Of a stretch of DNA of 64,000 nucleotides, positions 1 through 64,000 are shown in pieces (the stretch's first letter is position 1; every line of letters begins with the position of its first letter). The DNA comes from Nocardioides donggukensis (GTDB taxonomy: Bacteria > Actinomycetota > Actinomycetes > Propionibacteriales > Nocardioidaceae), in assembly GCF_014842875.1 (NCBI RefSeq), contig NZ_JACYXZ010000005.1, forward strand, positions 124,001 through 188,000. Reading direction: 5' to 3'. The notes under the pieces are model-generated. The model was given only the letters and a program-made list of their open reading frames with translations, had not been told where the DNA came from and did not search any database. Made by a program: the position numbers and the translations under genes.

Positions 1-101
1 CGCTGCGCAGCACGCGGATCTCCGGCAAGCTCATCGAGCTGAGCAGGGCCGAGGGGCACGCTGCGGCGCCGCAGGGCAAGCGGAAGCCGCGACACAAGTA
101 G
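1..101 (+). CDS. C-terminal fragment of an unidentified protein
   Basis: The window opens inside a rightward frame whose codons start at base 3 and end at the TAG at 99-101. About 32 C-terminal residues are visible. The last dozen are rich in Lys, Arg and Pro (ending KRKPRHK), a basic tail of the kind seen on nucleic-acid-binding or membrane proteins. No domain can be recognised from so little, so no function is offered. The frame could be fortuitous in DNA this GC-rich, but it stops cleanly 84 bases before the next gene. Confidence 0.45.
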   Translation, partial: LRSTRISGKLIELSRAEGHAAAPQGKRKPRHK

Positions 102-185
102 CCCCGCGTTCCTCTCGCCCGGAAGCCCCGCGTGCCCTAGTGTGACGGCAGTCACATGTGGGGACAGGTGCCGAAGGAGCAAGAG

Positions 186-1268
186 ATGCAGCAGCAGGTC
201 CCCCTCGTCCGCGCGGTCCCGGTGATCGCGGTCGTGACCACCCTCCTCGCGCTGCTGGCCGCGGCGCTGACCACCCCCGCAGGGGCGGCCGAGCGCGCCG
301 CGAGCCCGTCGTACGTCGCGCTCGGCGACTCCTACGCCTCTGGCACCGGGACCCGCAGCTACCTGGCTGACGGGACCAGCTGCCAGCGGTCCACCCGGGC
401 CTACCCGGCCCTGATCGCGGCGGCCCGTGGCTACGAGCTCAGCTTCCGGGCCTGCTCGGGCGCGCGGGTCTCCGACGTCGCCACCCAGGTGGAGGCGCTC
501 TCGCCGGCGACCGGATACGTCACGGTCTCGGTCGGCGGCAACGACGCCGGCTTCGCCGACGTGCTCACCGAGTGCGCCCAGCCCGGCTGGATGAGCGACT
601 GCAACGGCGCCATCGACGCCGCCCGCAGGTTCATCGACCGCACCCTGCCGGGGCGGCTGGCCGGCCTGTACGCCGACATCGACCAGCGGGCGCCCAACGC
701 CCGCGTGGTCGTGGTCGGCTACCCCCGGATCTTCATGGGCAAGGACTGCAACTGGGCCACCTGGTTCTCCCGCAGCGAGATGACCCGGCTCAACGAGACC
801 GCCGACCTGCTCAACCAGCGCACCGCCGGGCTGGCCGCCACCCGGGGCTTCGGGTTCGCCGACCCCACCGACCGGTTCGTCGGGCACGCGGTCTGCGCGG
901 ACGCCGAGTGGATCAACGGCCTGTCCTGGCCGATCTCGGAGTCCTACCACCCGAATCGGCCCGGTCACTCCTCCGGCTACACGCCCACGGTCAGCCCGCT
1001 GCTGACCGGCGCCGCGGTCGCGGTCAGCCGGACCGTCCGGCAGCGGGCGGCCGCGTCGGCGGAGCGGCTGGTCGAGGCGCAGCGCGAGCACACCGCGACG
1101 GACGCGGCGATCGAGCCGGAGACCGTCGCTGCCCCGGACCTGACCACGCCGCGGGCCCGGAAGGCGGCCCGCCGGGCCGGGGTCGACCTCGGCAGCCGGC
1201 GCAGCATCGACGCCGCCGACCGCCGGGCCTCGCGCGCCCAGGCCCGGGCCTGGGCCCGCACCCACTGA
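186..1268 (+). CDS. secreted SGNH/GDSL-family hydrolase
   Basis: Predicted extracellular esterase or lipase of 360 residues. An N-terminal signal peptide (hydrophobic stretch at about residues 8-28, then TTPAGAA) precedes the SGNH fold. Block I is YVALGDSYASG with the nucleophile Ser at about residue 49. Block III is SVGGND near residue 117. Block V is ESYHPNRPGH near residue 255, carrying the catalytic His. The C-terminal 90 residues are Ala/Arg-rich and look like an unstructured tail. The ATG at 186 is preferred over the in-frame ATG at 156 because AAGGAG lies 7 bases upstream and it gives a clean signal peptide. The natural substrate cannot be read from the sequence. Confidence 0.85.
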   Translation: MQQQVPLVRAVPVIAVVTTLLALLAAALTTPAGAAERAASPSYVALGDSYASGTGTRSYLADGTSCQRSTRAYPALIAAARGYELSFRACSGARVSDVATQVEALSPATGYVTVSVGGNDAGFADVLTECAQPGWMSDCNGAIDAARRFIDRTLPGRLAGLYADIDQRAPNARVVVVGYPRIFMGKDCNWATWFSRSEMTRLNETADLLNQRTAGLAATRGFGFADPTDRFVGHAVCADAEWINGLSWPISESYHPNRPGHSSGYTPTVSPLLTGAAVAVSRTVRQRAAASAERLVEAQREHTATDAAIEPETVAAPDLTTPRARKAARRAGVDLGSRRSIDAADRRASRAQARAWARTH

Positions 1269-1356
1269 CGCTCACGGCGCCGCCGGGGCCGCCGGGGCCG
1301 CCGGCCGCTCGGGCCGGTTCGGCCGGGGACGGTCCGAGAGGGGTCCGGGCCGGGAC

Positions 1357-1362
1357 TAGGGT
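1357..1362 (+). promoter_or_regulatory. candidate -10 element (TAGGGT), leaderless
   Basis: TAGGGT ends 7 bases before the ATG at 1370, and no Shine-Dalgarno sequence intervenes. This spacing puts the transcription start at or next to the start codon. Confidence 0.4.
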
Positions 1363-1369
1363 GGTGCCG

Positions 1370-4108
1370 ATGTCCCGGTTGGTCGGTCGCGCAGCCCTCG
1401 TCGAGGAGATCCACGCCCGCCTCGCGTCCGGTCGGCCGGTCGCCCTGCACGGCCCGACCGGCATCGGCAAGAGCGCGCTGCTCGACGAGGTCGAGGCGCA
1501 CGCGGCGTCCTCGGGCACCCGGGTGCTGCGGGCCCGCGGCGCGGTCGCGGAGCGCTCGCTGCGGTTCGCGGCGCTGCAGGACCTGCTCGACCAGGTCCCC
1601 GGGGACGTCCTGGCCGCCCGACCCGAGGAGGCCCGGGTCGTGGGCACGGGCCTCGTGGGGCGACCCCTCGACCCGGACGCGGTGCACCAGGTGCAGCGGG
1701 CGTGGTTCCGGATCCTGGGCGAGCTCGCGGCGGCCGGCCCGGTGCTGCTGCTCGTCGACGACGCGCAGTGGATCGATGCCGAGTCCCTCGCCGCGATCGG
1801 GTACGCCGGCCGCCGGGTCGCCGCGTCCGCCGGCCTGGTCTCCACCTGGGGTCCCGAGCCGGACGGGTCCGCCGAGGTCCTCCCCGCCGCGGACCACCTC
1901 GACGTGCCCGCACTGGACTCCGGCGACGTCGTCCACCTGCTGGGCCGGCACGGGGTCTCCCCGTCGGCGGCACAGCGGATCTGCACCCAGGCCGGTGGGC
2001 TGCCCGCGCTCGCCCTCGCCCTCGGCGGTGCCGCCGGGGCGGACCCGACCCTGCTGGGCCGGCCCTCGCCGACGCCCGCGAGCATCGTCCGGATGCTGCA
2101 CGACCGGGTCGCGTCCCAGCCTGGCGAGGTCCGCGAGACGCTCGTCCACGCGGCCCTGCTGCACCGTCCCACCATGCGGCACCTGGTCCGGGCCGGGCGC
2201 AGCGACGCGGAGGCGCACCTCGAGCACGCCACCCGCGCCGGGCTGCTGACCCGGCGTGAGGAGGAGGTGCGCTTCACCCCGCCGGCACTCGCCCAGGTGC
2301 TGGCCGGGGCGGTGCCCGCCGACCGTCGCGCCGCGCTGCACCGCCGGCTCGGCGAGGTCGCGGCCACGGCGGCCGAGCAGCTCCGGCACCGCGCCCTCGC
2401 CGACCCGGCCCCCGACGAGGGGCTGGCCGGCGAGCTGGCGACGGCGGCCGAGGCCGCCCTGCAGCGCGGCGACCGCGAGCTGGCCTGCGAGCTGTTCCTG
2501 CTCGCCGCCGACCGCTGCCCGCCCGCGCTGGCGGCGCTGCGCGTCGAGTGCCTGGCCTCCTGCGTCGAGGCCGGGGCGCCCGGCAACCACGCCGACCTGA
2601 TCTACCGGGCGCTGGACGACCTGCTCGCCGCGGAGGCCACGCCCGGCCAGCGGGTGCGGGTCCGTCTGGCACTCGTGGAGCTGGCCGGCACCGGGACCGC
2701 GATGGTCGAGGAGGTGTTGACCGCCGCGCTGGCCGACGCCGGTGCCGAGCCGCACCTGGTGGCCGACGTCCTCCTGCAGCGGGCCCGGGTGCACCTGCGG
2801 GAGTCCCGGCCGCGCGAGTCGGAGCGGCACGCGGCCGAGGCGGTCCGGATCCTCCGACGGCTGGGCGACCAGCGGGCCGAGGCGCTCGCCCTGCCCCTGC
2901 TCGCCGCCGTACGCCGATGGCTCGGCGTGGGCGACCACGACGCGGTCCTGCGCCGGGCGCTGAGCCTGCCGGAGCCGGCCACGCCGGGGATGCTGCACAC
3001 CTCGCCGCGCTACATGGCCGCCCGCTTCGCGTTCTACGACGACCGTCTCGAGGAGTCCTGGGAGGCCTGCCTGACCATGCTCGCGGGCGTCGAGCGCGGG
3101 GCCGGCCAGGATGCGGTGCACCTGCTGCGGTGCCTGGTCGAGACCGCCGCCCGGCTCGGTCGGTGCCGGGAGGCCCTGGACTACGCGGCCCGGGCGCAAC
3201 GGGTGGCCGACGACTTCGAGCTCGAGGCGCACCCGTCGTGGTTCATCACGGCGACCGCCGAGCTGGTTGGCGGCGACCTGGCCCGGGCCCGTCGGCTGGC
3301 CGAGCAGGGGGTCGTCGCCTGCGAGGAGGCCGGTGACCGGCGCTACCTGCAGCGGCACCTCATGGTGCTCGGGCAGGCACTGCTGCGGCAGGGCGACGCC
3401 CGGGCCGCGGCCACCGCGCTGGGCCGGCTGCGCGAGATCGAGCGGGAGAACGGCATCGGCGACCCCACGGTGAACCGGTGGCGCCCCGACCTGGTCTCCG
3501 CCCTCGTCGTGGCCGGCGACCTCGCGACGGCCGCCGAGGTGGTCGAGGAGACCCGGGCGGCGCTGGCCGGGCGCTCGGAGGTGGCCGGGACCCGCGCCCA
3601 GCTGGACCGGGCCGCGGCCGAGCTCTGCCTGGCCCGTGGGGAGACCGACCGGGCCGAGGAGCTGCTGGCCTCCTCGGAGCGGGTCTGCCGGGAGCTGGGG
3701 CTGCGGATCGACCTGGGTCGGGCCCTGCTGACCCGGGCGCACCTCGAGCGCCGCCGTCGCCGGGCGGCCGCGTCCCGGGAGGCGTTGGCGGCCGCGCACG
3801 AGGTGTTCCGGGACGCGCACGCGGCTCCGTGGGCCACCCAGGCCCGCTCGGCGGCGCGGATCCCCGACCCCCGGCCGGTCGGGGACGGGGCCCCGGAGCG
3901 GGACCGGGGGTTGGATCAGCTCACCGCCACCGAGCGCCGGATCGCGCGCCAGGTCGCCGAGGGCGCCAGCAACCGGGAGGTGGCCGAGCGCCTGTTCCTC
4001 TCGGTCAAGACCGTCGAGGCCACGCTGACCCGGATCTACCGCAAGCTCGGCCTGCGCTCGCGGACCCAGCTCGCGGCGTACGTGCTCCCGGGCGACGGGC
4101 CGGCCTGA
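1370..4108 (+). CDS. LuxR-family regulator with N-terminal ATPase (LAL type)
   Basis: Large transcriptional regulator of 912 residues. An AAA/STAND-like ATPase occupies the N-terminus (Walker A GPTGIGKS at residues 28-35, Walker B VLLLVDD near 124-130). A long helical, TPR-like middle follows, and a LuxR/GerE helix-turn-helix lies in the last 65 residues (LTATERRIARQVAEG, then NREVAERLFLSVKTVE). The family integrates an unknown ligand or partner signal with DNA binding. The AzlCD genes start 3 bases downstream, so they may be co-transcribed and even regulated by it (inference). A GTG at 1361 is an alternative in-frame start. A second, distantly similar regulator lies at 10314-13106. Confidence 0.85.
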   Translation: MSRLVGRAALVEEIHARLASGRPVALHGPTGIGKSALLDEVEAHAASSGTRVLRARGAVAERSLRFAALQDLLDQVPGDVLAARPEEARVVGTGLVGRPLDPDAVHQVQRAWFRILGELAAAGPVLLLVDDAQWIDAESLAAIGYAGRRVAASAGLVSTWGPEPDGSAEVLPAADHLDVPALDSGDVVHLLGRHGVSPSAAQRICTQAGGLPALALALGGAAGADPTLLGRPSPTPASIVRMLHDRVASQPGEVRETLVHAALLHRPTMRHLVRAGRSDAEAHLEHATRAGLLTRREEEVRFTPPALAQVLAGAVPADRRAALHRRLGEVAATAAEQLRHRALADPAPDEGLAGELATAAEAALQRGDRELACELFLLAADRCPPALAALRVECLASCVEAGAPGNHADLIYRALDDLLAAEATPGQRVRVRLALVELAGTGTAMVEEVLTAALADAGAEPHLVADVLLQRARVHLRESRPRESERHAAEAVRILRRLGDQRAEALALPLLAAVRRWLGVGDHDAVLRRALSLPEPATPGMLHTSPRYMAARFAFYDDRLEESWEACLTMLAGVERGAGQDAVHLLRCLVETAARLGRCREALDYAARAQRVADDFELEAHPSWFITATAELVGGDLARARRLAEQGVVACEEAGDRRYLQRHLMVLGQALLRQGDARAAATALGRLREIERENGIGDPTVNRWRPDLVSALVVAGDLATAAEVVEETRAALAGRSEVAGTRAQLDRAAAELCLARGETDRAEELLASSERVCRELGLRIDLGRALLTRAHLERRRRRAAASREALAAAHEVFRDAHAAPWATQARSAARIPDPRPVGDGAPERDRGLDQLTATERRIARQVAEGASNREVAERLFLSVKTVEATLTRIYRKLGLRSRTQLAAYVLPGDGPA

Positions 4109-4111
4109 CCC

Positions 4112-4786
4112 GTGGACCTGCGTCGCCTCTCCGAGGAGCTCGGCCCCGGCCTGCTCCGGGACATCGTGCTGGTCTGCCTGGCGGTCGGCGTGGTCGGGGT
4201 CTCCTACGGTGCGATCACGGTCAGCGAGGGGCTGCCGGTGTGGACCCCGTCGTACTTCTCACTGGTCGTGCTCGCCGGTGCCAGCCAGTTCCTGTTCACC
4301 GGGATCGTCGCCGCGGGCGGCAGCCCGGTGGCCGCCGTGGTCGCCGGGCTGCTGGTCAACGCCCGGCACCTGCCGTTCGGGTTCGCGCTCGCCGACACCG
4401 TCCGGGGCCGGCCGCTGCTCGGCGGCTACCTGATGATCGACGAGTCCGTCGCGTTCGCGCTGGCCCAGCGCGACCCCCGGGTCCGCCGGGTCGCCTACTT
4501 CACGTGCGGGCTGCTGCTCATGCTCTGCTGGAACGTCGGGTCGCTGCTGGGGGCCCTGGCCGGCACCACGATCACCGACACCGACGCGCTCGGCCTGGAC
4601 GCCGCCTTCCCGGCCGTGCTCCTGGCGCTGGTGCTGCCGAGCCTGCGGACGGCCGGCACCCGGCGCCCGGCCCTGCTCGGCGCCGCGGTGGCGCTGGCGC
4701 TCACGCCGTTCCTGCCCGCGGGGCTGCCGGTGCTGTTCGCGCTCGCCGGCCTGGTGCTGGCCCGTCCCGGTCGGGAGCCGGCGTGA
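4112..4786 (+). CDS. azlC: AzlC-family branched-chain amino acid exporter, large subunit
   Basis: Integral membrane protein of 224 residues, the usual AzlC length. It works with AzlD to export branched-chain or related amino acids. Recognisable AzlC features are SYGAITVSEGLPVW, the GASQFLFTG segment and NARHLPFGFALAD. Five or more hydrophobic segments are visible. It starts with GTG three bases after the LuxR stop and overlaps azlD by four bases (GTGA), so translational coupling is likely. The C-terminal half (a run of Leu/Ala/Val helices) is less conserved. The substrate is inferred from the family, not from the sequence. Confidence 0.85.
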   Translation: MDLRRLSEELGPGLLRDIVLVCLAVGVVGVSYGAITVSEGLPVWTPSYFSLVVLAGASQFLFTGIVAAGGSPVAAVVAGLLVNARHLPFGFALADTVRGRPLLGGYLMIDESVAFALAQRDPRVRRVAYFTCGLLLMLCWNVGSLLGALAGTTITDTDALGLDAAFPAVLLALVLPSLRTAGTRRPALLGAAVALALTPFLPAGLPVLFALAGLVLARPGREPA

Positions 4787-5103
4787 TCGGCACGACCGCG
4801 ATCCTGGTCTCCGGTGCCGTGCTGGGCCTGGGCACCTTCGGCTACCGGGTCGCCGGGCCGCTGCTGCGCACCCGGTTCACGCCCTCCCCCTGGACCCAGG
4901 AGCTGATGACGACCGGGGCGACGGTCCTGCTGTTCGCGCTCGTGGTCACCAGCGCGGTCGCGGACGGCCGGGAGCCGGCCGACCTCGCCCGACCGGCCGG
5001 GGTCCTGGTCGGTGGCGTGCTGGCCTGGAAGAGGGCGCCGTTCGTCGTCGTGGTGCTCGCCGCGGCCGGCACCGCCGCGCTGCTGCGGCTGCTGGTCCGG
5101 TGA
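4783..5103 (+). CDS. azlD: AzlD-family membrane protein
   Basis: Small membrane protein of 106 residues with three to four hydrophobic helices, the standard AzlD size and the obligatory partner of AzlC. It contains the AzlD-type stretch AGVLVGGVLAWKRAPFVVVV, which matches the family's conserved loop and helix. The GTG at 4783 overlaps the azlC stop. The gene ends 6 bases before the stop codon of the convergent gene on the other strand, leaving no room for a separate terminator between them. Confidence 0.8.
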   Translation: MIGTTAILVSGAVLGLGTFGYRVAGPLLRTRFTPSPWTQELMTTGATVLLFALVVTSAVADGREPADLARPAGVLVGGVLAWKRAPFVVVVLAAAGTAALLRLLVR

Positions 5104-5109
5104 CCCGGG

Positions 5110-6192
5110 TCAGGGCTCCAGGCGCTCCCGGTAGCCGGGCAGCGTCGCCTCGGTGACCACCAGGGGGTGGTCGGTGGCCCGCCGCACGTTGGCCGACAGG
5201 TCGGCCCGGTAGCGGCTGAACTCGATCTTGTCGGAGCCGAAGACCCAGTCCACCAGCATCCGGGGTGGCGGGGCGCAGGCGCCGCCGGTGCTGCCGCCGT
5301 TCGCGGCCTTCAGGGCGGTGTTCGCGGTCAGCGGGCAGAAGTACTCGGCGCGCTCGTTGAAGTCGCCGGTGAAGATGACCGGGGTGCCGTCCGCGCCGAG
5401 CCGGTTCGCCAGCCCGATCTGGATGCTGGTGGCGGCCCGGCGCCAGCGCACGTTGTTGCCGTGCGCCTTGGTGGTCGCGGGGTTGTGGAAGTTGGCCACC
5501 CACACGCGCTGCCCGGTGGCGTAGTGCTCGAGGAGGACGTACGGCATCTGGCGCTGGCGCCCCCCGAAGTAGGGGATCCCGATCGTGCGCTTCTCGACGG
5601 CGCCGAAGCTGCCCTGGCGCCAGGCGATCGAGTTCTCGACGCCGAGGTGGCCCACCGCCATGCCCGGCCACACGTCCCAGGTGCCTCCGGCGCGACCGAG
5701 GAAGTTGTTCAGCTGCGGGGCCTGGAACTCCTGCAGGCCGACGACGTCCACGCCCTGGCCGGAGAGCGAGCCGAGGGCCCAGCCCATGCGGACCCCGCTG
5801 GAGGCCCAGCCGGGGCGGTTCCCGCCCTTGACGGTGTGGCTGTGCCCGAGCACGTTGAACGAGGCCACCGTGAAGGAGGCCGGCGCGACCGTGCGGAACT
5901 TCGGCGGCGGTGGCTTCTTCGGCTCCGGCCGCGGCTCGAGCACCACGCGCGGGCCGGTGAGCTGGCGGCGGGTGTCGCGGGCGGCCGGCGTGGGCGCCGG
6001 CGTCGCCTTGGCCCGGGGGGTCGCCTCGACCGCTGCCGCGCTGTCGGAGGGCGTCGGCGGGGCGACGATGCCGGCGTTGGCGGCCCGCTCGTCGTCGGCG
6101 CCGGGGGCCGCCTGGAGGCCCACTGCCACGACGACCGCCGTCACCAGCGCAGCAGGCGCCAGCATCACGAGCAGATCGGGTGGTTTGCGCAC
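5110..6192 (-). CDS. membrane-anchored endonuclease/exonuclease/phosphatase-fold protein
   Basis: About 360 residues if started at the GTG at 6192. A basic N-terminus and one hydrophobic helix (LAPAALVTAVVVAVGL) are followed by an Ala/Pro-rich linker with PEPKKPPPP, then an EEP (DNase I-like) domain. Metal and catalytic signatures are visible in order: SFNVLG, VVGLQEF (Glu), VANFHNPAT (His), FTGDFNE (Asp/Asn) and TDHPLVV (Asp-His). It is probably an extracytoplasmic phosphodiesterase acting on nucleic acid, lipid or sugar phosphate; the substrate is unknown. The start is uncertain. An ATG at 6279 would overlap the upstream gene, and no clear ribosome site marks either. Confidence 0.75.
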   Translation of the reverse strand: MRKPPDLLVMLAPAALVTAVVVAVGLQAAPGADDERAANAGIVAPPTPSDSAAAVEATPRAKATPAPTPAARDTRRQLTGPRVVLEPRPEPKKPPPPKFRTVAPASFTVASFNVLGHSHTVKGGNRPGWASSGVRMGWALGSLSGQGVDVVGLQEFQAPQLNNFLGRAGGTWDVWPGMAVGHLGVENSIAWRQGSFGAVEKRTIGIPYFGGRQRQMPYVLLEHYATGQRVWVANFHNPATTKAHGNNVRWRRAATSIQIGLANRLGADGTPVIFTGDFNERAEYFCPLTANTALKAANGGSTGGACAPPPRMLVDWVFGSDKIEFSRYRADLSANVRRATDHPLVVTEATLPGYRERLEP

Positions 6193-6266
6193 CGCCCGAA
6201 CACTACCCGCAAGTCGCCGGCCACGCCCAAGCCTCGGGCCCGGCCCAGTGCTCGCGGGATCGGGTC

Positions 6267-7640
6267 TCAGGCGATCCACACGGTCTTGAGGTTGGTGAAC
6301 TCCCGGATCCCGGCCGCGCTGAGCTCCCGGCCGTGCCCGGAGGCCTTGACCCCGCCGAAGGGCATCGCCGGGTGGGAGGCGGTCATCGAGTTGATGAAGG
6401 TCTGGCCGGCCTCGAGGTCACGGACGAAGATCTCCTGCTCCGCGGCGTCGGTGGTCCAGGCGTTGGCGCCGAGGCCGAAGCGGGTGGCGTTGGCGAGGGT
6501 GACCGCCTCCTCGATCGAGCCCACCTTGAACACCGTCGCGACGGGTCCGAACGCCTCCTCGTGGAAGAGCTCCATGTCCTCGGTGACACCGGTCAGCACC
6601 GTCGGCGGGTACCACCAGCCCGGTCGGTCCGGGGTCTCGCCGCCGAGCTCGAGGGTGGCCCCGTCCGCGACGGCGGCGTCGACCAGCGCGACGACGTCCT
6701 CGCGGCCCTGCTCGGTGGCCAGCGGTCCGACGTCGGTGCCCTCCTCCATCGGGTCGCCGACGGTCAGGCCCGACATGGCCTTGAGGAACAGGCCCAGCCA
6801 CTCGTCGTACACGTCGGCGTGGACGATGAAGCGCTTGGCGGCGATGCAGGACTGGCCGCAGTTCTGGGTGCGCGAGGTGGTCGCCACCCGGGCGGCCTCC
6901 TCGAGGTCGGCCGAGGGCATCACCACGAACGGGTCGGAGCCACCGAGCTCCAGGACCACCTTCTTCAGCGACTCCCCGGCCACCCGGCCCACGGCCACAC
7001 CGGCGCCCTCGGACCCGGTCAGCGTGGCGGCGGCCACGCGGGAGTCCGTGATGACCGACTCGACGGCCGAGGAGCCGACCAGCAGGGTGGTGAAGACGTG
7101 GTCGGGGAACCCGGCGTCGACGAAGAGCTGCTCGATGGCCAGCGCCGTCTGCGGGACGTTGCTGGCGTGCTTGAGCAGCCCCACGTTGCCGGCCATGAGC
7201 GCCGGGGCGGCGAACCGCATCGCCTGCCACCAGGGGAAGTTCCACGGCATGACCGCCAGGACCACCCCGATCGGCAGGTAGCGGCCGTAGGCCCGGGAGG
7301 CGCCCACCGTCTCGGCGTCGATGGGCTCGTCGGCCAGGTGCTCGGCGCCGTGGTCGGCGTAGTAGCGCAGCGCGGACGCGCACTTGCCGATCTCCCCGGC
7401 CGCGGAGGCACGGGTCTTGCCCATCTCGAGCGTGACCAGCTCGGCCAGCTCGTCGGTGCGCTCGTCGAGCAGCTCGGCGGCCCGACGCAGCCAGGCCGCG
7501 CGGTCGTCGTACGAGGTGAGGCGGTAGTCGGCGGCCGCTGCGGAGGCGCGGCCGATGGCGGCCTCGACCTCCTCGGGGGTCAGCTCCTCGAAGGTGCGCA
7601 GCACCTCTCCTGTGCGGGGGTCGGTCGTGGCGATGGGCAT
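6267..7640 (-). CDS. NAD(P)+-dependent succinate-semialdehyde dehydrogenase-like aldehyde dehydrogenase
   Basis: Complete ALDH-superfamily enzyme of 457 residues, matching the shorter Sad/GabD class. It oxidises an aldehyde (succinate semialdehyde is the family default) to the acid. The cofactor site is PWNFPWWQ near residue 132. The general base Glu lies in LELGGSDP near 231. The nucleophile is Cys265 in NCGQSCIAAKR. The C-terminal signature is MPFGGVKASGHGRE. The ATG at 7640 is preceded by a CAGTCT hexamer 7 bases away and no Shine-Dalgarno sequence, hinting at leaderless expression. The gene is transcribed toward the EEP-fold gene but separated from it by 74 bases. Exact substrate specificity is an inference. 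Confidence 0.85.
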   Translation of the reverse strand: MPIATTDPRTGEVLRTFEELTPEEVEAAIGRASAAAADYRLTSYDDRAAWLRRAAELLDERTDELAELVTLEMGKTRASAAGEIGKCASALRYYADHGAEHLADEPIDAETVGASRAYGRYLPIGVVLAVMPWNFPWWQAMRFAAPALMAGNVGLLKHASNVPQTALAIEQLFVDAGFPDHVFTTLLVGSSAVESVITDSRVAAATLTGSEGAGVAVGRVAGESLKKVVLELGGSDPFVVMPSADLEEAARVATTSRTQNCGQSCIAAKRFIVHADVYDEWLGLFLKAMSGLTVGDPMEEGTDVGPLATEQGREDVVALVDAAVADGATLELGGETPDRPGWWYPPTVLTGVTEDMELFHEEAFGPVATVFKVGSIEEAVTLANATRFGLGANAWTTDAAEQEIFVRDLEAGQTFINSMTASHPAMPFGGVKASGHGRELSAAGIREFTNLKTVWIA

Positions 7641-7756
7641 GCCGCCCAGACTGCCAGAGGCGGCAACCTCCCGTCACCGGTCGGAGCGCGGGCCCGCCGC
7701 TGTCCGTCCCGGTCCGCTCAGGTCCGCGGCCCGTGCGCCCGTGGCAGGGTGGTGCC

Positions 7757-9199
7757 ATGGCAGACGACCACGAGTCCAGCCCCGGCCCCCCGACGACGGC
7801 GATCCTGTTCGGCGCGACCGGGGACCTGGCCCGTCGCAAGCTGCTGCCCGGACTGCTGCACCTCTGGCGCTCCGGGCTGCTGCCGGAGATGCGGGTGGTG
7901 GGCACCTCGCTGGACGAGCACGACCGGGACTCGTTCGTGCAGCTGGCGCGTGAGGCGGTGGCGGAGTTCAGCTCCGACGAGCTGGACAAGGACGAGTTCG
8001 AGGAGTTCGCCACGCTGCTGCACTGGGCGCCGAGCGGCACCGAGCAGCTGGTGGCGGCGGTGAAGGAGGCCGAGGCCGACTGCACCCAGCCGCACACCCG
8101 CCTGCACTACCTCTCGGTGCCGCCCAGCGCCGCGCTCAGCGTCGTCCACCAGCTCCGCGACGCCGGCCTGGTCGAGGGCAGCCGGATCGTCATGGAGAAG
8201 CCGTTCGGCACCGACCTGGACTCCGCCCGGTCGCTCAACGCCTCGATCCACGAGGTGTTCGAGGAGGAGCAGGTGTTCCGGATCGACCACTTCCTCGGCA
8301 AGGAGGCGGCGCTGAACATCCTGGCCTTCCGGTTCGCGAACGGGCTGTTCGAGCCGATCTGGCACCGCAACTTCATCGACCATGTGCAGATCGACATCCC
8401 CGAGACCCTCGGGCTGGAGGGCCGCTCGGCGTTCTACGAGAAGACCGGCGCCTACCGGGACATGGTGGTGACCCACCTGTTCCAGGTGCTGGCCTTCACC
8501 GCGATGGAGTCCCCGGTGGCGCTGGACCCGCAGTCGATCACCGAGGAGAAGTACAAGGTCTTCCGGTCGATGCTGCCCATCGACCCGGACGACGTCGTCC
8601 GCGGCCAGTACGACGGCTACCGGGCCGGCGACGGTGTCGACCCGGACTCCGAGACCGAGACCTTCATCGCCCTCAAGTGCTTCGTCGACAACTGGCGCTG
8701 GGCCGACGTCCCGTTCTTCCTCAGGACCGGCAAGCAGCTCGCGGAGGGCCAGCGGATCATCTCGATCGCGTTCAAGGAGCCGCCGAAGTCCATGTTCCCG
8801 GACGGCTCCGGCGTGGGGGAGCACGGACCCGACCACCTCACCTTCGACCTCGCCGACTCCTCGAAGATGTCGCTGTCGTTCTACGGCAAGCGGCCCGGCC
8901 CGGGCTTCCGCCTCGACAAGCTCTCGATGCAGTTCGCCATGCAGGACACCGACTGGGCCGGCTCCGGTCTCGAGGCCTACGAGCGGCTGATCCTCGAGGC
9001 GGTCAAGGGCAACCGCACCCTGTTCACCACCGCCGAGGGTGTGGAGCGGCTCTGGGAGATCTCCGCCGACCTGCTTGCCGACCCGCCGCCGGTGCGCCGG
9101 TACGCCGCCGGGTCCTGGGGGCCGAACCAGATCCACCAGCTGATCGCGCCGGCGGCCTGGCGGCTGCCGTTCGAGCGGGAGTGGCGGGACCCGTCGTGA
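7757..9199 (+). CDS. zwf: glucose-6-phosphate 1-dehydrogenase
   Basis: Catalyses the NADP(+)-linked first step of the oxidative pentose phosphate pathway. It has 480 residues. The nucleotide-binding motif GATGDLARRK starts at residue 19, and the active-site signature RIDHFLGKE lies at residues 175-183 with the catalytic His. MEKPFGTDLDSA and the substrate-site region GAYRDMVVTHL are also present. The gene stands alone here, without the tal/tkt/opcA/gnd neighbours usual for the main actinobacterial zwf, so this may be a paralogue. The ATG at 7757 follows CAGGGT plus 6 bases, a leaderless-type start. The gene reads divergently from the aldehyde dehydrogenase. Confidence 0.92.
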   Translation: MADDHESSPGPPTTAILFGATGDLARRKLLPGLLHLWRSGLLPEMRVVGTSLDEHDRDSFVQLAREAVAEFSSDELDKDEFEEFATLLHWAPSGTEQLVAAVKEAEADCTQPHTRLHYLSVPPSAALSVVHQLRDAGLVEGSRIVMEKPFGTDLDSARSLNASIHEVFEEEQVFRIDHFLGKEAALNILAFRFANGLFEPIWHRNFIDHVQIDIPETLGLEGRSAFYEKTGAYRDMVVTHLFQVLAFTAMESPVALDPQSITEEKYKVFRSMLPIDPDDVVRGQYDGYRAGDGVDPDSETETFIALKCFVDNWRWADVPFFLRTGKQLAEGQRIISIAFKEPPKSMFPDGSGVGEHGPDHLTFDLADSSKMSLSFYGKRPGPGFRLDKLSMQFAMQDTDWAGSGLEAYERLILEAVKGNRTLFTTAEGVERLWEISADLLADPPPVRRYAAGSWGPNQIHQLIAPAAWRLPFEREWRDPS

Positions 9200-9224
9200 C
9201 CGGTTCGCCGGGACGGGGCTGAGC

Positions 9225-10298
9225 GTGGACCTGTGGCGCCCGGCCGCGGAGTCCTATGCCGCGTTCGCCGGCGAGGCGGCCGACTCGCCGTGCTTCGCGG
9301 ACTGGGCGACCTCGGTCGCCGACGACCCCGAGGTGCTGGCCCGCATCGAGACGCTGCCGCGGATCAAGCAGCAGCCCAACCTGGTCTTCGCGGCCGCCCG
9401 GTGGCACGGCGTCCCCGCCCCCGGCCCGTACGCCGGCCTGCGCGAGGCCTTGCTGGGGGACTGGGAGCCGATCCGGCGCACCGTCCTGGCCCGGTCCACG
9501 CAGACCAACGAGGTGGGTCGGCTGGCCACCCTGCTCCCGGTGTTCGCCGCCTTGGCGGGGGTCGACGGGGTCGACGGGGGCGGGGGGACCGGTGGCAACG
9601 GGGCCGGCGAGGTCGGTGGGATCGGGGAGGAGCGGCCGCTGGCCCTGATCGAGGCGGGCGCCTCCGCGGGGCTGTGCCTCTACCCCGACCGCTACCGCTA
9701 CGAGTTCTCCGGCGACGGGTCCGGCACCCGGCTCGGGGCCGGTCCGGTGCTGCGGTGCGAGACGACCGGCCCGGTCCCGCTGCCGAGTCGGGTGCCCGAG
9801 GTCGCCTGGCGGGCCGGGGTCGACCTGTCCCCGCTCGACGTCCGCGACGCCGACCAGACGGCCTGGCTGGAGATGCTGGTCTGGCCCGAGCAGCGGGACC
9901 GCCGCGAGCGCCTGGCCGAGGCCGTGCGGGTGGCCCGCCGGGAGCCGCCCCACCTGGTGGCCGGCGACCTGCTCGAGGAGCTGCCGGCCCTGCTGGAGCA
10001 GGCCCCGGACGGGGCCGTCCCGGTGGTCTTCCACTCCGCGGTGCTCGCCTACCTCACGCCGGCCGACCGGGAGCGCTTCGTCGCGCTCATCGGCGGCCTG
10101 GTCTCCGAGGGCCGCTGCCGCTGGGTCAGCAACGAGGCGCCCGGCGTCCTGCCGGGGGTCGCTGCCACGGTCGCCCGTGGGCAGGCCTCCGCGTCGGCCG
10201 GCAGCGCGCCGCAGACGCACTTCCTGCTCGCCGTCGACGGCCGCGCCGTGGCCCGCACGCACGGCCACGGCCGGGTGCTGCAGTGGCTCACGGACTGA
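9225..10298 (+). CDS. DUF2332 family protein
   Basis: Protein of 357 residues belonging to DUF2332, a family common in actinobacteria with no settled function. Family features visible are YAAFAGEAADSP near the N-terminus, NLVFAAARWHG and the acidic GASAGLCLYPDRYRYEF segment, and VVFHSAVLAYLTP toward the C-terminus. That order resembles a Rossmann-type methyltransferase fold (inference). A Gly-rich insertion sits near residue 118 (VDGVDGGGGTGG). The GTG start lies 25 bases after zwf on the same strand, so co-transcription is plausible. Confidence 0.75.
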   Translation: MDLWRPAAESYAAFAGEAADSPCFADWATSVADDPEVLARIETLPRIKQQPNLVFAAARWHGVPAPGPYAGLREALLGDWEPIRRTVLARSTQTNEVGRLATLLPVFAALAGVDGVDGGGGTGGNGAGEVGGIGEERPLALIEAGASAGLCLYPDRYRYEFSGDGSGTRLGAGPVLRCETTGPVPLPSRVPEVAWRAGVDLSPLDVRDADQTAWLEMLVWPEQRDRRERLAEAVRVARREPPHLVAGDLLEELPALLEQAPDGAVPVVFHSAVLAYLTPADRERFVALIGGLVSEGRCRWVSNEAPGVLPGVAATVARGQASASAGSAPQTHFLLAVDGRAVARTHGHGRVLQWLTD

Positions 10299-10313
10299 CG
10301 GCGCCGAGCCCCC

Positions 10314-13106
10314 TCAGTGGTTGACGGCGCTGCGCTGCTCCAGCACCGGCGAGCGCGGCGCCGGCACGGCGAGCACGGCAGGCAGTCGGGTGCGGGACCG
10401 GATCCCGAGCTTGCGGTAGACGTTGGACAGGTGCCACTCGACGGCCTTGACGGTGACGAACAGCTGCTGGGCGATCTGCCGGTTGGACAGGCCCGACGCC
10501 GCGAGCTCGGCCACCCGTCGCTCGGAGACCGTCAGCGCGTTGACGGTCTCGGAGTTGCCGCGCTTGACCGGCTCCCCGATCCGCTCGAGCAGCCGGGTCA
10601 CCCGCTCCCCGAGTGGGCGCAGCTCCTGGAACCCGGCGTGGGTCTCGGCCAGCCGCAGCAGCCGGACCACCTCACGGTTGTCGGTGGAGCCGTGCAGCAC
10701 CATCATCCCGGCCAGGTCGGTGGCGACCTGGGCCTGCAGGCGCAGGGCCCGGATGTCGCCGAGCACCTCGAGGGCCTCGCGGAGCAGGGCCACCCGGTCG
10801 CTGGTCGGGTCGATGGCGGCGAGCGAGCGCAGGCCCTGGGCGACCGCGAGCGGCGCGCCGTACCGGTGGGCCAGGCGGAGGTTCTCCGCCGCCAGCGGGA
10901 CGGCGTCGCGCGAGCGGCCGAGCCGGATCAGCGCCAGCGCCTCACCGGAGCGCCACGGCAGGATCGCCGGGTTGTCCATGCGGTCGGTGACCAGCTGGCC
11001 CACCTCGGCGTACAGGGCCGCCGCGTGGTCGTGGGCGCCGGCCGCCTCCGCCAGGTCCGCCAGGGCCCAGGTGGCGTAGGTGCCGTTCAGGCCGGGCTGG
11101 TGGGCGATGCCCTCCAGGTCGGCCTTGTGCTCGGCGGCCAGGTCGATCTCCCCGCGGGCGATCCGGCACTCGACCAGACCGGACAGGACCGCGCCGAGGT
11201 GGGCCTTCCAGCCCAGGCTCCGCTGGGCCAGGGCGGACTCGAAGTCGCCGATGGCCTCGGTGACCATGCCCATGCGCATCCGGGCGTATCCCCGGGCGGA
11301 GGCGGCGGTGGCCAGACCGGGCCCGGACCCGCGGGACTGGGCCCGCTCGATGGCGCTGGTCAGCAGGGCCTCGCTCTCCTCGAAGGCCGAGGCCCAGGTC
11401 AGGGCGCTGGCGGCCATGAAGGTGCCGGCCCCCTCGGGGCCCTCGGCCTGCAGGAGCAGGCCGTCCCCGGCGGCGTCGAGGGCGTTCCGGCGGACCCCGG
11501 CCGCGTTCTCGCACGCGAAGGTGGAGAGCACCGCCTGGGCGGCCATCGTCAGCCGGTCGTCGTACCCGCCGTCCGCCCCGGTCCCGGCGCTGGCCGCCCG
11601 GACCTGCTCGCGCAGGTGCTCCACGGAGCTGCCGGTGAGCATGCCGGTCAGCACCAGGCGGGCGACCAGCCGCTGCTGGGCCGGGCGCTCGGGGGTCTCC
11701 GCGTCGAGCAGCGCTCCGAACGCCTCCTGGGCGTCGGTGTGCCGTCCGGCCATGACCAGGGCGTCGCCGGCCTCGGCCTTGAGCCGGGCTAGGTCGTCGA
11801 TGTCCTCGGTGTGGCCGGCCGCCAGGTCCCAGGCGGCGAGGGCCTGCTCGATCTGGCCGTCCGCGGCCCGGGCCCGGGCCAGCGCCGAGTAGAGCCGGGC
11901 GTCCTCGGGTCCGACCTCGCCCTCGGCGATGGCGCGCTCGAGGTACCGGATCGCCATGGCGTGGTCGCCGCCGGCCAGGGCGCACTCGCCCTGCTCGGCG
12001 AGACGGGCGCGGACGTCCTCGTCGCCGGCCGGCATCGTCTGCAGCAGGTGGCCGGCGACCACCGCCCGGGCGGCGCCGCGCCTGCTGAGGATGTCGGCGG
12101 CGTGGGCGTGCACGTCGGCCGCCTCGGCCGAGGACATGTGCGCCAGGACAGCGTGCGCGATCAGCGGGTGCCGGGCGGAGAGCCGGCCGTGGTCCAGCGT
12201 CAGGACCTGGGCCGCCACCAGGGAGGAGATGTCGTCGGCGACGTGGTCGAGCCGCAGCCCGGCCAGTTCGGCGACGGTGCCGACGCTGGCGGCCGGGCCC
12301 AGGACGCACACGGCGCGGGCGGTGGCCGTGGCCGTGGCCGAGAGCCGGCCGAGCCGACCGGCGATCGAGCCGACGACCGTCTCGGGCACGGCCTCGTGGT
12401 CGGCCATGAGCTCCTTGACGAAGAACGGCACGCCACCGGAGACGTCATGGATGTGGGCGACGTCGTCGTTGGTGGCCTCCGGGCTCTCGTCCTGCAGCAG
12501 GACCGCCACCGCCCCTCGCGAGAGCGGGGAGAGGGTGAACACCTTGCTGCTCTGCTGGATCCGGCTCAGAGTCTCCGGTGCGGCCACCTGCTCACCGGTG
12601 CGCACCGCGTAGACGATCAGGCACGGCAGGTGCTGGAGTGCGTTGACGAGCAGGTCCAGCGCCTGCAGCGAGCCGACGTCGGCCCACTGCAGGTCGTCGA
12701 CCACGAGCAGCACCGGCTGGTCCTGGGTCAGGTCCTCGAGGACCCACCGGACGCCGTACACGAGGTCGCCGATGCCGCGGGTGGTGCCGTCGGAGAGGTC
12801 CGAGAGCACCTGTCCCGGCCCGTCGAACGGGTGTGTGCCGTTGCCGGCCCGGTGCGCGAGCATGCTGAACCAGTCGCGCAACAGGCAGTAGTCGATGGTC
12901 GTGCTCATCGGCGTGCATCGGGTGTCGAGCACCCGCCAGCCGGATGCGGTTGCCTTCTCCCGCGCGTGTGTCAGAAGCCGGCTCTTGCCGATGCCGGCCG
13001 GACCTTCGATCGCCACAAGGCTGCCGCGCCCCCCTGCTGCGCGCCCCATCAACCTCCCGAGTGCTGCGATCTCCGTGTCCCTTTCGAGTACTGGAGTCCC
13101 CACCAT
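10314..13106 (-). CDS. LuxR-family regulator with N-terminal ATPase (LAL type)
   Basis: Regulator of 930 residues built like the one at 1370. The ATPase has Walker A GPAGIGKS (residues 35-42) and Walker B VLLVVDDLQW near 133. About 500 residues of helical repeats follow. A C-terminal LuxR helix-turn-helix (LTVSERRVAELAASG, then NRQIAQQLFVTVKAVEWH) ends at about residue 915. The ATG at 13106 opens directly on the conserved VGTPVLERD. The upstream 165 bases are unusually AT-rich for this window and should hold the promoter. The ECF sigma factor gene lies upstream on the same strand. The target genes are unknown. Confidence 0.85.
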   Translation of the reverse strand: MVGTPVLERDTEIAALGRLMGRAAGGRGSLVAIEGPAGIGKSRLLTHAREKATASGWRVLDTRCTPMSTTIDYCLLRDWFSMLAHRAGNGTHPFDGPGQVLSDLSDGTTRGIGDLVYGVRWVLEDLTQDQPVLLVVDDLQWADVGSLQALDLLVNALQHLPCLIVYAVRTGEQVAAPETLSRIQQSSKVFTLSPLSRGAVAVLLQDESPEATNDDVAHIHDVSGGVPFFVKELMADHEAVPETVVGSIAGRLGRLSATATATARAVCVLGPAASVGTVAELAGLRLDHVADDISSLVAAQVLTLDHGRLSARHPLIAHAVLAHMSSAEAADVHAHAADILSRRGAARAVVAGHLLQTMPAGDEDVRARLAEQGECALAGGDHAMAIRYLERAIAEGEVGPEDARLYSALARARAADGQIEQALAAWDLAAGHTEDIDDLARLKAEAGDALVMAGRHTDAQEAFGALLDAETPERPAQQRLVARLVLTGMLTGSSVEHLREQVRAASAGTGADGGYDDRLTMAAQAVLSTFACENAAGVRRNALDAAGDGLLLQAEGPEGAGTFMAASALTWASAFEESEALLTSAIERAQSRGSGPGLATAASARGYARMRMGMVTEAIGDFESALAQRSLGWKAHLGAVLSGLVECRIARGEIDLAAEHKADLEGIAHQPGLNGTYATWALADLAEAAGAHDHAAALYAEVGQLVTDRMDNPAILPWRSGEALALIRLGRSRDAVPLAAENLRLAHRYGAPLAVAQGLRSLAAIDPTSDRVALLREALEVLGDIRALRLQAQVATDLAGMMVLHGSTDNREVVRLLRLAETHAGFQELRPLGERVTRLLERIGEPVKRGNSETVNALTVSERRVAELAASGLSNRQIAQQLFVTVKAVEWHLSNVYRKLGIRSRTRLPAVLAVPAPRSPVLEQRSAVNH

Positions 13107-13271
13107 GTATGCAGGCTAGGACCCCACTTGGGGCAGCCCGGATGATTACTCACAATTAGTGCGGTCGGATCACGCGCCATAGCCCGATCGGGCCATTTTT
13201 TCCCCTGCTGGGGGTGTGACGAGAGTGACGGAAGGGACATTAGTCACCATCTGCCCCACCAACCCCAGTAG
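13107..13271. other. AT-richer intergenic region between sigma factor and LuxR genes
   Basis: No gene is seen. It contains GATTACTCACAATTAGTG at 13144-13161, a possible promoter or regulator-binding segment for the leftward LuxR gene. It also contains a perfect GCCCGATCGGGC palindrome at 13182-13193 followed on the + strand by six T residues, an intrinsic-terminator look-alike with no obvious rightward transcript upstream of it. Confidence 0.35.
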
Positions 13272-14237
13272 TCACGGCGCCTTATGGTCGAGTCGATCGG
13301 GCAGCCCGAAGGTGGCGAAGAGCTCCGGGTCGAAGAACGCCGCGACCCGGGCCACCCGGTCCCCGTCGAGCTCGAGCACCTGGAGCTGGAAGGGGAGGAA
13401 GCCGCCGTCGGACCCGGGCTGGCGCATGTAGAGGCCGAACGCCGGCTGGCCGTTGGCGGTGGTGGCCACCATCGGCATGTCGTGGACGCCGCCCGGGCAC
13501 TGGACGTCGATCAGGCGGCCGATGTTCTCGGCGCCGCGGTACCACCCCGTGAACGGCGGCATCTCCCAGACGGCCTCGGAGGTGAGGAGGCCGACGATCT
13601 CCGCGATGTCCTTGCGCCAGAACGCGTCGACGTACCTCTCCAGGAGCTGGCGCTGGCCCGTGCTCAGCCGATCCGCGGGGGAGCCCTCGGTGAGGTCGGC
13701 ACGGGCCATCTGTGCGTGCGCGCGCTGGAGGGCCGAGTTGACCGCCGCCGGGGTCGTGTCCAACGTCTCCGCGACCTCCCTGGCCGACCACCGGAGGACG
13801 TCGCGCAGGATCAGCACGGCGCGCTGCCGGGCCGGCAGGTGCTGCAGGGCGGCGATGAACGCCAGCCGGATCGTGTCCCGTTCGGCGACGAGGACCGCGG
13901 CGTCCGGGACCGGCTCGAGCCAGGGCACCTCGGCGTCCCACTCCAGCTCGTCGCCGGCCGAGCTGTCGGCGGTGCCGAGTCCGGTGGGCAGCGGGCGGCG
14001 GGCCCGGCCCTCGAGGTTCGTCAGGCAGACGTTGGTGGCGATCCGGTGCAGCCAGGTGCGCACCGAGGACCGGCCCTCGAAGCCGTGGAAGGCGCGCCAG
14101 GCGCGCAGGTAGGTCTCCTGGACCAGGTCCTCGGCCTCGTGGAAGGAGCCGGTCATGCGGTAGCAGTGCGCCAGCAGCTCCCGACGGTAGCCATGGGTCG
14201 CCTGCTCGAAGTCGGTCTCCTGCGCGGTGGTCGTCAT
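13272..14237 (-). CDS. ECF sigma factor with C-terminal SnoaL-like domain
   Basis: RNA polymerase sigma factor of 321 residues, longer than a minimal ECF sigma. Region 2 (YRRELLAHCYRMTGSFHEAE, then DLVQETYLRAWRAF) and region 4 (LPARQRAVLILRDVLRWSA, AVNSALQRAHAQ) are both clear. The C-terminal 120 residues (YVDAFWRKDIAEIVGLL, MPPFTGWYRGAENI) form a SnoaL/NTF2-like domain, as in the TIGR02960 and SigJ-type groups where this tail modulates activity without an anti-sigma factor. The ATG at 14237 is chosen because the long upstream extension of the frame is Arg/Ala/Pro filler. No anti-sigma gene is adjacent. Its regulon is unknown. Confidence 0.85.
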   Translation of the reverse strand: MTTTAQETDFEQATHGYRRELLAHCYRMTGSFHEAEDLVQETYLRAWRAFHGFEGRSSVRTWLHRIATNVCLTNLEGRARRPLPTGLGTADSSAGDELEWDAEVPWLEPVPDAAVLVAERDTIRLAFIAALQHLPARQRAVLILRDVLRWSAREVAETLDTTPAAVNSALQRAHAQMARADLTEGSPADRLSTGQRQLLERYVDAFWRKDIAEIVGLLTSEAVWEMPPFTGWYRGAENIGRLIDVQCPGGVHDMPMVATTANGQPAFGLYMRQPGSDGGFLPFQLQVLELDGDRVARVAAFFDPELFATFGLPDRLDHKAP

Positions 14238-14317
14238 GACGACATTCTGTCGCTCTTCCACGCCCTGTCGAGGGTCCCGTCGTGCCTGGTCGGGCTGGTC
14301 GGGCCTGGCCGGCACAC

Positions 14318-15889
14318 CTAGTCGGCGTGGACGAGGGCGAGGGCGCGCTCGGCCAGCGGACGCGCCAGCTCCCGGTCGGCCGACACCAGACCGACCCGGG
14401 TGCGCCGGTCGAGCAGGTCGTCCACGTCGAGGGCCCCCTCGTGGGTGACCCCGAACACCAGGTCGGCCAGGGTCACCGGCAGGTGCGGGGCGGCCGGTGC
14501 GAGCAGCTCCGCCTCCGACAGCCCGGTGACCGCCCGGGCGTCGTCGAGCACGTACGCCGCCTCGGTGCCGTAGCGACGCACCAGGTGCGACGGCTGCTCG
14601 AGCCGGGCCAGCTCGGCCCGGGGAGCGGCCCCCAGGAGGGGCAGGTCGCGGGTCCGGCACCGCCCGGCGCCCAGGCCGGTGGCGTCCACGGCGTCCTCGG
14701 CCATCCGGCGGTACGTCGTGAGCTTGCCGCCGACGACCGTCACCACCGGGCAGGGGCCGGTGCCGCTGGTCAGCACCGCGTGCTGACGGGAGAGGTCGGC
14801 GGTACCCCGACCCGGTCGGCCGCCGGGTCGGGTGCCGGGTCGGTCGTCTGGCCGGGCGTCCGGCCGGGCGACGTCGAGCAGCGGGCGCAGTCCGGCGTAG
14901 GCGCCGACCACGTCGCTGCGCCGCAGCGGCCGGTCGAACGCGGCGGCCACCACGTCCAGCAGGAAGCCGATCTCGGTCTCGGTGGGCTCCGGGACGTCGG
15001 GCACCGGCCCCGGGGCCGGCTCGTCGGTGAGCCCCACGAAGACCCGCCCGTCGGACTGCGGCAGCAGGAACACGAACCGGTTGGTCTCCCCGGGGACCGG
15101 CACCGTGACCGCCGCGGCCAGGCCCGGCAGCGTCCCGGCCCCCAGCACCAGGTGCGTCCCGCGGCTCGGCCGGAGCCGGACGTCGACCAGGTCGCCGGCC
15201 CAGACGCCGGTGGCGTTGACCACGGCCCGTGCGGTGACCGCGCGGGTCTCGCCGGTCAGCTCGTCGCGGAGGAGGGCGCCGGTGCCGGTGGTCTCGAGCA
15301 CCCGGACCCGGGTCCGGACGCTGGCGCCCTCGGCGACGGCCGTCCGGGCCAGGCAGGTCACGAGCCGGGCGTCGTCCTCGAGCTGTCCGTCCCAGGACAG
15401 CAGGCCGCCACGCAGTCCGGCGTCACGCAGCCCGGGAGCGAGGGTCAGCACCTCGGCCCGCGAGATCCGGCGCGGCCGCGGCAGGGTGTCCACGTCGGTC
15501 CCCGCGACCCGGCGCAGCAGGTCCCCGGCGGCGAACCCGGCCCGGGCGATGCCGGCCTGGGGTCGGCTCACGCTGGACATCAGCGGCAGGAGCATCGGCA
15601 TCGCCCGGGTCAGGTGCGGGGCGGTGGTCTCCATGAGGATCCCTCGCTCGACCGCGCTCTCCCGGGCCACTCCGACCTGCATCCGGGCGAGGTACCGCAG
15701 ACCGCCGTGCACCAGCTTGGAGGACCAGCGGGAGGTGCCGAAGGCGACGTCGTGGGCGTCGACGGCCACGACGTGCAGTCCGCGGGCGGCAGCGTCGAGC
15801 GCGACACCGGCGCCGGTGACGCCCAGCCCCACGACGAGGACGTCGGTGTGGTCCGGCAGCCCGGCCAGGCCGTGCCCCAGGCGGGTCAC
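14318..15889 (-). CDS. glpD: glycerol-3-phosphate dehydrogenase/oxidase
   Basis: FAD-dependent enzyme of 523 residues converting glycerol 3-phosphate to dihydroxyacetone phosphate, normally at the membrane. It has the FAD-binding VLVVGLGVTGAGVALDA at the N-terminus and the GlpD hallmark GTSRWSSKLVHGGLRYL near residue 50. VVNATGVWAGD and VVGGKLTTYRRMAEDAVD follow downstream. An odd, low-complexity insertion of repeated Arg-Pro-Asp/Gly residues lies near residues 335-360. The GTG start overlaps the TetR stop by four bases, so the two are co-translated. The product DHAP could feed the ether-lipid-type enzyme encoded divergently at 16563. Confidence 0.88.
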   Translation of the reverse strand: MTRLGHGLAGLPDHTDVLVVGLGVTGAGVALDAAARGLHVVAVDAHDVAFGTSRWSSKLVHGGLRYLARMQVGVARESAVERGILMETTAPHLTRAMPMLLPLMSSVSRPQAGIARAGFAAGDLLRRVAGTDVDTLPRPRRISRAEVLTLAPGLRDAGLRGGLLSWDGQLEDDARLVTCLARTAVAEGASVRTRVRVLETTGTGALLRDELTGETRAVTARAVVNATGVWAGDLVDVRLRPSRGTHLVLGAGTLPGLAAAVTVPVPGETNRFVFLLPQSDGRVFVGLTDEPAPGPVPDVPEPTETEIGFLLDVVAAAFDRPLRRSDVVGAYAGLRPLLDVARPDARPDDRPGTRPGGRPGRGTADLSRQHAVLTSGTGPCPVVTVVGGKLTTYRRMAEDAVDATGLGAGRCRTRDLPLLGAAPRAELARLEQPSHLVRRYGTEAAYVLDDARAVTGLSEAELLAPAAPHLPVTLADLVFGVTHEGALDVDDLLDRRTRVGLVSADRELARPLAERALALVHAD

Positions 15890-16545
15890 GGCGCCAGCGC
15901 CCGGGTCAGCAGCCGGCCCAGCTCGGCGTCGAGGTCGGCCAGGCTGACGTCGTCGTCGACCATCGTGTGGGCCGAGATGACGAACCCGTGGGCGGCGAGC
16001 AGCACTGACCGGGCGAGGGCGGCGGGGTCGCCCGCACGGATCCCGCCCTCCGCCTGGCCGGCCCGGATCAGGGGCTCGGCGAGGGCGAGGATCGCCTCCT
16101 GGGAGCGACCCCGGCGGGAGAGCAGGTAGGGCAGGATCAGCTCGGGGTCGAGCTCGACGATCCGCACGAACAGCTCGTTGGCCCGCAGCGCCTGCACCGT
16201 CCCGACGACGGCCTCGGCGAGCGCCGCGGCCGGCCCGCCCGGCTCGCTGGTCCCGGTGGCCCCGCTGGTCCCGGTGACGCCCGCGCCCCCGGCGACGGCC
16301 GAGCCGTCCGGCGAGGGGTCCGGCGGCAGCGCGGCGGCGACCACTCCGTGCCACTCACGGGTCATCAGGTCGCCCAGCAGCTGGGGCATGTCCGACCAGG
16401 TGCGGTAGATCGTCATCCGGCTCACGCCGGCCCGCCGGGCGACCTCGGTGAGCGTGGTCCGGCGCCAGCCGACGTCGAGGATGCACTCGCGGGCCGCGTC
16501 CAGGTAGCCGTCCCGTGGACTCTGCTTGTGACGAAGTGACGACAT
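15886..16545 (-). CDS. TetR/AcrR-family transcriptional regulator
   Basis: Repressor-type protein of 219 residues. The N-terminal TetR helix-turn-helix (ILDVGWRRTTLTEVARRAGV, SRMTIYRTWSDMPQLL) occupies residues 22-65. The rest is the helical ligand-binding domain with a Gly/Thr/Ala-rich loop near residue 80. It is the first gene of the TetR-glpD unit and diverges from the alkyl-DHAP-synthase-like gene, with only 17 bases between the two start codons. A 23-base dyad spans both starts, making autoregulation and co-regulation of the divergent genes likely. The ligand is unknown; an acyl-CoA or lipid metabolite would fit the context. Confidence 0.85.
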   Translation of the reverse strand: MSSLRHKQSPRDGYLDAARECILDVGWRRTTLTEVARRAGVSRMTIYRTWSDMPQLLGDLMTREWHGVVAAALPPDPSPDGSAVAGGAGVTGTSGATGTSEPGGPAAALAEAVVGTVQALRANELFVRIVELDPELILPYLLSRRGRSQEAILALAEPLIRAGQAEGGIRAGDPAALARSVLLAAHGFVISAHTMVDDDVSLADLDAELGRLLTRALAP

Positions 16546-16565
16546 GTGTCACACTGTAACACATG
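16543..16565. promoter_or_regulatory. dyad spanning both divergent start codons (TetR operator candidate)
   Basis: CATGTGT (16543-16549) and ACACATG (16559-16565) form a perfect inverted repeat with a 9-base centre. The outer CAT and ATG triplets are the start codons of the two divergent genes. Binding of the TetR protein here would block both. Confidence 0.6.
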
Positions 16566-18140
16566 ACCACCGAGATGCACCCCACCCGCTGGGGCGACCC
16601 GGCCCAGGCCGGACCGCTGCCCTCCGCCACCAGGGAGCTCGTCGAGCTCGCGTTCGGCGTCCACGACACGACGGTCGCCGAGGGTGCCGCCCTCCCGGCG
16701 CCCGGCCTGGCCGAGTCGGTCCTGGCCGACCTGCGCGCCGTCCTCGGAGACGAGCACGTGCGCACCGACGACGAGTCCCGTCGGCTGCGCACCCGCGGCA
16801 AGTCGACGCCGGACCTGCTCCGGGCCCGGGCCGGTGACCTCACCGACGCCCCCGACGCGGTCGTGCGTCCCGGTGACCACGACGACGTCGTCGCCCTCCT
16901 GGAGGTCGCGGTCCGGCACCACGTCGCCGTCGTCCCGTTCGGCGGCGGCACCTCGGTGACCGGCGGCCTCGTGGCCCGCCGCGAGGGGTACGCCGGCGTG
17001 GTCAGCCTCGACCTCGGGCGACTCACCGCCGTGCGCGAGATCGACGAGGTCTCGATGACCGCGGTGCTCGAGCCCGGGCTGCGCGGGCCGGAGGCCGAGG
17101 CCCGGCTGGCCGAGCACCGGCTGACGCTGGGCCACTACCCGCAGTCGTTTGAGTTCGCGACGATCGGCGGCTTCGCCGCGACCCGGTCCAGCGGGCAGTC
17201 GAGTGCCGGCTACGGGCGCTTCGACGCCCTGGTGGTGGGCCTCACCGTCGCCACGCCGCAGGGGACCTGGGAGCTCGGCACCTCGCCCGCCAACGCGGCC
17301 GGACCGGACCTGCGCCAGCTGGTGCTGGGCTCGGAGGGCGCGTTCGGCGTGATCACCGCGGTCCGGGTCCGGGTCCGCCGGCTCCCCGCCGAGCGGGTCT
17401 ACGAGGGCTGGCAGTTCGGCTCGTTCGCCGCCGGGACGGAGGCGATCCGCACGCTGGCCCAGGCCGGAGCCCGGTCCGGGCTGATGCCCACCGTGCTCCG
17501 GCTCTCGGACGAGAGCGAGACCGCCCTCAACCTCGCCAGCCAGTCCGACGTCGGGGGTGCCGCCGCGGACGGCGGGTGCCTGATGATCGTCGGCCACGAG
17601 GGTGCCGACGTCGCGGACCGTCGGGCGGCGGTGACGGCCGCGCTCGAGGCGGCCGGCGGCACCCCGCTGGGAGAGGAGCGCGGGGCCGCCTGGGAGCAGG
17701 GCCGGTTCCACGCGCCGTACCTGCGGGACTCGATGCTCGACGTCGGGGTGACCGTGGAGACCCTCGAGACGGCGACGTTCTGGTCGCGGGTGCCGCAGGT
17801 CTACGCCGCGGTGCGGCAGGCGTTGGCCGGCACGCTGGGGGAGAGGGCGATCGTGCTCTGCCACGTTTCACACGTCTACGAGACCGGCTGCTCGCTCTAC
17901 TTCACCGTCGCCGTCCCGGGCGGGGACGACCCGGTCGAGCAGTGGCGGTCCGCCAAGTCGGCCGCGACCGAGGCGATGGTGGCGGCCGGCGCGACGATCA
18001 CCCACCACCACGCCGTCGGCACCGACCACCGGCCCTGGCTGGAGCGGGAGATCGGCCCGCTCGGCGTCCGGGTGCTGCGCGCGGTCAAGGACGAGCTGGA
18101 CCCGACCGGCGTGCTCAACCCGGGGGTGCTGGTCCCGTGA
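16563..18140 (+). CDS. FAD-binding oxidase, alkyldihydroxyacetonephosphate synthase-like
   Basis: Flavoprotein of 525 residues in the VAO/PCMH family, closest in motif order to alkyl-DHAP synthase, which swaps the acyl group of acyl-DHAP for a fatty alcohol in ether-lipid synthesis. It starts MTTEMHPTRWGD. The FAD PP-loop is PFGGGTSVTGG near residue 128. AGPS-type landmarks are PQSFEFATIGG (residues 191-201), the CLMIVGHEG strand and the His-rich active-site HHHAVG near 483. No acyl-DHAP acyltransferase is adjacent, so a true ether-lipid role is unproven; a D-lactate or glycolate-type oxidase is the alternative. It overlaps the kinase gene by four bases. Confidence 0.75.
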   Translation: MTTEMHPTRWGDPAQAGPLPSATRELVELAFGVHDTTVAEGAALPAPGLAESVLADLRAVLGDEHVRTDDESRRLRTRGKSTPDLLRARAGDLTDAPDAVVRPGDHDDVVALLEVAVRHHVAVVPFGGGTSVTGGLVARREGYAGVVSLDLGRLTAVREIDEVSMTAVLEPGLRGPEAEARLAEHRLTLGHYPQSFEFATIGGFAATRSSGQSSAGYGRFDALVVGLTVATPQGTWELGTSPANAAGPDLRQLVLGSEGAFGVITAVRVRVRRLPAERVYEGWQFGSFAAGTEAIRTLAQAGARSGLMPTVLRLSDESETALNLASQSDVGGAAADGGCLMIVGHEGADVADRRAAVTAALEAAGGTPLGEERGAAWEQGRFHAPYLRDSMLDVGVTVETLETATFWSRVPQVYAAVRQALAGTLGERAIVLCHVSHVYETGCSLYFTVAVPGGDDPVEQWRSAKSAATEAMVAAGATITHHHAVGTDHRPWLEREIGPLGVRVLRAVKDELDPTGVLNPGVLVP

Positions 18141-19033
18141 CCCGCGACTACTCGTTCCTGGTCAACCCGCTCTCCGGCGGGGGCGCCGCCCCGGGGGCGG
18201 TGGTCCCGGTCGCGCGACGGCTGCGGGAGGCCGGCGCCGCCGTCGAGGTCACCTACTCGCCCGGCCCGCGGGCCACGCTCGACCTGGTCCGGGCGGCGGT
18301 CGGGCGCGGCGAGGTCGTGGTCTCGGTCGGTGGCGACGGGATGCTGTCCTCGGTCGCGGGCGAGGTGGCCCGCCTCGGCGGGACCCTCGGCATCGTGCCG
18401 GCCGGTCGCGGCAACGACTTCGCCCGGATGCTGGGCCTGCCCGACGACCCGGACGAGGTGGCCCGACTGCTCCTGGAGGCGCCTCCGCGCCCGGTCGACC
18501 TGCTCGCGGTGCGGGGGCCGGACGGTGCCGATCGGGTCGTGGCCGGGTCGGTGTACGCCGGCGTCGACGCCCGCGCCAGCCGGCTGGTCGACCGGGCCCG
18601 CTGGCTGCCCCGGCGCCTGCAGTACCCGTACGCCGCCGTGCGGTCCCTGGCGACCTACCGGCCGGCCCATCTCGAGGTCGCGGTGGACGGGACCGTGGGC
18701 ACGTTCCGGGCCGCGACGGTCGTGGTCGCCAACTCCGGCTACTACGGCTCGGGCATGCACATCGCCCCGGGCGCCTCCCTCGACGACGGGGTCCTGGACG
18801 TGGTGGTCATCGAGGCCGCGGGCCGGCTGGACCTGATCCGCTCGCTGCCCACGGTCTACGACGGCGGGCACGTCGCCCTGCCCGGGGTGCACGTCCTGCG
18901 CGGCCGCCTGGTGGAGGTGCGCTCGCTGGCCGGCCCGGTGCCGGTGGGTGGCGACGGCGAGTCGCTGGGCGAGTTGCGCGCCGGTCCGCTCACCGCCCGG
19001 GTGCTGCCTGAGGCACTGGCGGTGCTGGCCTGA
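18137..19033 (+). CDS. diacylglycerol/lipid kinase (DagK/YegS family)
   Basis: Lipid kinase of 298 residues that would phosphorylate diacylglycerol or a related lipid alcohol with ATP. The N-terminal NPLSGGG, the catalytic-domain VSVGGDGML near residue 67 and VPAGRGNDFAR near 92 match the family (the usual form is PLGTGND). The C-terminal half has NSGYYGSGMHIAPGAS and the late VGGDGE motif. The GTG start overlaps the upstream flavoprotein stop (GTGA), so the two enzymes are co-translated. The pairing with glpD and the AGPS-like gene suggests a glycerolipid or ether-lipid unit. Confidence 0.85.
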   Translation: MTRDYSFLVNPLSGGGAAPGAVVPVARRLREAGAAVEVTYSPGPRATLDLVRAAVGRGEVVVSVGGDGMLSSVAGEVARLGGTLGIVPAGRGNDFARMLGLPDDPDEVARLLLEAPPRPVDLLAVRGPDGADRVVAGSVYAGVDARASRLVDRARWLPRRLQYPYAAVRSLATYRPAHLEVAVDGTVGTFRAATVVVANSGYYGSGMHIAPGASLDDGVLDVVVIEAAGRLDLIRSLPTVYDGGHVALPGVHVLRGRLVEVRSLAGPVPVGGDGESLGELRAGPLTARVLPEALAVLA

Positions 19034-19069
19034 CCCCAGTGTTGCCCGTTTAGTTGGTATTTTCTTCGC

Positions 19070-19107
19070 TGTAACCCTTGACCCCACATAAAACCAAGTG
19101 TTACAAC
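19070..19107 (+). promoter_or_regulatory. candidate promoter of the PTS operon with flanking dyad
   Basis: TTGACC (19078-19083) and TACAAC (19102-19107) are spaced 18 bases apart as -35/-10 candidates. TGTAAC (19070-19075) and GTTACA (19100-19105) form an inverted repeat bracketing this promoter and could be an operator. Confidence 0.45.
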
Positions 19108-19123
19108 AGAGATACAGATCACC

Positions 19124-19139
19124 TGTGAGCCGAGCCACA
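19124..19139. promoter_or_regulatory. CRP/GlxR-like site upstream of the mannitol PTS genes
   Basis: TGTGAGCCGAGCCACA matches the TGTGA-N6-TCACA pattern of CRP-family sites except for one base in the right half. It lies about 30 bases before the EIIC start, downstream of the proposed -10, where binding would most simply repress. Confidence 0.35.
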
Positions 19140-19167
19140 GTGGACGTATCGAACGGAGAAACAAGCC

Positions 19168-20280
19168 ATGGCCATGCCTGACGCAACACAGAACAAGAAC
19201 CTTGAAGGCGGTGGGGTGCGCGCACGAGTCCAGCGATTCGGCGGCTACCTGGCCGGCATGATCATGCCCAACATCGGCGCCTTCATCGCCTGGGGTCTGA
19301 TCACCGCGCTGTTCATCCCCACCGGGTGGATCCCCAACGAGAAGATGGCCGAGCTGGTCGGCCCGATGATCACGTTCCTGCTCCCGCTGCTGATCGGCTA
19401 CACCGGTGGCCGGATGGTGCACGGGCAGCGCGGTGCGGTGATCGGCGCGATCGCGACGATGGGTGTCATCGTCGGCTCCGAGGTGCCGATGTTCCTCGGC
19501 GCGATGCTGATGGGCCCGCTCGCGGCGTACCTCCTGAAGCTCCTCGACGAAGCCATCCAGGACAAGGTCCCCAGCGGCTTCGAGATGCTGATCGACAACT
19601 TCTCGCTCGGCATCCTCGGCGGCGGCCTGGCCCTGCTCGGGCGCCAGGTCATCGGCCCGGTCGTCCAGGAGATCGTCAACTGGCTCGGCAGTGGCGTCGA
19701 CACCCTGGTCGAGAACAACGTGCTCCCGCTCGCGTCGATCTTCGTCGAGCCGGCGAAGGTGCTGTTCCTCAACAACGCGATCAACCAGGGCGTGCTGACC
19801 CCGCTGGGTGCGGCCGACGTGACCGACGCCGGCCAGTCGATCCTGTTCATGGTGGAGACCAACCCCGGCCCCGGCCTGGGCATCCTGCTCGCCTACCTGT
19901 TCTTCGGTCCGCGGGTCATGCGCCCGACCGTCCCCGGCGCGCTGATCATCCACTTCCTCGGCGGCATCCACGAGATCTACTTCCCCTACGTGCTGATGAA
20001 GCCGCGCCTGATCCTGGCCGCCATCGCCGGCGGCATGTCCGGCCTGCTCACCGCCACCATCCTCAACGCCGGCCTGGTCTCGGTGCCCTCGCCCGGCAGC
20101 ATCTTCGCCTACCTCGCGGTCACGCCCAAGGGCGGCTACTTCGCGGTGCTGGCGGCGATCACGGTCGCGACGCTGGTCTCCTTCGCGGTGGCCTCCGCCC
20201 TCCTGGGCTTCGGTCGCGGCGAGAAGGAGGAGACCGACAAGCCGGTCCGCCCGGAGGACAATGTCATCGTCGGCACCTGA
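19168..20280 (+). CDS. PTS mannitol-type transporter, EIIC membrane component
   Basis: Membrane permease of 370 residues that imports a hexitol coupled to phosphorylation by EIIB. Two stretches are diagnostic of the MtlA EIIC domain: NIGAFIAWGLITALFIPTGW near residue 35 and GGIHEIYFPYVLMKP near 270 (the substrate-binding GIHE loop). NNAINQGVLTPLG is also present. The protein stops after the membrane domain with a short charged tail; EIIB is a separate gene. GGAG about 9 bases before the ATG at 19168 is a good ribosome site. It is the first gene of a four-gene unit. No general PTS genes (EI, HPr) are in the window. Confidence 0.9.
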   Translation: MAMPDATQNKNLEGGGVRARVQRFGGYLAGMIMPNIGAFIAWGLITALFIPTGWIPNEKMAELVGPMITFLLPLLIGYTGGRMVHGQRGAVIGAIATMGVIVGSEVPMFLGAMLMGPLAAYLLKLLDEAIQDKVPSGFEMLIDNFSLGILGGGLALLGRQVIGPVVQEIVNWLGSGVDTLVENNVLPLASIFVEPAKVLFLNNAINQGVLTPLGAADVTDAGQSILFMVETNPGPGLGILLAYLFFGPRVMRPTVPGALIIHFLGGIHEIYFPYVLMKPRLILAAIAGGMSGLLTATILNAGLVSVPSPGSIFAYLAVTPKGGYFAVLAAITVATLVSFAVASALLGFGRGEKEETDKPVRPEDNVIVGT

Positions 20281-20311
20281 CCGACGTCACCGCAACCGAA
20301 GGAGAAGCGCG

Positions 20312-20620
20312 ATGCCCACGATCAACGGCTCGGACGTACGCAAGGTGGTGATCGCCTGTGACGCCGGCATGGGAAGCAGCGTCATGGTCGCCACCACGAT
20401 GAAGAAGAAGCTCAAGAAGTACGACGTCGACGTGGTGCACACGCCTGTCAACGAGATCCCCGGCGACAGCCAGGTGGTGCTGTGCCACTCGGGCCTCGCG
20501 GCCCGGGCGGCCGGCATCGCGCCGAACGCCGTGATCGTCCCGTTCCAGGTGTTCATGGGCGACCCGGCCTTCGCCAAGGTCGAGAGCGCCATCAAGCAGG
20601 GCGAGACCCTTGAGTCCTGA
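20312..20620 (+). CDS. PTS mannitol-type EIIB component
   Basis: Cytoplasmic phosphocarrier of 102 residues that passes phosphate from EIIA to the incoming sugar alcohol. The P-loop-like active site VVIACDAGMGSSVM contains the phosphorylated Cys16 and is characteristic of EIIB-Mtl. The ATG at 20312 is chosen over an upstream in-frame ATG at 20261 because AAGGAG lies 7 bases before it and the longer N-terminus would overlap EIIC. The C-terminus overlaps the EIIA start region by 11 bases. Confidence 0.9.
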   Translation: MPTINGSDVRKVVIACDAGMGSSVMVATTMKKKLKKYDVDVVHTPVNEIPGDSQVVLCHSGLAARAAGIAPNAVIVPFQVFMGDPAFAKVESAIKQGETLES

Positions 20621-21065
20621 GGTGGCCGACGTCCTGTCGCGGGACGCGGTCCGCCTCGGCCTCACGGCCACCGACCAGGCGGACGCGCTCCGTCAGTGCG
20701 GTGCGGTGCTCGTGGAGATCGGTGCGGCGTCACAGGGGTACGCCGACGCGATCCTCGAGCGTGAGGCCGGCGTCTCGACGTACATGGGCGAGGGGGTGGC
20801 GATCCCGCACGGCACCGATGCCAGCCGGGAGCACATCAGCCGCCCCGCGATCGCGGTCCTGCAGTTCCCGGACGGTGTGGACTGGAAGGGCAAGGACTGC
20901 CGGCTGTGCATCGCGATCGCGTCGCGATCGGACGAGCACATCGGCATCCTGCAGTCGCTGGCCATGGTGCTCAGCGACAAGGCCAAGGCGCAGCAGCTGC
21001 GCGAGACCGATGACATCGACACCGTGCTGGCGCTGCTTGCGCCCACGGACGACGAGGAGGACTGA
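20610..21065 (+). CDS. PTS mannitol/fructose-type EIIA component
   Basis: Phosphocarrier of about 151 residues. The family's active-site His lies in GVAIPHGTD (His67), and AIAVLQFPDGVDW and GILQSLAMVLSD follow as in EIIA-Mtl/Fru. The predicted start is a TTG at 20610 overlapping the EIIB stop. The in-frame GTG at 20622 is an alternative that removes four residues and the overlap. It accepts phosphate from HPr, which is not encoded here. Confidence 0.88.
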   Translation: MSPEVADVLSRDAVRLGLTATDQADALRQCGAVLVEIGAASQGYADAILEREAGVSTYMGEGVAIPHGTDASREHISRPAIAVLQFPDGVDWKGKDCRLCIAIASRSDEHIGILQSLAMVLSDKAKAQQLRETDDIDTVLALLAPTDDEED

Positions 21066-21069
21066 TCCC

Positions 21070-22128
21070 GTGAAGGCACTGCGCTTCTACGCCCCCGAGG
21101 ACCTGCGTGTGGAGGACGTGCCCGAGCCCGAGTGCGGCCCGGACGAGGTCAAGCTCAGGGTGCGCAACTGCTCCACCTGCGGCACCGACGTGAAGATCTT
21201 CTACAACGGCCACCAGAACCTCTCCCCGCCACGCACCATCGGCCACGAGATCGCCGGTGAGGTGGTCGAGGTCGGGGCCGACGTGCAGGCGACGTACGGC
21301 GGCGACTGGCAGGTCGGAGACCGGGCCCAGGTCATCGCGGCGGTGCCGTGCGGGGACTGCCACGAGTGCCGCAAGGGCTGGATGGCGGTCTGCCAGAACC
21401 AGACCTCCGTCGGCTACCAGTACGACGGCGGCTTCGCGGAGTACATGATCGTGCCCCGCGAGGTGCTCAAGGTGGACGGGCTGAACCGGATCCCCGAGAA
21501 CGTCGGCTACGACGAGGCGTCGGCCGCCGAGCCGTTCGCCTGTGCGATCAACGCGCAGGAGCTGATGGGCATCGAGGAGGGCGACACCGTCGTCGTCTTC
21601 GGCGCCGGGCCGATCGGCTGCATGCACATCCGCATCGCGCGGGGCGTGCACAAGGTCGGGCCGGTCTACCTGGTCGACGTCAACGCGGAGCGGTTGCAGA
21701 TGTCCGCTGACGCGGTGTCGCCGGACGAGACCATCAACGGCGCCGAGGTGGATGTCGTGGAGAAGGTGATGGAGCTGACCGGAGGTCGCGGCGCCGACGT
21801 CATCATCACCGCGACCGCCGCCAACGTCACCCAGGAGCAGGCGATCGCGATGGCGGCGCGCAACGGCCGGATCTCGTTCTTCGGCGGGCTGCCCAAGAAC
21901 GACCCGACGATCACGTGCGACTCCAACGTCGTGCACTACCGCCAGCTGCACATCCACGGCGCGAACGGCTCGGCGCCGGAGCACAACAAGCGGGCGCTGG
22001 AGTACATCTCCAGCGGCCAGGTGCCGGTCAAGGACCTGATCACCGAGCGGATCCCGCTCGACCGGGTCCTCGACGCCTTCGACATCGTCAAGAAGGGCGA
22101 GGCGATCAAGGTGACCGTCGAGCCCTGA
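21070..22128 (+). CDS. zinc-dependent MDR alcohol/polyol dehydrogenase
   Basis: Enzyme of 352 residues in the medium-chain dehydrogenase family. The catalytic zinc site is CSTCGTD near residues 35-41 with GHEIAGEV (His-Glu) near 58. The structural zinc lobe is CGDCHECRKGWMAVC near 95-109. The NAD-binding motif is VFGAGPIGCMH near 178. The position at the end of a mannitol PTS operon suggests it oxidises the imported phosphorylated polyol. GatD (galactitol-1-phosphate dehydrogenase) is a known MDR precedent, whereas classical MtlD belongs to an unrelated family. A free-polyol dehydrogenase (sorbitol type) is the alternative. The GTG start lies 4 bases after the EIIA stop. Confidence 0.82.
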   Translation: MKALRFYAPEDLRVEDVPEPECGPDEVKLRVRNCSTCGTDVKIFYNGHQNLSPPRTIGHEIAGEVVEVGADVQATYGGDWQVGDRAQVIAAVPCGDCHECRKGWMAVCQNQTSVGYQYDGGFAEYMIVPREVLKVDGLNRIPENVGYDEASAAEPFACAINAQELMGIEEGDTVVVFGAGPIGCMHIRIARGVHKVGPVYLVDVNAERLQMSADAVSPDETINGAEVDVVEKVMELTGGRGADVIITATAANVTQEQAIAMAARNGRISFFGGLPKNDPTITCDSNVVHYRQLHIHGANGSAPEHNKRALEYISSGQVPVKDLITERIPLDRVLDAFDIVKKGEAIKVTVEP

Positions 22129-22137
22129 GGGCCGGCT

Positions 22138-22167
22138 CGGCTCCCGGGCCCACGGGCCCGGGAGCCG
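22138..22167 (+). terminator. strong GC hairpin after the PTS operon
   Basis: A 14-base perfect stem (CGGCTCCCGGGCCC and its complement) with a 2-base nominal loop sits 9 bases after the dehydrogenase stop. There is no U-tract, as is common for actinobacterial terminators. Confidence 0.6.
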
Positions 22168-22189
22168 CCGCCACCCCGCGGTGCTCGGG

Positions 22190-22229
22190 TAGCATCGCGC
22201 GGGTGCCACATCGTGAGGGCCCCCGGTGA
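22190..22229 (+). promoter_or_regulatory. candidate leaderless upstream ORF before the sulfotransferase gene
   Basis: TAGCAT (22190-22195) is followed after 7 bases by a GTG at 22203 that opens an eight-codon frame (VPHREGPR). Its TGA at 22227-22229 overlaps the GTG start of the sulfotransferase at 22226. This could couple downstream initiation to translation of the short peptide. Confidence 0.35.
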
Positions 22230-23224
22230 GCGGGGCACGACCAGACAGCGATCCGACGACCGGGGCCGGTCGGCGGATCGTCTTCATTCTCGGCTCCGGA
22301 CGCAGCGGCACCAGCGCCATGGCGTGCACACTCCAGACGCTCGGCATGCACGTCCCGCAACCCGAGGTGCCCGCCGACGAGACCAACCCGAAGGGGTTCG
22401 GGGAGTCGCAGTGGGTCGTGGACCTGCACGCCCGTCTGCTGCGCCGGTCCAACGTCCGGGTGGCCGACGGTCGCCCCCAGGCCTGGGCGGACACCGCCCG
22501 GGTCTGCGCCGACGAGTCGGTGGCCGAGGAGGTCCTCGGGTGGCTCCAGGAGCAGTTCGCCGACGACCGTCACGAGGTGGTGCTCAAGGACCCCCGCCTG
22601 GCCTGGTTCCTCGGGCTCTGGCACGGGGTCGCCGAGCGCAGCGGGGCCGCCTCCTCCCACGTGATCATGCTGCGCCCGCCGCCCGAGGTGGTCGGGAGCA
22701 AGCAGCGCTACTACGCCGCGCACGTCGGTGAGACCAGCCGGATCGCGTCGTGGGCCAACCAGATGCTGCACGCCGAGCTGGCGACCCGGGGCACCGACCG
22801 CGCGTTCATCGGCTACCACGAGCTGCTCGACGACTGGAGCACTCCGGTCGACCGGCTCGGGGAGCGCTTCGGCCTCGACGCCGTCCGCCGGGCGACGTCG
22901 CGGGACCGCGCCCGCGTCGACGAGCTGATCGACCCCGGCCTGCGCCGGGTCACGATCACCTGGGACTCGCTGGACATCCCGAAGCCGCTGCAGGCGGTGA
23001 CCGAGGAGGCCTGGCACCAGCTCTCCCGCCTCGCCACGCCCGGTCTCGACAACCCGGAGACGCACGCCGCGCTCGACGAGGTGCGGCGGGAGTACGTCCG
23101 GCTCTACGAGGAAGCGGAGGCCCTCGCCCAGTCGAGCATCGGCGCCGCCCAGCGGCGCAGGCGCAAGGGAAAGGGCCGTGGTCAGGGCAAGGGCAAGGGC
23201 CGAGGCAAGGGCAAGGGCGACTGA
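22226..23224 (+). CDS. sulfotransferase-family protein with basic repeat tail
   Basis: Protein of 332 residues. The N-terminal P-loop-like PAPS-binding motif IVFILGSGRSGTSAMA (residues 18-33) and the later VVLKDPRLAWF and VIMLRPPPEVV strands match sulfotransferase-family proteins that transfer sulfate to carbohydrates or other acceptors. The acceptor is unknown. The last 23 residues are almost only Arg, Lys and Gly (repeats of KGKGRG), encoded by tandem GGCAAGGGC-like units. This tail could bind nucleic acid or acidic surfaces. The start is the GTG at 22226, which overlaps a possible short upstream ORF. Confidence 0.75.
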   Translation: MSGARPDSDPTTGAGRRIVFILGSGRSGTSAMACTLQTLGMHVPQPEVPADETNPKGFGESQWVVDLHARLLRRSNVRVADGRPQAWADTARVCADESVAEEVLGWLQEQFADDRHEVVLKDPRLAWFLGLWHGVAERSGAASSHVIMLRPPPEVVGSKQRYYAAHVGETSRIASWANQMLHAELATRGTDRAFIGYHELLDDWSTPVDRLGERFGLDAVRRATSRDRARVDELIDPGLRRVTITWDSLDIPKPLQAVTEEAWHQLSRLATPGLDNPETHAALDEVRREYVRLYEEAEALAQSSIGAAQRRRRKGKGRGQGKGKGRGKGKGD

Positions 23225-23243
23225 GCCGAGACCGGGCGGACCC

Positions 23244-25265
23244 TCAGAGGGCCGCCACGGTGCGGGTCCCCTGCTCGATCGCCCGCTTCGCGTCCAGCTC
23301 CGCGGCGACGTCGGCCCCGCCGATGAGGTGCAGGCCCTCGTCGCGGTGCGCGGCCAGGTCGTCGTACAGCCCGCGCACGGAGTCCTGGCCGGCGCACACC
23401 ACGACGTGGTCGACCTCGAGCAGCCGCTGGGTGCGGGTGCCGTCGGCCTCGGCCACCGAGATCAGCAGACCCTCGTCGGTGACCCGCTCGTAGGTCACCC
23501 CGGTGACCATCGCGACCCCGGAGTCCTTGAGCACCGCCCGGTGCGCCCAGCCGGAGGTCTTGGCCAGGCCCTTGCCGATCGCGGTGGTCTTGCGCTGGAG
23601 CAGGTGCACCTCGCGGGCAGGGGTGCGCGGCTTCTTCTCCGTCACCCCGCCCGGGTGCACCGCGTTGTCGCCGACTCCCCAGTGCTGGAGCCAGTCCTCC
23701 TGGGTGTCGGCCGGGTCGTGGGCGAGGAAGTGGCTGACGTCGACGCCGATGCCGCCCGCGCCGACCACCGCCACGCGTCGGCCGACCTCGACGGCGCCCG
23801 AGAGCACGTCGGCGTAGGAGACCACCGTCGGGTGGCTGATGCCGGGCAGCTCGGGGATCCGCGGGGCGACCCCGGTGGCGACCACCACCTCGTCGAACTC
23901 CGCCAGCAGGTCGGGGGTGGCGCGCGTGGAGAGGCGGACGTCGACTCCGAGCACGTCGAGCCGCCGCCGGTAGTAGCGCAGCGTCTCGGCGAAGTCCTCC
24001 TTGCCGGGGACCTGCATGGCGAGCCGGAACTGTCCCCCGAGCTCGGCGTCCTGCTCGAACAGGGTGGTCGCGAAGCCCCGCTCGGCGGCCGAGACCGCGG
24101 CGGAGAGTCCGGCGGGGCCGGCGCCGACGACCGCCACCGTGCGCCGGGTTCGCGTCGGCGACAGCACCAGGGTGGTCTCCCGGCCGGCCCGCGGGTTGAC
24201 GAGGCAGCTGGCCTTCCGGTTGGCGAACGTGTGGTCCAGGCAGGCCTGGTTGCAGGCGATGCAGGTGTTGATCTCGTCGGAGCGACCTGTGGCCGCCTTG
24301 TTGACCAGGTCCGGGTCGGCCAGGAACGGCCGGGCCATCGAGACCAGGTCGGCGGAGCCCTCGGCGATGATCGACTCGGCCATCTCCGGCGAGTTGATCC
24401 GGTTCGAGGCGCACACCGGCACCGACACGGCCTGCTTCAGGCGGGCGGTCCACGGCACCCAGGTGCCCTGCGGGACCTGGGTGATGATCGTCGGCACCCG
24501 GGCCTCGTGCCAGCCGATGCCGGTGTTGAAGGCGGTGACGCCGGCCTCCTCGAGCCGGTGCGCCAGCTCGACCGTCTCCTCCCAGGTCTGGCCGCCGTCG
24601 ACCAGGTCGAGCAGCGAGATCCGGTAGACGATCGGGAAGTCGGGGCCGACCAGCTCGCGGGTCCGGCGCAGGATCTCGACCGGGAACCGCATGCGGCGCT
24701 CGGCGCTGCCGCCCCACGCGTCGGTCCGGTCGTTGGTGCGGGCGGCGAGGAACTGGTTGATCAGGTAGCCCTCGGAGCCCATGATCTCGACCGCGTCGTA
24801 GCCGGCCTTGCGGGCCAGCGACACCGACCGCGCGAAGTCGGTGATCGTGGACTCGACGCCCTTGCCGGACAGGGGCTTCGGCGTGAACGGGGTGATCGGC
24901 GACTTGAGGCCCGAGGCGCCCACGCTGAACGGCGTGTAGCCGTACCGCCCGGCATGGAGCACCTGCAGCGCGACGGCGCCGCCCTGCTCGTGCACGGCGT
25001 CGGTGACCTGACGGTGCCGCATGGCGTGCAGCCGGGTGCTCATCTCCGAGGCGAACGGCTTGAGCCAGCCGCGCTTGTTCGGCGAGTAGCCACCGGTGAC
25101 GATGAGCCCCGCGCCGCCGGCCGCCCGCTCGGCGAGGAACGCCGCCAGCTTGGGCAGGTCGCGGACGGTGTCCTCGAGACCGGTGTGCATCGAGCCCATC
25201 ACCACCCGGTTGCGCAGGGTGAGGTCGCCGAGGGTGATCGGCTCGAGCAGGTGCGGGAAGGTCAT
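23244..25265 (-). CDS. fadH: NADPH-dependent 2,4-dienoyl-CoA reductase
   Basis: Iron-sulfur flavoenzyme of 673 residues, the normal FadH length. It reduces 2,4-dienoyl-CoA intermediates so that polyunsaturated fatty acids can enter beta-oxidation. The N-terminal old-yellow-enzyme TIM barrel (residues 1-330) carries LHAGRYGY and TGIGWHEARVPT. The 4Fe-4S cysteines lie in CIACNQACLDH and further on at KASC (near residues 335-355). The C-terminal FAD/NAD(P) domain begins VAVVGAGPAGLSAAV, with a second dinucleotide motif VAVVGAGGIGVD. It follows the PadR gene with a 4-base ATGA overlap and a GAGGAGAA ribosome site. Confidence 0.92.
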   Translation of the reverse strand: MTFPHLLEPITLGDLTLRNRVVMGSMHTGLEDTVRDLPKLAAFLAERAAGGAGLIVTGGYSPNKRGWLKPFASEMSTRLHAMRHRQVTDAVHEQGGAVALQVLHAGRYGYTPFSVGASGLKSPITPFTPKPLSGKGVESTITDFARSVSLARKAGYDAVEIMGSEGYLINQFLAARTNDRTDAWGGSAERRMRFPVEILRRTRELVGPDFPIVYRISLLDLVDGGQTWEETVELAHRLEEAGVTAFNTGIGWHEARVPTIITQVPQGTWVPWTARLKQAVSVPVCASNRINSPEMAESIIAEGSADLVSMARPFLADPDLVNKAATGRSDEINTCIACNQACLDHTFANRKASCLVNPRAGRETTLVLSPTRTRRTVAVVGAGPAGLSAAVSAAERGFATTLFEQDAELGGQFRLAMQVPGKEDFAETLRYYRRRLDVLGVDVRLSTRATPDLLAEFDEVVVATGVAPRIPELPGISHPTVVSYADVLSGAVEVGRRVAVVGAGGIGVDVSHFLAHDPADTQEDWLQHWGVGDNAVHPGGVTEKKPRTPAREVHLLQRKTTAIGKGLAKTSGWAHRAVLKDSGVAMVTGVTYERVTDEGLLISVAEADGTRTQRLLEVDHVVVCAGQDSVRGLYDDLAAHRDEGLHLIGGADVAAELDAKRAIEQGTRTVAAL

Positions 25266-25801
25266 CGGTTCTCCTCGTGGGCGGTGAGGTACTCGGTCAG
25301 CCAGTCGATCCAGAAGTGCTCGAGGCGCTGGCCGCCCCGGAGCACGAGGTACAGGTCGAGCTCCCGGCCACGGAGGCCGGCCGGCTCGGGGAAGTCACGC
25401 TCGGCCAGCCGGTCGTAGTGCGCCAGCCGGGTGCGGTGGTCGGCGAGGCGCTCGCGGGCCTGGTCCAGGACGGCCGCGCGGTCGCCGTACGACGCGCCCC
25501 GGAACTTCACCATCACCTCCGAGCGCAGCGGGTCCGGTGCCGTCGGTGCGGCCAGCCAGCGCTCGAGCTCGGCCCGGCCCGGGTCGGCCACCTCGTAGAC
25601 CTTCTTGGCCGGACGGCCCTGCTGGGCGACGACGGTGCAGGTCACCCAGCCGTCGGTCTCCATGCGGCCGAGGACGCGGTAGATCTGCTGGTGCGAGGCG
25701 GTCCAGAAGTAGCCGATCGAGGCGTCGAAGCGCCGGGTCAGCTCGAGCCCGGACGCGGGTCGCTCGCTGAGCGAGACCAGCAACGCGTGCTCGAGTGCCA
25801 T
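25262..25801 (-). CDS. PadR-family transcriptional regulator
   Basis: Regulator of 179 residues. The N-terminal PadR winged helix is clear (MALEHALLVSLSERPASG, then QQIYRVLGRMETDGWV and GRPAKKVYEVADPGRAEL). A C-terminal Vir-type helical domain contains RLAHYDRLAERDF and ends with the WIDWLTEYL helix. It is the first gene of the unit with fadH, so it probably controls fadH and itself. A 14-base perfect dyad (TGCAAC-GA-GTTGCA) begins 21 bases upstream of its start. The inducing ligand is unknown; a dienoyl- or unsaturated acyl-CoA would fit. Confidence 0.88.
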   Translation of the reverse strand: MALEHALLVSLSERPASGLELTRRFDASIGYFWTASHQQIYRVLGRMETDGWVTCTVVAQQGRPAKKVYEVADPGRAELERWLAAPTAPDPLRSEVMVKFRGASYGDRAAVLDQARERLADHRTRLAHYDRLAERDFPEPAGLRGRELDLYLVLRGGQRLEHFWIDWLTEYLTAHEENR

Positions 25802-25821
25802 GCGGCCATGGTGGCGGGCTA

Positions 25822-25835
25822 TGCAACGAGTTGCA
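25822..25835. promoter_or_regulatory. dyad upstream of padR (operator candidate)
   Basis: TGCAACGAGTTGCA is a perfect 6+2+6 inverted repeat in the short region between padR and the VOC gene. It is the only such dyad there and lies where PadR autoregulation would be expected. Confidence 0.5.
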
Positions 25836-25854
25836 ACCTAGTGTGGCCGGGGTC

Positions 25855-26595
25855 TCACCGACCCTGGGGCCGGGCGGGAAGCACGCAGAGCTCGTTGCCG
25901 GACGGGTCGGCGTGGACCCGCCAGGGCAGGTCGCCCCACGCGGGGTGGAGCTCGCGGCCACCGCGCCCGGCGATGCCGTCCGCGACGGCGTCGGGGTCGT
26001 CACCGGCCTCGAGCCGGATGTCGAGGTGCAGCCGGTTCTTCTCCGTCGCCTTGGGGCCCTGCTCGGGCAGGAGCTCGAGGAGCGGGCCGCGCCGGGACGG
26101 GTGGCGCAGCGAGCGACCCGCGAGCCCGGCCACGTCGGTCCAGCCGCTCAGCCAGGACCAGAACTCCGCGTCCCGGTCCGGGTCCGCGGAGTCGAGCGGG
26201 AGGGCCGCGACCGGGCCGGTGTCGGCGTAGGTCTCCCGGTCCTCCATGACGCAGCAGGGGTTGCCCTCGGGGTCGGCCAGCACGACCCAGGGCACCTCGC
26301 CCTGCCCGATGTCGAGGTGCCGGGCGCCCAACCCGACCAGCCGCTCGACCACCTCCTCCTGGCGGGTCCCGCCGGCGAGATCCAGGTGCAGCCGCGGCGA
26401 CGCCGCCCGCGGGTCCGGCGGCGGGTCGGGGATCCGCTGGAAGCACAGGTCGAGGATCGGCCCGCCGGGGACGGCGAGCCGGGTCTCGAAGCCGTGCGGC
26501 TCGTCGGCCAGCCGCTCGCCGCCGAGCGCGGTCTCCCAGAACCGGCCCAGCCGCTGCGGCTCGACGGCGTCGATGACGACGTTCTCGAGGTACAT
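25855..26595 (-). CDS. VOC-superfamily protein, two tandem glyoxalase-like domains
   Basis: Protein of 246 residues made of two related halves. Domain 1 runs from LENVVIDAVEPQRLGRFWE to about residue 125 and ends VLADPEGNPCCVM. Domain 2 runs from about residue 130 (DSADPDRDAEFWSWLSGWT) to the C-terminal ADPSGNELCVLP. The repeated ADPxGNxxCV motif is typical of VOC (glyoxalase/bleomycin-resistance) proteins. Function is unassigned; such proteins may be isomerases, dioxygenases or binding proteins. The ATG at 26595 is preferred to an upstream ATG because TACGGT lies 6 bases before it, a leaderless-type start. It reads toward padR. Confidence 0.75.
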   Translation of the reverse strand: MYLENVVIDAVEPQRLGRFWETALGGERLADEPHGFETRLAVPGGPILDLCFQRIPDPPPDPRAASPRLHLDLAGGTRQEEVVERLVGLGARHLDIGQGEVPWVVLADPEGNPCCVMEDRETYADTGPVAALPLDSADPDRDAEFWSWLSGWTDVAGLAGRSLRHPSRRGPLLELLPEQGPKATEKNRLHLDIRLEAGDDPDAVADGIAGRGGRELHPAWGDLPWRVHADPSGNELCVLPARPQGR

Positions 26596-26601
26596 GCACC
26601 C

Positions 26602-26607
26602 ACCGTA
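26602..26607 (-). promoter_or_regulatory. candidate -10 element (TACGGT), leaderless
   Basis: On the minus strand TACGGT is followed by 6 bases and then the ATG of the VOC gene at 26595. There is no ribosome site between them. Confidence 0.4.
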
Positions 26608-26655
26608 GGCCGCGGGCGCCGCGCGCGTCCGGGGTCGCCCTGCCAGAATCCCGGC

Positions 26656-27885
26656 ATGGGCAACGCATCCGGCCAGACCGAACCCGGCCAGACCGACACC
26701 GGACATCCCGCACCCGGCGACCCCGAACCCCGCATCGAGCTCGGGCAGGGGACCGGACCGCTACGTGGGGTCAAGGTGGTCGAGATCGCCGGCATCGGCC
26801 CCGGCCCCCACGCCTGCATGATCCTGGCCGACCTCGGGGCCGACGTGATCCGGATCGAGCGCCCCGGCGGCCAGCCCCTCACCGGTGGGGCGCACGACCT
26901 GCTGAACCGGGGCCGGCCCAGCGTCGCCCTGGACCTCAAGGACCCGGCCGCGGTGGCCACCGTGCTGGAGCTGGCGGCCGGCGCGGACGTCTTCGTCGAG
27001 GGCATGCGTCCCGGCGTCGCGGAGCGGCTGGGGATCGGGCCGGACGAGGCGCTGGCCCGGAACCCGCGGCTGGTCTACGGGCGGATGACCGGCTGGGGGC
27101 AGACCGGTCCGCTCGCCCCCGTGGCCGGGCACGACATGAACTACATCGCCGTCGCCGGGGCCCTGCACGGGCTGGGTCAGGACCCGGCCCGGCCCTCCTT
27201 CCCGAGCAACCTGGTGGGGGACTTCGGCGGCGGGTCCACCTACCTGGTCATGGGGATCCTCGCGGCGCTGCTCGAGAGCCGTGGCAGCGGTGCCGGGCAG
27301 GTGGTCGACGCCGCGATCGTCGACGGCACCGCACACCTCAACGTCATGACCGCGGCCTTCCTCGCCGGAGGAGCGCACCGGGAGCGGCGGGCGGCGAACC
27401 TGCTGGACGGCGGGGCGCCCTTCTACGACGTCTACGAGACCTCCGACGGGCGGCACATGTCGGTCGGCGCCCTGGAGCCGCAGTTCTACGAGCTGTTCCT
27501 CGACCTGCTCGGCGTCCGCGACCGGGCGCCGGACCGCAACGACCCCACGACGTACGACGAGCTCCGGTCGGTGATCGCGTCCGCGTTCGCGACCCGCACC
27601 CAGGCGGAGTGGGTGGAGGTGTTCGAGGGGACCGATGCCTGCGTGGCCGGCATCCTGCCGCTGAGCGAGGCGATGGACCACCCGCACCTGGCGGCCCGTG
27701 AGGTGTTCGTCGACCACGCGGGGATCCGCCAGCCGGCGCCCGCGCCGCGGTTCTCCCGGACCGGCCCCTCGCTCACGCTGCCGCCGGCCGCCCGGCCCGG
27801 CACCCACACCCGGGCCGCGCTCCGGGCGTGGGGGATCGCGGACGTGGAGGGGCTCGTCGCCTCCGGTGCGGCGGTGCAGGTGTGA
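26656..27885 (+). CDS. CaiB/BaiF family, alpha-methylacyl-CoA racemase-like
   Basis: Protein of 409 residues of the class III CoA-transferase fold. GPLRGVKVVEIAGIGPGPHA begins the fold after a Gly/Pro/Asp-rich 35-residue leader. DLGADVIRIERPGG and DVFVEGMRPGVAERLG are family signatures. GHDMNYIAVAGALHG and NLVGDFGGGS carry the His and Asp that serve as racemase bases in AMACR enzymes, which favours an alpha-methylacyl-CoA racemase over a CoA transferase. It would epimerise 2-methyl-branched acyl-CoAs before beta-oxidation. The ATG at 26656 is preceded by CAGAAT plus 6 bases. It overlaps the amidotransferase gene by four bases. Confidence 0.85.
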   Translation: MGNASGQTEPGQTDTGHPAPGDPEPRIELGQGTGPLRGVKVVEIAGIGPGPHACMILADLGADVIRIERPGGQPLTGGAHDLLNRGRPSVALDLKDPAAVATVLELAAGADVFVEGMRPGVAERLGIGPDEALARNPRLVYGRMTGWGQTGPLAPVAGHDMNYIAVAGALHGLGQDPARPSFPSNLVGDFGGGSTYLVMGILAALLESRGSGAGQVVDAAIVDGTAHLNVMTAAFLAGGAHRERRAANLLDGGAPFYDVYETSDGRHMSVGALEPQFYELFLDLLGVRDRAPDRNDPTTYDELRSVIASAFATRTQAEWVEVFEGTDACVAGILPLSEAMDHPHLAAREVFVDHAGIRQPAPAPRFSRTGPSLTLPPAARPGTHTRAALRAWGIADVEGLVASGAAVQV

Positions 27886-28613
27886 GGCCCTTCCTCTTCC
27901 TCGGCACCCGCGGCGAGGACGACGTCGCCGACGGCGAGTACGACGCGGTGCGGGCCTTCAGCGGTCTGACCGAGGTCGAGCTGCGCCGGCACCGGCTCGA
28001 GGCCGACCCGCTCCCGGACCTCGACCTGGCCGAGCTCTCCGGCATCGTGCTGGGCGGTGGCCCCTTCAACGTGAGCGACCCGGAGTCGACGAAGACCCCG
28101 GTCCAGCGCCGGGTCGAGGCCGACCTGCGGCAGCTGGCCGAGCGGGTGGTCGAGGCGGACTTCCCCTTCCTCGGCGCCTGCTACGGCATCGGGACGCTGG
28201 GGACGCTCGCCGGCGGCACGGTCGACCGTGAGTACGGCGAGCCGATCGGCGCGCTGCCCGTGACGCTGACCGAGGCGGGGCTGGCCGACCCGCTCCTGGG
28301 GGTGCTGCCCGAGACCTTCCAGGCGTTCCTGGGTCACAAGGAGGCGGTCCGCCGGCTGCCGCGGGGCGCGGTGCTGCTGGCGTCGTCGCGGACCTGCCCC
28401 GTGCAGGCCTTCCGGCTGGGCCAGAACGTCTACGCCACCCAGTTCCACCCCGAGCTGGACGTCGCGGCGCTGTGCGCCCGGATCGAGGCCTACCGCGACC
28501 ACGGCTACTTCGCGCCGCACGAGAAGGACGACCTGCTCCGCGCCGCGCGGGCCGCGGTGGTCACCGAGCCGCCGCGGCTCCTGGCCCGGTTCGTCCAGCG
28601 CTACGCCCGCTGA
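27882..28613 (+). CDS. class I glutamine amidotransferase-like protein
   Basis: Protein of 243 residues with a stand-alone GATase1 domain. The nucleophile elbow is FLGACYGIGTLG (Cys near residue 100) and the His-Glu pair lies in ATQFHPELD near 190. GIVLGGGPFNVSD forms the family's oxyanion strand. Such proteins release ammonia from glutamine for a partner or act as gamma-glutamyl hydrolases. No synthetase partner is adjacent, and the tight GTGA overlap with a CoA racemase gene gives no clear role. A C-terminal helical tail of 40 residues follows the domain. Confidence 0.82.
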   Translation: MRPFLFLGTRGEDDVADGEYDAVRAFSGLTEVELRRHRLEADPLPDLDLAELSGIVLGGGPFNVSDPESTKTPVQRRVEADLRQLAERVVEADFPFLGACYGIGTLGTLAGGTVDREYGEPIGALPVTLTEAGLADPLLGVLPETFQAFLGHKEAVRRLPRGAVLLASSRTCPVQAFRLGQNVYATQFHPELDVAALCARIEAYRDHGYFAPHEKDDLLRAARAAVVTEPPRLLARFVQRYAR

Positions 28614-28626
28614 CCGGTCCGGCGCC

Positions 28627-30069
28627 TCAGTCCGAGGTCGTGTCGCCGGAGGTCTGGGTCGACCGGTCGGCGGCGTCCGCGTCGTCGCACGCGGGCGCCC
28701 CGGTCTCCTCGGACCCGGTCTCCTCGGACCCGGTCTCCTCGGACCCGGTCCCGCCGGACTCCTCCGACCCGCTCGACTCCGGGTCGGCGGTCTCGGCGTC
28801 GGTGCCGGACGCCTCGCCCTCGCCCGCGGTCGCGCCCTCCGAGCCGCACGTCGTGTCGCCGGTCGAGGTCTCCTCCGCCGGGGGCTCCTCGGGCGTCCCG
28901 GTCTCGTCGCCGGGCTCGCCGGTCGGCTCCTCCGTGGGCCCGTCCGTCGGCCCGTCCGTGGGCTCTTCGGTCGGCTCCTCCGTCGGCCCGTCCGTGGGCT
29001 CTTCAGTCGGCTCCTCCGTCGGCCCCGGGTCGGCGTCCTTCGGGGGCTCGGAGCCGATCACGGTCGGCTTCGGCTTCTTCGTGCCCCCGGTCGAGGGCGC
29101 CGGTGCGATGCTCGCCCGGACGTCGTCGTCCTTGCCCCTGCCGCTGGTCGTGGACGGGCCGCCCGGAGCGCGCCCGCCGGGGGCACCGACCCGCGCCCGG
29201 ACCGGACCGGAGGCGGTCAGGACGTCGGGCAGCGGCACCGCGCCGACCGTCACCGGGAGCGCCTCCCGCGCCCGCAGCGAGATGCTGCCGGGGGTGGCGG
29301 AGTACCGGTCGAACAGGCCGAGCACCACCCGGACGTAGGCGTGGCTGCGGTTGTAGCGCAACAGGGCGGCCCGCTGGCCGGCGTCGGTCCCGAGGTTGTC
29401 CTCGCCCACGCATAGGTAGACCCCGGCGGCCAGGGCGGCGTCGTCGATGTCCTGGGGGTTGCGGCGGCCGTCGCCGTCGGCGTCGACCCCGACCTCGCGC
29501 CAGGTGCCGGGGATGAACTGCATCGGCCCGACCGCCCGCTCGAACCTGCGGTCCCCGTCCAGGGCACCGGCGTCGGTGTCGGGCAGCCGGGCGAAGCCGC
29601 CTCGGCCGTCCAGCCGGGGCCCGAGCACGGCGGGTCGGGCGACACCGGAGGCGGTGAGCCTGCTGCCGGCGTACCGCCCGTGGTCGGACTCGACCCGACC
29701 GATCGCCGCCAGCAGCTCCCAGTCCAGGTTGCAGGACGGGTCGGTCGCGCGCATGACCGCCTCGGCGCGCTGGTACGCCGCCAGCGCGACGTCCGGGATC
29801 GCGGCGGTGGAGGCGGTGCTGACGGTGGCCGCGACCGGAGCGCTCCTCGTCCCGCGGTCGGGGTGGCGTGGCGGGGCGGTGCGACTGGCGGGGTCGTCGA
29901 GCGGGGCGTCGGGCAGCGTCGGCAGGGCCACGGGCGGCACCTCGGCCGTGGCGGCCGCCGGGGTGGCCCGGTCGGCCGCGAGCACCAAGGACGCGCCGGG
30001 CGAGGCGGCCGCGAGCGCCGTCAAGGGCGCGAGCGCGATCGACATCGCGACCTTCGTCCGCCGGGACAT
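28627..30069 (-). CDS. secreted lytic transglycosylase (SLT/MltB-like) with acidic Pro/Thr-rich tail
   Basis: Protein of 480 residues. A signal peptide (MSRRTKVAMSIALAPLTALA) precedes a linker. The transglycosylase domain covers about residues 95-270, with LLAAIGRVESDHGRYAG (catalytic Glu), RAVGPMQFIPGTWREVG and LLRYNRSHAYVRVVL. It would cleave peptidoglycan outside the membrane. The last 160 residues are low complexity, with TEEPTDGP-type repeats and then four GSEETGSEE-type units, probably a wall-spanning spacer. The ATG at 30069 is chosen for its GGGAAGGCAGAG ribosome site and signal peptide over an ATG at 30123. Confidence 0.85.
   Translation of the reverse strand: MSRRTKVAMSIALAPLTALAAASPGASLVLAADRATPAAATAEVPPVALPTLPDAPLDDPASRTAPPRHPDRGTRSAPVAATVSTASTAAIPDVALAAYQRAEAVMRATDPSCNLDWELLAAIGRVESDHGRYAGSRLTASGVARPAVLGPRLDGRGGFARLPDTDAGALDGDRRFERAVGPMQFIPGTWREVGVDADGDGRRNPQDIDDAALAAGVYLCVGEDNLGTDAGQRAALLRYNRSHAYVRVVLGLFDRYSATPGSISLRAREALPVTVGAVPLPDVLTASGPVRARVGAPGGRAPGGPSTTSGRGKDDDVRASIAPAPSTGGTKKPKPTVIGSEPPKDADPGPTEEPTEEPTDGPTEEPTEEPTDGPTDGPTEEPTGEPGDETGTPEEPPAEETSTGDTTCGSEGATAGEGEASGTDAETADPESSGSEESGGTGSEETGSEETGSEETGAPACDDADAADRSTQTSGDTTSD
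28702..28746. repeat. 15-base tandem repeat (three units) in the transglycosylase tail
   Basis: Three exact copies of GGTCTCCTCGGACCC lie head to tail and encode the repeated GSEET units of the C-terminal tail on the minus strand. Confidence 0.75.
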
Positions 30070-30160
30070 CTCTGCCTTCCCCGATGCTCCACGGCGCCCC
30101 CATGGCGCCTGCTCCATCGTCACACGCGGGCCCGGCCCGAGTCACTGGTCATCTCACCCC

Positions 30161-30231
30161 AGTTCGTCGCCCAGTTCCTCGCCCGCCATGTGCCTAGTCC
30201 GTCGCCCAGTCCGTCGCCCAGTCCGTCGCCC
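30161..30231. repeat. 12-base repeat array in the gap after the GDSL gene
   Basis: Two degenerate units (AGTTCGTCGCCC, AGTTCCTCGCCC), an 11-base interruption, then three exact AGTCCGTCGCCC units at 30196-30231. It lies between the transglycosylase start and the stop of the GDSL gene. No gene is seen in the gap. Confidence 0.7.
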
Positions 30232-30233
30232 GG

Positions 30234-31226
30234 CTATGTGCTCAGTTCCTCGACGATCATCCGGGCCACGGTCTCCTGGTGCACCGGGAACGGGTGGTAG
30301 AGCTGCGCGTCGGTCGCGGGCACCTGGCCGTTCACCCACGGCTCGTCCCCGCAGATGTCGTGCCCGGCGCTGACCTCGGCCACGTCGATGAGGGTGACGT
30401 CGGCGGCCTCGGCGGCGTCCGCGACCGCCTCGTTCAGTCCGTCGGCGATCTTGTCGGCGTAGCGGTAGTCACGCCGGGCCAGGGGCAGCAGGTCGGGACA
30501 GGTGCCCCGCTCGGGGATGATCTCCGGGTAGCCGACCAGAAGGATCCGGGCGTCGGGCGAGCGCTCGCGGACGCCCTCGACGACACCGACCAGGCGGTCG
30601 GTGAGCTCGGGCAGCCGCATGGCCAGCCCGTCCTCACCTTCGGAGGTGCGCAGCGCCTTGCGGCACGGGGCGCCCTGGGGGTCCTCCCGCCGCAGCGTCG
30701 GGCAGTAGCCGATGAGCGTGCCGAACAGGTTGAAGTCGTTGCCGCCGAGCCCGATCGTGACCAGGTCGGTGCCCTCGGTGAGCGCGGAGAACTGCGGCGG
30801 CACCTGCCCGGTGATCGTGCGCTGCTCGGAGGTCATGTTCTGCGTGGTCGCCCCACCGCAGCTGCGGTCGACGAACTGCGCCGGCTCGACGGCGCCCGCC
30901 ACGAGCGAGGGGTAGTTCGCCGAGGAGCGGAAGCAGCCCTCGCTGGCGTTGTCGACCGGAGGGATGTTCGGGCCGGCGGTGTAGGAGTCCCCGAGCGCGA
31001 CGTACTGGCGCAGCTCGGGGACGTCGGTGGCCTCGGGCAGGGCGGCCGGAGGCGGCACGTAGGCGTCGTCCCCGTCGTCCTCGCTCTGGCCGGCCGCGGC
31101 GTCGGAGTCGCGCTGACCGCTGGGGCCGCTCGACTCGTCGGGTGGGCCGCAGGCCACGACCCCGAGCAGCAGGAGCACCAGGAGAAGGGTTCCGACGGGG
31201 ACGGCGCGGGGCCGGCGTGGGCTCAT
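30234..31226 (-). CDS. SGNH/GDSL-family lipoprotein hydrolase
   Basis: Predicted surface lipoprotein esterase of 330 residues. A lipobox-like LLGVVAC places the lipidated Cys at residue 26. An acidic, Ser/Asp-rich linker follows, then the SGNH domain: block I VALGDSYTAGP near residue 76, block III GLGGNDFN near 160, and a C-terminal LYHPFPVHQ carrying the catalytic Asp/His region. Many paired Cys residues (CFRSS, CGGATT, CPTLR, CPDLL, CGDEP) suggest disulfides outside the cell. TAGGTT lies 6 bases before the ATG, a leaderless-type start. It belongs to the same broad family as the gene at 186, but the sequences are clearly divergent. Confidence 0.85.
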   Translation of the reverse strand: MSPRRPRAVPVGTLLLVLLLLGVVACGPPDESSGPSGQRDSDAAAGQSEDDGDDAYVPPPAALPEATDVPELRQYVALGDSYTAGPNIPPVDNASEGCFRSSANYPSLVAGAVEPAQFVDRSCGGATTQNMTSEQRTITGQVPPQFSALTEGTDLVTIGLGGNDFNLFGTLIGYCPTLRREDPQGAPCRKALRTSEGEDGLAMRLPELTDRLVGVVEGVRERSPDARILLVGYPEIIPERGTCPDLLPLARRDYRYADKIADGLNEAVADAAEAADVTLIDVAEVSAGHDICGDEPWVNGQVPATDAQLYHPFPVHQETVARMIVEELST

Positions 31227-31232
31227 GGCGCC

Positions 31233-31238
31233 AACCTA
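31233..31238 (-). promoter_or_regulatory. candidate -10 element (TAGGTT), leaderless
   Basis: TAGGTT on the minus strand is separated from the ATG at 31226 by 6 bases. It overlaps the stop codon region of the upstream PucR-type gene. Confidence 0.4.
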
Positions 31239-32438
31239 CGTGGGGGGTCCGAGCGGGCCGGCCAGCGCGATCGTCGCCTCGAGCACGAAGCGCGGGTCCT
31301 CCAGCCGGTCGCCGTACGCCTCCCGGAGCTGACCGACCCGGTAGCGCACGGTCTGCGGGTGCACGAAGAGCTCCTCGGCGATGCCCTCGCGCCGCCCCTG
31401 GTGCAGCAGCCAGGACCGGAGCGTCTCGGTGAGCTTCTCCACCGTCGAGGGGCGCAGGTCGGCCAGCGGGGCCAGCACCCGCTCCCGCAGGTCGGCCAGC
31501 CCTCCGGGGTCGGCGCCGAGCACGATCTCGGCCAGGTGCTCCTCGGAGTCGACCAGCCCGGCCAGCCCCAGGGCCCGGCCGCGCAGGGCACGGTCGTGGG
31601 AGGTGGCCGCGTCCAGCCAGGGCACGGCGGGGCCGACGACCGCGGGCACGTCCTGGAGGGTGCGCAGCAGCCCGGCGCGTGCCGCCGGGGCGCCGGAGCC
31701 GGCCACCAGCAGCAGCGTCTCGCCCTCGACCACCTCGGGCAGGTCCTCGGTCGGCTGGAGCGTCCGCGGATCGATCTGCGTGAGCACGGTGCCGACCTGC
31801 GACTCGGGGAGCAGGACGGCGGTGAGCGTGGCCGGCGGGTCCCAGTCGGCGCGTTCGGCCGCCGCGACCACGGCGTCCGCCGGTGCGCGGTTCAGCAGCG
31901 CCCGGGCCAGCCGCTCGAGGTGTCGGGTGCGCACCCGGCCGCTGCTCTCGAGCTCGTCGGTGTGGCCGGCCGCGCTGGCCGCGGACAGCTCGTCGATGTA
32001 GGCGAAGACCAGCTCGGCGAACCGGGAGACCTGCTCGGCGGCCATGCCCTGCTCGACCACGGTGCGCGACATGTCCCGCCAGGAGACCCGGGCCCCGATC
32101 CGGTACGCCGCGAGCAGGGCCTCCATCGTGCGGCCGCTGCGGGCCTCGCCGCGACCGAGCCGGTAGGCGCCCTCCAGTGCCGGCGCGAGCGCGGGCGCGT
32201 CGATCGAGTGCCCGGGCCGGGAGGCCAGGTCCAGGAAGGTGCCCAGGGCGAGCTGGACGGCGCTGCGGATCGTCGCGCCCATCGAGCCGCTCAGGGCGTT
32301 CTCGTAGCTGGGCACCTCCTCGATGATCGCCAGCACCGTCCGGTCGGCCACCGCGGCCAGCTCGGCGCGCATCGCCTCGGCCACGGCGGGGGTGAGCTCG
32401 ATCGACCCGGTCTCCGGGCGGGCGGCACGACGAGCCAT
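31236..32438 (-). CDS. PucR/CdaR-type helix-turn-helix transcriptional regulator
   Basis: Regulator of 400 residues. The C-terminal PucR-type helix-turn-helix (ELFVHPQTVRYRVGQLREAY) lies at about residues 360-380. The N-terminal 200 residues are helical (RSAVQLALGTFLDLASRPG, AYRIGARVSWRDMSRTVV) as in actinobacterial sensors of this group; the ligand is unknown. The ATG at 32438 is preferred to 32486 because a GAGGAAG ribosome site precedes it and a 17-base perfect dyad then falls outside the coding region. It diverges from the ferredoxin reductase/desaturase genes and is their likely regulator (inference from context). Confidence 0.8.
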   Translation of the reverse strand: MARRAARPETGSIELTPAVAEAMRAELAAVADRTVLAIIEEVPSYENALSGSMGATIRSAVQLALGTFLDLASRPGHSIDAPALAPALEGAYRLGRGEARSGRTMEALLAAYRIGARVSWRDMSRTVVEQGMAAEQVSRFAELVFAYIDELSAASAAGHTDELESSGRVRTRHLERLARALLNRAPADAVVAAAERADWDPPATLTAVLLPESQVGTVLTQIDPRTLQPTEDLPEVVEGETLLLVAGSGAPAARAGLLRTLQDVPAVVGPAVPWLDAATSHDRALRGRALGLAGLVDSEEHLAEIVLGADPGGLADLRERVLAPLADLRPSTVEKLTETLRSWLLHQGRREGIAEELFVHPQTVRYRVGQLREAYGDRLEDPRFVLEATIALAGPLGPPT

Positions 32439-32450
32439 GGCTTCCTCGCT

Positions 32451-32467
32451 TTGTTCGCTTCGAACAA
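32451..32467. promoter_or_regulatory. dyad between the divergent PucR-type and ferredoxin reductase genes
   Basis: TTGTTCGCTTCGAACAA is a perfect inverted repeat with 7-base arms and a 3-base centre, 13 bases upstream of the regulator start and 66 bases before the reductase start. Confidence 0.55.
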
Positions 32468-32532
32468 TAATGTCCGATTGATTCACATCCGACAGTCATG
32501 ACTTTAGCGCCCGAGCCAGCGAGAGTGATGAC

Positions 32533-33675
32533 ATGGCCACCATTGAGACGCCACGAGCCCGCCCGGCGAGCACCCCTCGCCCGCGGCTCACCGACCGCCT
32601 GGTGCGGTTCGCCGAGGCAGCGACCACCCCCCTGCTGCCGGCCGACTACCTCGACCTGTTCCACCCGCTGCGCTCCGGTGCCAGCCTGCGCGGCCGGATC
32701 GAGGAGGTCCGCCCGGAGACCGCCGACGCGGCGACGATCGTGATCCGGCCCGGAGCCGACTGGGCCGGGCACGTGCCCGGGCAGTACGTCCGGGTCGGGA
32801 TCGACGTCGACGGGGTCCGCCAGTGGCGTGCCTACTCGCTGACCCACGGCCCGCGCGCCGACGGCCGGATCTCGATCACCGTCAAGGCGGTCCCGGACGG
32901 GACGGTCAGCCACCACCTGGTCCGCAGCGCCCGGGCGGGGACGCTGGTGCACCTGGAGCAGGCGGCCGGCGAGTTCGTGCTGCCGCCCGAGGGTGGGCCG
33001 CTGCTGTTCGTCACCGCCGGGTCCGGGGTCACCCCCGTGATCGGCATGCTGCGCAACCTGTTCCCGGTCGTCGACGACGGGGTGCTGCGCCTGCCCCGCA
33101 GCGCCGGCCACGACATCGTTGTCGTCCACGTCGCGCCCAGCGAGCCGGACTCGATCTTCCTCGACGACCTGCGAGCACTGGACGCCGCCGGAGCCGTGCG
33201 GCTGGTCGCGCGCTACGACGACGTGCACGGCGTCCTCGACGTCGACGAGCTCGGCGAGCTGGTCCCGGACCTCGCGCAGCGGCGTACCTTCGCCTGCGGC
33301 CCGGCCGGGCTGCTCGAGGCCCTCGAGCGGCACCACGAGGCGGCCGGCCTGGAGCTGTTCACCGAGCAGTTCCGCAGCGCGCGGGTCGAGCCCGGCGACG
33401 GCGGCACCGTGAGCTTCACCCTCAACGGCACCACCGTCGAGGCCGACGGCGGCACCCCGATCCTCGACGCCGCCGAGGAGGCGGGCGTGCTCATGCCGAG
33501 CGGCTGCCGCATGGGCATCTGCTACGGCTGCGTGCTGCCGCTGCGCGAGGGCGCCGTGCGCGACCTGCGCACCGGCGAGGTCACCACCGCCAGCTCGCTG
33601 GAGTCCGACACCGGCGGCGTCCCGATCCAGACCTGCATCAACGCCGCCGCCGGCGCCTGCGACATCGACCACTGA
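32533..33675 (+). CDS. ferredoxin reductase fused to a 2Fe-2S ferredoxin (desaturase electron donor)
   Basis: Protein of 380 residues supplying electrons from NAD(P)H to the desaturase encoded next. The flavin domain has WRAYSLTHGP near residue 97 and the NAD(P)H domain has FVTAGSGVTPVIGMLRNL near 160. The C-terminal plant-type 2Fe-2S domain carries CRMGICYGC near 328-336, with the last Cys in QTCINAAAG near 368. The architecture and pairing match mycobacterial Rv3230c, the oxidoreductase partner of the DesA3 stearoyl-CoA desaturase. It starts with ATG 94 bases from the divergent regulator. Confidence 0.9.
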   Translation: MATIETPRARPASTPRPRLTDRLVRFAEAATTPLLPADYLDLFHPLRSGASLRGRIEEVRPETADAATIVIRPGADWAGHVPGQYVRVGIDVDGVRQWRAYSLTHGPRADGRISITVKAVPDGTVSHHLVRSARAGTLVHLEQAAGEFVLPPEGGPLLFVTAGSGVTPVIGMLRNLFPVVDDGVLRLPRSAGHDIVVVHVAPSEPDSIFLDDLRALDAAGAVRLVARYDDVHGVLDVDELGELVPDLAQRRTFACGPAGLLEALERHHEAAGLELFTEQFRSARVEPGDGGTVSFTLNGTTVEADGGTPILDAAEEAGVLMPSGCRMGICYGCVLPLREGAVRDLRTGEVTTASSLESDTGGVPIQTCINAAAGACDIDH

Positions 33676-33681
33676 CCACCG

Positions 33682-33737
33682 GGTGGTTTCGAGACAGGCC
33701 GACCGCCTTCCTCGACCACCGGGCTCGACCACCGGGG
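33682..33737 (+). repeat. interspersed palindromic repeat, intergenic copy
   Basis: A 39-base unit (33682-33720) begins GGTGGTTTCGAGACAGGCC and ends CTTCCTCGACCACC, followed by a partial second end. It lies between the reductase and desaturase genes and shares core and ends with the copy at 42936. Confidence 0.7.
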
Positions 33738-33780
33738 GGCACGGCGCCTGCCCCGCCCACCGCACCACCAGGAGGAACCC

Positions 33781-34995
33781 ATGACCACGATCCAGAAGAA
33801 GCCCGAGAACCCCATCGCCCACCTCACGCCCGAGGACATCGAGGCCATCGGCGTCGAGCTGGACGCGATCCGCCAGGAGATCGTCGACTCCCGCGGCGAG
33901 GCCGACGCGGCCTACATCCGCAAGGTGATCGACGTGCAGCGCAAGCTCGAGCTCGGCTCGCGCGCCGTGCTCCTCGCCAGCCTGTTCCCGCCCGCCTGGG
34001 TCGTCGGCACCGCCGGCCTGAGCGTGGCGAAGGTCCTCGAGAACATGGAGATCGGCCACAACATCCTGCACGGCCAGTGGGACTGGATGCGCGACCCGAA
34101 GATCCACTCCACGACCTGGGAGTGGGACATGGCCACCCCGTCGGAGCAGTGGAAGCACTCGCACAACGAGCTGCACCACACCTACACGAACGTCATCGGC
34201 AAGGACAACGACCTCGGCTACGGCATCATGCGGGTCGACGAGGACCAGACCTGGCACCCGTTCTACCTCGCCCAGCCGGTGTGGAACTTCATCAACGCCT
34301 GCTTCTTCGAGTACGGCATCGCGGCCTACGACCTCGAGCTCGGTGCGAACATCAAGCGCAAGCGGACCAAGGACCCGGAGTTCCAGAAGCGGGTCAAGGG
34401 CGTGCTGAAGAAGATCCGCCGCCAGGCCACCAAGGACTACCTCGTGCACCCGGCCCTGTCCGGCCCGTCGTTCCTGCCCACGCTTGCGGCGAACTTCACC
34501 GCCAACGTCGTGCGCAACCTGTGGTCGCACTCGATCATCATGTGCGGTCACTTCCCCGAGGGTGTGGAGACGTTCGAGAAGCGCTCGATCGACGGCGAGA
34601 CCCGCGGCGAGTGGTACGTCCGGCAGATGCTCGGCTCGGCCAACATCTCCGGCGGCAAGGCGATGCACGTGATGTCGGGCAACCTGTCGCACCAGATCGA
34701 GCACCACCTGTTCCCGGACCTGCCGAGCAACCGGTACGCCGAGATCGCCCCGAAGGTGCGGGCGCTCTTCGAGAAGTACGACCTGAACTACCACACGGCG
34801 CCGTTCCCGCAGCAGGTCGCCAGTGCCTGGCACAAGGTGGTCCGGCTCTCGCTGCCCAACGGCTGGCTCGCGCAGACCACGCCACGCAACGCGCCGCAGC
34901 AGCTGGCCAAGCTGTACAAGATGACCACCGGGGGTCCCAAGGTGCGCCGGGCGATCGCCGCCCGCGACCGGCAGATGGCCGCCCGCGCGGCCTGA
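33781..34995 (+). CDS. membrane fatty-acyl-CoA desaturase (DesA3-like)
   Basis: Di-iron membrane desaturase of 404 residues that would introduce a cis double bond into a long-chain acyl-CoA. The three His boxes are visible: GHNILHGQW near residue 95, HNELHHTY near 130 and HQIEHHLFPD near 305. Hydrophobic segments flank the first box (VLLASLFPPAWVVGTAGL). GGAGG before the ATG is a good ribosome site. The electron donor is encoded directly upstream. The DesA3/Rv3230c pair of mycobacteria is the best-described parallel; regiospecificity cannot be read from sequence. Confidence 0.9.
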   Translation: MTTIQKKPENPIAHLTPEDIEAIGVELDAIRQEIVDSRGEADAAYIRKVIDVQRKLELGSRAVLLASLFPPAWVVGTAGLSVAKVLENMEIGHNILHGQWDWMRDPKIHSTTWEWDMATPSEQWKHSHNELHHTYTNVIGKDNDLGYGIMRVDEDQTWHPFYLAQPVWNFINACFFEYGIAAYDLELGANIKRKRTKDPEFQKRVKGVLKKIRRQATKDYLVHPALSGPSFLPTLAANFTANVVRNLWSHSIIMCGHFPEGVETFEKRSIDGETRGEWYVRQMLGSANISGGKAMHVMSGNLSHQIEHHLFPDLPSNRYAEIAPKVRALFEKYDLNYHTAPFPQQVASAWHKVVRLSLPNGWLAQTTPRNAPQQLAKLYKMTTGGPKVRRAIAARDRQMAARAA

Positions 34996-35006
34996 TCCGC
35001 CCGGGG

Positions 35007-35048
35007 CGAGTGCTCAGGTGGCTGCCCCGGCAACCACCTGAGCACTCG
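35007..35048 (+). terminator. 15-base-stem terminator hairpin after the desaturase gene
   Basis: CGAGTGCTCAGGTGG and its exact complement flank a 12-base loop, 12 bases after the desaturase stop, followed by TTCGATT. It should also insulate the helicase leader downstream. Confidence 0.75.
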
Positions 35049-35230
35049 TTCGATTAACGGTCGCCCCCGCGGAGGCCCTAGGATCAACCACGTCGACCCG
35101 CACAGTCTTGCCTCGGGTCGCCGGCGCCCGCCCTGCGGACGCGCCCCTCGCCTCCGGGCGGGGCAGGCACCAGTTCCCCGCCGCCGGCGGGATGCCTTGG
35201 TGAGACACACCAACGGATAGCGACCTCTCC
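35049..35230 (+). promoter_or_regulatory. probable promoter and long leader of the DEAD-box helicase gene
   Basis: No gene is seen in these 182 bases. TAGGAT at 35079-35084 is a -10 candidate, which would give a leader of about 140 bases. Several GC-rich self-complementary segments (for example CCGCCGCCGGCGG near 35178-35190) could fold. Long structured leaders are common for cold-shock helicases. Confidence 0.35.
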
Positions 35231-36742
35231 TTGTCTTCCTCCTTCGCCGACCTCGGCGTGCCCACGAACCTCGCCGGCATCCTCGCCGGCCTCGACATCA
35301 CCACCCCCACCCCGATCCAGGCGGCCACGCTGCCGGACTCGCTGGCCGGCCGGGACGTGCTCGGCCGCGGCCGCACCGGCTCCGGCAAGACCTACGCCTT
35401 CCTGCTGCCGCTGGTCGCCCGCCTCGACGCCGAGCGTCGTACGCCGCGGGCCACCGCGCCGCGGGCGCTGATCCTGGCCCCCACGCGTGAGCTGGTCGGT
35501 CAGATCGACGCCGCGCTTAAGCCGCTGGCGAAGGCGGCCGGGCTGTCCACGCAGACGATCTTCGGCGGCGTCGGCCAGAACCCGCAGGTCCGCGGGCTGC
35601 GCAACGGGGTCGACATCGTGCTGGCCTGCCCCGGCCGGCTCGAGGACCTCATCGGTCAGGGCCACTGCTCGCTGCGCGACGTCAGCGTCACCGTGCTCGA
35701 CGAGGCCGACCACATGGCCGACCTCGGCTTCCTGCCCGCCGTCCGGCGGCTGCTCGACCAGACGCCGAAGGACGGCCAGCGGCTGCTCTTCTCCGCGACC
35801 CTGGACAAGGCCATCGACGTGCTGGTCAAGCGGTTCCTCAACCAGCCGGTCACCCACGAGGCGGACTCCGCCCAGTCGCCGGTGAGCACGATGAGCCACC
35901 ACGTGCTGCACCTGGACCGCTCGCACCGGCTGCCGGTGCTGGTCGACCTGGCCAGCGCCCCCGGGCGGACGGTGGTCTTCACCCGCACCAAGCACGGTGC
36001 CAAGGCCCTGGCCCGCCAGCTCAACAAGTCCGGCGTCCCGTCGGTCGAGCTGCACGGCAACCTCAGCCAGAACGCCCGCACCCGCAACATGGACGCCTTC
36101 CACGCCGGCAAGGCCAGCACGCTGGTCGCCACCGACATCGCCGCCCGTGGCATCCACGTCGACGACGTCTCGCTGGTCGTGCACGCGGACCCGCCGGTCG
36201 AGCACAAGGCCTACCTGCACCGCTCCGGCAGGACCGCCCGCGCCGGCGCCGCCGGCACGGTGATCACGCTGATGACCGACGAGCAGGTGCGCGACGTCCG
36301 GTCGCTGACCCGGGCCGCCGGCATCAAGCCGACCACGACCCGGGTCTCCGGGGCCGACCACCCCGTGCTCACCGAGCTGGCCCCCGGCGACCGGGTGCTG
36401 GTCGCCGGCGGCCTCGCGCTGCCGACCCCGGCCGGCGACGCGCCGCGCGGGCAGGGCCAGCGGTCCTCCGGCGGCGGTGGCCGGTCCCGCGGACCCCGGC
36501 GTCGCTCCGGTGGTGGCGCCAACGGCTCCGGCGGGAACAGCGGCGGCGGCAGTGGTAACAGCAGGGGCAACGGGGGCTCCAACGGGGGCTCCCGCGGCCA
36601 GGGCTCCCGCAGCCAGTCCGGTGGCGGCCAGGGTGGCAGCGGGGCCGGCCGGTCCGGTGGCTCCCGCGGTCGCAGCGGCGGGCAGCGCTCCGGCGCGTCC
36701 GGCGGGTCGCACAGCGCGGCGAACTTCAGCCGAGGCCGCTGA
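35231..36742 (+). CDS. DEAD-box ATP-dependent RNA helicase
   Basis: Cytoplasmic RNA helicase of 503 residues starting from TTG. The motifs appear in order: Q motif near residue 25 (TPIQAATLP), Walker A GRTGSGKTYA near 48, PTREL, the DEAD box VLDEADHM near 157, SAT (LLFSATL), and VATDIAARGIHV with HRSGRTARAG in the second RecA domain. The last 110 residues are a Gly/Ser/Arg-rich tail with RGG-like units, typical of cold-shock RNA chaperone helicases of the RhlE/DeaD group. The TTG start and long leader suggest translational control. Confidence 0.9.
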   Translation: MSSSFADLGVPTNLAGILAGLDITTPTPIQAATLPDSLAGRDVLGRGRTGSGKTYAFLLPLVARLDAERRTPRATAPRALILAPTRELVGQIDAALKPLAKAAGLSTQTIFGGVGQNPQVRGLRNGVDIVLACPGRLEDLIGQGHCSLRDVSVTVLDEADHMADLGFLPAVRRLLDQTPKDGQRLLFSATLDKAIDVLVKRFLNQPVTHEADSAQSPVSTMSHHVLHLDRSHRLPVLVDLASAPGRTVVFTRTKHGAKALARQLNKSGVPSVELHGNLSQNARTRNMDAFHAGKASTLVATDIAARGIHVDDVSLVVHADPPVEHKAYLHRSGRTARAGAAGTVITLMTDEQVRDVRSLTRAAGIKPTTTRVSGADHPVLTELAPGDRVLVAGGLALPTPAGDAPRGQGQRSSGGGGRSRGPRRRSGGGANGSGGNSGGGSGNSRGNGGSNGGSRGQGSRSQSGGGQGGSGAGRSGGSRGRSGGQRSGASGGSHSAANFSRGR

Positions 36743-36810
36743 CCCGACCGGACCGGCCCTGATCGGCCCTGATCCGGGCGGTCCCGCGGCCCGGCCTGCC
36801 CTACCGCAAC

Positions 36811-36823
36811 TGAACGTCGTTCA
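36811..36823. promoter_or_regulatory. 13-base dyad upstream of the monooxygenase gene
   Basis: TGAACGTCGTTCA is a perfect 6+1+6 inverted repeat immediately upstream of the TAGGGT hexamer. It sits where a repressor would block the promoter. No regulator gene is adjacent. Confidence 0.5.
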
Positions 36824-36824
36824 T

Positions 36825-36830
36825 TAGGGT
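36825..36830 (+). promoter_or_regulatory. candidate -10 element (TAGGGT), leaderless
   Basis: TAGGGT is followed by CGGGGG and then the ATG at 36837, so transcription would begin at or beside the start codon. Confidence 0.45.
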
Positions 36831-36836
36831 CGGGGG

Positions 36837-38282
36837 ATGACCGAACACGTCGACGTCCTCATCGTGGGGGCGGGGCTCTCGGGCATCGGCGCCGCCTGCC
36901 AGCTCCGGCGTGAGCATCCCGGCAGGTCGGTGGCGATCCTCGAGTCCCGGGCCGCCAGCGGTGGCACCTGGGACCTGTTCCGCTACCCCGGCGTCCGCTC
37001 GGACTCCGACATGTTCACCCTCGGCTACCGGTTCAAGCCGTGGCTGGGAGAGAAGGCCCTGGCCGACGGGCCCTCGATCCTGGCCTATGTCCGTGAGGCG
37101 GCGCGCGAGCACGGGGTGGACCGGGAGATCCGCTACGGCCACACCGTCGTCGGCGCCGCCTGGGACTCCGGCGCAGCCCGCTGGACGGTCACCGCCGAGA
37201 CCGGCGACGGGCCGCGCACCCTCACCTGCGGCTTCCTGTGGTCCTGCTCGGGTTACTACGACTACGACGAGGGCTACACGCCGCAGCTCCCCGGCATCGA
37301 CGACTTCGCCGGCACGGTCGTCCACCCGCAGCACTGGCCGGAGGACCTCGACCACGCCGGCCGCAGGATCGTGGTCATCGGCTCCGGCGCCACGGCGGTC
37401 ACGCTGGTGCCGGCGCTGGCCGACCAGGCGGAGCACGTGACGATGCTGCAGCGCTCCCCGACGTACATCGTCTCGCTGCCCAGCCGGGACGGGTTCGCCC
37501 TGCGGGCGCGGAGGCTGCTGCCCGAGCCGGCGGCGTACCGGGTGACCCGGTGGAAGAACGTGCTGATGGCGACCGGGATCTACCAGCTCTGCCAGCGCTT
37601 CCCCGGCGCGGCCCGGCGCGCGATCCGGTCGATGACCGAGAGGCAGCTTCCGGGCGTCGACGTCGGGACCCACTTCCGGCCGCGCTACGACCCGTGGGAC
37701 CAGCGGCTGTGCCTGGTGCCCGACGGCGACCTGTTCCGCTCGCTCCGCGAGGGCAGCTCCTCGATCGTCACCGACACCATCGAGACGTTCACCGAGACCG
37801 GCGTGCGGGTCTCCTCGGGCGCGGAGCTCGCGGCGGACCTCGTGATCACCGCGACCGGGCTCAACCTCAAGCCGTTCGGCGGAGTCGAGCTGCTGGTCGA
37901 CGGCGAGCCGGTGAGGTTGCCGGAGGCCATGGCCTACAAGGGGCTGATGCTCAGCGGGGTGCCGAACTTCGCCTACACGATCGGCTACACCAACGCCTCG
38001 TGGACGCTGAAGGCCGACCTGGTCGCGGAGTACGTCTGCCGGCTGCTGGCGCACCTCGACGAGACCGGGCAGACCACGGTCGTTCCGGTGCGGGACCCCG
38101 ACGTGACACCGCAGCCGTTCCTCGACTTCACCGCCGGCTACGTGCTCCGCAAGCTCGACGAGCTGCCCCAGCAGGGGGACCGGGCACCGTGGCGGCTGCG
38201 GCAGAACTACCTGCGCGACGTCGGCCCGATCCGGCGCGGGGCGATCGAGGACGGGACGCTCGCCTTCAGCCGGGCCGGGTGA
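36837..38282 (+). CDS. flavin-containing Baeyer-Villiger monooxygenase (EthA-like)
   Basis: FAD- and NADPH-dependent oxygenase of 481 residues that inserts oxygen next to a ketone or oxidises sulfur. The N-terminal FAD motif is LIVGAGLSGIGAACQL. The BVMO fingerprint FAGTVVHPQHWPED lies near residue 158. The NADPH motif IVVIGSGATAVTLVPALA follows, and ATGLNLKPFGG lies late in the protein. Length and motif order resemble mycobacterial EthA, the prodrug-activating monooxygenase. The natural substrate is unknown. A perfect dyad and a leaderless-type -10 precede it, but no EthR-like gene is adjacent. Confidence 0.88.
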   Translation: MTEHVDVLIVGAGLSGIGAACQLRREHPGRSVAILESRAASGGTWDLFRYPGVRSDSDMFTLGYRFKPWLGEKALADGPSILAYVREAAREHGVDREIRYGHTVVGAAWDSGAARWTVTAETGDGPRTLTCGFLWSCSGYYDYDEGYTPQLPGIDDFAGTVVHPQHWPEDLDHAGRRIVVIGSGATAVTLVPALADQAEHVTMLQRSPTYIVSLPSRDGFALRARRLLPEPAAYRVTRWKNVLMATGIYQLCQRFPGAARRAIRSMTERQLPGVDVGTHFRPRYDPWDQRLCLVPDGDLFRSLREGSSSIVTDTIETFTETGVRVSSGAELAADLVITATGLNLKPFGGVELLVDGEPVRLPEAMAYKGLMLSGVPNFAYTIGYTNASWTLKADLVAEYVCRLLAHLDETGQTTVVPVRDPDVTPQPFLDFTAGYVLRKLDELPQQGDRAPWRLRQNYLRDVGPIRRGAIEDGTLAFSRAG

Positions 38283-38298
38283 CCCGCGACACGTCTCG

Positions 38299-38323
38299 GT
38301 TTCGGGACGGCGGCGCGGGGTAC
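38299..38323 (+). promoter_or_regulatory. SigB/SigF-type promoter upstream of csbD
   Basis: GTTT (38299-38302), a 15-base spacer and GGGTAC (38318-38323) match the general-stress sigma consensus GTTT-N(14-17)-GGGTA. CsbD was named for sigma-B control in Bacillus, so the match is in the expected place. Confidence 0.6.
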
Positions 38324-38356
38324 CGCCCGTCCGACGTCTACGAAAGGAATCCAGAC

Positions 38357-38551
38357 ATGGGTATCGGTGACAAGGCCAAGAACAAGGTGGAAGAGGCCGG
38401 CGGTCAGGCCAAGGAGTCGACCGGTCGCGCCACCGGCGACCGGGAGATGGAGGCCGAGGGTCGCGGCGACCAGTCCGAGGCCAAGGTCAAGCAGGCCGGG
38501 GAGAAGGTCAAGGACGCCGGCAAGAACCTGAAGGACGGCCTCACCCCCTAA
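38357..38551 (+). CDS. csbD: CsbD-family stress protein
   Basis: Small hydrophilic protein of 64 residues, the usual CsbD length. The signature MGIGDKAKNKVEEAGGQAKE is followed by ESTGRATGDREMEAEGRGDQ, with abundant Lys/Glu and no Cys or membrane helix. CsbD proteins accumulate in stressed or stationary cells; their biochemical role is unknown. AAGGA lies 8 bases before the ATG at 38357. A stress-sigma-type promoter is present upstream, which gives the gene its own transcript independent of the monooxygenase. Confidence 0.9.
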   Translation: MGIGDKAKNKVEEAGGQAKESTGRATGDREMEAEGRGDQSEAKVKQAGEKVKDAGKNLKDGLTP

Positions 38552-38584
38552 CCCAGCGCCGGATGCTGGTCATGGCCTGCCTCG

Positions 38585-38590
38585 TAGGCT
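38585..38590 (+). promoter_or_regulatory. candidate -10 element (TAGGCT), leaderless
   Basis: TAGGCT ends 7 bases before the ATG at 38598, and no ribosome site is present. Confidence 0.4.
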
Positions 38591-38597
38591 CGGGCCC

Positions 38598-39308
38598 ATG
38601 ACCCGCCCGGTGATCGACCCCGCGCGGGCCTGGTTGCAACGGGCCCTGTGGGACGTCGTCCCCCGTGACCACCGGGCGTCGCCGCAAGACCTGCGGCGAC
38701 GCCAGGTGGTCACGTTGCTGTTCGTGGCCGTCGGCGCCGTCGTCCTCGGACTCTCGCTGCGCATCGAGCCCGGCAGCGTCTGGTTCTACCCGGCCACGCT
38801 CGGGCTGGCCGCGGTCTGGACGGTCGGCGCCTTCGCCTCCGGTCCGCTGCACCTGGGCCGGATCCAGCACCGGACCGGTGCCCGTCGTCCGGTCGTCACC
38901 CCGGTGCTGGTCGGCCTCGGGCTGGCCGCGGTCTTCGGCGTCGGCGGGCTGGTGGTCCGTGAGATCCCGTGGCTGAGCGACTACGTCCGCAGCGTGCTCG
39001 ACTACGCCGACCAGGGGTCGGTGCCGATCCTGGTCGGGATCACGCTGGTCAACGGCATCGCGGAGGAGCTCTTCTTCCGGGGCGCCGCCTATGCCGCGAC
39101 CACCCGGCACCCGGTCCCGGTCACCACGGTCGCCTACGCGGTGGCGACCCTGGCGACGGGCAACGTGATGCTGGCCTTCGCCGCGGTCGTGCTCGGTCTG
39201 GTGGTCGGCCTGCAGCGGCGCGCGTCAGGCGGCATCCTGGCGCCGATCCTGACCCATGTCACCTGGTCGGTGTCGATGCTGTTCCTGCTGCCGCTGATCT
39301 TCGTCTGA
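38598..39308 (+). CDS. CPBP-family intramembrane glutamic protease
   Basis: Membrane protein of 236 residues with about six hydrophobic helices. The CPBP (Abi/CAAX protease-like) motif 1 is NGIAEELFFRGAAYA near residue 150, which holds the Glu-Glu and Arg. Motif 2 is represented by NVMLAFAAVVLGLVVG, and the final His motif is ILTHVTWS near 220. Proteins of this family act as intramembrane proteases or, in some bacteria, in self-immunity to peptides. No bacteriocin gene is nearby, so the role is open. The start follows a leaderless-type hexamer. Confidence 0.85.
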   Translation: MTRPVIDPARAWLQRALWDVVPRDHRASPQDLRRRQVVTLLFVAVGAVVLGLSLRIEPGSVWFYPATLGLAAVWTVGAFASGPLHLGRIQHRTGARRPVVTPVLVGLGLAAVFGVGGLVVREIPWLSDYVRSVLDYADQGSVPILVGITLVNGIAEELFFRGAAYAATTRHPVPVTTVAYAVATLATGNVMLAFAAVVLGLVVGLQRRASGGILAPILTHVTWSVSMLFLLPLIFV

Positions 39309-39375
39309 GGGCGGTCCGCCCGGGCCGGCCATCGGCCGCACCTGCCGCAGCGGCCCTCGACGGTGTGGCCTCGGC
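39309..39375. terminator. convergent intergenic region with short hairpins
   Basis: GGGCGG-T-CCGCCC follows the CPBP stop directly, and GGCCGGCCATCGGCC lies just after. These are weak bidirectional terminator candidates for the CPBP and GNAT genes, which converge here. Confidence 0.35.
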
Positions 39376-39888
39376 TCACAGGCGGCCGAACGCCGGGGCG
39401 TAGTGGAACGTCCCCCGCAGCGCCGCGGTCCACGTGTGCAGCCGGCGGACCTGGAAGTGCGGCACCCACTCCGGGTGGACCGGCACCACGCCCAGGGGCC
39501 GGGCCGGCTCGAAGCCGAAGCGCCGGTAGTAGCCGGCGTCGCCGAGCAGGACGACGGCGGGCTCGTCGAGGGCGTCAGCGGCGGCGAGAACGCCGTGCAT
39601 CAGGGCGCTGCCGACGCCCCGGCCCTGGTGCTCGGGAAGCACGCCGAGGGGGCCGAGCCCCAGCGCGGGGCGGGAGTCGATGTGGGCGCGGCTGCACACC
39701 ACGTGGCCGACCACCGTGCCGTCGGCCTCGGCCACCAGGGACAGCGCAGGCACGGCGTCGCCGTCGGCTCGCAGTGCGTCGACGAGCCCGGCCTCGGCCA
39801 CCACGGAAACGCCCGGGCGCCCGAAGGCCGCGACGTGGACGGCGTGGATCCCCGGTCGGTCGGTCACGACCTCGCGTCTCACGATCAC
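39376..39888 (-). CDS. GNAT-family N-acetyltransferase
   Basis: Acetyl-CoA-dependent acyltransferase of about 170 residues. The GNAT core is visible: VVGHVVCSRAHID (strand), GLGPLGVLPEHQGRGVGSAL with the acetyl-CoA loop QGRGVG near residue 92, and VVLLGDAGYYRRFGFEPA near 122. It resembles the YhbS-like group; the substrate is unknown. The GTG at 39888 is chosen because GAAGGGA lies 6 bases upstream; a second in-frame GTG is at 39882. It is probably co-transcribed with the NmrA-like gene 26 bases upstream. Confidence 0.85.
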   Translation of the reverse strand: MIVRREVVTDRPGIHAVHVAAFGRPGVSVVAEAGLVDALRADGDAVPALSLVAEADGTVVGHVVCSRAHIDSRPALGLGPLGVLPEHQGRGVGSALMHGVLAAADALDEPAVVLLGDAGYYRRFGFEPARPLGVVPVHPEWVPHFQVRRLHTWTAALRGTFHYAPAFGRL

Positions 39889-39914
39889 GCTGGTCCCTTC
39901 GGTGCGGAGCTCGC

Positions 39915-40823
39915 TCAGGCGTCCCCGGTGCCCGAGGTCGCCCGCTCCTCCTCCAGCGTCCGCCGCACGGACTCGGCGTACGTCAGCGGCTCGCCGGGCA
40001 CCACCTCTCGGATCGAGGTGTCGGTGACCACGACCTCGGTGCCCATGGAGTCGATCAGGTTGCGGCCCGTGGTGACGTCGACGTCGGTCACCAGTGCCAG
40101 CCAGTACGACGAGAGCCGGGGTGTCAGCACCGGCACCCGCAGGATCGGCACCCGCCGGCCGGCGGAGATCTCGGCGGCGACCTGGAGCATCTCGAGGTAG
40201 GTCAGCTGGTCGGGTCCGCCGATCTCGTAGACCCGGCCGAGCGCCTCGTCCTGGCCGACCACCCCGGCGAGGTAGCGGACCACGTCGTCCACCGAGATCG
40301 GCTGGGTGCGGGTGCTGACCCAGCGGGGGACCACCATCGCCGGCAGGTTCTTGACCAGCTGCCGGGTGAGCTCCCACGAGATGCCGCCGTTGCCGACCAC
40401 GATCGCGGCGCGCAGCACGGTGACCGGCACCCCGGCCTCACCGAGCAGGCCCTCGACCTCGCGCCGGGAGCGCAGGTGCGGCGAGAGGTCGCCGTCGTCG
40501 GCGCCGAGGCCGCCCATGTAGACGATCTGCCGGACCCCGGCCTCCGCGGCGGCCCGGCCGAACGCGCGGGCGGCAGCGGCGTCACGCGCCTCGAAGTCGG
40601 CGTGGTCGAGGGAGTGCACGAGGTAGATCGCGACCTCGACGCCGGCCAGCGGCTCGGTCAGCGACGTGGGGTCGTCGACGTCCCCGCCCACCGGGGTGCC
40701 CGACCCCTGGTAGGAGTCGGGGTTGCGGGTCATCGCCCGGACGTCGTGGCCGGCCTCGACCAGCACCGGCGCCAGGCGGCGGCCGATGAAGCCGGTGGCC
40801 CCGGTGAGCAGAACGGTGGTCAT
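39915..40823 (-). CDS. NAD(P)H-binding NmrA/SDR-like protein
   Basis: Protein of 302 residues in the atypical short-chain dehydrogenase group. The N-terminal Rossmann motif is [17 protein letters not shown]. The protein lacks the canonical catalytic YxxxK in the usual place but has [13 protein letters not shown] near residue 102, which is typical of NmrA/YbjT-like sensors or reductases. [12 protein letters not shown] and [11 protein letters not shown] follow. The function is uncertain: it could be a redox sensor or a quinone/ubiquinone-type accessory protein. TAGGCT lies 7 bases before the ATG, another leaderless-type start. Confidence 0.78.
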
Positions 40824-40830
40824 GGGCCCC

Positions 40831-40836
40831 AGCCTA
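40831..40836 (-). promoter_or_regulatory. candidate -10 element (TAGGCT), leaderless
   Basis: TAGGCT on the minus strand is followed by 7 bases and the ATG at 40823. Confidence 0.4.
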
Positions 40837-40866
40837 GGCGGACCGGCCAGCGGCCGGCCGCGACGA

Positions 40867-41577
40867 TCAGCGCGTGCGCTGGGCGATCCGGTCGCGGGTG
40901 GTCTCGTTGACGGCCATCCCGTACGCCGTCACGAGGCCGGCGATGGACAGCGGCTTGAGCAGCTCGATGGCCTCCTGCAGCTCCTCGGGGCCGTGTCCGG
41001 CCGCGCGGTAGGACGGCCACACCTGGGTGGCGAAGATCTCGGTGACCTGCTCGGCGATGGCGCGCGCGTGCTCGGCGTACACCGCCTTGACGGCGTGGGC
41101 GGCCTGGGTCGGGTAGCCGAAGTCCACCAGCCGCACGCCGGCCTCCAGGTGGGCGACCGCGACGTCGTAGGTGCCGCGGGCGGCGGGGGTGATGATGCCC
41201 AGGACCGAGAGCGTCTCCAGGTCCGCCTCGCCCAGCGTCCGGCCGGCCGCGCTGCTGAGCTCCTCCACGGTCATGGTCTCCGGCATCTCGGCCATCCACG
41301 GAGCGAGCAGGGTCCGGTGCAGGGCGATCGTCGATGCCGAGGCGTCGGCGGGGATCCGGGCCAGGTAGCGCTCGATCGCCGACAGCGTGAAGCCGTGCGC
41401 CTGGAGCTCGCGGACCAGGCCGAGCCGGGCGACGTGCTCGGGGGTGTAGAAGCCCGACCGGCCGCGTCGCTGCGGCGGCGGCACCAGCCCGCGGCTGGTG
41501 TAGAAGCGGACCGTGCGGACGCTCAGGTCCACGCGCTCGCACAGCTCGTCGAGGGTCAGCTCGTCGACGTCGGGCAC
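40867..41577 (-). CDS. MerR-family transcriptional regulator
   Basis: Regulator of 236 residues. The MerR winged helix is at residues 6-75 ([46 protein letters not shown]). The C-terminal half is a helical effector domain rather than a short Cys-rich metal site, so an organic ligand such as an acyl-CoA is likely. It diverges from the thiolase gene. The 129-base gap contains a classical MerR-type promoter with a 19-base spacer and a dyad, aligned toward the thiolase. Control of the beta-oxidation genes at 41707-45233 is therefore a strong inference. Confidence 0.87.
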
Positions 41578-41628
41578 GGCGGCACCTCCAGGGAACGGGC
41601 TATGAGCGGGATCACAGGGCGTCCGCCC

Positions 41629-41659
41629 TTGACCATCATGACAGTGATGGTGTCACAAT
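41629..41659 (+). promoter_or_regulatory. MerR-type promoter of the thiolase/FadB genes
   Basis: TTGACC (41629-41634) and CACAAT (41654-41659) are separated by 19 bases. The dyad ACCATCA-N6-TGATGGT (41632-41651) overlaps the -35 and fills the spacer. This over-long spacer with an embedded dyad is the hallmark of MerR-activated promoters. Confidence 0.65.
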
Positions 41660-41706
41660 CAAGGCAACACCATCGGCTCCACTCTCACAACCGGCAGGGA
41701 CTCCTC

Positions 41707-42918
41707 ATGGCTGAAGCGTTCGTGTACGACCACCTCCGCACCCCCCGCGGCAAGGGGAAGAAGAACGGCTCCCTCCACGAGGTGAAGCCCGTGGACCTGG
41801 TGGTCGGGCTGCTCGACGAGGTGCGCAAGCGCAACCCCACGCTCGACCCGGACCGGATCGACGACGTCGTGCTCGGCGTCGTCTCGCCCCTGGGCGACCA
41901 GGGCGGCGACATCGCCAAGACCGCCGCGCTGAAGGCCGGGCTCCCCGAGACCGTCGCCGGGGTCCAGCTGAACCGCTTCTGCGCCTCCGGGCTCGAGGCC
42001 GTCAACCAGGCCGCCTCGCGGGTCGCCGCCGGCTTCGAGGACCTGATCCTCGCCGGCGGTGTCGAGTCGATGAGCCGGGTGCCGATGGGCTCCGACGGCG
42101 GCGCCTGGGCCGCGGACCCGGCCACCGCGCTCGAGACCGGCTTCGTGCCCCAGGGCATCGGCGCCGACCTGATCGCCACCATCGAGGGCTTCGGCCGCGC
42201 CGAGGTGGACGCCTTCGCCGCCGAGTCCAACGCCCGGGCCGCCAAGGCGTGGGCGAACGGCTACTTCGCCAACTCCGTCATCCCGGTCACCGACCAGAAC
42301 GGGCTGACCGTCCTCGACCACGACGAGCTGATCCGGCCCGGCACCACCGTCGAGAGCCTGTCCGGCCTCAAGCCGAGCTTCGCCGAGATGGGCGCCCAGG
42401 CCGGCTTCGACGACGTCGCGCTGGAGAAGTACCACTGGGTCGAGCGGATCGACCACGTGCACCACGCCGGCAACTCCTCGGGCATCGTCGACGGTGCCGC
42501 GATCATGGCCGTCGGCAGTGAGCGGGTCGGCTCCGACCTCGGGCTCACCCCCCGCGCCCGGGTGCTCTCGGTCGCCGTCTCCGGCGCCGACCCGACGATC
42601 ATGCTCACCGGCCCCGCGCCCGCCGCCCGCAAGGCGCTCGCCAAGGCCGGCCTCGAGGTCGGCGACATCGACCTGTTCGAGATCAACGAGGCCTTCGCCG
42701 CGGTCGCGATGCGGTTCATGCGGGACATGGGCATCACCTCCGAGATCACCAACGTCAACGGTGGCGCGATCGCGATGGGCCACCCGCTGGGCGCGACCGG
42801 CGCGATGATCCTCGGCACGCTGATCGACGAGCTCGAGCGCCGCGACCAGCGCCGAGGCCTGGCCACGCTCTGCGTCGGCGGCGGCATGGGCATCGCCACC
42901 ATCGTCGAGCTGGTCTGA
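41707..42918 (+). CDS. fadA: acetyl-CoA C-acyltransferase (thiolase)
   Basis: Thiolase of 403 residues catalysing the last step of beta-oxidation. The acylated nucleophile is Cys92 in [14 protein letters not shown]. Near the C-terminus, [28 protein letters not shown] (His) and the base Cys in [10 protein letters not shown] complete the active site. The ATG at 41707 has an AGGGA ribosome site. The gene is first in an operon with the FadB-type gene 77 bases downstream. It is probably the fatty-acid-oxidation type rather than a biosynthetic PhaA, judged by its neighbour. Confidence 0.9.
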
Positions 42919-42935
42919 CGCCCAGGCCCACCGCC

Positions 42936-42970
42936 GGTCGAGGAAGGCGCCCCGCGCCTGTCTCGAGACC
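42936..42970 (-). repeat. interspersed palindromic repeat, intergenic copy
   Basis: Read on the minus strand it begins GGTCTCGAGACAGGCGC and ends GCCTTCCTCGACC, sharing TCGAGACAGGC and GCCTTCCTCGACC with the copy at 33682. It sits between the thiolase and FadB genes, just before their AAAGGAAA ribosome site. Confidence 0.65.
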
Positions 42971-42995
42971 CGACCCTTCACGCAAAGGAAACCCG

Positions 42996-45233
42996 ATGAG
43001 CACCGCCACCCAGAGCGCCGTCCACTACGAGCGCGACGCCGACGGCATCGTCACCCTGACCCTCGACGACCCGACGTCGAGCGCCAACACCATGAACCCG
43101 CTCTACGTCTCCTCGATGGCCGACGCCGTCGAGCGGCTGTACGCCGAGCAGGACGAGGTCACCGGAGTGGTGATCGCCTCGGCGAAGAAGACCTTCTTCG
43201 CCGGCGGCGACCTCAAGGGCATGGTCGCCACCACGCCCGACGACGCGGCCGCGGTGTTCGAGATGGCCGAGGGGGTCAAGGCCGGCCTGCGCCGCCTCGA
43301 GCTCTTCCCGCGCCCGGTCGTCGCCGCCATCAACGGCGCCGCGCTCGGCGGCGGCCTCGAGATCTGCCTGGCCGCCAACCACCGGATCGTCGTCGACGAC
43401 CCGAAGGTCGAGCTCGGTCTCCCCGAGTCGACCCTCGGCCTGCTCCCGGGCGGCGGCGGCGTGACCCGCGTCGTACGCATGCTGGGCCTGCAGTCGGCCC
43501 TGATGGACGTGCTGCTCCCCGGCACCCGGTTCAAGCCCGCCCAGGCCAAGGAGAAGGGCCTGGTCGACGAGCTGGTCGACACCCGGGAGGAGCTGCTGCC
43601 GGCCGCGAAGGCCTGGCTCGCCGAGCACCGCGACGACGCCGAGGCCGCGCAGAACCCGTGGGACCGCGCCGGCTACCGGATGCCCGGTGGCACCCCCTCG
43701 ACCCCCAAGCTCGCGGCCTTCCTGCCCGCGTTCCCGGCGCTGCTGCGCCAGCAGACCAAGGGCGCCGTCTACCCGGCACCCCGGGCGATCCTGTCCGCGG
43801 CCGTCGAGGGGGCGCAGACCGACTTCGAGACCGCGTCGCGGATCGAGTCGCGCTACCTGACCCAGCTGATCGTCAACCAGCAGTCGAAGAACATGATCCA
43901 GGCGTTCTTCTTCGACCTGCAGGCCATCAACTCCGGGTCGCTGCGCCCCGACGGCGTGCCGGCGTACCAGGCCCGGAAGGTCGGGGTCCTCGGCGCCGGC
44001 ATGATGGGCGCCGGCATCGCCTACTCCTGCGCCCGGGCCGGCATGGACGTCGTGCTCAAGGACGTCGAGCAGGCCAGTGCCGAGAGGGGCAAGGCCTACA
44101 GCGCCAAGCTGCTCGACAAGGCCATCTCCCGCGGCCGGTCCACCGAGGAGAAGAAGGCCGAGCTGCTCGGCCGGATCACGCCGACCGCGGACCCCGCCGA
44201 CCTGACCGGCTGCGACCTCGTGATCGAGGCGGTCTTCGAGGACCCCTCGCTCAAGGCCAAGGTCTTCGCCGAGGTCGCGGAGTTCGTGAACGACGACGCG
44301 CTGCTGTGCTCGAACACCTCCACGCTGCCGATCACCGAGCTGGCCGAGGGCGTCGACCGTCCGGCGGACTTCATCGGGCTGCACTTCTTCTCGCCGGTGG
44401 ACAAGATGCCGCTGGTCGAGATCATCCGCGGCAAGGAGACCTCGGACGAGGCGCTCGCCAAGGCCTACGACGTCGTGCAGCAGATCCGGAAGACCCCGAT
44501 CGTGGTCAACGACAGCCGCGGCTTCTACACCTCGCGGGTCATCGGCACGATGGTCAACGAGGGGCTGACCATGCTCGGCGAGGGCGTGCACCCGGTCTCG
44601 CTGGAGCGGGCCGCCACCCAGGACGGCTACCCGGTCGGCACCCTGCAGCTCTCGGACGAGCTGAACATGGAGCTGATGAAGAAGATCCGCACGGCCACCG
44701 CCGAGGCCGCGGCGCGCGACGGCGTCGAGCTGCCCGAGGACCCCTCCGGCGACGTCATCGACACGATGATCGGGCTCGGCCGCTCCGGTCGGCTCAAGGG
44801 CGCCGGCTTCTACGAGTACGACGACTCCGGCAAGCGGCTGGGCCTGTGGCCGGGACTGGCCGAGACGTTCCCGGTGGCCGAGCAGCAGGTCCCGTTCCAG
44901 GACGTGAAGGACCGGCTGCTGTTCATCGAGGCGCTGGAGACCGCGAAGTGCTTCGAGGAGAACGTCATCACCTCGGCCGCGGCGGCCAACATCGGCTCGG
45001 TGATGGGGATCGGCTTCCCGCCCAACACCGGTGGCGCGGCGCAGTTCATGACCGGCTACGTGCCGGCCGAGTCGCCCGCCGGCCCCGGGGAGTCCGCCGA
45101 CTCGGAGCCGACCGTCGGGCTGGTGGCCTTCTGCGCCCGGGCCGACGAGCTGGCCGACGCCTACGGAGAGCGGTTCCGCCCCACCGCATACCTGCGCGCC
45201 ATGGCCGAGAAGGGCGAGTCCTTCCCCGCCTGA
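42996..45233 (+). CDS. fadB: FadB/FadJ-type enoyl-CoA hydratase / 3-hydroxyacyl-CoA dehydrogenase
   Basis: Multifunctional beta-oxidation protein of 745 residues. The N-terminal crotonase domain (residues 10-200) has INGAALGGGLEICLAANH and GLPESTLGLLPGGGG, the Glu-containing active site. A linker leads to the NAD-binding 3-hydroxyacyl-CoA dehydrogenase domain (VGVLGAGMMGAGIAYSCARA near residue 327, LHFFSPVDKMPLVEII near 462). The C-terminal helical domain has NDSRGFYTSRVIGTMVNEG. Together with the thiolase it forms a trifunctional complex. It lacks the extra N-terminal isomerase features that can be judged only by alignment. A repeat element lies just upstream. Confidence 0.92.
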   Translation: MSTATQSAVHYERDADGIVTLTLDDPTSSANTMNPLYVSSMADAVERLYAEQDEVTGVVIASAKKTFFAGGDLKGMVATTPDDAAAVFEMAEGVKAGLRRLELFPRPVVAAINGAALGGGLEICLAANHRIVVDDPKVELGLPESTLGLLPGGGGVTRVVRMLGLQSALMDVLLPGTRFKPAQAKEKGLVDELVDTREELLPAAKAWLAEHRDDAEAAQNPWDRAGYRMPGGTPSTPKLAAFLPAFPALLRQQTKGAVYPAPRAILSAAVEGAQTDFETASRIESRYLTQLIVNQQSKNMIQAFFFDLQAINSGSLRPDGVPAYQARKVGVLGAGMMGAGIAYSCARAGMDVVLKDVEQASAERGKAYSAKLLDKAISRGRSTEEKKAELLGRITPTADPADLTGCDLVIEAVFEDPSLKAKVFAEVAEFVNDDALLCSNTSTLPITELAEGVDRPADFIGLHFFSPVDKMPLVEIIRGKETSDEALAKAYDVVQQIRKTPIVVNDSRGFYTSRVIGTMVNEGLTMLGEGVHPVSLERAATQDGYPVGTLQLSDELNMELMKKIRTATAEAAARDGVELPEDPSGDVIDTMIGLGRSGRLKGAGFYEYDDSGKRLGLWPGLAETFPVAEQQVPFQDVKDRLLFIEALETAKCFEENVITSAAAANIGSVMGIGFPPNTGGAAQFMTGYVPAESPAGPGESADSEPTVGLVAFCARADELADAYGERFRPTAYLRAMAEKGESFPA

Positions 45234-45262
45234 CCCGGCGCTTCGGCCCACCCCACCCCCGC

Positions 45263-45310
45263 CGACCCGTCGCTTGTGTCCGCGTCCCTGTCGACACAAG
45301 CGACGGGTCG
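45263..45310 (+). repeat. 18-base perfect inverted repeat, plus partial third copy
   Basis: CGACCCGTCGCTTGTGTC and its exact complement flank a 12-base loop. A related half-copy (GTCGACACCAGCGACGGGT) follows at 45322-45340. It may terminate the fadAB transcript; the extra copy suggests a repeat family rather than a simple terminator. Confidence 0.65.
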
Positions 45311-45386
45311 CGGTGCTGTGGGTCGACACCAGCGACGGGTGGACGATTCCGGGGACAGTGGCGGGCCCGGCGGGGAGAATGGCCCG

Positions 45387-46184
45387 GTGACGGACCACCA
45401 GAGCACCGACGCCGCCGCGACCGCGGAGTCGCACCCGACCCCTGAGCCGCACCCGGACGCCCACCCCTCGGGGCACGGCGTCGGGGGGCTGGTCGAGGTC
45501 CGCGGGCTGCGGGTCCGCTTCGGCGCGGTCGAGGCGGTCAGCGGCATCGACCTCGACGCCCGCCCCGGCCAGGCCACCGCGCTGCTCGGGCGCAACGGCG
45601 CGGGCAAGTCCACGACGATGCGGGTGCTGGCCGGCGTCGTACCGCCCACCGAGGGCACCGTCCACGTGGCCGGCCACGACCTGCGCACCGACCGGCTGGC
45701 CGCCCAGCACCGGCTCGGCTACTGCCCCGACGTCGGCGGGCTGGTCCCGCGGGCCACCCCCTGGGAGCACCTCCAGCTGGCGGCCCGACTGCGCCGCCTC
45801 GACGACTGGGAGGACCGGGCCCGCGACCTGCTGGAGCGGTTCGAGCTCGGCGCGGTCACGCACCGGGTCACGGCCGGCTTCTCGCACGGCATGGGCCGAC
45901 GGATGTCGGTCGTGCTGGCCGCCTTCCACCGACCCGCCGTGCTGCTGCTCGACGAGCCATTCGACGGCGTCGACCCGCTGGGCGTCGAGGCCACCATGGA
46001 CGTCATCGCCGACGCCCGTGCGGCCGGTGCCTGCGTCCTGGTCTCCACGCACCTGCGCGAGCTCGCGATCGAGGCCTGCACCACGGCCCTCGTGCTGCGC
46101 GGCGGCGCCCAGGTGGCCGACGTCTCCGCGCAGGAGCTCGCGGGGGAGGACGGTGCCCGTGCCTACCGGTCGCTCCTGGACTGA
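45387..46184 (+). CDS. ABC transporter ATP-binding protein
   Basis: ATPase of 265 residues for an ABC-2-like export system. After a His/Pro/Asp-rich 30-residue leader come Walker A (LLGRNGAGKSTTM near residue 72) and Walker B (AVLLLDEPFDGVDPLG near 185), with STHLRE as the H-loop. The ABC signature is degenerate: the position of LSGGQ reads FSHGMGRRMSVV. The Q-loop region has YCPDVGGLVPRATPWEHL. The GTG at 45387 follows GAGAAT plus 6 bases. It overlaps the permease gene by 26 bases, so the two are a unit; the substrate is unknown. Confidence 0.85.
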   Translation: MTDHQSTDAAATAESHPTPEPHPDAHPSGHGVGGLVEVRGLRVRFGAVEAVSGIDLDARPGQATALLGRNGAGKSTTMRVLAGVVPPTEGTVHVAGHDLRTDRLAAQHRLGYCPDVGGLVPRATPWEHLQLAARLRRLDDWEDRARDLLERFELGAVTHRVTAGFSHGMGRRMSVVLAAFHRPAVLLLDEPFDGVDPLGVEATMDVIADARAAGACVLVSTHLRELAIEACTTALVLRGGAQVADVSAQELAGEDGARAYRSLLD

Positions 46185-47697
46185 CCCGATCGCCGACGTC
46201 GGCAGCCTGGTCCGGTTCCGGTTCGGCGCCGCCCGCCCCGACCGACCCGGTGGGGCGCGTCGCACCCGGCTGCTGATCGGGATCCCGGCCGCGATCACGC
46301 TGGCCGTGCTACTCGTCCCGGCGGCCGCTGCCGGCGCCGGCTCCCGCGAGGGGTACGCCCTCGACCTCCTGGTGATCCTGCCGACCGCGGCCACGGCGTT
46401 CCTGCTGCTCACGATCGTCTCCGCCGTCGCCTCGGGCGGCGGGCGGGAGCTCCTGTCCCGCGAGCACGGCGTCGCCTACCCGGTCAGCCCGGTCACCGAC
46501 CACCTCGGGGCGCTGCTCATGGCGCCGCTCAACATCGCCTGGCTGGTCCAGGGCTGGCTGCTCCTCGGCCTCACGTCGTACGGCGCCGGGTGGCGGGCCC
46601 TGCTCCCGGCCGAGCTGCTCATGCTGCTCTTCCTGGCCGCCGCGACCGCCCTCGGCCAGGTCGTGGGCTGGTCGGTGGAGGCCGTCCGCCGGGCCCGGTA
46701 CGGCGTCGTCGCCTACCGCGGGCTGGTCGTCGCCAGCCTGGCGCTCTCCGCCTGGCTGGTCGCCACCGACCGTCTCGTGGACGTGCTGTCCGCGTCACCG
46801 ACCGTGCACCTCGCGGTCGCGGTGGCCCGGATCCAGGACGGCGAGGCCGGCTACCCGCTGGCCGTGCTCGGCGTCCTGGTGGCGCTGCTGGTCGCCTCCG
46901 TGCTGGCCGGGATCGTGCCGGCCACGCTCGCGCTGCGCCGGCCGCCGCGCGACGAGGCCCGGCTGGAGTCCGGCACCCATCGTCCGCGCGGCGACGCCCG
47001 CTCGGACCTGATGGCACTGGCGCGGGTGGACCTGTCCTCCGTCCTGCGCTCGGTGCCGCTGCGCCGCGGACTGCTCACGCTGGCCCTGCTCCCGGGCCTG
47101 GCCGCGCTGGGCGGAGCGATCGCCTGGGACATGCTGATCCTGATGCCGGGGCTGGTCGCCTCCGGCGCCGCCCTGCTCTTCGGGGTGAACGCCTGGTGCC
47201 TCGACGGCCGGGGCGCCCTGTGGCGCGGCAGCCTGCCGGTGGACCCCGACCTGGCGTTCGTCTCCCGCGCCGGGGTGCTGGCCGGCCTGCTGATGGCGGC
47301 CTCGGCGGTCACGATCGCCCTGGGCTCCCTGCGCGCGGGTCTGCCCTCCGCCGCGGTGCTGGTCGCGCTGCTCTGCGCCTGGCTCGTGGTCACGCTCCAG
47401 GTGACGACGGCATCCATGCGCTGGTCGGCGCGGGCGCCGTACGCCGCGGACATGCGCAGCGCCCGGGCCACCCCGGCACCGCCGGCCGTGATGGTCGGCT
47501 ACTCGGCCCGGCTGGCGCTGAGCACGACGCTGCTGGGCCTGCTGTTCTCGACGGTCGCGGTCTTCGGGGTCTGGTGGCTCAGCGTGGTGGTGGCCGCCCC
47601 GCTGCTTGCCTGGTGGTGGCGGCGGCTGGGCCAGGTCCGCCGGCAGTGGTCCGAGCCGACCACCCGGTCCCGGGTCGCGGTGACCGTGGCCGCCTGA
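46159..47697 (+). CDS. ABC-type transporter membrane protein
   Basis: Membrane protein of about 512 residues with ten or more hydrophobic segments (for example LLIGIPAAITLAVLLVPAAA and LNIAWLVQGWLLLGLTSYG). It has no ATPase domain, and its position directly after an ABC ATPase gene makes it the permease. The GTG at 46159 is preferred to the GTG at 46153 because GGAGGA lies 8 bases upstream. The gene overlaps the ATPase gene. The C-terminus (VAVTVAA) lies in a 28-base segment that is duplicated just after the stop. The substrate is not predictable. Confidence 0.78.
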   Translation: MPTGRSWTDPIADVGSLVRFRFGAARPDRPGGARRTRLLIGIPAAITLAVLLVPAAAAGAGSREGYALDLLVILPTAATAFLLLTIVSAVASGGGRELLSREHGVAYPVSPVTDHLGALLMAPLNIAWLVQGWLLLGLTSYGAGWRALLPAELLMLLFLAAATALGQVVGWSVEAVRRARYGVVAYRGLVVASLALSAWLVATDRLVDVLSASPTVHLAVAVARIQDGEAGYPLAVLGVLVALLVASVLAGIVPATLALRRPPRDEARLESGTHRPRGDARSDLMALARVDLSSVLRSVPLRRGLLTLALLPGLAALGGAIAWDMLILMPGLVASGAALLFGVNAWCLDGRGALWRGSLPVDPDLAFVSRAGVLAGLLMAASAVTIALGSLRAGLPSAAVLVALLCAWLVVTLQVTTASMRWSARAPYAADMRSARATPAPPAVMVGYSARLALSTTLLGLLFSTVAVFGVWWLSVVVAAPLLAWWWRRLGQVRRQWSEPTTRSRVAVTVAA

Positions 47698-47744
47698 GCG
47701 GGCCTCCCGCCGTCGACGTGGCCGCCTGAGGGGGCCTCCCGCCG
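47685..47744 (+). repeat. 28-base direct duplication covering the permease stop codon
   Basis: Bases 47685-47712 and 47717-47744 are the same 28-base sequence with one mismatch. The first copy contains the last codons and stop of the permease gene. A recent local duplication is the simplest reading. Confidence 0.75.
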
Positions 47745-47745
47745 C

Positions 47746-47824
47746 GGGCGCGACCGGCCGGGCTCGGGCGCGACCGGCCGGGCTCGGGCGCGACCGGACG
47801 GGCTCGGGAGCTCCGGCCGGGCTC
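47746..47824 (+). repeat. 20-base tandem repeat (three units plus a degenerate fourth)
   Basis: GGGCGCGACCGGCCGGGCTC is repeated at 47746, 47766 and 47786 (one mismatch), with a degenerate fourth unit at 47806. It fills the convergent gap between the permease and lipoprotein genes and just reaches the lipoprotein stop. Confidence 0.75.
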
Positions 47825-48404
47825 AGGAGTGCCGGTCGGCGCAGGTCGCCTGTGCCTGCCCGAGCCGGCGGACCGACTCCGACCCGGCGTCCCCGGCCAG
47901 CCCGTCGACCGCCGCCGACCGCAACTCCTCGTCGTCGAGCGCGTCCCGGAGGCAGTCCCGGAAGCCGGCCTCGTCGAGCCCCCGGGTGGCCTTCGCCTGG
48001 GCCCGCCCGACCACGGAGACGAAGTCCACGCACCCGAACCAGGCGTCCACCCAGCTCCCGGCCGGCCCGCGGTCCAGCGACGGCATCTGCGCCGCGGCGG
48101 ACCCGGCCCCGTCCAGCAGTCCGGCCTCCCGCAGCTCCTCGTCGCCGAGGTCGGCCGAGAGGGCGGCCCCGAAGCAGTCCGCGGCCCCGGCCGACTCGGG
48201 GCTGAGCCGGGCGAACAGCGCTGAGAGCTCCGCGGCGACGTCGGCCGAGCCGGTGGTCGTCGTCGCCGTGCCGGTGGAGGCGGCCTCCCGGTCGTCGGCG
48301 GCACCGGGGGTGCCGGTGCCCGAGCAGGCCGCGGTCAGGCCCAGCAGGAGCAGCAGCATCAGCGCGCGCAGCCTGGCCGGAGGGGTGGATCGGGGCACGG
48401 GCAC
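47823..48404 (-). CDS. putative lipoprotein of unknown function
   Basis: Protein of 193 residues that I do not recognise. A basic N-terminus and a Leu-rich helix lead to the lipobox LTAAC (Cys27), followed by a Thr/Gly/Ala-rich linker. The mature domain is helical and acidic with four Cys (DCFG, GCVD, DCLRD, ATCAD), perhaps two disulfides outside the membrane. Two related segments (LGDEELREAGLLDG near residue 88 and LDDEELRSAAVDGLAG near 155) suggest an internal repeat. The neighbouring ABC exporter is convergent, so shared function is not implied. Confidence 0.7.
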   Translation of the reverse strand: MPVPRSTPPARLRALMLLLLLGLTAACSGTGTPGAADDREAASTGTATTTTGSADVAAELSALFARLSPESAGAADCFGAALSADLGDEELREAGLLDGAGSAAAQMPSLDRGPAGSWVDAWFGCVDFVSVVGRAQAKATRGLDEAGFRDCLRDALDDEELRSAAVDGLAGDAGSESVRRLGQAQATCADRHS

Positions 48405-48507
48405 CTCCTCGGCGCGGGGACGGGTCGACGCTTGGTCGACGCAGGGTCAACGCCGCAGAGCCGCGGACGCTACGCGGATGCCGCTCCCGCCGGTTCCCGG
48501 TGACCGT

Positions 48508-48513
48508 TAGGTT
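48508..48513 (+). promoter_or_regulatory. candidate -10 element (TAGGTT), leaderless
   Basis: TAGGTT is followed by CACTGC and the ATG at 48520. It would start the four-gene kinase/dehydrogenase operon. Confidence 0.45.
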
Positions 48514-48519
48514 CACTGC

Positions 48520-49767
48520 ATGGACTTCTCTCCCACCCCCCGGGCCGCCGCGCTGACCAGCCGGGTCGCGGACTTCATGCGCGAGCACGTCACCCCGATC
48601 GAGGGCGACTACCACCGCGACCTCGCCGAGCAGCGGCGCACCGGCGATCCGTGGACCCCGCTCCCGGTCCTCGACGAGCTCCGGGCCAAGGCCCGCGAGC
48701 AGGGCCTGTGGAACCTGTTCCTGCCCCGCGAGCACGCCGGGGAGTACGCCGCCCGCTTCGGCACCGACGGCGGCGAGGGGCTGACCAACGTCGACTACGC
48801 GCCGATCGCCGAGCTCACCGGCCGGTCCGCGATCGCGCCGTACGTCTTCAACTGCAACGCCCCCGACACCGGCAACATGGAGGTGCTGCTGAAGTACGGC
48901 AGCGCCGAGCAGCGCGAGCAGTGGCTCGAGCCGCTCCTCGACGGCCGGATCCGCAGCGCCTTCGGGATGACCGAGCCGGGCGTCGCCTCCTCCGACGCCA
49001 CCAACATGGAGGCGACCGCGATCGTCGACGGCGACGAGGTGGTCGTCAACGGTCGCAAGTGGTGGACCACCGGCATCGGCAACCCCGACTGCAAGGTGAT
49101 CATCTTCATGGGGCTCTCGGACCCGGACGCCGACCGGCACCACCGGCACACGATGCTGCTCGTGCCCACGGACGCGCCGGGCGTGAAGGTGGAGCGGATG
49201 CTGTCCACGATGGGGATCCAGGACGAGCCGTTCGGGCACGGCGAGGTCTCCTTCACCGACGTCCGGGTGCCGATCGGGAACGTCATCTCCGGCCCCGGCG
49301 AGGCGTTCGCGATCGCGCAGGGCCGGCTCGGCCCCGGCCGGATCCACCACTGCATGCGGCTGATCGGGCTCGCCGAGCACGCACTCGAGGCGGCCTGCGC
49401 GCGTGGCCTGGCCCGGACCGCGTTCGGGAAGCCGATCGCCGACCTCGGCGGCAACCGGGAGCGGATCGCCGACGCCCGGATCGCCATCGACTCCACGCGA
49501 CTGCTGGTGCTGCACGCGGCGTGGAAGCTCGACCAGGGCGGTCCGCGCAACGCACTCTCCGAGGTCAGCCAGATCAAGGTCGCGGCGCCCAACATGGCCC
49601 AGCAGGTCATCGACATGGCGATGCAGATGCACGGCGGCGCCGGACTCTCCGACGACTTCGACCTCGCGGCCGCCTGGACCAACGCCCGCACCCTCCGGCT
49701 GGCGGACGGGCCGGACGAGGTGCACCGCGGGCTGATCGCCCGGCTCGAGCTCGGCAAGCACCAGTGA
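48520..49767 (+). CDS. acyl-CoA dehydrogenase (ACAD10/11-like)
   Basis: FAD enzyme of 415 residues. The ACAD core is visible: FGMTEPGVASSDATNMEAT near residue 148 (flavin/substrate loop), VNGRKWWTTGIGNPDCKV, HGEVSFTDVRVP and the C-terminal MQMHGGAGLSDDFDLA. The subgroup with NMEVLLKYGSAEQ and WWTTG resembles the dehydrogenase half of ACAD10/ACAD11. It is first in a tight operon with an SDR, an APH-family kinase and a phosphatase. In ACAD11-type chemistry this protein would act on a phosphorylated 4-hydroxyacyl-CoA; that role is inferred from context. Confidence 0.88.
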   Translation: MDFSPTPRAAALTSRVADFMREHVTPIEGDYHRDLAEQRRTGDPWTPLPVLDELRAKAREQGLWNLFLPREHAGEYAARFGTDGGEGLTNVDYAPIAELTGRSAIAPYVFNCNAPDTGNMEVLLKYGSAEQREQWLEPLLDGRIRSAFGMTEPGVASSDATNMEATAIVDGDEVVVNGRKWWTTGIGNPDCKVIIFMGLSDPDADRHHRHTMLLVPTDAPGVKVERMLSTMGIQDEPFGHGEVSFTDVRVPIGNVISGPGEAFAIAQGRLGPGRIHHCMRLIGLAEHALEAACARGLARTAFGKPIADLGGNRERIADARIAIDSTRLLVLHAAWKLDQGGPRNALSEVSQIKVAAPNMAQQVIDMAMQMHGGAGLSDDFDLAAAWTNARTLRLADGPDEVHRGLIARLELGKHQ

Positions 49768-50570
49768 GCGGCCCGTCCGAACCCTCCGGCCCGCCCGGCC
49801 CGCCGTCCGACCTGTCGTCCGGTCGCCGGGTGCTGGTCACCGGGGCCGCCTCCGGCCTCGGGGCGGCCCTGGTCCGCGCGTTCGAGGCGGCCGGGGACCG
49901 GGTGCTGGCCACCGACCTGGGCGGCACCGGCTTCGACCTCGACATCACCTCCGACGCCGACTGGGCGCGCGCGGTCGAGCACGTCGAGGCCGAGTGGGGC
50001 GGTCTGGACATCCTGGTCAACAACGCCGGCGTGGCCGGCGGCGGCCGGCTGCACCTGGCCACCCTCGAGGAGTGGCAGTGGATCTTCGAGATCAACCTCT
50101 TCGGCGCGGTCCGCGGCACCCGCGCGTTCGTCCCGATGCTGCGCGAGCAGGGGTCCGGTCACATCGTCAACGTCGCCTCGCTCGCGGGACTCGTGCACCC
50201 GGCCGGGATGGCCTCCTACAACGCGGTCAAGGCGGCGGTGGTGGCGCTCAGCGAGACCACCGGCCACGAGCTGGCCGGTCACGGGGTGCGCTGCTCGGTG
50301 GTCTGCCCGTCGTACTTCCGGACCAACCTCATGGACTCCCTCCAGGGCGCCGACACCGCCCTCGGCACGGTGATCTCCGGCCTGGTGGAGAGCTCGCCGT
50401 TCACCGCCGAGGACATCGCCGCCGAGGTGCTCGCCGGGATCGCACGGCAACAGGAAGTGATCATTCCGGACGAAGCCGCCCGCCGGGCGGTCGACCTCAA
50501 GCAGAATGACCGCGCGGGGTACGACGCGGTCATGCGACAGCAGGCAGCCAGGTTGGACAGGATGGACTGA
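49764..50570 (+). CDS. short-chain dehydrogenase/reductase
   Basis: Classical SDR of 268 residues after a 20-residue Pro/Gly/Ser leader. The cofactor motif is VLVTGAASGLGAALVRAF, followed by LVNNAGVAGGG near residue 90. The catalytic Ser is in IVNVASLAG and the Tyr/Lys in ASYNAVKAAV near 152-156. The acidic residue in LATDLGG after strand 2 favours NAD(H). The GTG start overlaps the acyl-CoA dehydrogenase stop by four bases. In this operon it could oxidise or reduce the hydroxy/keto group of the acyl-CoA intermediate. Confidence 0.88.
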   Translation: MSGPSEPSGPPGPPSDLSSGRRVLVTGAASGLGAALVRAFEAAGDRVLATDLGGTGFDLDITSDADWARAVEHVEAEWGGLDILVNNAGVAGGGRLHLATLEEWQWIFEINLFGAVRGTRAFVPMLREQGSGHIVNVASLAGLVHPAGMASYNAVKAAVVALSETTGHELAGHGVRCSVVCPSYFRTNLMDSLQGADTALGTVISGLVESSPFTAEDIAAEVLAGIARQQEVIIPDEAARRAVDLKQNDRAGYDAVMRQQAARLDRMD

Positions 50571-51680
50571 GTGGTGTCGAAGGGCTCGACCGATCACCCG
50601 GGCGCGGGCGACGAGGGGAACCCGTCGCGGGACGTGCGCGACGAGGACGGCTTCGACGTTGCCGCGGTGTCCGCATGGCTGCGCGCGCACGCCGAGGCCG
50701 ACTTCGCCGACACGGTGGCCGCCGACCCGGAGGTCCGGCAGTTCCCCGGGGGCGCCTCGAACCTCACCTACCTGCTGCGCTACCCCGACCGGGACCTGAT
50801 CCTGCGCCGCCCGCCCGGCGGTCGCAAGGCGAAGGGCGCCCACGACATGGGTCGCGAGTTCCGGATCCAGTCGGCGCTGGCGCCGGTCTTCGCGCTGGTG
50901 CCGCGGATGGTCGGGCACTGCGAGGACGAGTCGGTGATCGGCTCGGAGTTCTACGTGATGGAGAAGGTCGAGGGCACGATCCTGCGCCAGGACCTGCCGC
51001 CGGGGATGGACCTCTCGCCCGAGCAGGTCTCCCAGCTGTGCCGCAACGCGATCGATGTGCTGATCGACCTGCACGGCGTCGACGTCACCACGCCCGGGCT
51101 CGCCGAGCTCGGCAAGGGCAGCGGGTACGTCGCCCGCCAGGTCGGCGGCTGGTCGAGCCGGTTCCGGGCCGCGCGCACCGAGGACGTGGGCGACTTCGAG
51201 CCGGTGATGGCCTGGCTCGACGAGCACCAGCCCGACGACGTCGCGACCTGCCTGATCCACAACGACTTCCGCTTCGACAACCTGGTCCTCGACAGCGACG
51301 ACCCGCTGAGGGTCGTCGGCGTCCTCGACTGGGAGATGGCCACCCTCGGGGACCCCCTGATGGACCTCGGCGGGATGGCCGCCTACTGGATCCAGGCCGA
51401 CGACGACGAGACCTTCCACCTCTTCCGACGCCAGCCGACCACCGCCCCGGGCATGTGGACCCGCGCCGAGGTGGTCGCCTACTACGGCGAGCGCACCGGG
51501 CTCACGGTCACGCCGGAGCAGTGGCGCTTCTACGAGGTGTTCGGGCTGTTCCGGCTCGCGGTGATCGCCCAGCAGATCTACTACCGCTACTTCCACGGCC
51601 AGACCAGCAACCCGTCGTACGCCGTCTTCGGGGACGTCGCGAAGTACCTCGAGACGCGCTGCGCACGGGTGATCGGCTGA
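50571..51680 (+). CDS. APH-family phosphotransferase (ACAD10/11 kinase-domain type)
   Basis: Kinase-like protein of 369 residues. The N-lobe has FPGGASNLTYLLRY near residue 58 and LILRRPP with the ATP-binding Lys region. The catalytic loop is LIHNDFRFDNLV near 228 and the metal-binding motif is GVLDWEMATLGDPLMD near 247. This arrangement is that of the kinase domain fused to acyl-CoA dehydrogenase in ACAD10/11, and of LvaA, which phosphorylates 4-hydroxyvaleryl-CoA in Pseudomonas putida. It starts with GTG immediately after the SDR stop. An antibiotic phosphotransferase role is unlikely in this context. Confidence 0.87.
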   Translation: MVSKGSTDHPGAGDEGNPSRDVRDEDGFDVAAVSAWLRAHAEADFADTVAADPEVRQFPGGASNLTYLLRYPDRDLILRRPPGGRKAKGAHDMGREFRIQSALAPVFALVPRMVGHCEDESVIGSEFYVMEKVEGTILRQDLPPGMDLSPEQVSQLCRNAIDVLIDLHGVDVTTPGLAELGKGSGYVARQVGGWSSRFRAARTEDVGDFEPVMAWLDEHQPDDVATCLIHNDFRFDNLVLDSDDPLRVVGVLDWEMATLGDPLMDLGGMAAYWIQADDDETFHLFRRQPTTAPGMWTRAEVVAYYGERTGLTVTPEQWRFYEVFGLFRLAVIAQQIYYRYFHGQTSNPSYAVFGDVAKYLETRCARVIG

Positions 51681-52354
51681 TGGGCCAGGTCCTGCTGGTG
51701 CGGCACGGCCAGGCCTCGTGGGGCGCCGACGACTACGACCTGCTCTCGCCGCTGGGCTGGGAGCAGTCCCGGATGCTCGGCCACGCGCTGGCCGCCCGGG
51801 CGACCACCCCCGACCTGCTGGTGCAGGGCGGCATGCGCCGGCACCGGGAGACCGCCTCCGCCGTGGTGGAGAAGGCCGGGTGGGAGGCGATGGAGGTGGT
51901 CAACGACGGCGGCTGGAACGAGTTCGACCACGTCGGCATGCTCGCGGCGGCGCCGGATCCGGAGTTCGCCGGCTCCGAGCCGACGGCGGCGGAGTTCCAG
52001 GGCTGGTTCGAGGCCGCCACCGACCGCTGGACCTCCGGGGGGACCGGCTACTCCGAGTCCTACGCCGAGTTCGCGGAGCGGATCGGGGCCGCGCTGGCCC
52101 GCACCACCGAGCTGGCGGGGGCGAGCTCCACGGCGGTGGTGTTCACCTCGGGTGGCGCGATCTCCTGGGTGGCGGCGTCCCTGCTGACCGGATCGACCTC
52201 CCCCGACCCGGCGACGACGAGCCTGTGGGGTCAGCTGAACAAGGTGGTCGTGAACACCTCGATCACCAAGGTGGTCACCGGTCGCCGCGGCGCGACGCTG
52301 GTCTCGTTCAACGAGCACTCGCACCTCGAGGGTGGCGGGCTGACCTACCGCTGA
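51680..52354 (+). CDS. histidine phosphatase family protein
   Basis: Protein of 224 residues. The N-terminal phosphoglycerate-mutase-like motif VLLVRHGQASWG carries the phospho-accepting His9. The region expected to hold the second catalytic His (usually SHGG or THGG) reads VVFTSGGAISW near residue 154-164, so that His appears to be replaced by Ser. The enzyme may be altered or rely on another residue. It starts at an ATG overlapping the kinase stop by one base and ends the four-gene operon. It could remove phosphate from a product of the upstream kinase. Confidence 0.82.
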   Translation: MGQVLLVRHGQASWGADDYDLLSPLGWEQSRMLGHALAARATTPDLLVQGGMRRHRETASAVVEKAGWEAMEVVNDGGWNEFDHVGMLAAAPDPEFAGSEPTAAEFQGWFEAATDRWTSGGTGYSESYAEFAERIGAALARTTELAGASSTAVVFTSGGAISWVAASLLTGSTSPDPATTSLWGQLNKVVVNTSITKVVTGRRGATLVSFNEHSHLEGGGLTYR

Positions 52355-52360
52355 GGCTCG

Positions 52361-52411
52361 AACGTGGCCTTGAGGGCCGCCGGGGCCGCTGGGGCCCTTG
52401 GCCTTCGTTGC
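52361..52411. terminator. imperfect hairpin between convergent genes
   Basis: AACG-t-GGCC...GGGCC pairs with GGGCCC...GGCC-tt-CGTT around a GC-rich loop. It probably terminates the phosphatase operon and the convergent SDR. Confidence 0.4.
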
Positions 52412-52412
52412 C

Positions 52413-53162
52413 TCAGACCATCCGCTTGAACAGTGGCAGCGGCGCGTGCTTCATGACCACGCTCAGCGGCGCCCAGGGCAGCGCCGGCACGCAGGCGGAG
52501 GCCTTCTCCTTCTCGATGGCCGACACCATGGCGCGCACCCCCTTCTCGGTCGAGGCGAGCATCGGGCTGGCACCGCTGGAGCGGCTGTTCATCTCCGAGG
52601 CGATGTAGCCGGGGTAGAGCACGGTCACCGCGATGTCGGTGCCGTGCACCTCTGCCCGGATCCCCTCGGCGAGGTGGGCGACCCCGGCCTTGGTGGCGGC
52701 GTAGGTCGCCAGCCCCTTGGGCAGGCCGCGCATCGCCGACATCGACGAGATCATCACGAAGTGACCCGAGCCCTGCGCGCGGAAGATCTGCATCGCCGCC
52801 TCGGACTGCGCCAGCGCGGCCACGAAGTTCGTCATCGCGGTCTCCCGGTTGGCGTCGTACCGGCCGGTGCCCAGCGGCGCGCCCTTCCCGAGGCCGGCGT
52901 TGACCACGATCCGGTCGATCCTGCCGAAGTCCGCGTGGAAGGCCTCGAAGACCTCGAACACCTGGGCGTCGTCGTTGACGTCGAGCGCCCGGACCTCGAC
53001 CCGGCGGTCGGGATCCTTGCCGGTGATCTCGGCCTTCAGCTCCTCGAGCCTGTCGGTGCGACGCGCGCACAGCGCCAGGTCGTGGCCGAGGTCGGCGAAC
53101 TGTCGCGCCATCTCGGCGCCGAGCCCGGCGCTGGCTCCGGTGATCAGGATGGTCTTGGCCAT
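52413..53162 (-). CDS. short-chain dehydrogenase/reductase
   Basis: Classical SDR of 249 residues. The NAD(P) motif is ILITGASAGLGAEMARQF with ALCARRTDRLEEL after strand 2; the Arg pair there favours NADP(H). The catalytic Ser is in VMISSMSAM and the Tyr/Lys in ATYAATKAGV near residue 155-159. The C-terminus (APLPLFKRMV) is basic and hydrophobic, perhaps for membrane contact. It converges on the four-gene operon and starts at the ATG at 53162, behind a GGGAGGA sequence 8 bases upstream. The substrate is unknown. Confidence 0.87.
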   Translation of the reverse strand: MAKTILITGASAGLGAEMARQFADLGHDLALCARRTDRLEELKAEITGKDPDRRVEVRALDVNDDAQVFEVFEAFHADFGRIDRIVVNAGLGKGAPLGTGRYDANRETAMTNFVAALAQSEAAMQIFRAQGSGHFVMISSMSAMRGLPKGLATYAATKAGVAHLAEGIRAEVHGTDIAVTVLYPGYIASEMNSRSSGASPMLASTEKGVRAMVSAIEKEKASACVPALPWAPLSVVMKHAPLPLFKRMV

Positions 53163-53221
53163 GGGTCCATCCTCCCTCAGCCAGGTGAGGGGACCGGCGT
53201 GTGGTCCGTCCCGGGCGGGTC

Positions 53222-53275
53222 AGGCTCTACGTTCTGCAGGTTTCTCAGGCCCAGAACCTGCAGAACGTAGAGCCT
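53222..53275. repeat. 54-base hairpin repeat, copy 1
   Basis: Two perfect 21-base arms (AGGCTCTACGTTCTGCAGGTT and its complement) enclose a 12-base loop. An almost identical copy lies at 54479-54532, so the two bracket the nuclease-like gene. Confidence 0.85.
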
Positions 53276-53355
53276 CGCGTTCACCTGCGGGCAGCGGGCC
53301 GGTCCCCGGGCGGGCGCCTGTGGATGACCACCTCGGGGAGGGCTCGGGTTGGGAG

Positions 53356-54444
53356 ATGCTCCCTGGCATGGCTGGGCATCCGTGGGATCCGGTGGCTCCG
53401 CGACCGCGGGGACTGGTCCGGCCGGTGCGGGTCGATCCCACCGGTGTCGCCGGGCCGACCCGGGGGAGGGCGGCCGGGCCGCGCTGGCGGCGTACCTCTC
53501 CGGGGTTCTTCGTGCCCGCCGAGGTCGACGCCTCCCTGCCCGAGCAGCGGGTGCTGGAGGCCTCGGTGCGGCTGCCGCCGGGTGCGGCGGTGACCGGCTG
53601 GGCCGCGTGCCGGTTGGCCGGGGCCGGTCTCGTCGACGGAGTGGCGCCGGACCGCCGGACGCCGTTGCCGGTGCCGCTCGCCCTCGGGGCGTGCGGCCGG
53701 ATCCGCCCGGACGAGCGGGTGCTGCTGCTCTACGATCCGCTGCCGGCCGGGGAGACCTGGGTCCGGTGCGGCGTCCCCGCCACGCGGCCGGTGCGGGCGA
53801 CGTTCGACGCGATGCGGCTGGCGCCGGACGAGCGGGAGGCCGCGGTGGCGCTGGACATGATGGCGGCGGCGCGGCTGGTCTCGATCGCCCGGGTGGCCGG
53901 CCACCTGCCCACGCGCGGTCGGGTGACCGGGATCGGTCGGGTGCGCCGCGGCCTGGAGCTCGCCGTCGAGGGCAGCCGTTCGCCCGGCGAGACCCGGCTC
54001 CGGCTGGTCTGGGTGCTGGACGCCGACCTGCCCGCGCCGCACGTGAACTGCCCGGTGCACGCCCGCGGCGGCCGGGACGACGGTCGGCTGCTCGGCATCG
54101 CCGACCTGCTCGACGAGGAGGCCGGGCTGGTCGTGGAGTACGACGGCGCCGACCATCGCGGTGCCCGTCGGCACTCGCGGGACGTCGAGCGGGAGGCACT
54201 CCTGCGCCGGCACGGGCTCGAGGTCACCCGGGTGACCGGCCCGGACCTGGCCGACGCCTCCGCCGTGGTCGACCGGCTGCTCGACGCCCGGCGGCGGTCC
54301 CGGTTCGCCGCTCCGGGGCAGCGGGCGTGGGAGGCCCGGCCGGTCGGTCCGTGGCTGGACCAGCACCTCGCGGAGCAGGAGGCTCTCGCCGAGCTGCACG
54401 CCGAGGCGATGGCGATGCCGGTCGTCGACCCGCCGCGGGGGTGA
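53356..54444 (+). CDS. nuclease-like protein (DUF559/Vsr-type C-terminal domain)
   Basis: Protein of about 362 residues. The C-terminal part (about residues 250-320) has LLGIADLLDEEAGLVVEYDG followed by ADHRGARRHSRDVEREALLR and HGLEVTRVTGPDL. This is the pattern of PD-(D/E)XK nuclease-fold proteins of the DUF559/very-short-patch-repair type: a Asp, then Glu-x-Asp, then a basic helix. The N-terminal two thirds (VLEASVRLPPGAAVTGWAAC) resembles the AbiEi-like region often found with it in actinobacteria. No methylase or toxin partner is adjacent. The start is uncertain (ATG 53356 or 53368). It lies between two hairpin repeats. Confidence 0.65.
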   Translation: MLPGMAGHPWDPVAPRPRGLVRPVRVDPTGVAGPTRGRAAGPRWRRTSPGFFVPAEVDASLPEQRVLEASVRLPPGAAVTGWAACRLAGAGLVDGVAPDRRTPLPVPLALGACGRIRPDERVLLLYDPLPAGETWVRCGVPATRPVRATFDAMRLAPDEREAAVALDMMAAARLVSIARVAGHLPTRGRVTGIGRVRRGLELAVEGSRSPGETRLRLVWVLDADLPAPHVNCPVHARGGRDDGRLLGIADLLDEEAGLVVEYDGADHRGARRHSRDVEREALLRRHGLEVTRVTGPDLADASAVVDRLLDARRRSRFAAPGQRAWEARPVGPWLDQHLAEQEALAELHAEAMAMPVVDPPRG

Positions 54445-54478
54445 GGGGGGGTGCTGGTGGCCGGGTCCCTGGTGGCTC

Positions 54479-54532
54479 AGGCTCTACGTTCTGCAGGTTT
54501 CTCGGGCGCAGAACCTGCAGAACGTAGAGCCT
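54479..54532. repeat. 54-base hairpin repeat, copy 2
   Basis: The same 21-base arms as at 53222 are conserved exactly; only two loop positions differ (52 of 54 identical). It lies after the nuclease-like gene and before the TetR promoter. Confidence 0.85.
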
Positions 54533-54572
54533 CGCGCGCGGGCGGGGGCGACGACCCGTCTCACCCACATAA

Positions 54573-54610
54573 AGTCAGGCTTGACTGTTTCTTTCCTCAG
54601 GGTCCACGAT
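54573..54610 (+). promoter_or_regulatory. TetR operator and leaderless promoter candidate
   Basis: AGTCA-GGCT-TGACT (54573-54586) is an inverted repeat overlapping a -35-like TTGACT (54581-54586). CACGAT (54605-54610) lies 18 bases on and 6 bases before the GTG at 54617. Confidence 0.5.
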
Positions 54611-54616
54611 GGCCCG

Positions 54617-55231
54617 GTGAGCACCACGACCGCCGGGCGCGTCCCGCAGGAGGAGCGGACCCGCGCCATGCGGCACCGGCTCCTCGAGGCCTGCGTGGAC
54701 TGCCTCGTGGAGCACGGCTGGAGCGGCACCTCGACGACCCTGGTCTCGCAGCGGGCCGGGGTCAGCCGCGGGGCGCAGCTGCACCACTTCCCGACCAAGA
54801 ACGACCTCGTCGTCGCCGCGGTCGAGCACCTCACCGAGACCCGCGGCCGGGAGCTGGTCGCCGCCGCGGCCGCGCTGCCGCACGGCGAGCGGAGGACCAG
54901 GGCGGTCCTGCAGATGCTGGCCGACCACTTCACCAGCGCGGTGTTCAGCGCCGCCCTCGAGCTGTGGGTGGCGGCCCGCACCGACGAGACGCTGCTCGCC
55001 GCCGTCGCCCCGCTCGAGGCCCGGGTCGGCCGCGAGACCCACCGGCTGACCGTCGAGCTGCTCGGCTGCGACGAGTCGCGGCCCGGCGAGCGGGAGCTCG
55101 TGCAGGCCACCCTCGACCTGGTCCGTGGCCTCGGCCTGGCCGACACGATCACCGACGACGCCCGCCGCCGCGCACGGATCCTCGACCGCTGGGCCCTGAC
55201 CCTCGACACCGTCCTGAAGGAGCGCCCGTGA
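54617..55231 (+). CDS. TetR/AcrR-family transcriptional regulator
   Basis: Repressor of 204 residues. The helix-turn-helix (LLEACVDCLVEHGWSGTSTT, LVSQRAGVSRGAQLHHFPTK) covers about residues 17-60. The C-terminal ligand domain has FTSAVFSAALELWVAARTDE. It opens a seven-gene unit in which every junction to the window end overlaps by 4-8 bases, so it is probably the local repressor. An inverted repeat overlaps the likely -35. A fatty-acyl-CoA or terpenoid-CoA ligand is inferred from the operon. The GTG at 54617 is preferred to an ATG at 54581, which would translate the operator. Confidence 0.87.
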   Translation: MSTTTAGRVPQEERTRAMRHRLLEACVDCLVEHGWSGTSTTLVSQRAGVSRGAQLHHFPTKNDLVVAAVEHLTETRGRELVAAAAALPHGERRTRAVLQMLADHFTSAVFSAALELWVAARTDETLLAAVAPLEARVGRETHRLTVELLGCDESRPGERELVQATLDLVRGLGLADTITDDARRRARILDRWALTLDTVLKERP

Positions 55232-56031
55232 GCAACGACGTGCTGGAAGCCGTCCTCGCCGACCTGGCCGCCGAGGGGGACCTGCTGGAGCGCCTCGTCG
55301 CGCCGCTCGGCGAGACCGGCTGGCGGACGCCGACCCCCGCGGCCGGCTGGGACGTCGCCACCCAGGTCGCCCACCTTGCCTGGACCGACGAGGCCGCGGT
55401 GGCGGCCGCGGTCGCCGCGGGCGGCGACAAGGAGGCCTGGGACGCCCTCGTCCTGCGGGCGATGGCAGACCCGGACGGGTTCGTCGACACGGTCGCGCTC
55501 GAGGGTGGCCGGGTGTCGGCCGAGGAGCTGCTGGCCCGGTGGCGAGCGGCGCGTACGGCGCTGGCGCGGGCCCTGCGCGAGGTCCCGCAGGGCGAGCGGA
55601 TGCCGTGGTTCGGGCCGCCGATGTCGCCGACGTCGATGGCCACCGCCCGGTTCATGGAGACCTGGGCGCACTCCCTGGACGTGCACGAGGCGCTCGGCGC
55701 CGAGCCGGAGGTCTCCGACCGGGTCCGGCACGTCGCGCACATCGGCGTCCGCACCCGGGGCTTCGCCTACTCCGTGCACGGGCTGACCCCGCCGGACGAG
55801 GAGCCCCGCGTCGAGCTCGACGCACCGTCCGGCGAGACGTGGGCCTGGGGGCCGGAGGACGCGGCGCAGCGGGTGACCGGCCCGGCGTACGACTTCTGCC
55901 TGCTGGTCACCCAGCGCCGGCACCGCGACGACGTCGCGCTGGTCGCCGAGGGCGAGGATGCCGAGACCTGGTTGGGGATCGCGCAGGCCTTCGCCGGGCC
56001 GCCGGGTGGCGGACGGGAGCCGCGGGGATGA
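55228..56031 (+). CDS. TIGR03084-type DinB/mycothiol maleylpyruvate isomerase-fold protein
   Basis: Protein of 267 residues. The N-terminal DinB-like four-helix bundle has metal-binding His candidates in VATQVAHLAWTDE near residue 46 and in FMETWAHSLDVHEAL near 150. WFGPPMSPTSMATARFME is typical of the TIGR03084 group found in actinobacterial acyl-CoA gene clusters. A small C-terminal domain follows. Some relatives are mycothiol-dependent isomerases, but the reaction of this subgroup is unknown. The GTG overlaps the TetR stop, and the ATGA at its end overlaps the AtuA-like gene. Confidence 0.8.
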   Translation: MSNDVLEAVLADLAAEGDLLERLVAPLGETGWRTPTPAAGWDVATQVAHLAWTDEAAVAAAVAAGGDKEAWDALVLRAMADPDGFVDTVALEGGRVSAEELLARWRAARTALARALREVPQGERMPWFGPPMSPTSMATARFMETWAHSLDVHEALGAEPEVSDRVRHVAHIGVRTRGFAYSVHGLTPPDEEPRVELDAPSGETWAWGPEDAAQRVTGPAYDFCLLVTQRRHRDDVALVAEGEDAETWLGIAQAFAGPPGGGREPRG

Positions 56032-57950
56032 GCGGGGAGGGTCTCGAGACGCTCGCTGGCGCTCGCTCCTCGACCAGCGGGGAGGCTGGCGCTCGCTCCT
56101 CGACCACCGGGGACGCTGGCGCTCGCTCCTCGACCACCGGGGACGCTGGCGCTCGCTCCTCGACCTCCGGGGAGGGTGGCGCTCGCTCCTCGACCACCGG
56201 GGAGGCTGGCGCTCGCTCCTCGACCACCGGCGTGGTGCGGATCGGGAACTGCTCGGGCTTCTACGGCGACCGGCTCTCGGCGATGCGGGAGATGCTGGAG
56301 GGCGGCGAGCTGGACTACCTCACCGGCGACTACCTGGCCGAGCTGACGATGCTGATCCTCGGCAAGGACACGATGCGGGACCCGACGCTGGGGTACGCCC
56401 GCACCTTCGTCGGCCAACTCGAGGACTGCCTCGGCCTCGCCCTGGAGCGCCGGGTTCGGATCGTCAGCAACGCCGGCGGCCTCAACCCCGCCGGGCTGGC
56501 CGACAAGCTCCGCGAGGTCGCCAACGGGCTCGGCCTCGACCCGGCGATCGCGCACGTCGAGGGCGACGACCTCAGGCCGCGCGCGGAGGAACTGGGCTTG
56601 AGCGGGGCGCTGACCGCCAACGCCTACCTCGGCGGCTTCGGCATCGCCCGGGCGCTCGACGCCGGCGCCGACGTCGTGGTCACCGGCCGGGTCACCGACG
56701 CCAGCGTCGTGGTCGGCCCGGCGATCGCGCACCACGGCTGGTCCGAGACGTCGTACGACGAGCTGGCCGGCGCCGTCGTCGCCGGGCACGTGATCGAGTG
56801 CGGCACCCAGGCGACCGGTGGCAACTTCTCCGGCTTCCGCACGCTGCCGCGGACCGGTGAGCCGCTCGGCTTCCCGCTGGCCGAGGTGGCCGTCGACGGC
56901 TCGTGCGTGATCACCAAGCACGACGGCACCGGTGGCGCGGTCACCGTCGACACCGTGACCGCGCAGCTGGTCTACGAGATCCAGTCCACGCGCTACGTCG
57001 GCCCCGACGTCACCACCCGGCTCGACACGATCACCCTCGAGCAGGCCGGCGCCGACCGGGTCGCGATCAGCGGCGCCCGCGGCGAGGCGCCGCCGGAGCG
57101 GCTGAAGGTGTGCGTCAACGAGCTGGGCGGCCACCGCAACACCGTGGAGTTCGTGCTCACCGGGCTCGACGTCGAGGCCAAGGGCGTGTGGGTGCGCGAG
57201 CAGATGACCGCCGCGCTAGCGGGCCGCGAGCCGGCGGAGGTCGTGTGGTCGAGCACCTCCCACCCGCACCCGGACGCCGAGACCGAGGAGGCCGCCTCCT
57301 GCCTGCTGCGGTGCACGGTCAAGGACCCGGCCCCCGAGCCGGTCGGCAAGCCGTTCACGGCGGCGGCCGTCGAGCTGGCCCTCGGCTCCTACCCCGGCTT
57401 CACGATGACCGCGCCGCCCGGCCCGGCCACGCCGTACGGCGTCTACCGTCCGGCGTACGTCGACCGGTCCGAGGTCGCCCACACCGTCGTGCATGCGGAC
57501 GGTCGTCGCGAGGTCGTCCCGGACCCGGTCGCGCTGGCCGCCGGGCCGGACGAGTCGGACGGCCTGCGCCCCTCGCCGTACTCCGCGCCGCGGGACAGCC
57601 TGACCCGGCGGATGCCGCTCGGCACGTTCGTCCACGCGCGCTCCGGCGACAAGGGCGGCGACGCCAACCTGGGATTGTGGGTGGCCCACGACGGGTCGCC
57701 GAAGTACGACGAGCGGGTCACCTGGCTGACCAAGCTGATGAACCCCAAGAAGGTGCGCGAGCTGGTGCCCGAGGCGGCGGACCTCGAGATCGACGTCTAC
57801 TGCCTGCCGAACCTCGGCGGCGTCAACGTGCTCATCCACGGGCTACTCGGCGACGGTGTCGCCGCCTCCACCCGCTTCGACCCGCAGGCCAAGGGGCTCG
57901 GCGAGTGGGTGCGGTCGCGGCTGGTGCAGATCGAGGAGGGGCTGCTGTGA
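56028..57950 (+). CDS. atuA: AtuA-like (DUF1446) protein with N-terminal repeat insert
   Basis: Protein of 640 residues. Residues 5-69 are not native-looking: they are six 10-residue copies of AGARSSTTGD encoded by a palindromic-repeat-derived tandem array. The conserved domain starts at VVRIGNCSGFYGDRLSAM near residue 70, with RIVSNAGGLNPAGLADKL, VVTGRVTDASVVVGPAIAHH and GHVIECGTQATGGNFSGF. The C-terminal region has HARSGDKGGDANLGLWV. AtuA is required for acyclic terpene (citronellol/geraniol) catabolism in Pseudomonas, though its reaction is not settled. The neighbouring carboxylase and dehydrogenases fit such a pathway. The true N-terminus before the insertion was probably very short. Confidence 0.82.
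   Translation: MSGEGLETLAGARSSTSGEAGARSSTTGDAGARSSTTGDAGARSSTSGEGGARSSTTGEAGARSSTTGVVRIGNCSGFYGDRLSAMREMLEGGELDYLTGDYLAELTMLILGKDTMRDPTLGYARTFVGQLEDCLGLALERRVRIVSNAGGLNPAGLADKLREVANGLGLDPAIAHVEGDDLRPRAEELGLSGALTANAYLGGFGIARALDAGADVVVTGRVTDASVVVGPAIAHHGWSETSYDELAGAVVAGHVIECGTQATGGNFSGFRTLPRTGEPLGFPLAEVAVDGSCVITKHDGTGGAVTVDTVTAQLVYEIQSTRYVGPDVTTRLDTITLEQAGADRVAISGARGEAPPERLKVCVNELGGHRNTVEFVLTGLDVEAKGVWVREQMTAALAGREPAEVVWSSTSHPHPDAETEEAASCLLRCTVKDPAPEPVGKPFTAAAVELALGSYPGFTMTAPPGPATPYGVYRPAYVDRSEVAHTVVHADGRREVVPDPVALAAGPDESDGLRPSPYSAPRDSLTRRMPLGTFVHARSGDKGGDANLGLWVAHDGSPKYDERVTWLTKLMNPKKVRELVPEAADLEIDVYCLPNLGGVNVLIHGLLGDGVAASTRFDPQAKGLGEWVRSRLVQIEEGLL
56040..56234 (+). repeat. palindromic repeat with six-fold 30-base expansion inside the AtuA-like gene
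   Basis: GGTCTCGAGACGCTC (56040-56054) is one end of the element. It is followed by six 30-base units starting GCTGGCGCTCGCTCCTCGAC at 56055, 56085, 56115, 56145, 56175 and 56205. The 195 bases are 65 codons and keep the frame. Confidence 0.9.
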
Positions 57951-59083
57951 GCGCCGAGCGGGACGCGCTCCGCGAGGCCGCGCGCGAGTTCGTGCGCCGC
58001 GAGGTCGCCCCGCACCTGCAGGACTGGGAGGACGCCGGCGAGATCCCGCGGGAGCTGCACGCGGCCGCCGCGAAGCAGGGACTGCTGGGCGTCTCGTTCC
58101 CCGAGTCCGTCGGCGGGGAGGGCGGCGACCTGCTCGACTCGATGGCGATGCAGGAGGGCTTCTTCGAGGCCGGCGCCTCCAGCGGCCTGATGGCCGGGCT
58201 CTTCACCGGCGGTATCGCGCTGCCGCACCTGGCCGCCAACGGGTCGCCGGACCTGGTCGACCGGTTCGTCCGCCCGACCCTGGCCGGCGAGCTGATCGGC
58301 GCGCTCGGCGTGACCGAGCCGGGCGGCGGCTCGGACGTCGCCGGCATCACCACGACCGCCGTCCGCGACGGCGACCACTACGTCGTGAACGGCGCCAAGA
58401 CGTTCATCACCTCCGGTGCCCGCGCCGACTTCGTCACCACCGCGGTGCGCACCGGCGGCCCCGGGCACGCGGGCGTCAGCCTGCTCGTCGTCGAGAAGGG
58501 CACGCCTGGCTTCACCGTCGACCGCAGGCTGGCCAAGATGGGCTGGCACTGCTCCGACACCGCCGAGCTGTCGTACGTCGACGTGCGGGTGCCGGTGGCG
58601 AACCTGGTCGGCGAGGAGCACTCCGGGTTCGTGCAGATCGTCGAGCAGTTCGTCGTCGAGCGGCTCGCGCTGGCCGTGCACGGCTACGGGATCGCCGCCC
58701 GGTCGCTGGCCCTCGCCGCGGCGTACACGAAGGAGCGGGAGACGTTCGGCCGCCCGCTCGCCGACCGCCAGGTGGTCCGTCACCGGCTGGTCGAGATGCA
58801 CCGGCAGGTCGAGGTGGCGCGCACGTACACCCGGCACGTGGCCGAGCGGCACGTCGCCGGCGAGAGCGTCGTCGCCGAGGCCTGCCTGGCGAAGCAGACC
58901 GCCGTCGAGACCGCCGAGCACGTGTGCCACCAGGCGGTGCAGCTCTTCGGCGGCACCGGATACATGCACGGGACCGAGGTGGAGCGGCACTACCGCGACG
59001 CCCGGATCCTCGGCATCGGAGGAGGAGCGACCGAAGTGCTGACCGATCTGGCCGCCCGGCTGCTGGGGTACACCGGTGGTTGA
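57947..59083 (+). CDS. acyl-CoA dehydrogenase (citronellyl-CoA dehydrogenase-like)
   Basis: FAD enzyme of 378 residues with the full ACAD fold: ALGVTEPGGGSDVAGITTTA near residue 122, NGAKTFITSGARADF near 147, the middle-domain MGWHCSDTAELSYVDVRVP, and the C-terminal QLFGGTGYMHGTEVERHYRD. The catalytic-base region reads ILGIGGGATEV. It is co-translated with the AtuA-like gene (GTGA). Its own stop codon lies within the first copy of a palindromic repeat (GGTGGTTGAGG), so the element has defined its C-terminus. In an Atu-type pathway it would desaturate a branched isoprenoid acyl-CoA. Confidence 0.88.
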   Translation: MSAERDALREAAREFVRREVAPHLQDWEDAGEIPRELHAAAAKQGLLGVSFPESVGGEGGDLLDSMAMQEGFFEAGASSGLMAGLFTGGIALPHLAANGSPDLVDRFVRPTLAGELIGALGVTEPGGGSDVAGITTTAVRDGDHYVVNGAKTFITSGARADFVTTAVRTGGPGHAGVSLLVVEKGTPGFTVDRRLAKMGWHCSDTAELSYVDVRVPVANLVGEEHSGFVQIVEQFVVERLALAVHGYGIAARSLALAAAYTKERETFGRPLADRQVVRHRLVEMHRQVEVARTYTRHVAERHVAGESVVAEACLAKQTAVETAEHVCHQAVQLFGGTGYMHGTEVERHYRDARILGIGGGATEVLTDLAARLLGYTGG

Positions 59084-59164
59084 GGAGCGAGGAACGAGCG
59101 TCTCGAAACCACCAGCCGATGCCCCGGTGGTTGAGGAGCGAGGAACGAGCGTCTCGAAACCACC
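59075..59164 (+). repeat. two identical palindromic repeats over an acyl-CoA dehydrogenase stop / carboxylase start
   Basis: Two identical 39-base units (59075-59113 and 59126-59164) begin GGTGGTTGAGGAGCGAGG and end GTCTCGAAACCACC. They are 12 bases apart, a 51-base period of 17 codons. Confidence 0.9.
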
Positions 59165-60788
59165 CACGAACCGCGAGGCGATGCTCGCCAAGCTCGCCGA
59201 CCTCGACGCCGAGCACGCGAAGGCGGTGGCCGGCGGCGGCGAGAAGTACCTCGCGCGCCACCACGCCCGCGGCAAGCTGCTGCCGCGCGAACGGATCGAG
59301 CTGCTGGTCGACGAGGGCTCGGCGTTCCTGGAGCTGTCGCCGCTGGCCGGCTGGGGCTCGGACTTCACGGTTGGCGCGAGCGTGGTCACCGGCATCGGTG
59401 TGGTCGAGGGCGTGGAGTGCATGATCACCGCCAACGACCCGTCGGTGAAGGGCGGGGCGAGCAACCCGTGGACGGTGAAGAAGATCTTCCGGGCCTCGCA
59501 GATCGCCGAGGAGAACGGGCTGCCGACGGTCTCGCTGGTCGAGTCCGGCGGGGCGGACCTGCCGACGCAGAAGGAGATCTTCATCCCCGGCGGCAAGCTC
59601 TTCCGGGACCTGACCCGCGCCAGCGCCCGCAAGGAGCCGACGATCGCGCTGGTCTTCGGCAACTCGACCGCGGGCGGGGCGTACGTGCCCGGCATGAGCG
59701 ACTACACGGTGATGGTCAAGGAGCAGGCCAAGGTCTTCCTCGGCGGACCGCCGCTGGTGAAGATGGCGACCGGCGAGGAGTCCGACGACGAGTCGCTCGG
59801 CGGCGCGGAGATGCACGCCCGGATCTCCGGGCTGGCCGACTACCTCGCCGAGGACGAGCGGGACGCGATCCGGATCGGCCGCCGGATCGTCGCGAGGCTG
59901 AACTGGCGCAAGGCGACGCTGGTTGAGGAGGGCCGCCGCGCGACGGTGGTTGAGGAGGGCCGCCAAGGCCCGTCTCGAAACCACCTGCCGTACGCCGAGC
60001 CGGACGCCGACCCCGACGGCCTGCTCGACCTGATCCCGAGCGACCTCAAGGAGCCGTTCGACCCGCGCGAGGTGATCGCCCGGATCTGCGACGGTGTGAG
60101 CGAGACCAACGGCGCGGCGTTCGACGAGTTCAAGCCGCTCTACGGCACCTCGCTGGTCACCGGCTGGGCCAGGCTGCACGGGCACCCGATCGGCATCCTC
60201 GCCAACGCGCAGGGGGTGCTGTTCTCCGAGGAGGCGCAGAAGGCGACACAGTTCATCCAGCTCGCCAACCAGGTCGACGTACCGCTGCTGTTCCTGCACA
60301 ACACCACCGGCTACATGGTCGGCAAGGAGTACGAGCAGGGCGGGATCATCAAGCACGGCGCGCAGATGATCAACGCGGTCTCGAACTCCACCGTCCCGCA
60401 CATCAGCGTGGTCATGGGCGCCTCCTACGGCGCCGGGAACTACGGCATGAACGGCCGCGCCTTCGACCCGCGGTTCCTCTTCACCTGGCCGAGCGCGAAG
60501 TCGGCGGTGATGGGCCCGGCCCAACTGGCCGGGGTGCTCTCGATCGTGGCGCGGGCCGCGTCGGAGGCGAAGGGGAAGGCGTACGACGAGGAGGCCGACG
60601 CCGGCATGCGCGAGTTCATCGAGGCCTCGGTGGAGGAGCAGTCGCTGCCGTTCTTCCTGTCCGGGATGCTGTACGACGACGGGGTCATCGACCCGCGCGA
60701 CACCCGCACCGTCCTGGGCATCTGCCTGTCCGTCATCGACAACACCGAATTCGCGGGCACCGACCGCTTCGGTGTCTTCAGGATGTGA
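59076..60788 (+). CDS. acyl-CoA carboxylase beta subunit (carboxyltransferase) with repeat inserts
   Basis: Carboxyltransferase of up to 570 residues, methylcrotonyl/geranyl-CoA-carboxylase-like. The conserved protein begins NREAMLAKLADLDAEHAKA, followed by HHARGKLLPRERIELLVDEG. The biotin/acyl-CoA sites include SLVESGGADLPTQ, GNSTAGGAYVPGMSDYT and, in the second half, NTTGYMVGKEYEQGGIIKHG with VVMGASYGAGNYGMNGRAFD. With the GTG at 59076 the first 35 residues come from two repeat copies; the ATG at 59181 gives 535 residues without them. A further repeat-derived insert occupies about residues 282-304, in the linker between the two crotonase subdomains. Biotin is supplied by the next gene. Confidence 0.85.
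   Translation: MVEERGTSVSKPPADAPVVEERGTSVSKPPTNREAMLAKLADLDAEHAKAVAGGGEKYLARHHARGKLLPRERIELLVDEGSAFLELSPLAGWGSDFTVGASVVTGIGVVEGVECMITANDPSVKGGASNPWTVKKIFRASQIAEENGLPTVSLVESGGADLPTQKEIFIPGGKLFRDLTRASARKEPTIALVFGNSTAGGAYVPGMSDYTVMVKEQAKVFLGGPPLVKMATGEESDDESLGGAEMHARISGLADYLAEDERDAIRIGRRIVARLNWRKATLVEEGRRATVVEEGRQGPSRNHLPYAEPDADPDGLLDLIPSDLKEPFDPREVIARICDGVSETNGAAFDEFKPLYGTSLVTGWARLHGHPIGILANAQGVLFSEEAQKATQFIQLANQVDVPLLFLHNTTGYMVGKEYEQGGIIKHGAQMINAVSNSTVPHISVVMGASYGAGNYGMNGRAFDPRFLFTWPSAKSAVMGPAQLAGVLSIVARAASEAKGKAYDEEADAGMREFIEASVEEQSLPFFLSGMLYDDGVIDPRDTRTVLGICLSVIDNTEFAGTDRFGVFRM
59920..59985 (+). repeat. palindromic repeat inserted in frame within the carboxyltransferase gene
   Basis: A partial unit (59920-59944) precedes a full 41-base unit (59945-59985) that begins GGTGGTTGAGGAGGGCC and ends CGTCTCGAAACCACC. 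It is translated as LVEEGRRATVVEEGRQGPS plus a few residues. Confidence 0.9.
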
Positions 60789-62941
60789 GCGAGATGACCG
60801 ACCCGAACCCCCCGCAGGTCGAGGAGGGCCGTGAGCCCCCGATGGTTGACGAGGGCCGCGAGCCCCCGGTGGTTGAGGAGGGCCGTCAAGGCCCGTCTCG
60901 AAACCACCCCATCACCCGCCTCCTCGTCGCCAACCGCGGCGAGATCGCCCGCCGGGTCTTCGCGACCTGCCGGCGCCTGGGCATCGAGACCGTCGCCGTG
61001 CACTCCGACGCGGACGCCGGTCTGCCGTTCGTTCGCGAGGCCGACGTCGCGGTCCGGCTGCCCGGCAGCACGCCCGCGGAGACGTACCTGCGGATCGACC
61101 TGGTGCTCGACGCCGCCCGCCGTACCGGCGCGGACGCGGTCCACCCGGGCTACGGCTTCCTGTCCGAGAACGCCGACTTCGCCCGGGCGGTGCTGGACGC
61201 CGGCCTGACCTGGGTGGGGCCGGCGCCGGAGTCGATCGAGCGGATGGGCTCGAAGGTGGCCGCCAAGGAGCTGATGGAGGCCGCCGGGGTGCCGGTGCTG
61301 GGGAACCTGGCGGTGGGGGCCCTTCGAGACGGCTCATCCCTCGCCTCCTCAGGGAGCGGCGACGGCTCGTCCCTCGCCTCCTCAGGGAGCGAAGCGACCG
61401 AGGACGACCTGCCGCTGCTGGTGAAGGCCTCGGCGGGCGGCGGTGGCCGCGGCATGCGGATCGTCCGGTCGCTGGCCGACCTGCCCGGCGAGATCGAGAA
61501 GGCGCAGGCCGAGGCGGAGTCCGCGTTCGGCGACGGCACCGTCTTCGTCGAGCCGTTCGTCGAGCACGGCCGGCACGTCGAGGTGCAGGTCGTCGGCCAC
61601 GCCGACGGCGTCCTCGTGCTGGGGGAGCGGGACTGCTCGATCCAGCGGCGACACCAGAAGGTGGTCGAGGAGGCGCCCGCGCCCTCCCTGCCCGAGGGCA
61701 CCCGGGCGGCGCTGCACGAGGCGGCCCGCGCGGCCGCGGCGGCGATCGACTACCGCGGCGCCGGGACGGTGGAGTTCCTCTACGACGCCGAGGCCGACCG
61801 GTTCTTCTTCCTGGAGATGAACACCCGGCTCCAGGTCGAGCACCCGGTCACCGAGGCGGTCTTCGGCGTCGACCTGGTCGAGGTCCAGCTCCAGGTCGCC
61901 GAGGGCCGGGCGGTCGGTCCGACGAGTCGGCACCGGGCGTCGTCGGCCGCCCATCCGGAGGGGCACGCGGTCGAGGTGCGGCTCTACGCCGAGGACCCGG
62001 CCGCCGGCTTCCAGCCGCAGAGCGGCCGCCTCGCCAGCTTCACCGTGCCGGGGGTGAGCGTGGAGTTCGGTCCGCTGGCCGGCCCGGGCCTGCGGCTGGA
62101 CTCCGGCTTCGAGGCCGGCAGCGAGGTCGGCACCCACTACGACGCGATGCTGGCCAAGGTGGTCTCCTGGGCGCCCACCCGCGAGGACGCCCTGCGACGG
62201 CTGGCCGGGGCGCTGGCCAGGGCGCGGATCCACGGCCTGGTCACGAACCGCGACCTGCTGGTCGAGGTGCTGCGGCACGAGGACTTCGTGGCGGGCCGGG
62301 TCTCGACCGACTTCCTGGAGCGCAGCGGCGTGCTCGAGGCGGGCGGGAAGGCCGACCACCGAGACGCCACCGTGGCCGCCGCGCTGGCGCTGGCCGAGCA
62401 CACCCGGGCTCGCCGCACCGTGCAGCGCGGCATCCCGGTGGCGTGGCGCAACGTGGTCAGCCAGCCCCAGGTCACCCGCTTCGCCGTCGGCGAGGAGGAG
62501 GTCGAGGTCTCCTGGCTGGGCGGTCGCGACGGCTACGCGGTCGACGGTCTGGTCGTGATCGCGGCGAGCACCGACCGGGTGGTGCTGGAGGCGGACGGCG
62601 TGCGGACGGCGTACGACGTGGTGCTCGACGGCGGCGACGTCCACGTGGACTCGGCCGCGGGGCACCTGTCGCTGCGGGCGCTGCCGCGGTTCACCGACCC
62701 GGCCGAGGCGGTGGCCAGCGGCTCCCTGCTGGCGCCGATGCCGGGCACGGTGGTCCGGGTCGAGGTGGAGGCCGGCGCCCGGGTCGAGGCGGGGCAGACG
62801 GTCCTCGTGCTCGAGGCGATGAAGATGCAGCACACCGTGACCGCGCCGACGGCCGGCGTGGTCACCCAGCTCGATGTCACACCCGGCACGCAGGTCGCGT
62901 CCGGCGAGGTTCTGGCAGTCGTTGAAGGAGAAGCAGGATGA
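60785..62941 (+). CDS. acyl-CoA carboxylase alpha subunit (biotin carboxylase + BCCP) with repeat inserts
   Basis: Biotin-carrying subunit of 718 residues that carboxylates biotin with bicarbonate and ATP. The biotin carboxylase domain starts at ITRLLVANRGEIARRVF near residue 45 and includes HPGYGFLSENADF, the ATP-grasp LLVKASAGGGGRGMR near 209, and FLEMNTRLQVEHPVTE. The C-terminal biotinyl domain has EAMKMQH with Lys680. Residues 11-42 derive from three palindromic-repeat units between the start codon and the domain. Residues 180-204 come from a second element inside the domain. The start is the GTG at 60785, overlapping the beta-subunit stop, or the ATG at 60794. Confidence 0.87.
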   Translation: MSEMTDPNPPQVEEGREPPMVDEGREPPVVEEGRQGPSRNHPITRLLVANRGEIARRVFATCRRLGIETVAVHSDADAGLPFVREADVAVRLPGSTPAETYLRIDLVLDAARRTGADAVHPGYGFLSENADFARAVLDAGLTWVGPAPESIERMGSKVAAKELMEAAGVPVLGNLAVGALRDGSSLASSGSGDGSSLASSGSEATEDDLPLLVKASAGGGGRGMRIVRSLADLPGEIEKAQAEAESAFGDGTVFVEPFVEHGRHVEVQVVGHADGVLVLGERDCSIQRRHQKVVEEAPAPSLPEGTRAALHEAARAAAAAIDYRGAGTVEFLYDAEADRFFFLEMNTRLQVEHPVTEAVFGVDLVEVQLQVAEGRAVGPTSRHRASSAAHPEGHAVEVRLYAEDPAAGFQPQSGRLASFTVPGVSVEFGPLAGPGLRLDSGFEAGSEVGTHYDAMLAKVVSWAPTREDALRRLAGALARARIHGLVTNRDLLVEVLRHEDFVAGRVSTDFLERSGVLEAGGKADHRDATVAAALALAEHTRARRTVQRGIPVAWRNVVSQPQVTRFAVGEEEVEVSWLGGRDGYAVDGLVVIAASTDRVVLEADGVRTAYDVVLDGGDVHVDSAAGHLSLRALPRFTDPAEAVASGSLLAPMPGTVVRVEVEAGARVEAGQTVLVLEAMKMQHTVTAPTAGVVTQLDVTPGTQVASGEVLAVVEGEAG
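60815..60908 (+). repeat. palindromic repeat units at the N-terminus of the biotin carboxylase gene
   Basis: Two partial units (from 60815 and 60841) lead into a full 41-base unit at 60868-60908, which differs from the one at 59945 by one base. All are in frame and read as VEEGREPP-type peptide. Confidence 0.88.
61322..61395 (+). repeat. second-type repeat inserted in frame within the biotin carboxylase domain
   Basis: CTTCGAGACGG is followed by two near-identical 33-base units (starting at 61328 and 61361, with GGCTCATCCCTCGCCTCCTC in the first). They encode two copies of DGSSLASSGS between strands of the ATP-grasp lid region. Confidence 0.82.
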
Positions 62942-64000
62942 GCGAGATCGCATTCACCGAGTCCGACGAGCGGCGCGAGCTGCGCAAGCAGGTGGCCCGG
63001 CTGGCGTCGAAGTACGGCCGCGAGTACTTCACCGAGCAGGCCCGCTCCGGTGGCAAGACCACCGACCTGTGGCTGGAGATCGGCAAGAACGGCTACCTCG
63101 GGATCAACATCCCCGAGGAGTACGGCGGCGCGGGCGGCGGCATCGGCGACATCGCGGCGGTGTGCGAGGAGCTCGCGGCGCAGGGCTGCCCGCTGCTGAT
63201 GATGGTGGTCAGCCCGGCGATCTGCGGCACCGTGATCGGCCGCTTCGGCACCGAGGAGCAGAAGCGGAGGTGGCTGCCCGGGATCGCCGACGGCACCGGC
63301 ACGATGGCCTTCGCGATCACCGAGCCGGACGCGGGCACGAACTCGCACAACATCACCACCACCGCCCGTCGGGACGGTGACGAGTGGGTGCTGAACGGGC
63401 GCAAGATCTACATCTCCGGCGTCGACGAGGCCGACAACGTGCTGGTCGTGGCGCGCACCGAGGACGCGAAGACCGGCAAGCTCAAGCCGTGCCTGTTCGT
63501 GGTGCCGACGGACGCCGCGGGCTTCGAGTTCTATCCGATCCCGATGGAGATCGTCTCGCCGGAGCTGCAGTTCCAGGTGTTCATCGACGACGTCCGGCTG
63601 CCCGCCGACGCGCTGGTCGGCGACGAGGACGCCGGCCTGGTGCAGCTCTTCGCCGGGCTCAACCCGGAGCGGATCATGGCGGCGTCGTTCTCGACCGGCC
63701 TGGCCCGCTTCGCCCTCGGCGAGGCGACCGCCTACGCCAAGGAGCGCACGGTCTTCAAGGACCCGATCGGCGCCCACCAGGGCATCGCGCACCCGCTGGC
63801 GCAGTCGCACATCGAGATCGAGATGGCCCGGCTGATGACCCAGAAGGCCGCCGCCCTGCTCGACGCCGGCGACGACATGGGCGCCGGCGAGGCCGCGAAC
63901 ATGGCGAAGTACGCCGCCGCCGAGGCCGCCTGTGACGCCGCGGACCGGGCCGTGCAGACGCACGGGGGCAACGGGATCACCCAGGAGTACGGGATGGCCG
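62938..64000 (+). CDS. acyl-CoA dehydrogenase (3' end outside window)
   Basis: At least 354 residues of an ACAD are visible before the window ends. The N-terminal helices are followed by MAFAITEPDAGTNSHNITTT near residue 122, LNGRKIYISGVDEADNV near 152 and FIDDVRLPADALVGDEDAG near 217. AYAKERTVFKDPIGAHQGIA and VQTHGGNGITQEYGMA follow toward the C-terminus. It starts at ATG 62938 overlapping the alpha-subunit stop (ATGA), with GAAGGAGAA upstream. It is the second acyl-CoA dehydrogenase of the cluster, as in atu and liu operons. Only the last 25-30 residues are probably missing. Confidence 0.88.
   Translation, partial: MSEIAFTESDERRELRKQVARLASKYGREYFTEQARSGGKTTDLWLEIGKNGYLGINIPEEYGGAGGGIGDIAAVCEELAAQGCPLLMMVVSPAICGTVIGRFGTEEQKRRWLPGIADGTGTMAFAITEPDAGTNSHNITTTARRDGDEWVLNGRKIYISGVDEADNVLVVARTEDAKTGKLKPCLFVVPTDAAGFEFYPIPMEIVSPELQFQVFIDDVRLPADALVGDEDAGLVQLFAGLNPERIMAASFSTGLARFALGEATAYAKERTVFKDPIGAHQGIAHPLAQSHIEIEMARLMTQKAAALLDAGDDMGAGEAANMAKYAAAEAACDAADRAVQTHGGNGITQEYGMA

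Follow-up and report, generated by a model that had tools for sequence, protein, structure and literature searches.

Positions 14,318 to 19,033 of the window (the whole 64,000-nucleotide stretch of Nocardioides donggukensis DNA that was analysed) hold a gene for an enzyme resembling alkyldihydroxyacetonephosphate synthase (AGPS, EC 2.5.1.26) beside genes for a glycerol-3-phosphate (G3P) dehydrogenase and a lipid kinase. Ether lipids are a component of animal membranes, and the locus raises the question of whether a bacterium uses such genes to build these lipids or to take them apart. Its features are:

14318..15889, minus strand: glpD-like FAD-dependent glycerol-3-phosphate dehydrogenase, 523 aa (PF01266 DAO, 163.6 bits, and PF16901 DAO_C, above cut-off)
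15886..16545, minus strand: TetR-family regulator, 219 aa (PF00440, 42.6 bits)
16543..16565: predicted palindromic operator between the divergent starts (core TGTGTCACACTGTAACACA, 16545-16563)
16563..18140, plus strand: AGPS-like flavoenzyme of the VAO/FAD_binding_4 type, 525 aa (PF01565 and PF02913)
18137..19033, plus strand: diacylglycerol-kinase-family (DAGK) lipid kinase, 298 aa (PF00781, 81.4 bits, and PF19279, 197.9 bits)

The glpD and tetR genes run leftward and the flavoenzyme and kinase genes rightward from one operator in the middle, and domain matches and coordinates confirmed all four genes and the divergent arrangement under a TetR regulator that an earlier note on this DNA had described. 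Only 17 nt lie between the divergent starts. Each gene pair overlaps by GTGA: the GTG start of glpD (15889-15887) covers the tetR stop, and that of the kinase gene (18137-18139) covers the TGA of the flavoenzyme gene (18138-18140), which makes the proposed co-translation of both pairs plausible. A listed open reading frame (14318-16354) crosses tetR in a different frame; the glpD gene itself reaches only to 15889.

The operator is an imperfect palindrome of 23 nt (16543-16565) with 7-nt arms and a 9-nt middle; when up to 3 mismatches are allowed, 0.02 copies per window are expected by chance. With 2 mismatches or fewer it occurs at a single site in the whole 3.4-Mb genome, and the search for a wider TetR regulon at this threshold returned no further copy. 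Outside the N. donggukensis genome, seven cassette loci have the core with its variable bases. The TetR protein of the locus probably binds this site. Since the operator occurs once in this genome, a distant synthesis gene would not fall under the same control, which counts for a role in ether cleavage.

This gene arrangement is not new; the cassette is an actinobacterial one, and the locus represents its copy in the Nocardioidaceae. In Mycobacterium tuberculosis, Rv2249c (glpD1), Rv2250c (TetR), Rv2251 (flavoprotein) and Rv2252 (DAG kinase) give the same four products in the same order; they are adjacent rows of a table in PMC4564863, where the "c" suffixes indicate the same divergent orientation. 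The likeness to H37Rv rests on product names and order, while the cassette order was shown by sequence in other Mycobacterium and Mycolicibacterium loci (L158, L161-L163, L170, L172 and L182). Within the available text of the sources, an assigned biochemical activity was found for Rv2252 only. A similar set, PA3026-PA3023 of Pseudomonas aeruginosa, is controlled by GliR and encodes an FAD oxidoreductase, proposed to make alkylglycerone phosphate, a GlpD homologue, an FGGY kinase and a YegS lipid kinase, with a divergent regulator adjoining (PMC8151288; the AGPS likeness of PA3026 is taken from its description). It differs from the window locus in having an AraC activator instead of TetR, an extra FGGY kinase and structural genes that all point in one direction. 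The co-activation of PA3026-PA3023 with the phospholipase C PA3464 (PMC8151288) counts for cleavage, whereas the deletion of PA3026-PA3024, which gave no growth phenotype on glycerol or BIOLOG plates according to the available text of that paper (which names no test on alkylglycerols), counts against it.

The label "alkyl-DHAP-synthase-like", given to the flavoenzyme in the earlier note, is correct for family, fold and active-site residues. The protein has the VAO-type FAD_binding_4 and FAD-oxidase_C architecture of AGPS, and its PDB matches are led by AGPS entries (2uuu, E 2.1e-78; 4bby, E 1.3e-65), the best match outside AGPS being a glycolate oxidase (5.3e-33). Residues H300, R419, R515, Y578 and H615-617 of guinea-pig AGPS, which we take to be the active-site list, correspond to H191, R313, R388, Y446 and H481-483 (the Y578 position being anchored by the Y578F entry, 4bca) and are invariant in 19 of 19 aligned sequences, the window protein counted. 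They are not specific: among 18 plasmid-borne relatives from mixed contexts, two of them cassette members, the tyrosine is kept in 18, R419 in 18, HHH in 17, H300 in 13 and R515 in 10. They are moreover the residues of a synthetic enzyme, so that the direction of the reaction cannot be read from them. The predicted model (pLDDT 85.4) shows the AGPS fold with its N-terminal extension, aligning from model residue 6-11 with mammalian AGPS chains (Z 39.7-40.2) and Dictyostelium AGPS (Z 35.8-36.0); mouse LDHD aligns from residue 49 (Z 35.9-36.3). As LDHD ties with Dictyostelium AGPS, 4 Z units under mammalian AGPS, the fold was not used for identity, and such a model does not by itself settle function.

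The best PDB match of the window GlpD is E. coli GlpD (2qcu, E 1.2e-44). It has the DAO and DAO_C domains and retains R54, Y55, H233, R317, R332 and K354 of the E. coli enzyme, which are presumably its G3P-site residues; on this basis plain G3P may be its only substrate, and this retention counts against cleavage; about a site for an alkyl chain, the residues compared are uninformative. Its score of 224 bits with the NCBIfam GlpD equivalog is below the cut-off of 360, the scored frame having carried 41 surplus codons at its 5' end. The kinase passes PF00781 and PF19279 and falls short of TIGR00147, "YegS/Rv2252/BmrU" (93.7 bits against a cut-off of 118.65). Its GGDG motif is followed by M instead of T and NE is absent; most cassette kinases, the mycobacterial ones included, deviate from GGDGTxNE (L165 retains T and L090 retains E), and the motif tells nothing firm about the substrate.

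A divergent glpD adjoins the AGPS-like gene in 19 of 19 loci from the family, 9 of 9 from other families of the class and 3 of 11 from elsewhere in the phylum, counted over fetched loci of AGPS-like relatives with 50% identity or more (three family genomes, G001, G008 and G031, each with such a gene, are outside the 19). With GlpD as a partner in all 28 close loci fetched, this pairing is beyond chance in close relatives. A TetR homologue stands by the AGPS-like gene in 18 of the 19 family loci and all nine class loci, and the divergent glpD-tetR/AGPS-like-DAGK order is common to the window, the named relatives L090 and L091 and the mycobacterial loci. Of 80 named loci, which span several phyla and are the best of 552 confirmed matches, 50 have GlpD near the AGPS-like gene; this is not an unbiased rate because these were matched to a GlpD/FGGY-linked first row, and some loci stop at contig ends. 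The constancy of GlpD in both samples counts for cleavage. The kinases in these 50 loci are DAGK (26) or FGGY (16), never both, and neither in 8; this exchange between unrelated families likewise counts for cleavage, and the substrate class common to both would be a glycerol-type alcohol. On the other side, GlpD was not found within 4 kb in 30 of the best 80 (12 with a kinase, 18 with neither), and a DAGK-type kinase was seen in just 10 of the 19 family loci (of the nine without it, one stops at the AGPS-like gene) and is therefore not obligatory; both points count against cleavage. Importers adjoin some FGGY versions: (i) a sugar-type ABC importer in L114, (ii) an MFS gene with a zinc alcohol dehydrogenase in L112 and (iii) an MFS gene in L104 and likewise in Novosphingobium, its close relative. 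Their presence argues for cleavage and their number, three of the eight FGGY loci examined with few neighbours tested per locus, against it; in L117 an MFS gene lies several kb off, and none was among the neighbours tested in L108, L109, L129 and L144.

We read the locus, with a probability of roughly 45%, as a cassette that is induced by its substrate and salvages or breaks down glycerol ethers, of which 1-O-alkylglycerol lipids are the likeliest. The DAGK-family kinase would first convert an alkylglycerol (or alkyl-acylglycerol) to 1-O-alkyl-sn-glycerol-3-phosphate. The GlpD-like enzyme would then oxidise its C2 hydroxyl to give 1-O-alkyl-DHAP, with electrons passing to quinone, and would thereby create the C2 carbonyl that AGPS chemistry requires. 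The AGPS-like enzyme would finally run AGPS chemistry toward cleavage, with deprotonation at C1, formation of a flavin-N5 adduct and expulsion of the fatty alcohol, whose place would be taken by water or a carboxylate to leave DHAP (or acyl-DHAP) and the alcohol. For AGPS itself, a ping-pong mechanism with a C1 carbanion stabilised by the carbonyl is described (PMC3509576). TetR on the single shared operator would keep both arms repressed until a lipid ligand arrives, and use of alkylglycerols by cassette hosts is assumed. The fallback in the earlier note, an alternative lipid-recycling role, is nearer to this salvage reading, for which substrates, direction, ligand and binding are as we infer them. 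More tentatively, kinase, GlpD and AGPS-like enzyme could form a widespread bacterial ether-cleavage route (phosphorylate, oxidise C2 to a ketone, split the C1 ether via a flavin-N5 adduct), in which the exchange of DAGK and FGGY would follow that of lipid and soluble glyceryl ethers.

The main rival to cleavage is ether-lipid synthesis, in which GlpD would supply DHAP, the AGPS-like enzyme would exchange acyl for alkyl and the kinase would return alkyl-acylglycerol to phospholipids; in a variant, GlpD would oxidise 1-acyl-G3P to acyl-DHAP and so stand in for the missing acyltransferase. We consider it rather unlikely, although the AGPS residues and fold of the flavoenzyme agree with it and the authors of the GliR study propose likewise (PMC8151288). 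Of the ether-lipid pathway put forward in the earlier note, the AGPS-like identity stood, while the direction of synthesis proved harder to sustain, with the enzyme outside the eukaryotic clade, no acyltransferase in the window and an oxidising enzyme, GlpD, as the constant partner. Importers beside some related modules and the solitary operator also speak against synthesis. The clade in question (support 98/91, midpoint root) unites Dictyostelium and guinea-pig AGPS with the bacterial L149 and L154, the guinea-pig row being long-branched and both eukaryotic rows consisting of aligned pieces only. It comes from a careful tree of 54 rows out of the 106 of a first tree; the dropped rows were those with long branches or odd composition (including the GlpD-linked L113, L131, L166 and L175), two GlcD outgroups and near-duplicates. 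L149 and L154 are flanked by acyltransferase and SDR genes in acyltransferase-AGPS-SDR operons, and this setting, together with the position of the window gene outside their clade, counts for cleavage. The mycobacterial L158, L162 and L163 (those sampled) share a 16-row cassette clade with the window enzyme.

The DHAP acyltransferase and fatty alcohol source reported earlier as missing are absent from the locus, but not clearly from the genome. It has 11 PF01553 acyltransferase matches, none of them within the 64-kb window, and one strong fatty-acyl-reductase (FAR) candidate elsewhere, a FAR+SDR protein (PF07993, 155.2 bits); both count for synthesis. In eukaryotes, AGPS does not require an adjacent acyltransferase gene. 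A FAR homologue was found in 17 of 23 cassette genomes vs 11 of the 38 remaining ones (Fisher p 0.0012); p is 0.012 when the comparison is limited to the 41 genomes of 95% completeness or more and 0.13 for the 31 of these with a size of 3.5 Mb or more. A cassette genome is here one whose AGPS-like match has an E value under about 1e-146; one fragmented copy (G001) was added, and G001, G008 and G031 were counted from the AGPS-like match alone, without inspection of glpD. This co-occurrence favours synthesis and counts against cleavage, whereas five cassette genomes (99-100% complete, four of one genus) without a strong FAR domain (best PF07993 37.8-62 bits) point the other way; the one other FAR-negative cassette genome, G059, is 77% complete and outside that set. 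An AGPS homologue in a lipid operon is known from Myxococcus xanthus, where MXAN_1676-1674 (AGPS, a FAR-GNPAT fusion and an NAD-dependent enzyme) are three genes with no GlpD or kinase; they include their own putative makers of fatty alcohol and acyl-DHAP, which the window locus lacks, and their disruption lowered ether lipids only slightly (PMC9131029). The window enzyme differs from AGPS in its partners, GlpD and a kinase instead of an acyltransferase and a reductase. In the myxobacterial loci L119, L123, L128, L135 and L136, with one or two neighbouring genes tested per locus, neither a FAR nor an acyltransferase was found. Were synthesis true, alkyl ether lipids would be predicted in Nocardioides, Nocardia and mycobacteria.

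Turnover of ester phospholipids is an improbable explanation. The kinase would convert DAG to phosphatidic acid (a PIM precursor), GlpD would recover G3P and the flavoenzyme would act on another DHAP- or glycerol-linked compound, with no lipid ether involved. The description of Rv2252 as a DAG kinase feeding phospholipid and PIM synthesis (Owens et al. 2006, cited in PMC3229680) supports this and counts against cleavage, and the overlap of the DAGK and flavoenzyme genes and the retained G3P residues of GlpD are in its favour; it leaves unexplained, however, why an AGPS-type enzyme so often partners GlpD, with differing kinases.

Oxidation of a 2-hydroxy acid by a flavoprotein of the GlcD or D-lactate dehydrogenase type with incidental GlpD adjacency, which the earlier note had set against its own proposal, is very improbable. 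In its favour, the FAD_binding_4/FAD-oxidase_C domains are shared, NCBIfam GlcD gives a match, albeit under its cut-off (117.7 vs 567.9 bits), and mouse LDHD fits the model no worse than Dictyostelium AGPS does (Z about 36 for both). Against it, the AGPS sequence matches are much stronger, the two GlcD-type controls compared lack the counterparts of His191 (H300) and Arg313 (R419) as well as the first two histidines of the HHH triad, and GlpD adjoins the gene in close relatives too regularly for the pairing to be accidental.

If cleavage of glycerol ethers is the role of the cassette, the mycobacterial block Rv2249c-Rv2252 gains a testable joint role in ether-lipid breakdown, and AGPS chemistry would be run as an ether-cleaving step. 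Its proposed outcome is that of alkylglycerol monooxygenase (AGMO), which cleaves 1-O-alkyl glycerol ethers but is a membrane enzyme that uses tetrahydrobiopterin and, to our knowledge, has no sequence kinship with the AGPS-like enzyme; unlike with AGMO, the cleavage gained by Mycobacterium and its relatives would be independent of oxygen. In that case, finding an "AGPS homologue" in bacterial genomes or metagenomes would not necessarily point to the ether-lipid synthesis that screens such as PMC11868695 deduce from such homologues.

A tie of the locus to its surroundings, with mannitol PTS genes downstream and ECF sigma and LuxR-type genes upstream, was rejected, none of these three window genes being matched in 19 wider loci of other genomes; among the cassette loci in that comparison, several flanking genes are common only to L058 and L072, which belong to one genus. 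A further hint of ether catabolism, not counted as proof because the literature searched yielded nothing decisive, comes from plasmids of PEG and dioxane degraders, where the AGPS-like genes have CoA ligases, a GST and, in one case, aldehyde dehydrogenases as neighbours.

The region at positions 14318-19033 of the window consists of two short, divergently oriented gene pairs, and the four-gene divergent locus first described there was confirmed, its gene names matching the domain calls:

14318-15889, leftward: glpD
15886-16545, leftward: tetR
16563-18140, rightward: alkyldihydroxyacetonephosphate synthase (AGPS)-like flavoenzyme
18137-19033, rightward: lipid kinase

Within both pairs (tetR/glpD and flavoenzyme/kinase) the genes overlap by GTGA, while the divergent start codons are 17 nt apart, in a gap filled by a 23-nt imperfect palindrome. 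The host genome is of 3.4 Mb; going by the AGPS-like protein, Nocardioides species are its nearest named relatives. Adjoining glpD, at 13272-14240, is an ECF sigma factor gene of TIGR02960 (SigX5) type, whose product gives a weak SnoaL-like match at its C-terminus; it had no match beside other cassettes in the wider loci compared. Downstream (19168-22128) lie a mannitol-type PTS IIC (370 aa) and then three ORFs named by eye: one short and PTS-like, one EIIA-like and one for a zinc-type dehydrogenase. The window's flanking genes found no matches in the wider loci of relatives.

Among solved structures, the flavoenzyme is closest in sequence to two AGPS, one from Dictyostelium (E 2.1e-78) and one from guinea pig (1.3e-65); a glycolate oxidase (5.3e-33) comes next and then D-lactate enzymes. 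What we take to be the active-site list of guinea-pig AGPS (H300, R419, R515, Y578 and H615-617; the Tyr position was confirmed by a Y578F structure entry) corresponds here to H191, R313, R388, Y446 and H481-483, which are unvarying across 19 aligned sequences, the window among them; all except R388 are also unchanged throughout a broader sample of 34. In two GlcD-type proteins the counterparts of H191, R313, H481 and H482 are missing. The Tyr is no criterion here, since a Tyr stands at its column in both of them by the multiple alignment but not by the pairwise one. Superposition of the predicted model (pLDDT 85.4) gave Z ~40 against mammalian AGPS, starting at residue 6-8, Z ~36 against the Dictyostelium enzyme, and again Z ~36 against mouse LDHD, starting at residue 49. 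Structure-database matches, residues and superposition support the AGPS-like part of the earlier note's ether-lipid locus. The residue set is no proof of synthesis, because plasmid relatives in other gene contexts largely retain it.

The cassette is best read as an inducible system for glycerol-ether salvage or cleavage, to which we assign a probability of about 0.45, while the synthesis part of the earlier claim is possible and not favoured. The cleavage direction is favoured firstly by phylogeny: in a midpoint-rooted tree of 54 rows, two eukaryotic AGPS and two bacterial proteins form one clade (98/91) that excludes the cassette clade (16 rows, 100/98), the latter lying inside a neighbouring 30-row group (97/92). 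Those bacterial genes, from L149 (4775-8126) and L154 (5220-8491), loci of an uncultured bacterium and a Candidatus Avipropionibacterium MAG, have an acyltransferase and an SDR alongside, the makings of a synthesis operon, and are candidate bacterial ether-lipid synthesis loci. Secondly, the oxidising enzyme GlpD is the constant partner in close relatives. Of 80 named loci, the best of 552 matches, 50 encode GlpD no more than 4 kb from the AGPS-like gene, accompanied by DAGK (diacylglycerol kinase) in 26, FGGY kinase in 16, both in none and neither in 8; the other 30 have a kinase in 12 cases and neither gene in 18. Thirdly, some FGGY versions adjoin importers (3/8 loci, with few neighbours tested per locus): a sugar-type ABC importer in L114, and MFS transporters in L104, its Novosphingobium relative and L112, the last also with a zinc alcohol dehydrogenase. 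The MFS gene of L117 is several kb off, and L108, L109, L129 and L144 had no importer among the few neighbours tested. Finally, the AGPS mechanism, as outlined in PMC3509576, is ping-pong, with C1 deprotonated beside a C2 carbonyl and a flavin-N5 adduct; by our reasoning GlpD, oxidising an alkyl-glycerol phosphate, would supply exactly that carbonyl. The cleavage direction was not found proposed in the portions of open-licence literature covered.

Against cleavage count the G3P-site residues kept by GlpD, the frequent absence of the kinase, and the description of Rv2252 in PMC3229680 as a DAG kinase that serves the making of phospholipids and PIM. Ether-lipid synthesis is possible because the genome encodes a fatty-acyl-reductase (FAR)+SDR protein and has 11 acyltransferase matches. 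Across 61 family genomes, 17 of the 23 that carry the cassette have a FAR homologue, versus 11/38 of those without it (p 0.0012); p is 0.012 in the 41 genomes whose completeness is 95% or more, and 0.13 in the 31 of these that also measure 3.5 Mb or more. However, in five cassette genomes that are nearly complete (G013, G021, G038, G049 and G057, the last four from one genus) the FAR domain finds weak matches only, with a family model that matches 14/14 control genomes too.

In fetched loci of the same family, divergent glpD (19/19) and tetR (18/19) are nearly always present and the kinase in 10/19, one locus stopping at the AGPS-like gene; in other families of the class all three occur in 9/9, and in the rest of the phylum in 3/11, 2/11 and 0/11, respectively. 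Named carriers include plasmids of Tsukamurella tyrosinosolvens and Streptomyces fungicidicus and, among the matches listed, several Nocardia, Mycobacterium and Nocardioides genomes. The arrangement was already known, since a table in PMC4564863 gives, for M. tuberculosis/BCG, Rv2249c (glpD1), Rv2250c (regulator), Rv2251 (flavoprotein) and Rv2252 (diacylglycerol kinase), an order identical to that of the cassette; no joint function of the four genes was found assigned in the open-licence literature covered. Most cassette lipid kinases, that of the window included, deviate from the GGDGTxNE motif (L165 keeps T, L090 keeps E), while GGDGT is retained by the DAGKs of L113, L135, L146 and L147, all four of which fall outside the actinobacterial cassette clade.

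A parallel exists in P. aeruginosa, for which PMC8151288 describes PA3026 (FAD oxidoreductase), PA3025 (GlpD homologue), PA3024 (FGGY kinase) and PA3023 (lipid kinase); all four go up strongly, along with phospholipase C PA3464, upon overproduction of the AraC-type activator GliR. According to the same paper, its authors suggested that alkylglycerone phosphate is made from glycerol, a deletion in the GliR-controlled cluster gave no growth phenotype in the conditions tried, orthologues of all proteins clustered in 4/1748 genomes, and PA3027 with PA3026-PA3024 was similarly arranged in eight further strains. Our counts suggest that the GlpD and AGPS-like pairing is commoner than that, once other kinases and regulators are admitted.

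The palindrome core TGTGTCACACTGTAACACA had no second site in the whole genome at up to 2 mismatches, and its reversed control pattern gave 0 genome matches; with up to 3 mismatches, shuffling gives ~0.02 matches expected per window. The exact core is absent from most cassette loci. With variable bases allowed it is present in 10/184 loci, unnamed and named ones partly representing, perhaps, the same species: 3 from the window's own genome and seven other cassette loci (L005, L007, L009, L145, L152, L159 and L168). The TetR protein is probably a local repressor with a single target region, this putative operator; for its mycobacterial counterpart Rv2250c, PMC4482099 reports a motif of lesser significance.

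Other AGPS-like genes have different neighbours. In L086 (5902-8250) and L087 (5911-8266), plasmid-borne in Sphingopyxis macrogoltabida and Xanthobacter dioxanivorans, closely related AGPS-like genes are paired with glutathione S-transferase genes, with CoA ligases alongside and, in L087, aldehyde dehydrogenases too; a role in PEG/dioxane ether breakdown is possible. In L098 (4968-11365), L100 (4986-11386), L118, L122 and L125-L127 the AGPS-like gene, of its own clade where sampled, adjoins a xylulokinase-like FGGY kinase; plasmids L098 and L100 further encode a LacI regulator together with a sugar ABC importer, and no GlpD was found near by. Such loci perhaps cleave a ketose-type ether. In two further loci (L116:60-2818 and L121:7001-9600), from a Lokiarchaeota MAG and a Wallbacteria MAG, the AGPS-like gene adjoins one for a cysteine-rich (CCG)/4Fe-4S protein.

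Follow-up and report, generated by a model that had tools for sequence, protein, structure and literature searches.

A conserved four-gene operon of Nocardioides donggukensis probably encodes a split ACAD10/11-type route for 4-hydroxyacyl-CoAs

Organization of the locus

The window, i.e., the whole 64,000-nucleotide stretch of Nocardioides donggukensis DNA that was analyzed, carries on its forward strand, at positions 48520–52354, a run of four genes in the order acyl-CoA dehydrogenase (ACAD), SDR, kinase, and histidine phosphatase (HP) (Table 1). The initial annotation had described four genes of these kinds with overlaps of 4, 0, and 1 bases. The open reading frames and the junction sequences agree with this (..caGTGAgc.. 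between the ACAD and SDR genes, ..TGA directly followed by GTG.. between the SDR and kinase genes, and ..cTGATGg.. between the kinase and HP genes), and the four identities were recovered with Pfam. The neighboring reading frames at 47823–48404 and 52413–53162 are both located on the opposite strand, so the four genes form an isolated, compact unit, within which there is no room for a fifth gene. Genes for an acyl-CoA ligase, a lactonase, or a dedicated regulator do not adjoin the operon. Models of defense systems gave no match, and none of the four proteins reached the cut-off of any NCBIfam model (for the SDR, among the best 25 matches listed). An enoyl-CoA hydratase/3-hydroxyacyl-CoA dehydrogenase is encoded elsewhere in the window (42996–45233).

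Table 1. Coordinates of genes and functional sites of the operon in the window
Feature	Position	Strand	Description
Acyl-CoA dehydrogenase (ACAD)	48520..49767	+	415 aa; predicted ACAD10/11-LvaC type; Pfam Acyl-CoA_dh N/M/1
ACAD helix GRLGPGRIHHCMR	49321..49359	+	R269, H277, and R280, aligned with phosphate-binding R626, H634, and R637 of ACAD11
ACAD predicted catalytic base D396 (LADGPDEVH)	49705..49707	+	Aligned with D753 of ACAD11; Glu in common ACADs
SDR	49764..50570	+	268 aa; GTG start; Pfam adh_short 1e-45
APH-fold kinase, probable 4-hydroxyacyl-CoA kinase	50571..51680	+	369 aa; GTG start; Pfam APH 6e-51
Kinase catalytic loop HNDFRFDN, residues 230–237	51258..51281	+	D232 and N237, aligned with D220 and N225 of ACAD11 (8V3V)
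Histidine phosphatase (HP) superfamily protein	51680..52354	+	224 aa; Pfam His_Phos_1 (PF00300) 2e-16
HP RHG motif, residues 8–10, nucleophile H9	51701..51709	+	Arg and His invariant in 131/131 alignable HPs
HP S157 (VFTSGG)	52148..52150	+	Second catalytic His elsewhere in the superfamily

Several other elements were observed downstream of the operon. Two copies of a 72-base palindrome-like element, 93% identical, occupy positions 53208–53279 and 54465–54536 of the window; they are 1257 bases apart and enclose a reading frame at about 53349–54444. A cluster of AtuA-like and ACAD genes, as judged by eye, lies downstream of the operon within the window. A 30-base tandem repeat (56024–56260), translated into repeats of the GARSSTTGE type, is located at the start of an apparent AtuA-like (DUF1446) reading frame.

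Active-site residues of the acyl-CoA dehydrogenase

Among proteins with solved structures, the window ACAD was closest to 4HR3 (67% identity, 593 bits) and to mouse ACAD11 (8V3U; 49% identity over 411 residues, 400 bits), versus at most 145 bits for ordinary ACADs. In ACAD11, the 4-phosphate is held by R626, H634, and R637, and the catalytic base is D753 (PMC12440821); non-conservative substitutions in this triad of ACAD10/11 abolished phosphate elimination (PMC12440821). The ACAD11 residues were transferred through the 8V3U alignment, in which the chain numbering is that of the paper minus one. ACAD11 R86 was excluded from the residue test, as in the numbering used it does not fall on the arginine beside the alpha-C glutamate. 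Residue mapping showed that R269, H277, R280, and D396 of the window ACAD are invariant among 87 ACADs of related clusters. As a control, seven further ACADs encoded in the genome were compared, and this set was missing from them. Of the 11 ACAD-like places in the genome, only the window ACAD scored as the ACAD10/11-LvaC type. Its membership in this subgroup is thus well supported by sequence comparison.

The kinase and the preceding SDR

The window kinase is 38% identical to 9O56, 36% identical to 3DXP, and 32% identical to the kinase domain of ACAD11 (8V3V). PDB entry 3DXP is titled "putative acyl-CoA dehydrogenase," but by sequence it is an APH-like kinase. The HNDFRFDN and LDWEMA motifs noted in the initial annotation were both located, the latter at residues 252–257. 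D232 and N237 of the former are invariant in 107 kinases, and the CoA-contacting R176 of ACAD11 aligns with R189 of the window kinase. No other strong match of this kind was found in the genome.

A phylogeny of 212 related kinases placed the window kinase in a clade of 148 members with a support of 0.996, which included 9O56 and was separate from the clade of ACAD11 and 3DXP; the two did not group as one clade. By this phylogeny, the window kinase clade is a sister of the ACAD11/3DXP kinases rather than their direct counterpart, although the protein probably works like the ACAD10/11 kinases despite its position outside their clade. The initial proposal of a split bacterial counterpart of ACAD10/11 is therefore upheld in part: the ACAD qualifies by its defining residues and the kinase is related, but the latter belongs to the sister clade.

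Since the clades are distinct, the substrate could differ in chain or in hydroxyl position. The operon might act, through the same phosphorylation and elimination chemistry, on another hydroxyacyl-CoA, such as a branched or terpenoid intermediate or a 5-hydroxy acid. No substrate test for the window kinase clade was found in the literature, several genomes hold kinases of both clades, which suggests different substrates, and the AtuA-like/ACAD cluster noted by eye downstream would fit such a role. Against this, in modeling of ACAD11 the triad holds a phosphate that sits on C4 (PMC12440821), and the similar gene cluster of Pseudomonas citronellolis is situated in a levulinate-responsive region (PMC6692424). 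We consider another substrate unlikely, if still worth bearing in mind.

The SDR contains the TGAASGLG and NNAG motifs and the Ser-Tyr-Lys set. LvaD of Pseudomonas putida is described as reducing levulinyl-CoA to 4-hydroxyvaleryl-CoA (PMC6692424). The window SDR probably plays the role of LvaD as a 4-oxo/4-hydroxyacyl-CoA oxidoreductase, as suggested by its position. An SDR gene was found upstream of the kinase gene in 58/75 loci and is missing or replaced in some relatives.

Altered catalytic site of the histidine phosphatase

The AF2 model of the HP (pLDDT 93.7) has a normal histidine phosphatase fold. Its best structural matches were RosC, PhoE, and PGAM5 with Z of about 21, and Z ranged from 18 to 21.6 for PhoE, RosC, and CobC. 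None of the solved structures was close in sequence, the best profile E-value being about 1e-9. The catalytic core of histidine phosphatases includes a second histidine. In the window HP this position is occupied by S157, which aligned with the histidine of PspA (4IJ5), 9MMH, and CobC (6E4B) and is placed in the model at the end of a strand ahead of a helix. Serine was found here in all 133 alignable HPs, whether or not they adjoin a kinase gene. The second arginine (132/132) and the glutamate (133/133) are likewise conserved. Judged by the model and the alignment, the protein has the fold and the RHG motif of branch 1 but not the second catalytic histidine. Within the literature searched, no histidine phosphatase with serine in place of this residue was found. 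A long open frame in one genome seemed to join the HP to another protein; this fusion was rejected, as the additional frame looks like non-coding read-through.

Distribution of the gene set and linkage of the phosphatase to the kinase

Eighty loci, mostly of Nocardioidaceae, were collected by similarity of the kinase. The ACAD gene was located upstream of the kinase gene in 72 of 75 judgeable loci, the HP gene directly followed the kinase gene in 64 of 76, and ACAD, SDR, and HP were all present in 54. The order ACAD-SDR-kinase-HP was also found in annotated plasmid records of Ideonella, Pseudoalteromonas, Rhodobacteraceae, and Streptomyces, and a variant, ACAD-kinase-HP-SDR, in Azospirillum. 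Clusters of Deinococcus, one of which is present in D. radiodurans, contain ACAD-SDR-kinase-HP together with genes for a MaoC dehydratase and a small hypothetical protein; some species also add a PaaI thioesterase, an SMP-30/gluconolactonase-like protein, or an acyl-CoA ligase. The ACAD-(SDR)-kinase-HP arrangement thus spans three phyla, Actinomycetota, Pseudomonadota (alpha-, beta-, and gammaproteobacteria), and Deinococcota.

Such recurrence of the same order in many genera of three phyla is beyond chance. The initial annotation had proposed examining neighborhood conservation, with a gene order unique to this genome speaking against its reading; since the order is found elsewhere, this objection falls. 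The same data bear on a more skeptical view, in which the four genes would be a loose neighborhood of common lipid-metabolism families with a superficial likeness to ACAD10/11. ACADs, SDRs, and APH kinases are indeed plentiful in actinobacteria, but the gene overlaps, the order kept over three phyla, and the ACAD11-specific residues refute this view in the main and leave it highly improbable.

The link between HP and kinase was assessed with a profile of the HP subfamily built from 27 members and run on evenly drawn genomes. In Pseudomonadota (n = 299), HP was found in 47 genomes, of which 45 contained a relative of the kinase versus 87/299 overall. All 22 genomes with a window-clade kinase (above 350 bits) encoded HP, in 17 cases within 1 kb. 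Among Gammaproteobacteria (n = 185), HP was present in 14 genomes, all with a kinase relative. The link was weaker in Actinomycetes (n = 198), where only 13 of the 26 genomes with a window-clade kinase encoded HP (10 adjacent), and 21 genomes contained HP without such a kinase. HP is therefore no strict requirement and could also serve other partners. Numerous actinobacterial HPs of the serine type were observed away from a window-type kinase. Hypergeometric values for the HP-kinase link were 1e-20 and 1e-26 in Pseudomonadota and 3e-5 in Actinomycetes; they ignore shared ancestry and serve as a guide only, and recurrence across three phyla carries more weight.

The initial annotation had regarded a histidine phosphatase in this setting as an unusual addition. 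This does not hold, since HP is the usual neighbor of the window kinase clade and one has been reported next to the LvaA homologue of P. citronellolis (PMC6692424). The lack of the second catalytic histidine had gone unnoticed in that annotation.

DUF6285 (PF19802) was considered as the missing LvaB, a component of the P. putida lva operon, and rejected: the APH-like kinase adjacent to it was an outgroup in the kinase tree and the ACADs nearby are generic, so it belongs to a separate module and is silent on LvaB. This stand-in was absent from the window genome and 19 relatives. Mutual exclusion of HP and DUF6285 was likewise dismissed, both being present in three genomes versus 3.9 expected. 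In Pseudomonadota, DUF6285 genes beside an APH-like kinase gene, often with a generic ACAD nearby, look like a separate, uncharacterized kinase/ACAD module.

Proposed pathway and role of the phosphatase

The most likely function of the operon is the conversion of 4-hydroxyacyl-CoA to 2-enoyl-CoA. We estimate a probability of about 0.78 that it represents a split bacterial form of the ACAD10/11 (Lva) route, readying 4-hydroxyacyl-CoAs for beta-oxidation. The SDR would interconvert 4-oxoacyl-CoA and 4-hydroxyacyl-CoA. The kinase, judging from its family, would phosphorylate the 4-hydroxyl at the expense of ATP, yielding 4-phosphoacyl-CoA. The ACAD could then take a proton and a hydride at C2–C3 and, as the phosphate leaves C4, give the electrons back to form 2-enoyl-CoA. 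Its conserved residues suggest that this step would proceed with no net oxidation and with redox-neutral use of FAD, which has been argued for ACAD10/11 on experimental grounds (PMC11342911, PMC12440821). The 2-enoyl-CoA would finally enter general beta-oxidation, where the enoyl-CoA hydratase/3-hydroxyacyl-CoA dehydrogenase encoded in the window could act on it.

The place of HP in this scheme is less clear-cut. It could be an ordinary active phosphatase in the main flux, stripping the phosphate from 4-phosphoacyl-CoA, as put forward by the authors of the P. citronellolis study (PMC6692424). Its nucleophilic histidine, arginine, and acid glutamate are retained in all alignable members, and its gene directly follows that of the kinase. 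However, plain hydrolysis would merely reverse the kinase step, the neighboring ACAD retains all residues needed for its own phosphate elimination, the whole subfamily has serine for the second catalytic histidine, and many relatives possess the kinase and the ACAD without HP. A main-flux phosphatase is therefore improbable.

A guarding role appears more plausible, in which HP limits or repairs phosphorylated intermediates, although we would put it at somewhat less than an even chance. HP might slowly dephosphorylate 4-phosphoacyl-CoA or a stray 4-phospho acid; it might equally, being without the second catalytic histidine, bind the intermediate and hold the kinase back. The latter would strikingly resemble the degenerate HAD domain of ACAD10, given that HP too has a phosphatase fold with an incomplete catalytic set and is encoded right after the kinase. 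More tentatively still, the serine-type subfamily as a whole could be a dedicated partner of the bacterial 4-hydroxyacyl-CoA kinase, acting as a sensor or brake or as a slow proofreading phosphatase, and thus an independent counterpart, of unrelated fold, of the HAD domain of ACAD10.

Comparison with known systems

The operon is genuine and conserved, belongs to a known type of pathway, and is not categorically new. A text search of the literature by product names gave a single match, PMC6692424, which lists a kinase, HP, ACAD, and SDR together, so the gene set was already known; as far as searched, earlier work described neither how widely it occurs nor the kinase clade nor the loss of the second histidine. 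The 4-hydroxyacyl-CoA route was reported in P. putida (2017) and in mammals (2024–2025), and active-site residues now place it in actinobacteria, other proteobacteria, and Deinococcus. What was a one-off, unexplained phosphatase gene of Pseudomonas becomes a general, testable question: why the kinase is partnered by a catalytically incomplete protein of phosphatase fold both in bacteria and, with a different fold, in ACAD10.

The closest system is the levulinate cluster PCLA_07f0390-0396 of P. citronellolis LA18T, found by RNA-seq on levulinic acid (PMC6692424). According to the paper, it combines, like the window, a phosphotransferase, HP, LvaC-type ACAD, and LvaD-type SDR; lvaB was not found, and the authors state that the phosphatase needs functional analysis. 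The genes there run kinase-HP-ACAD-SDR, and ligase and transport genes lie alongside, whereas the window operon is arranged as ACAD-SDR-kinase-HP without a ligase or transporter. The lvaABCDE operon of P. putida KT2440 (Rand et al. 2017, as cited in PMC6692424, PMC11342911, and PMC12440821) resembles the window, by the descriptions in these papers, in having separate kinase and ACAD genes and an SDR, for 4-hydroxyvaleryl-CoA. The P. putida operon needs the 12 kDa LvaB, and, unlike in the window, HP is not mentioned in those descriptions.

Mammalian ACAD10 and ACAD11 share with the window the ACAD active-site residues, an APH-type kinase, and the same presumed chemistry, but their kinase and ACAD domains are fused, while the window has separate genes and a kinase of the sister clade. 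In the HAD domain of ACAD10, the DxD motif is incomplete and phosphatase activity is negligible, but the domain still restrains the kinase; its mutation led to more 4-phosphoacyl-CoA (PMC11342911). The phosphatase-like part of the window operon belongs instead to the histidine phosphatases, an unrelated fold. With PhoE, RosC, CobC, and PGAM5 of branch 1, the window HP has in common the fold, the RHG nucleophile, the arginine, and the glutamate, but where these proteins carry the second catalytic histidine, its subfamily has serine.
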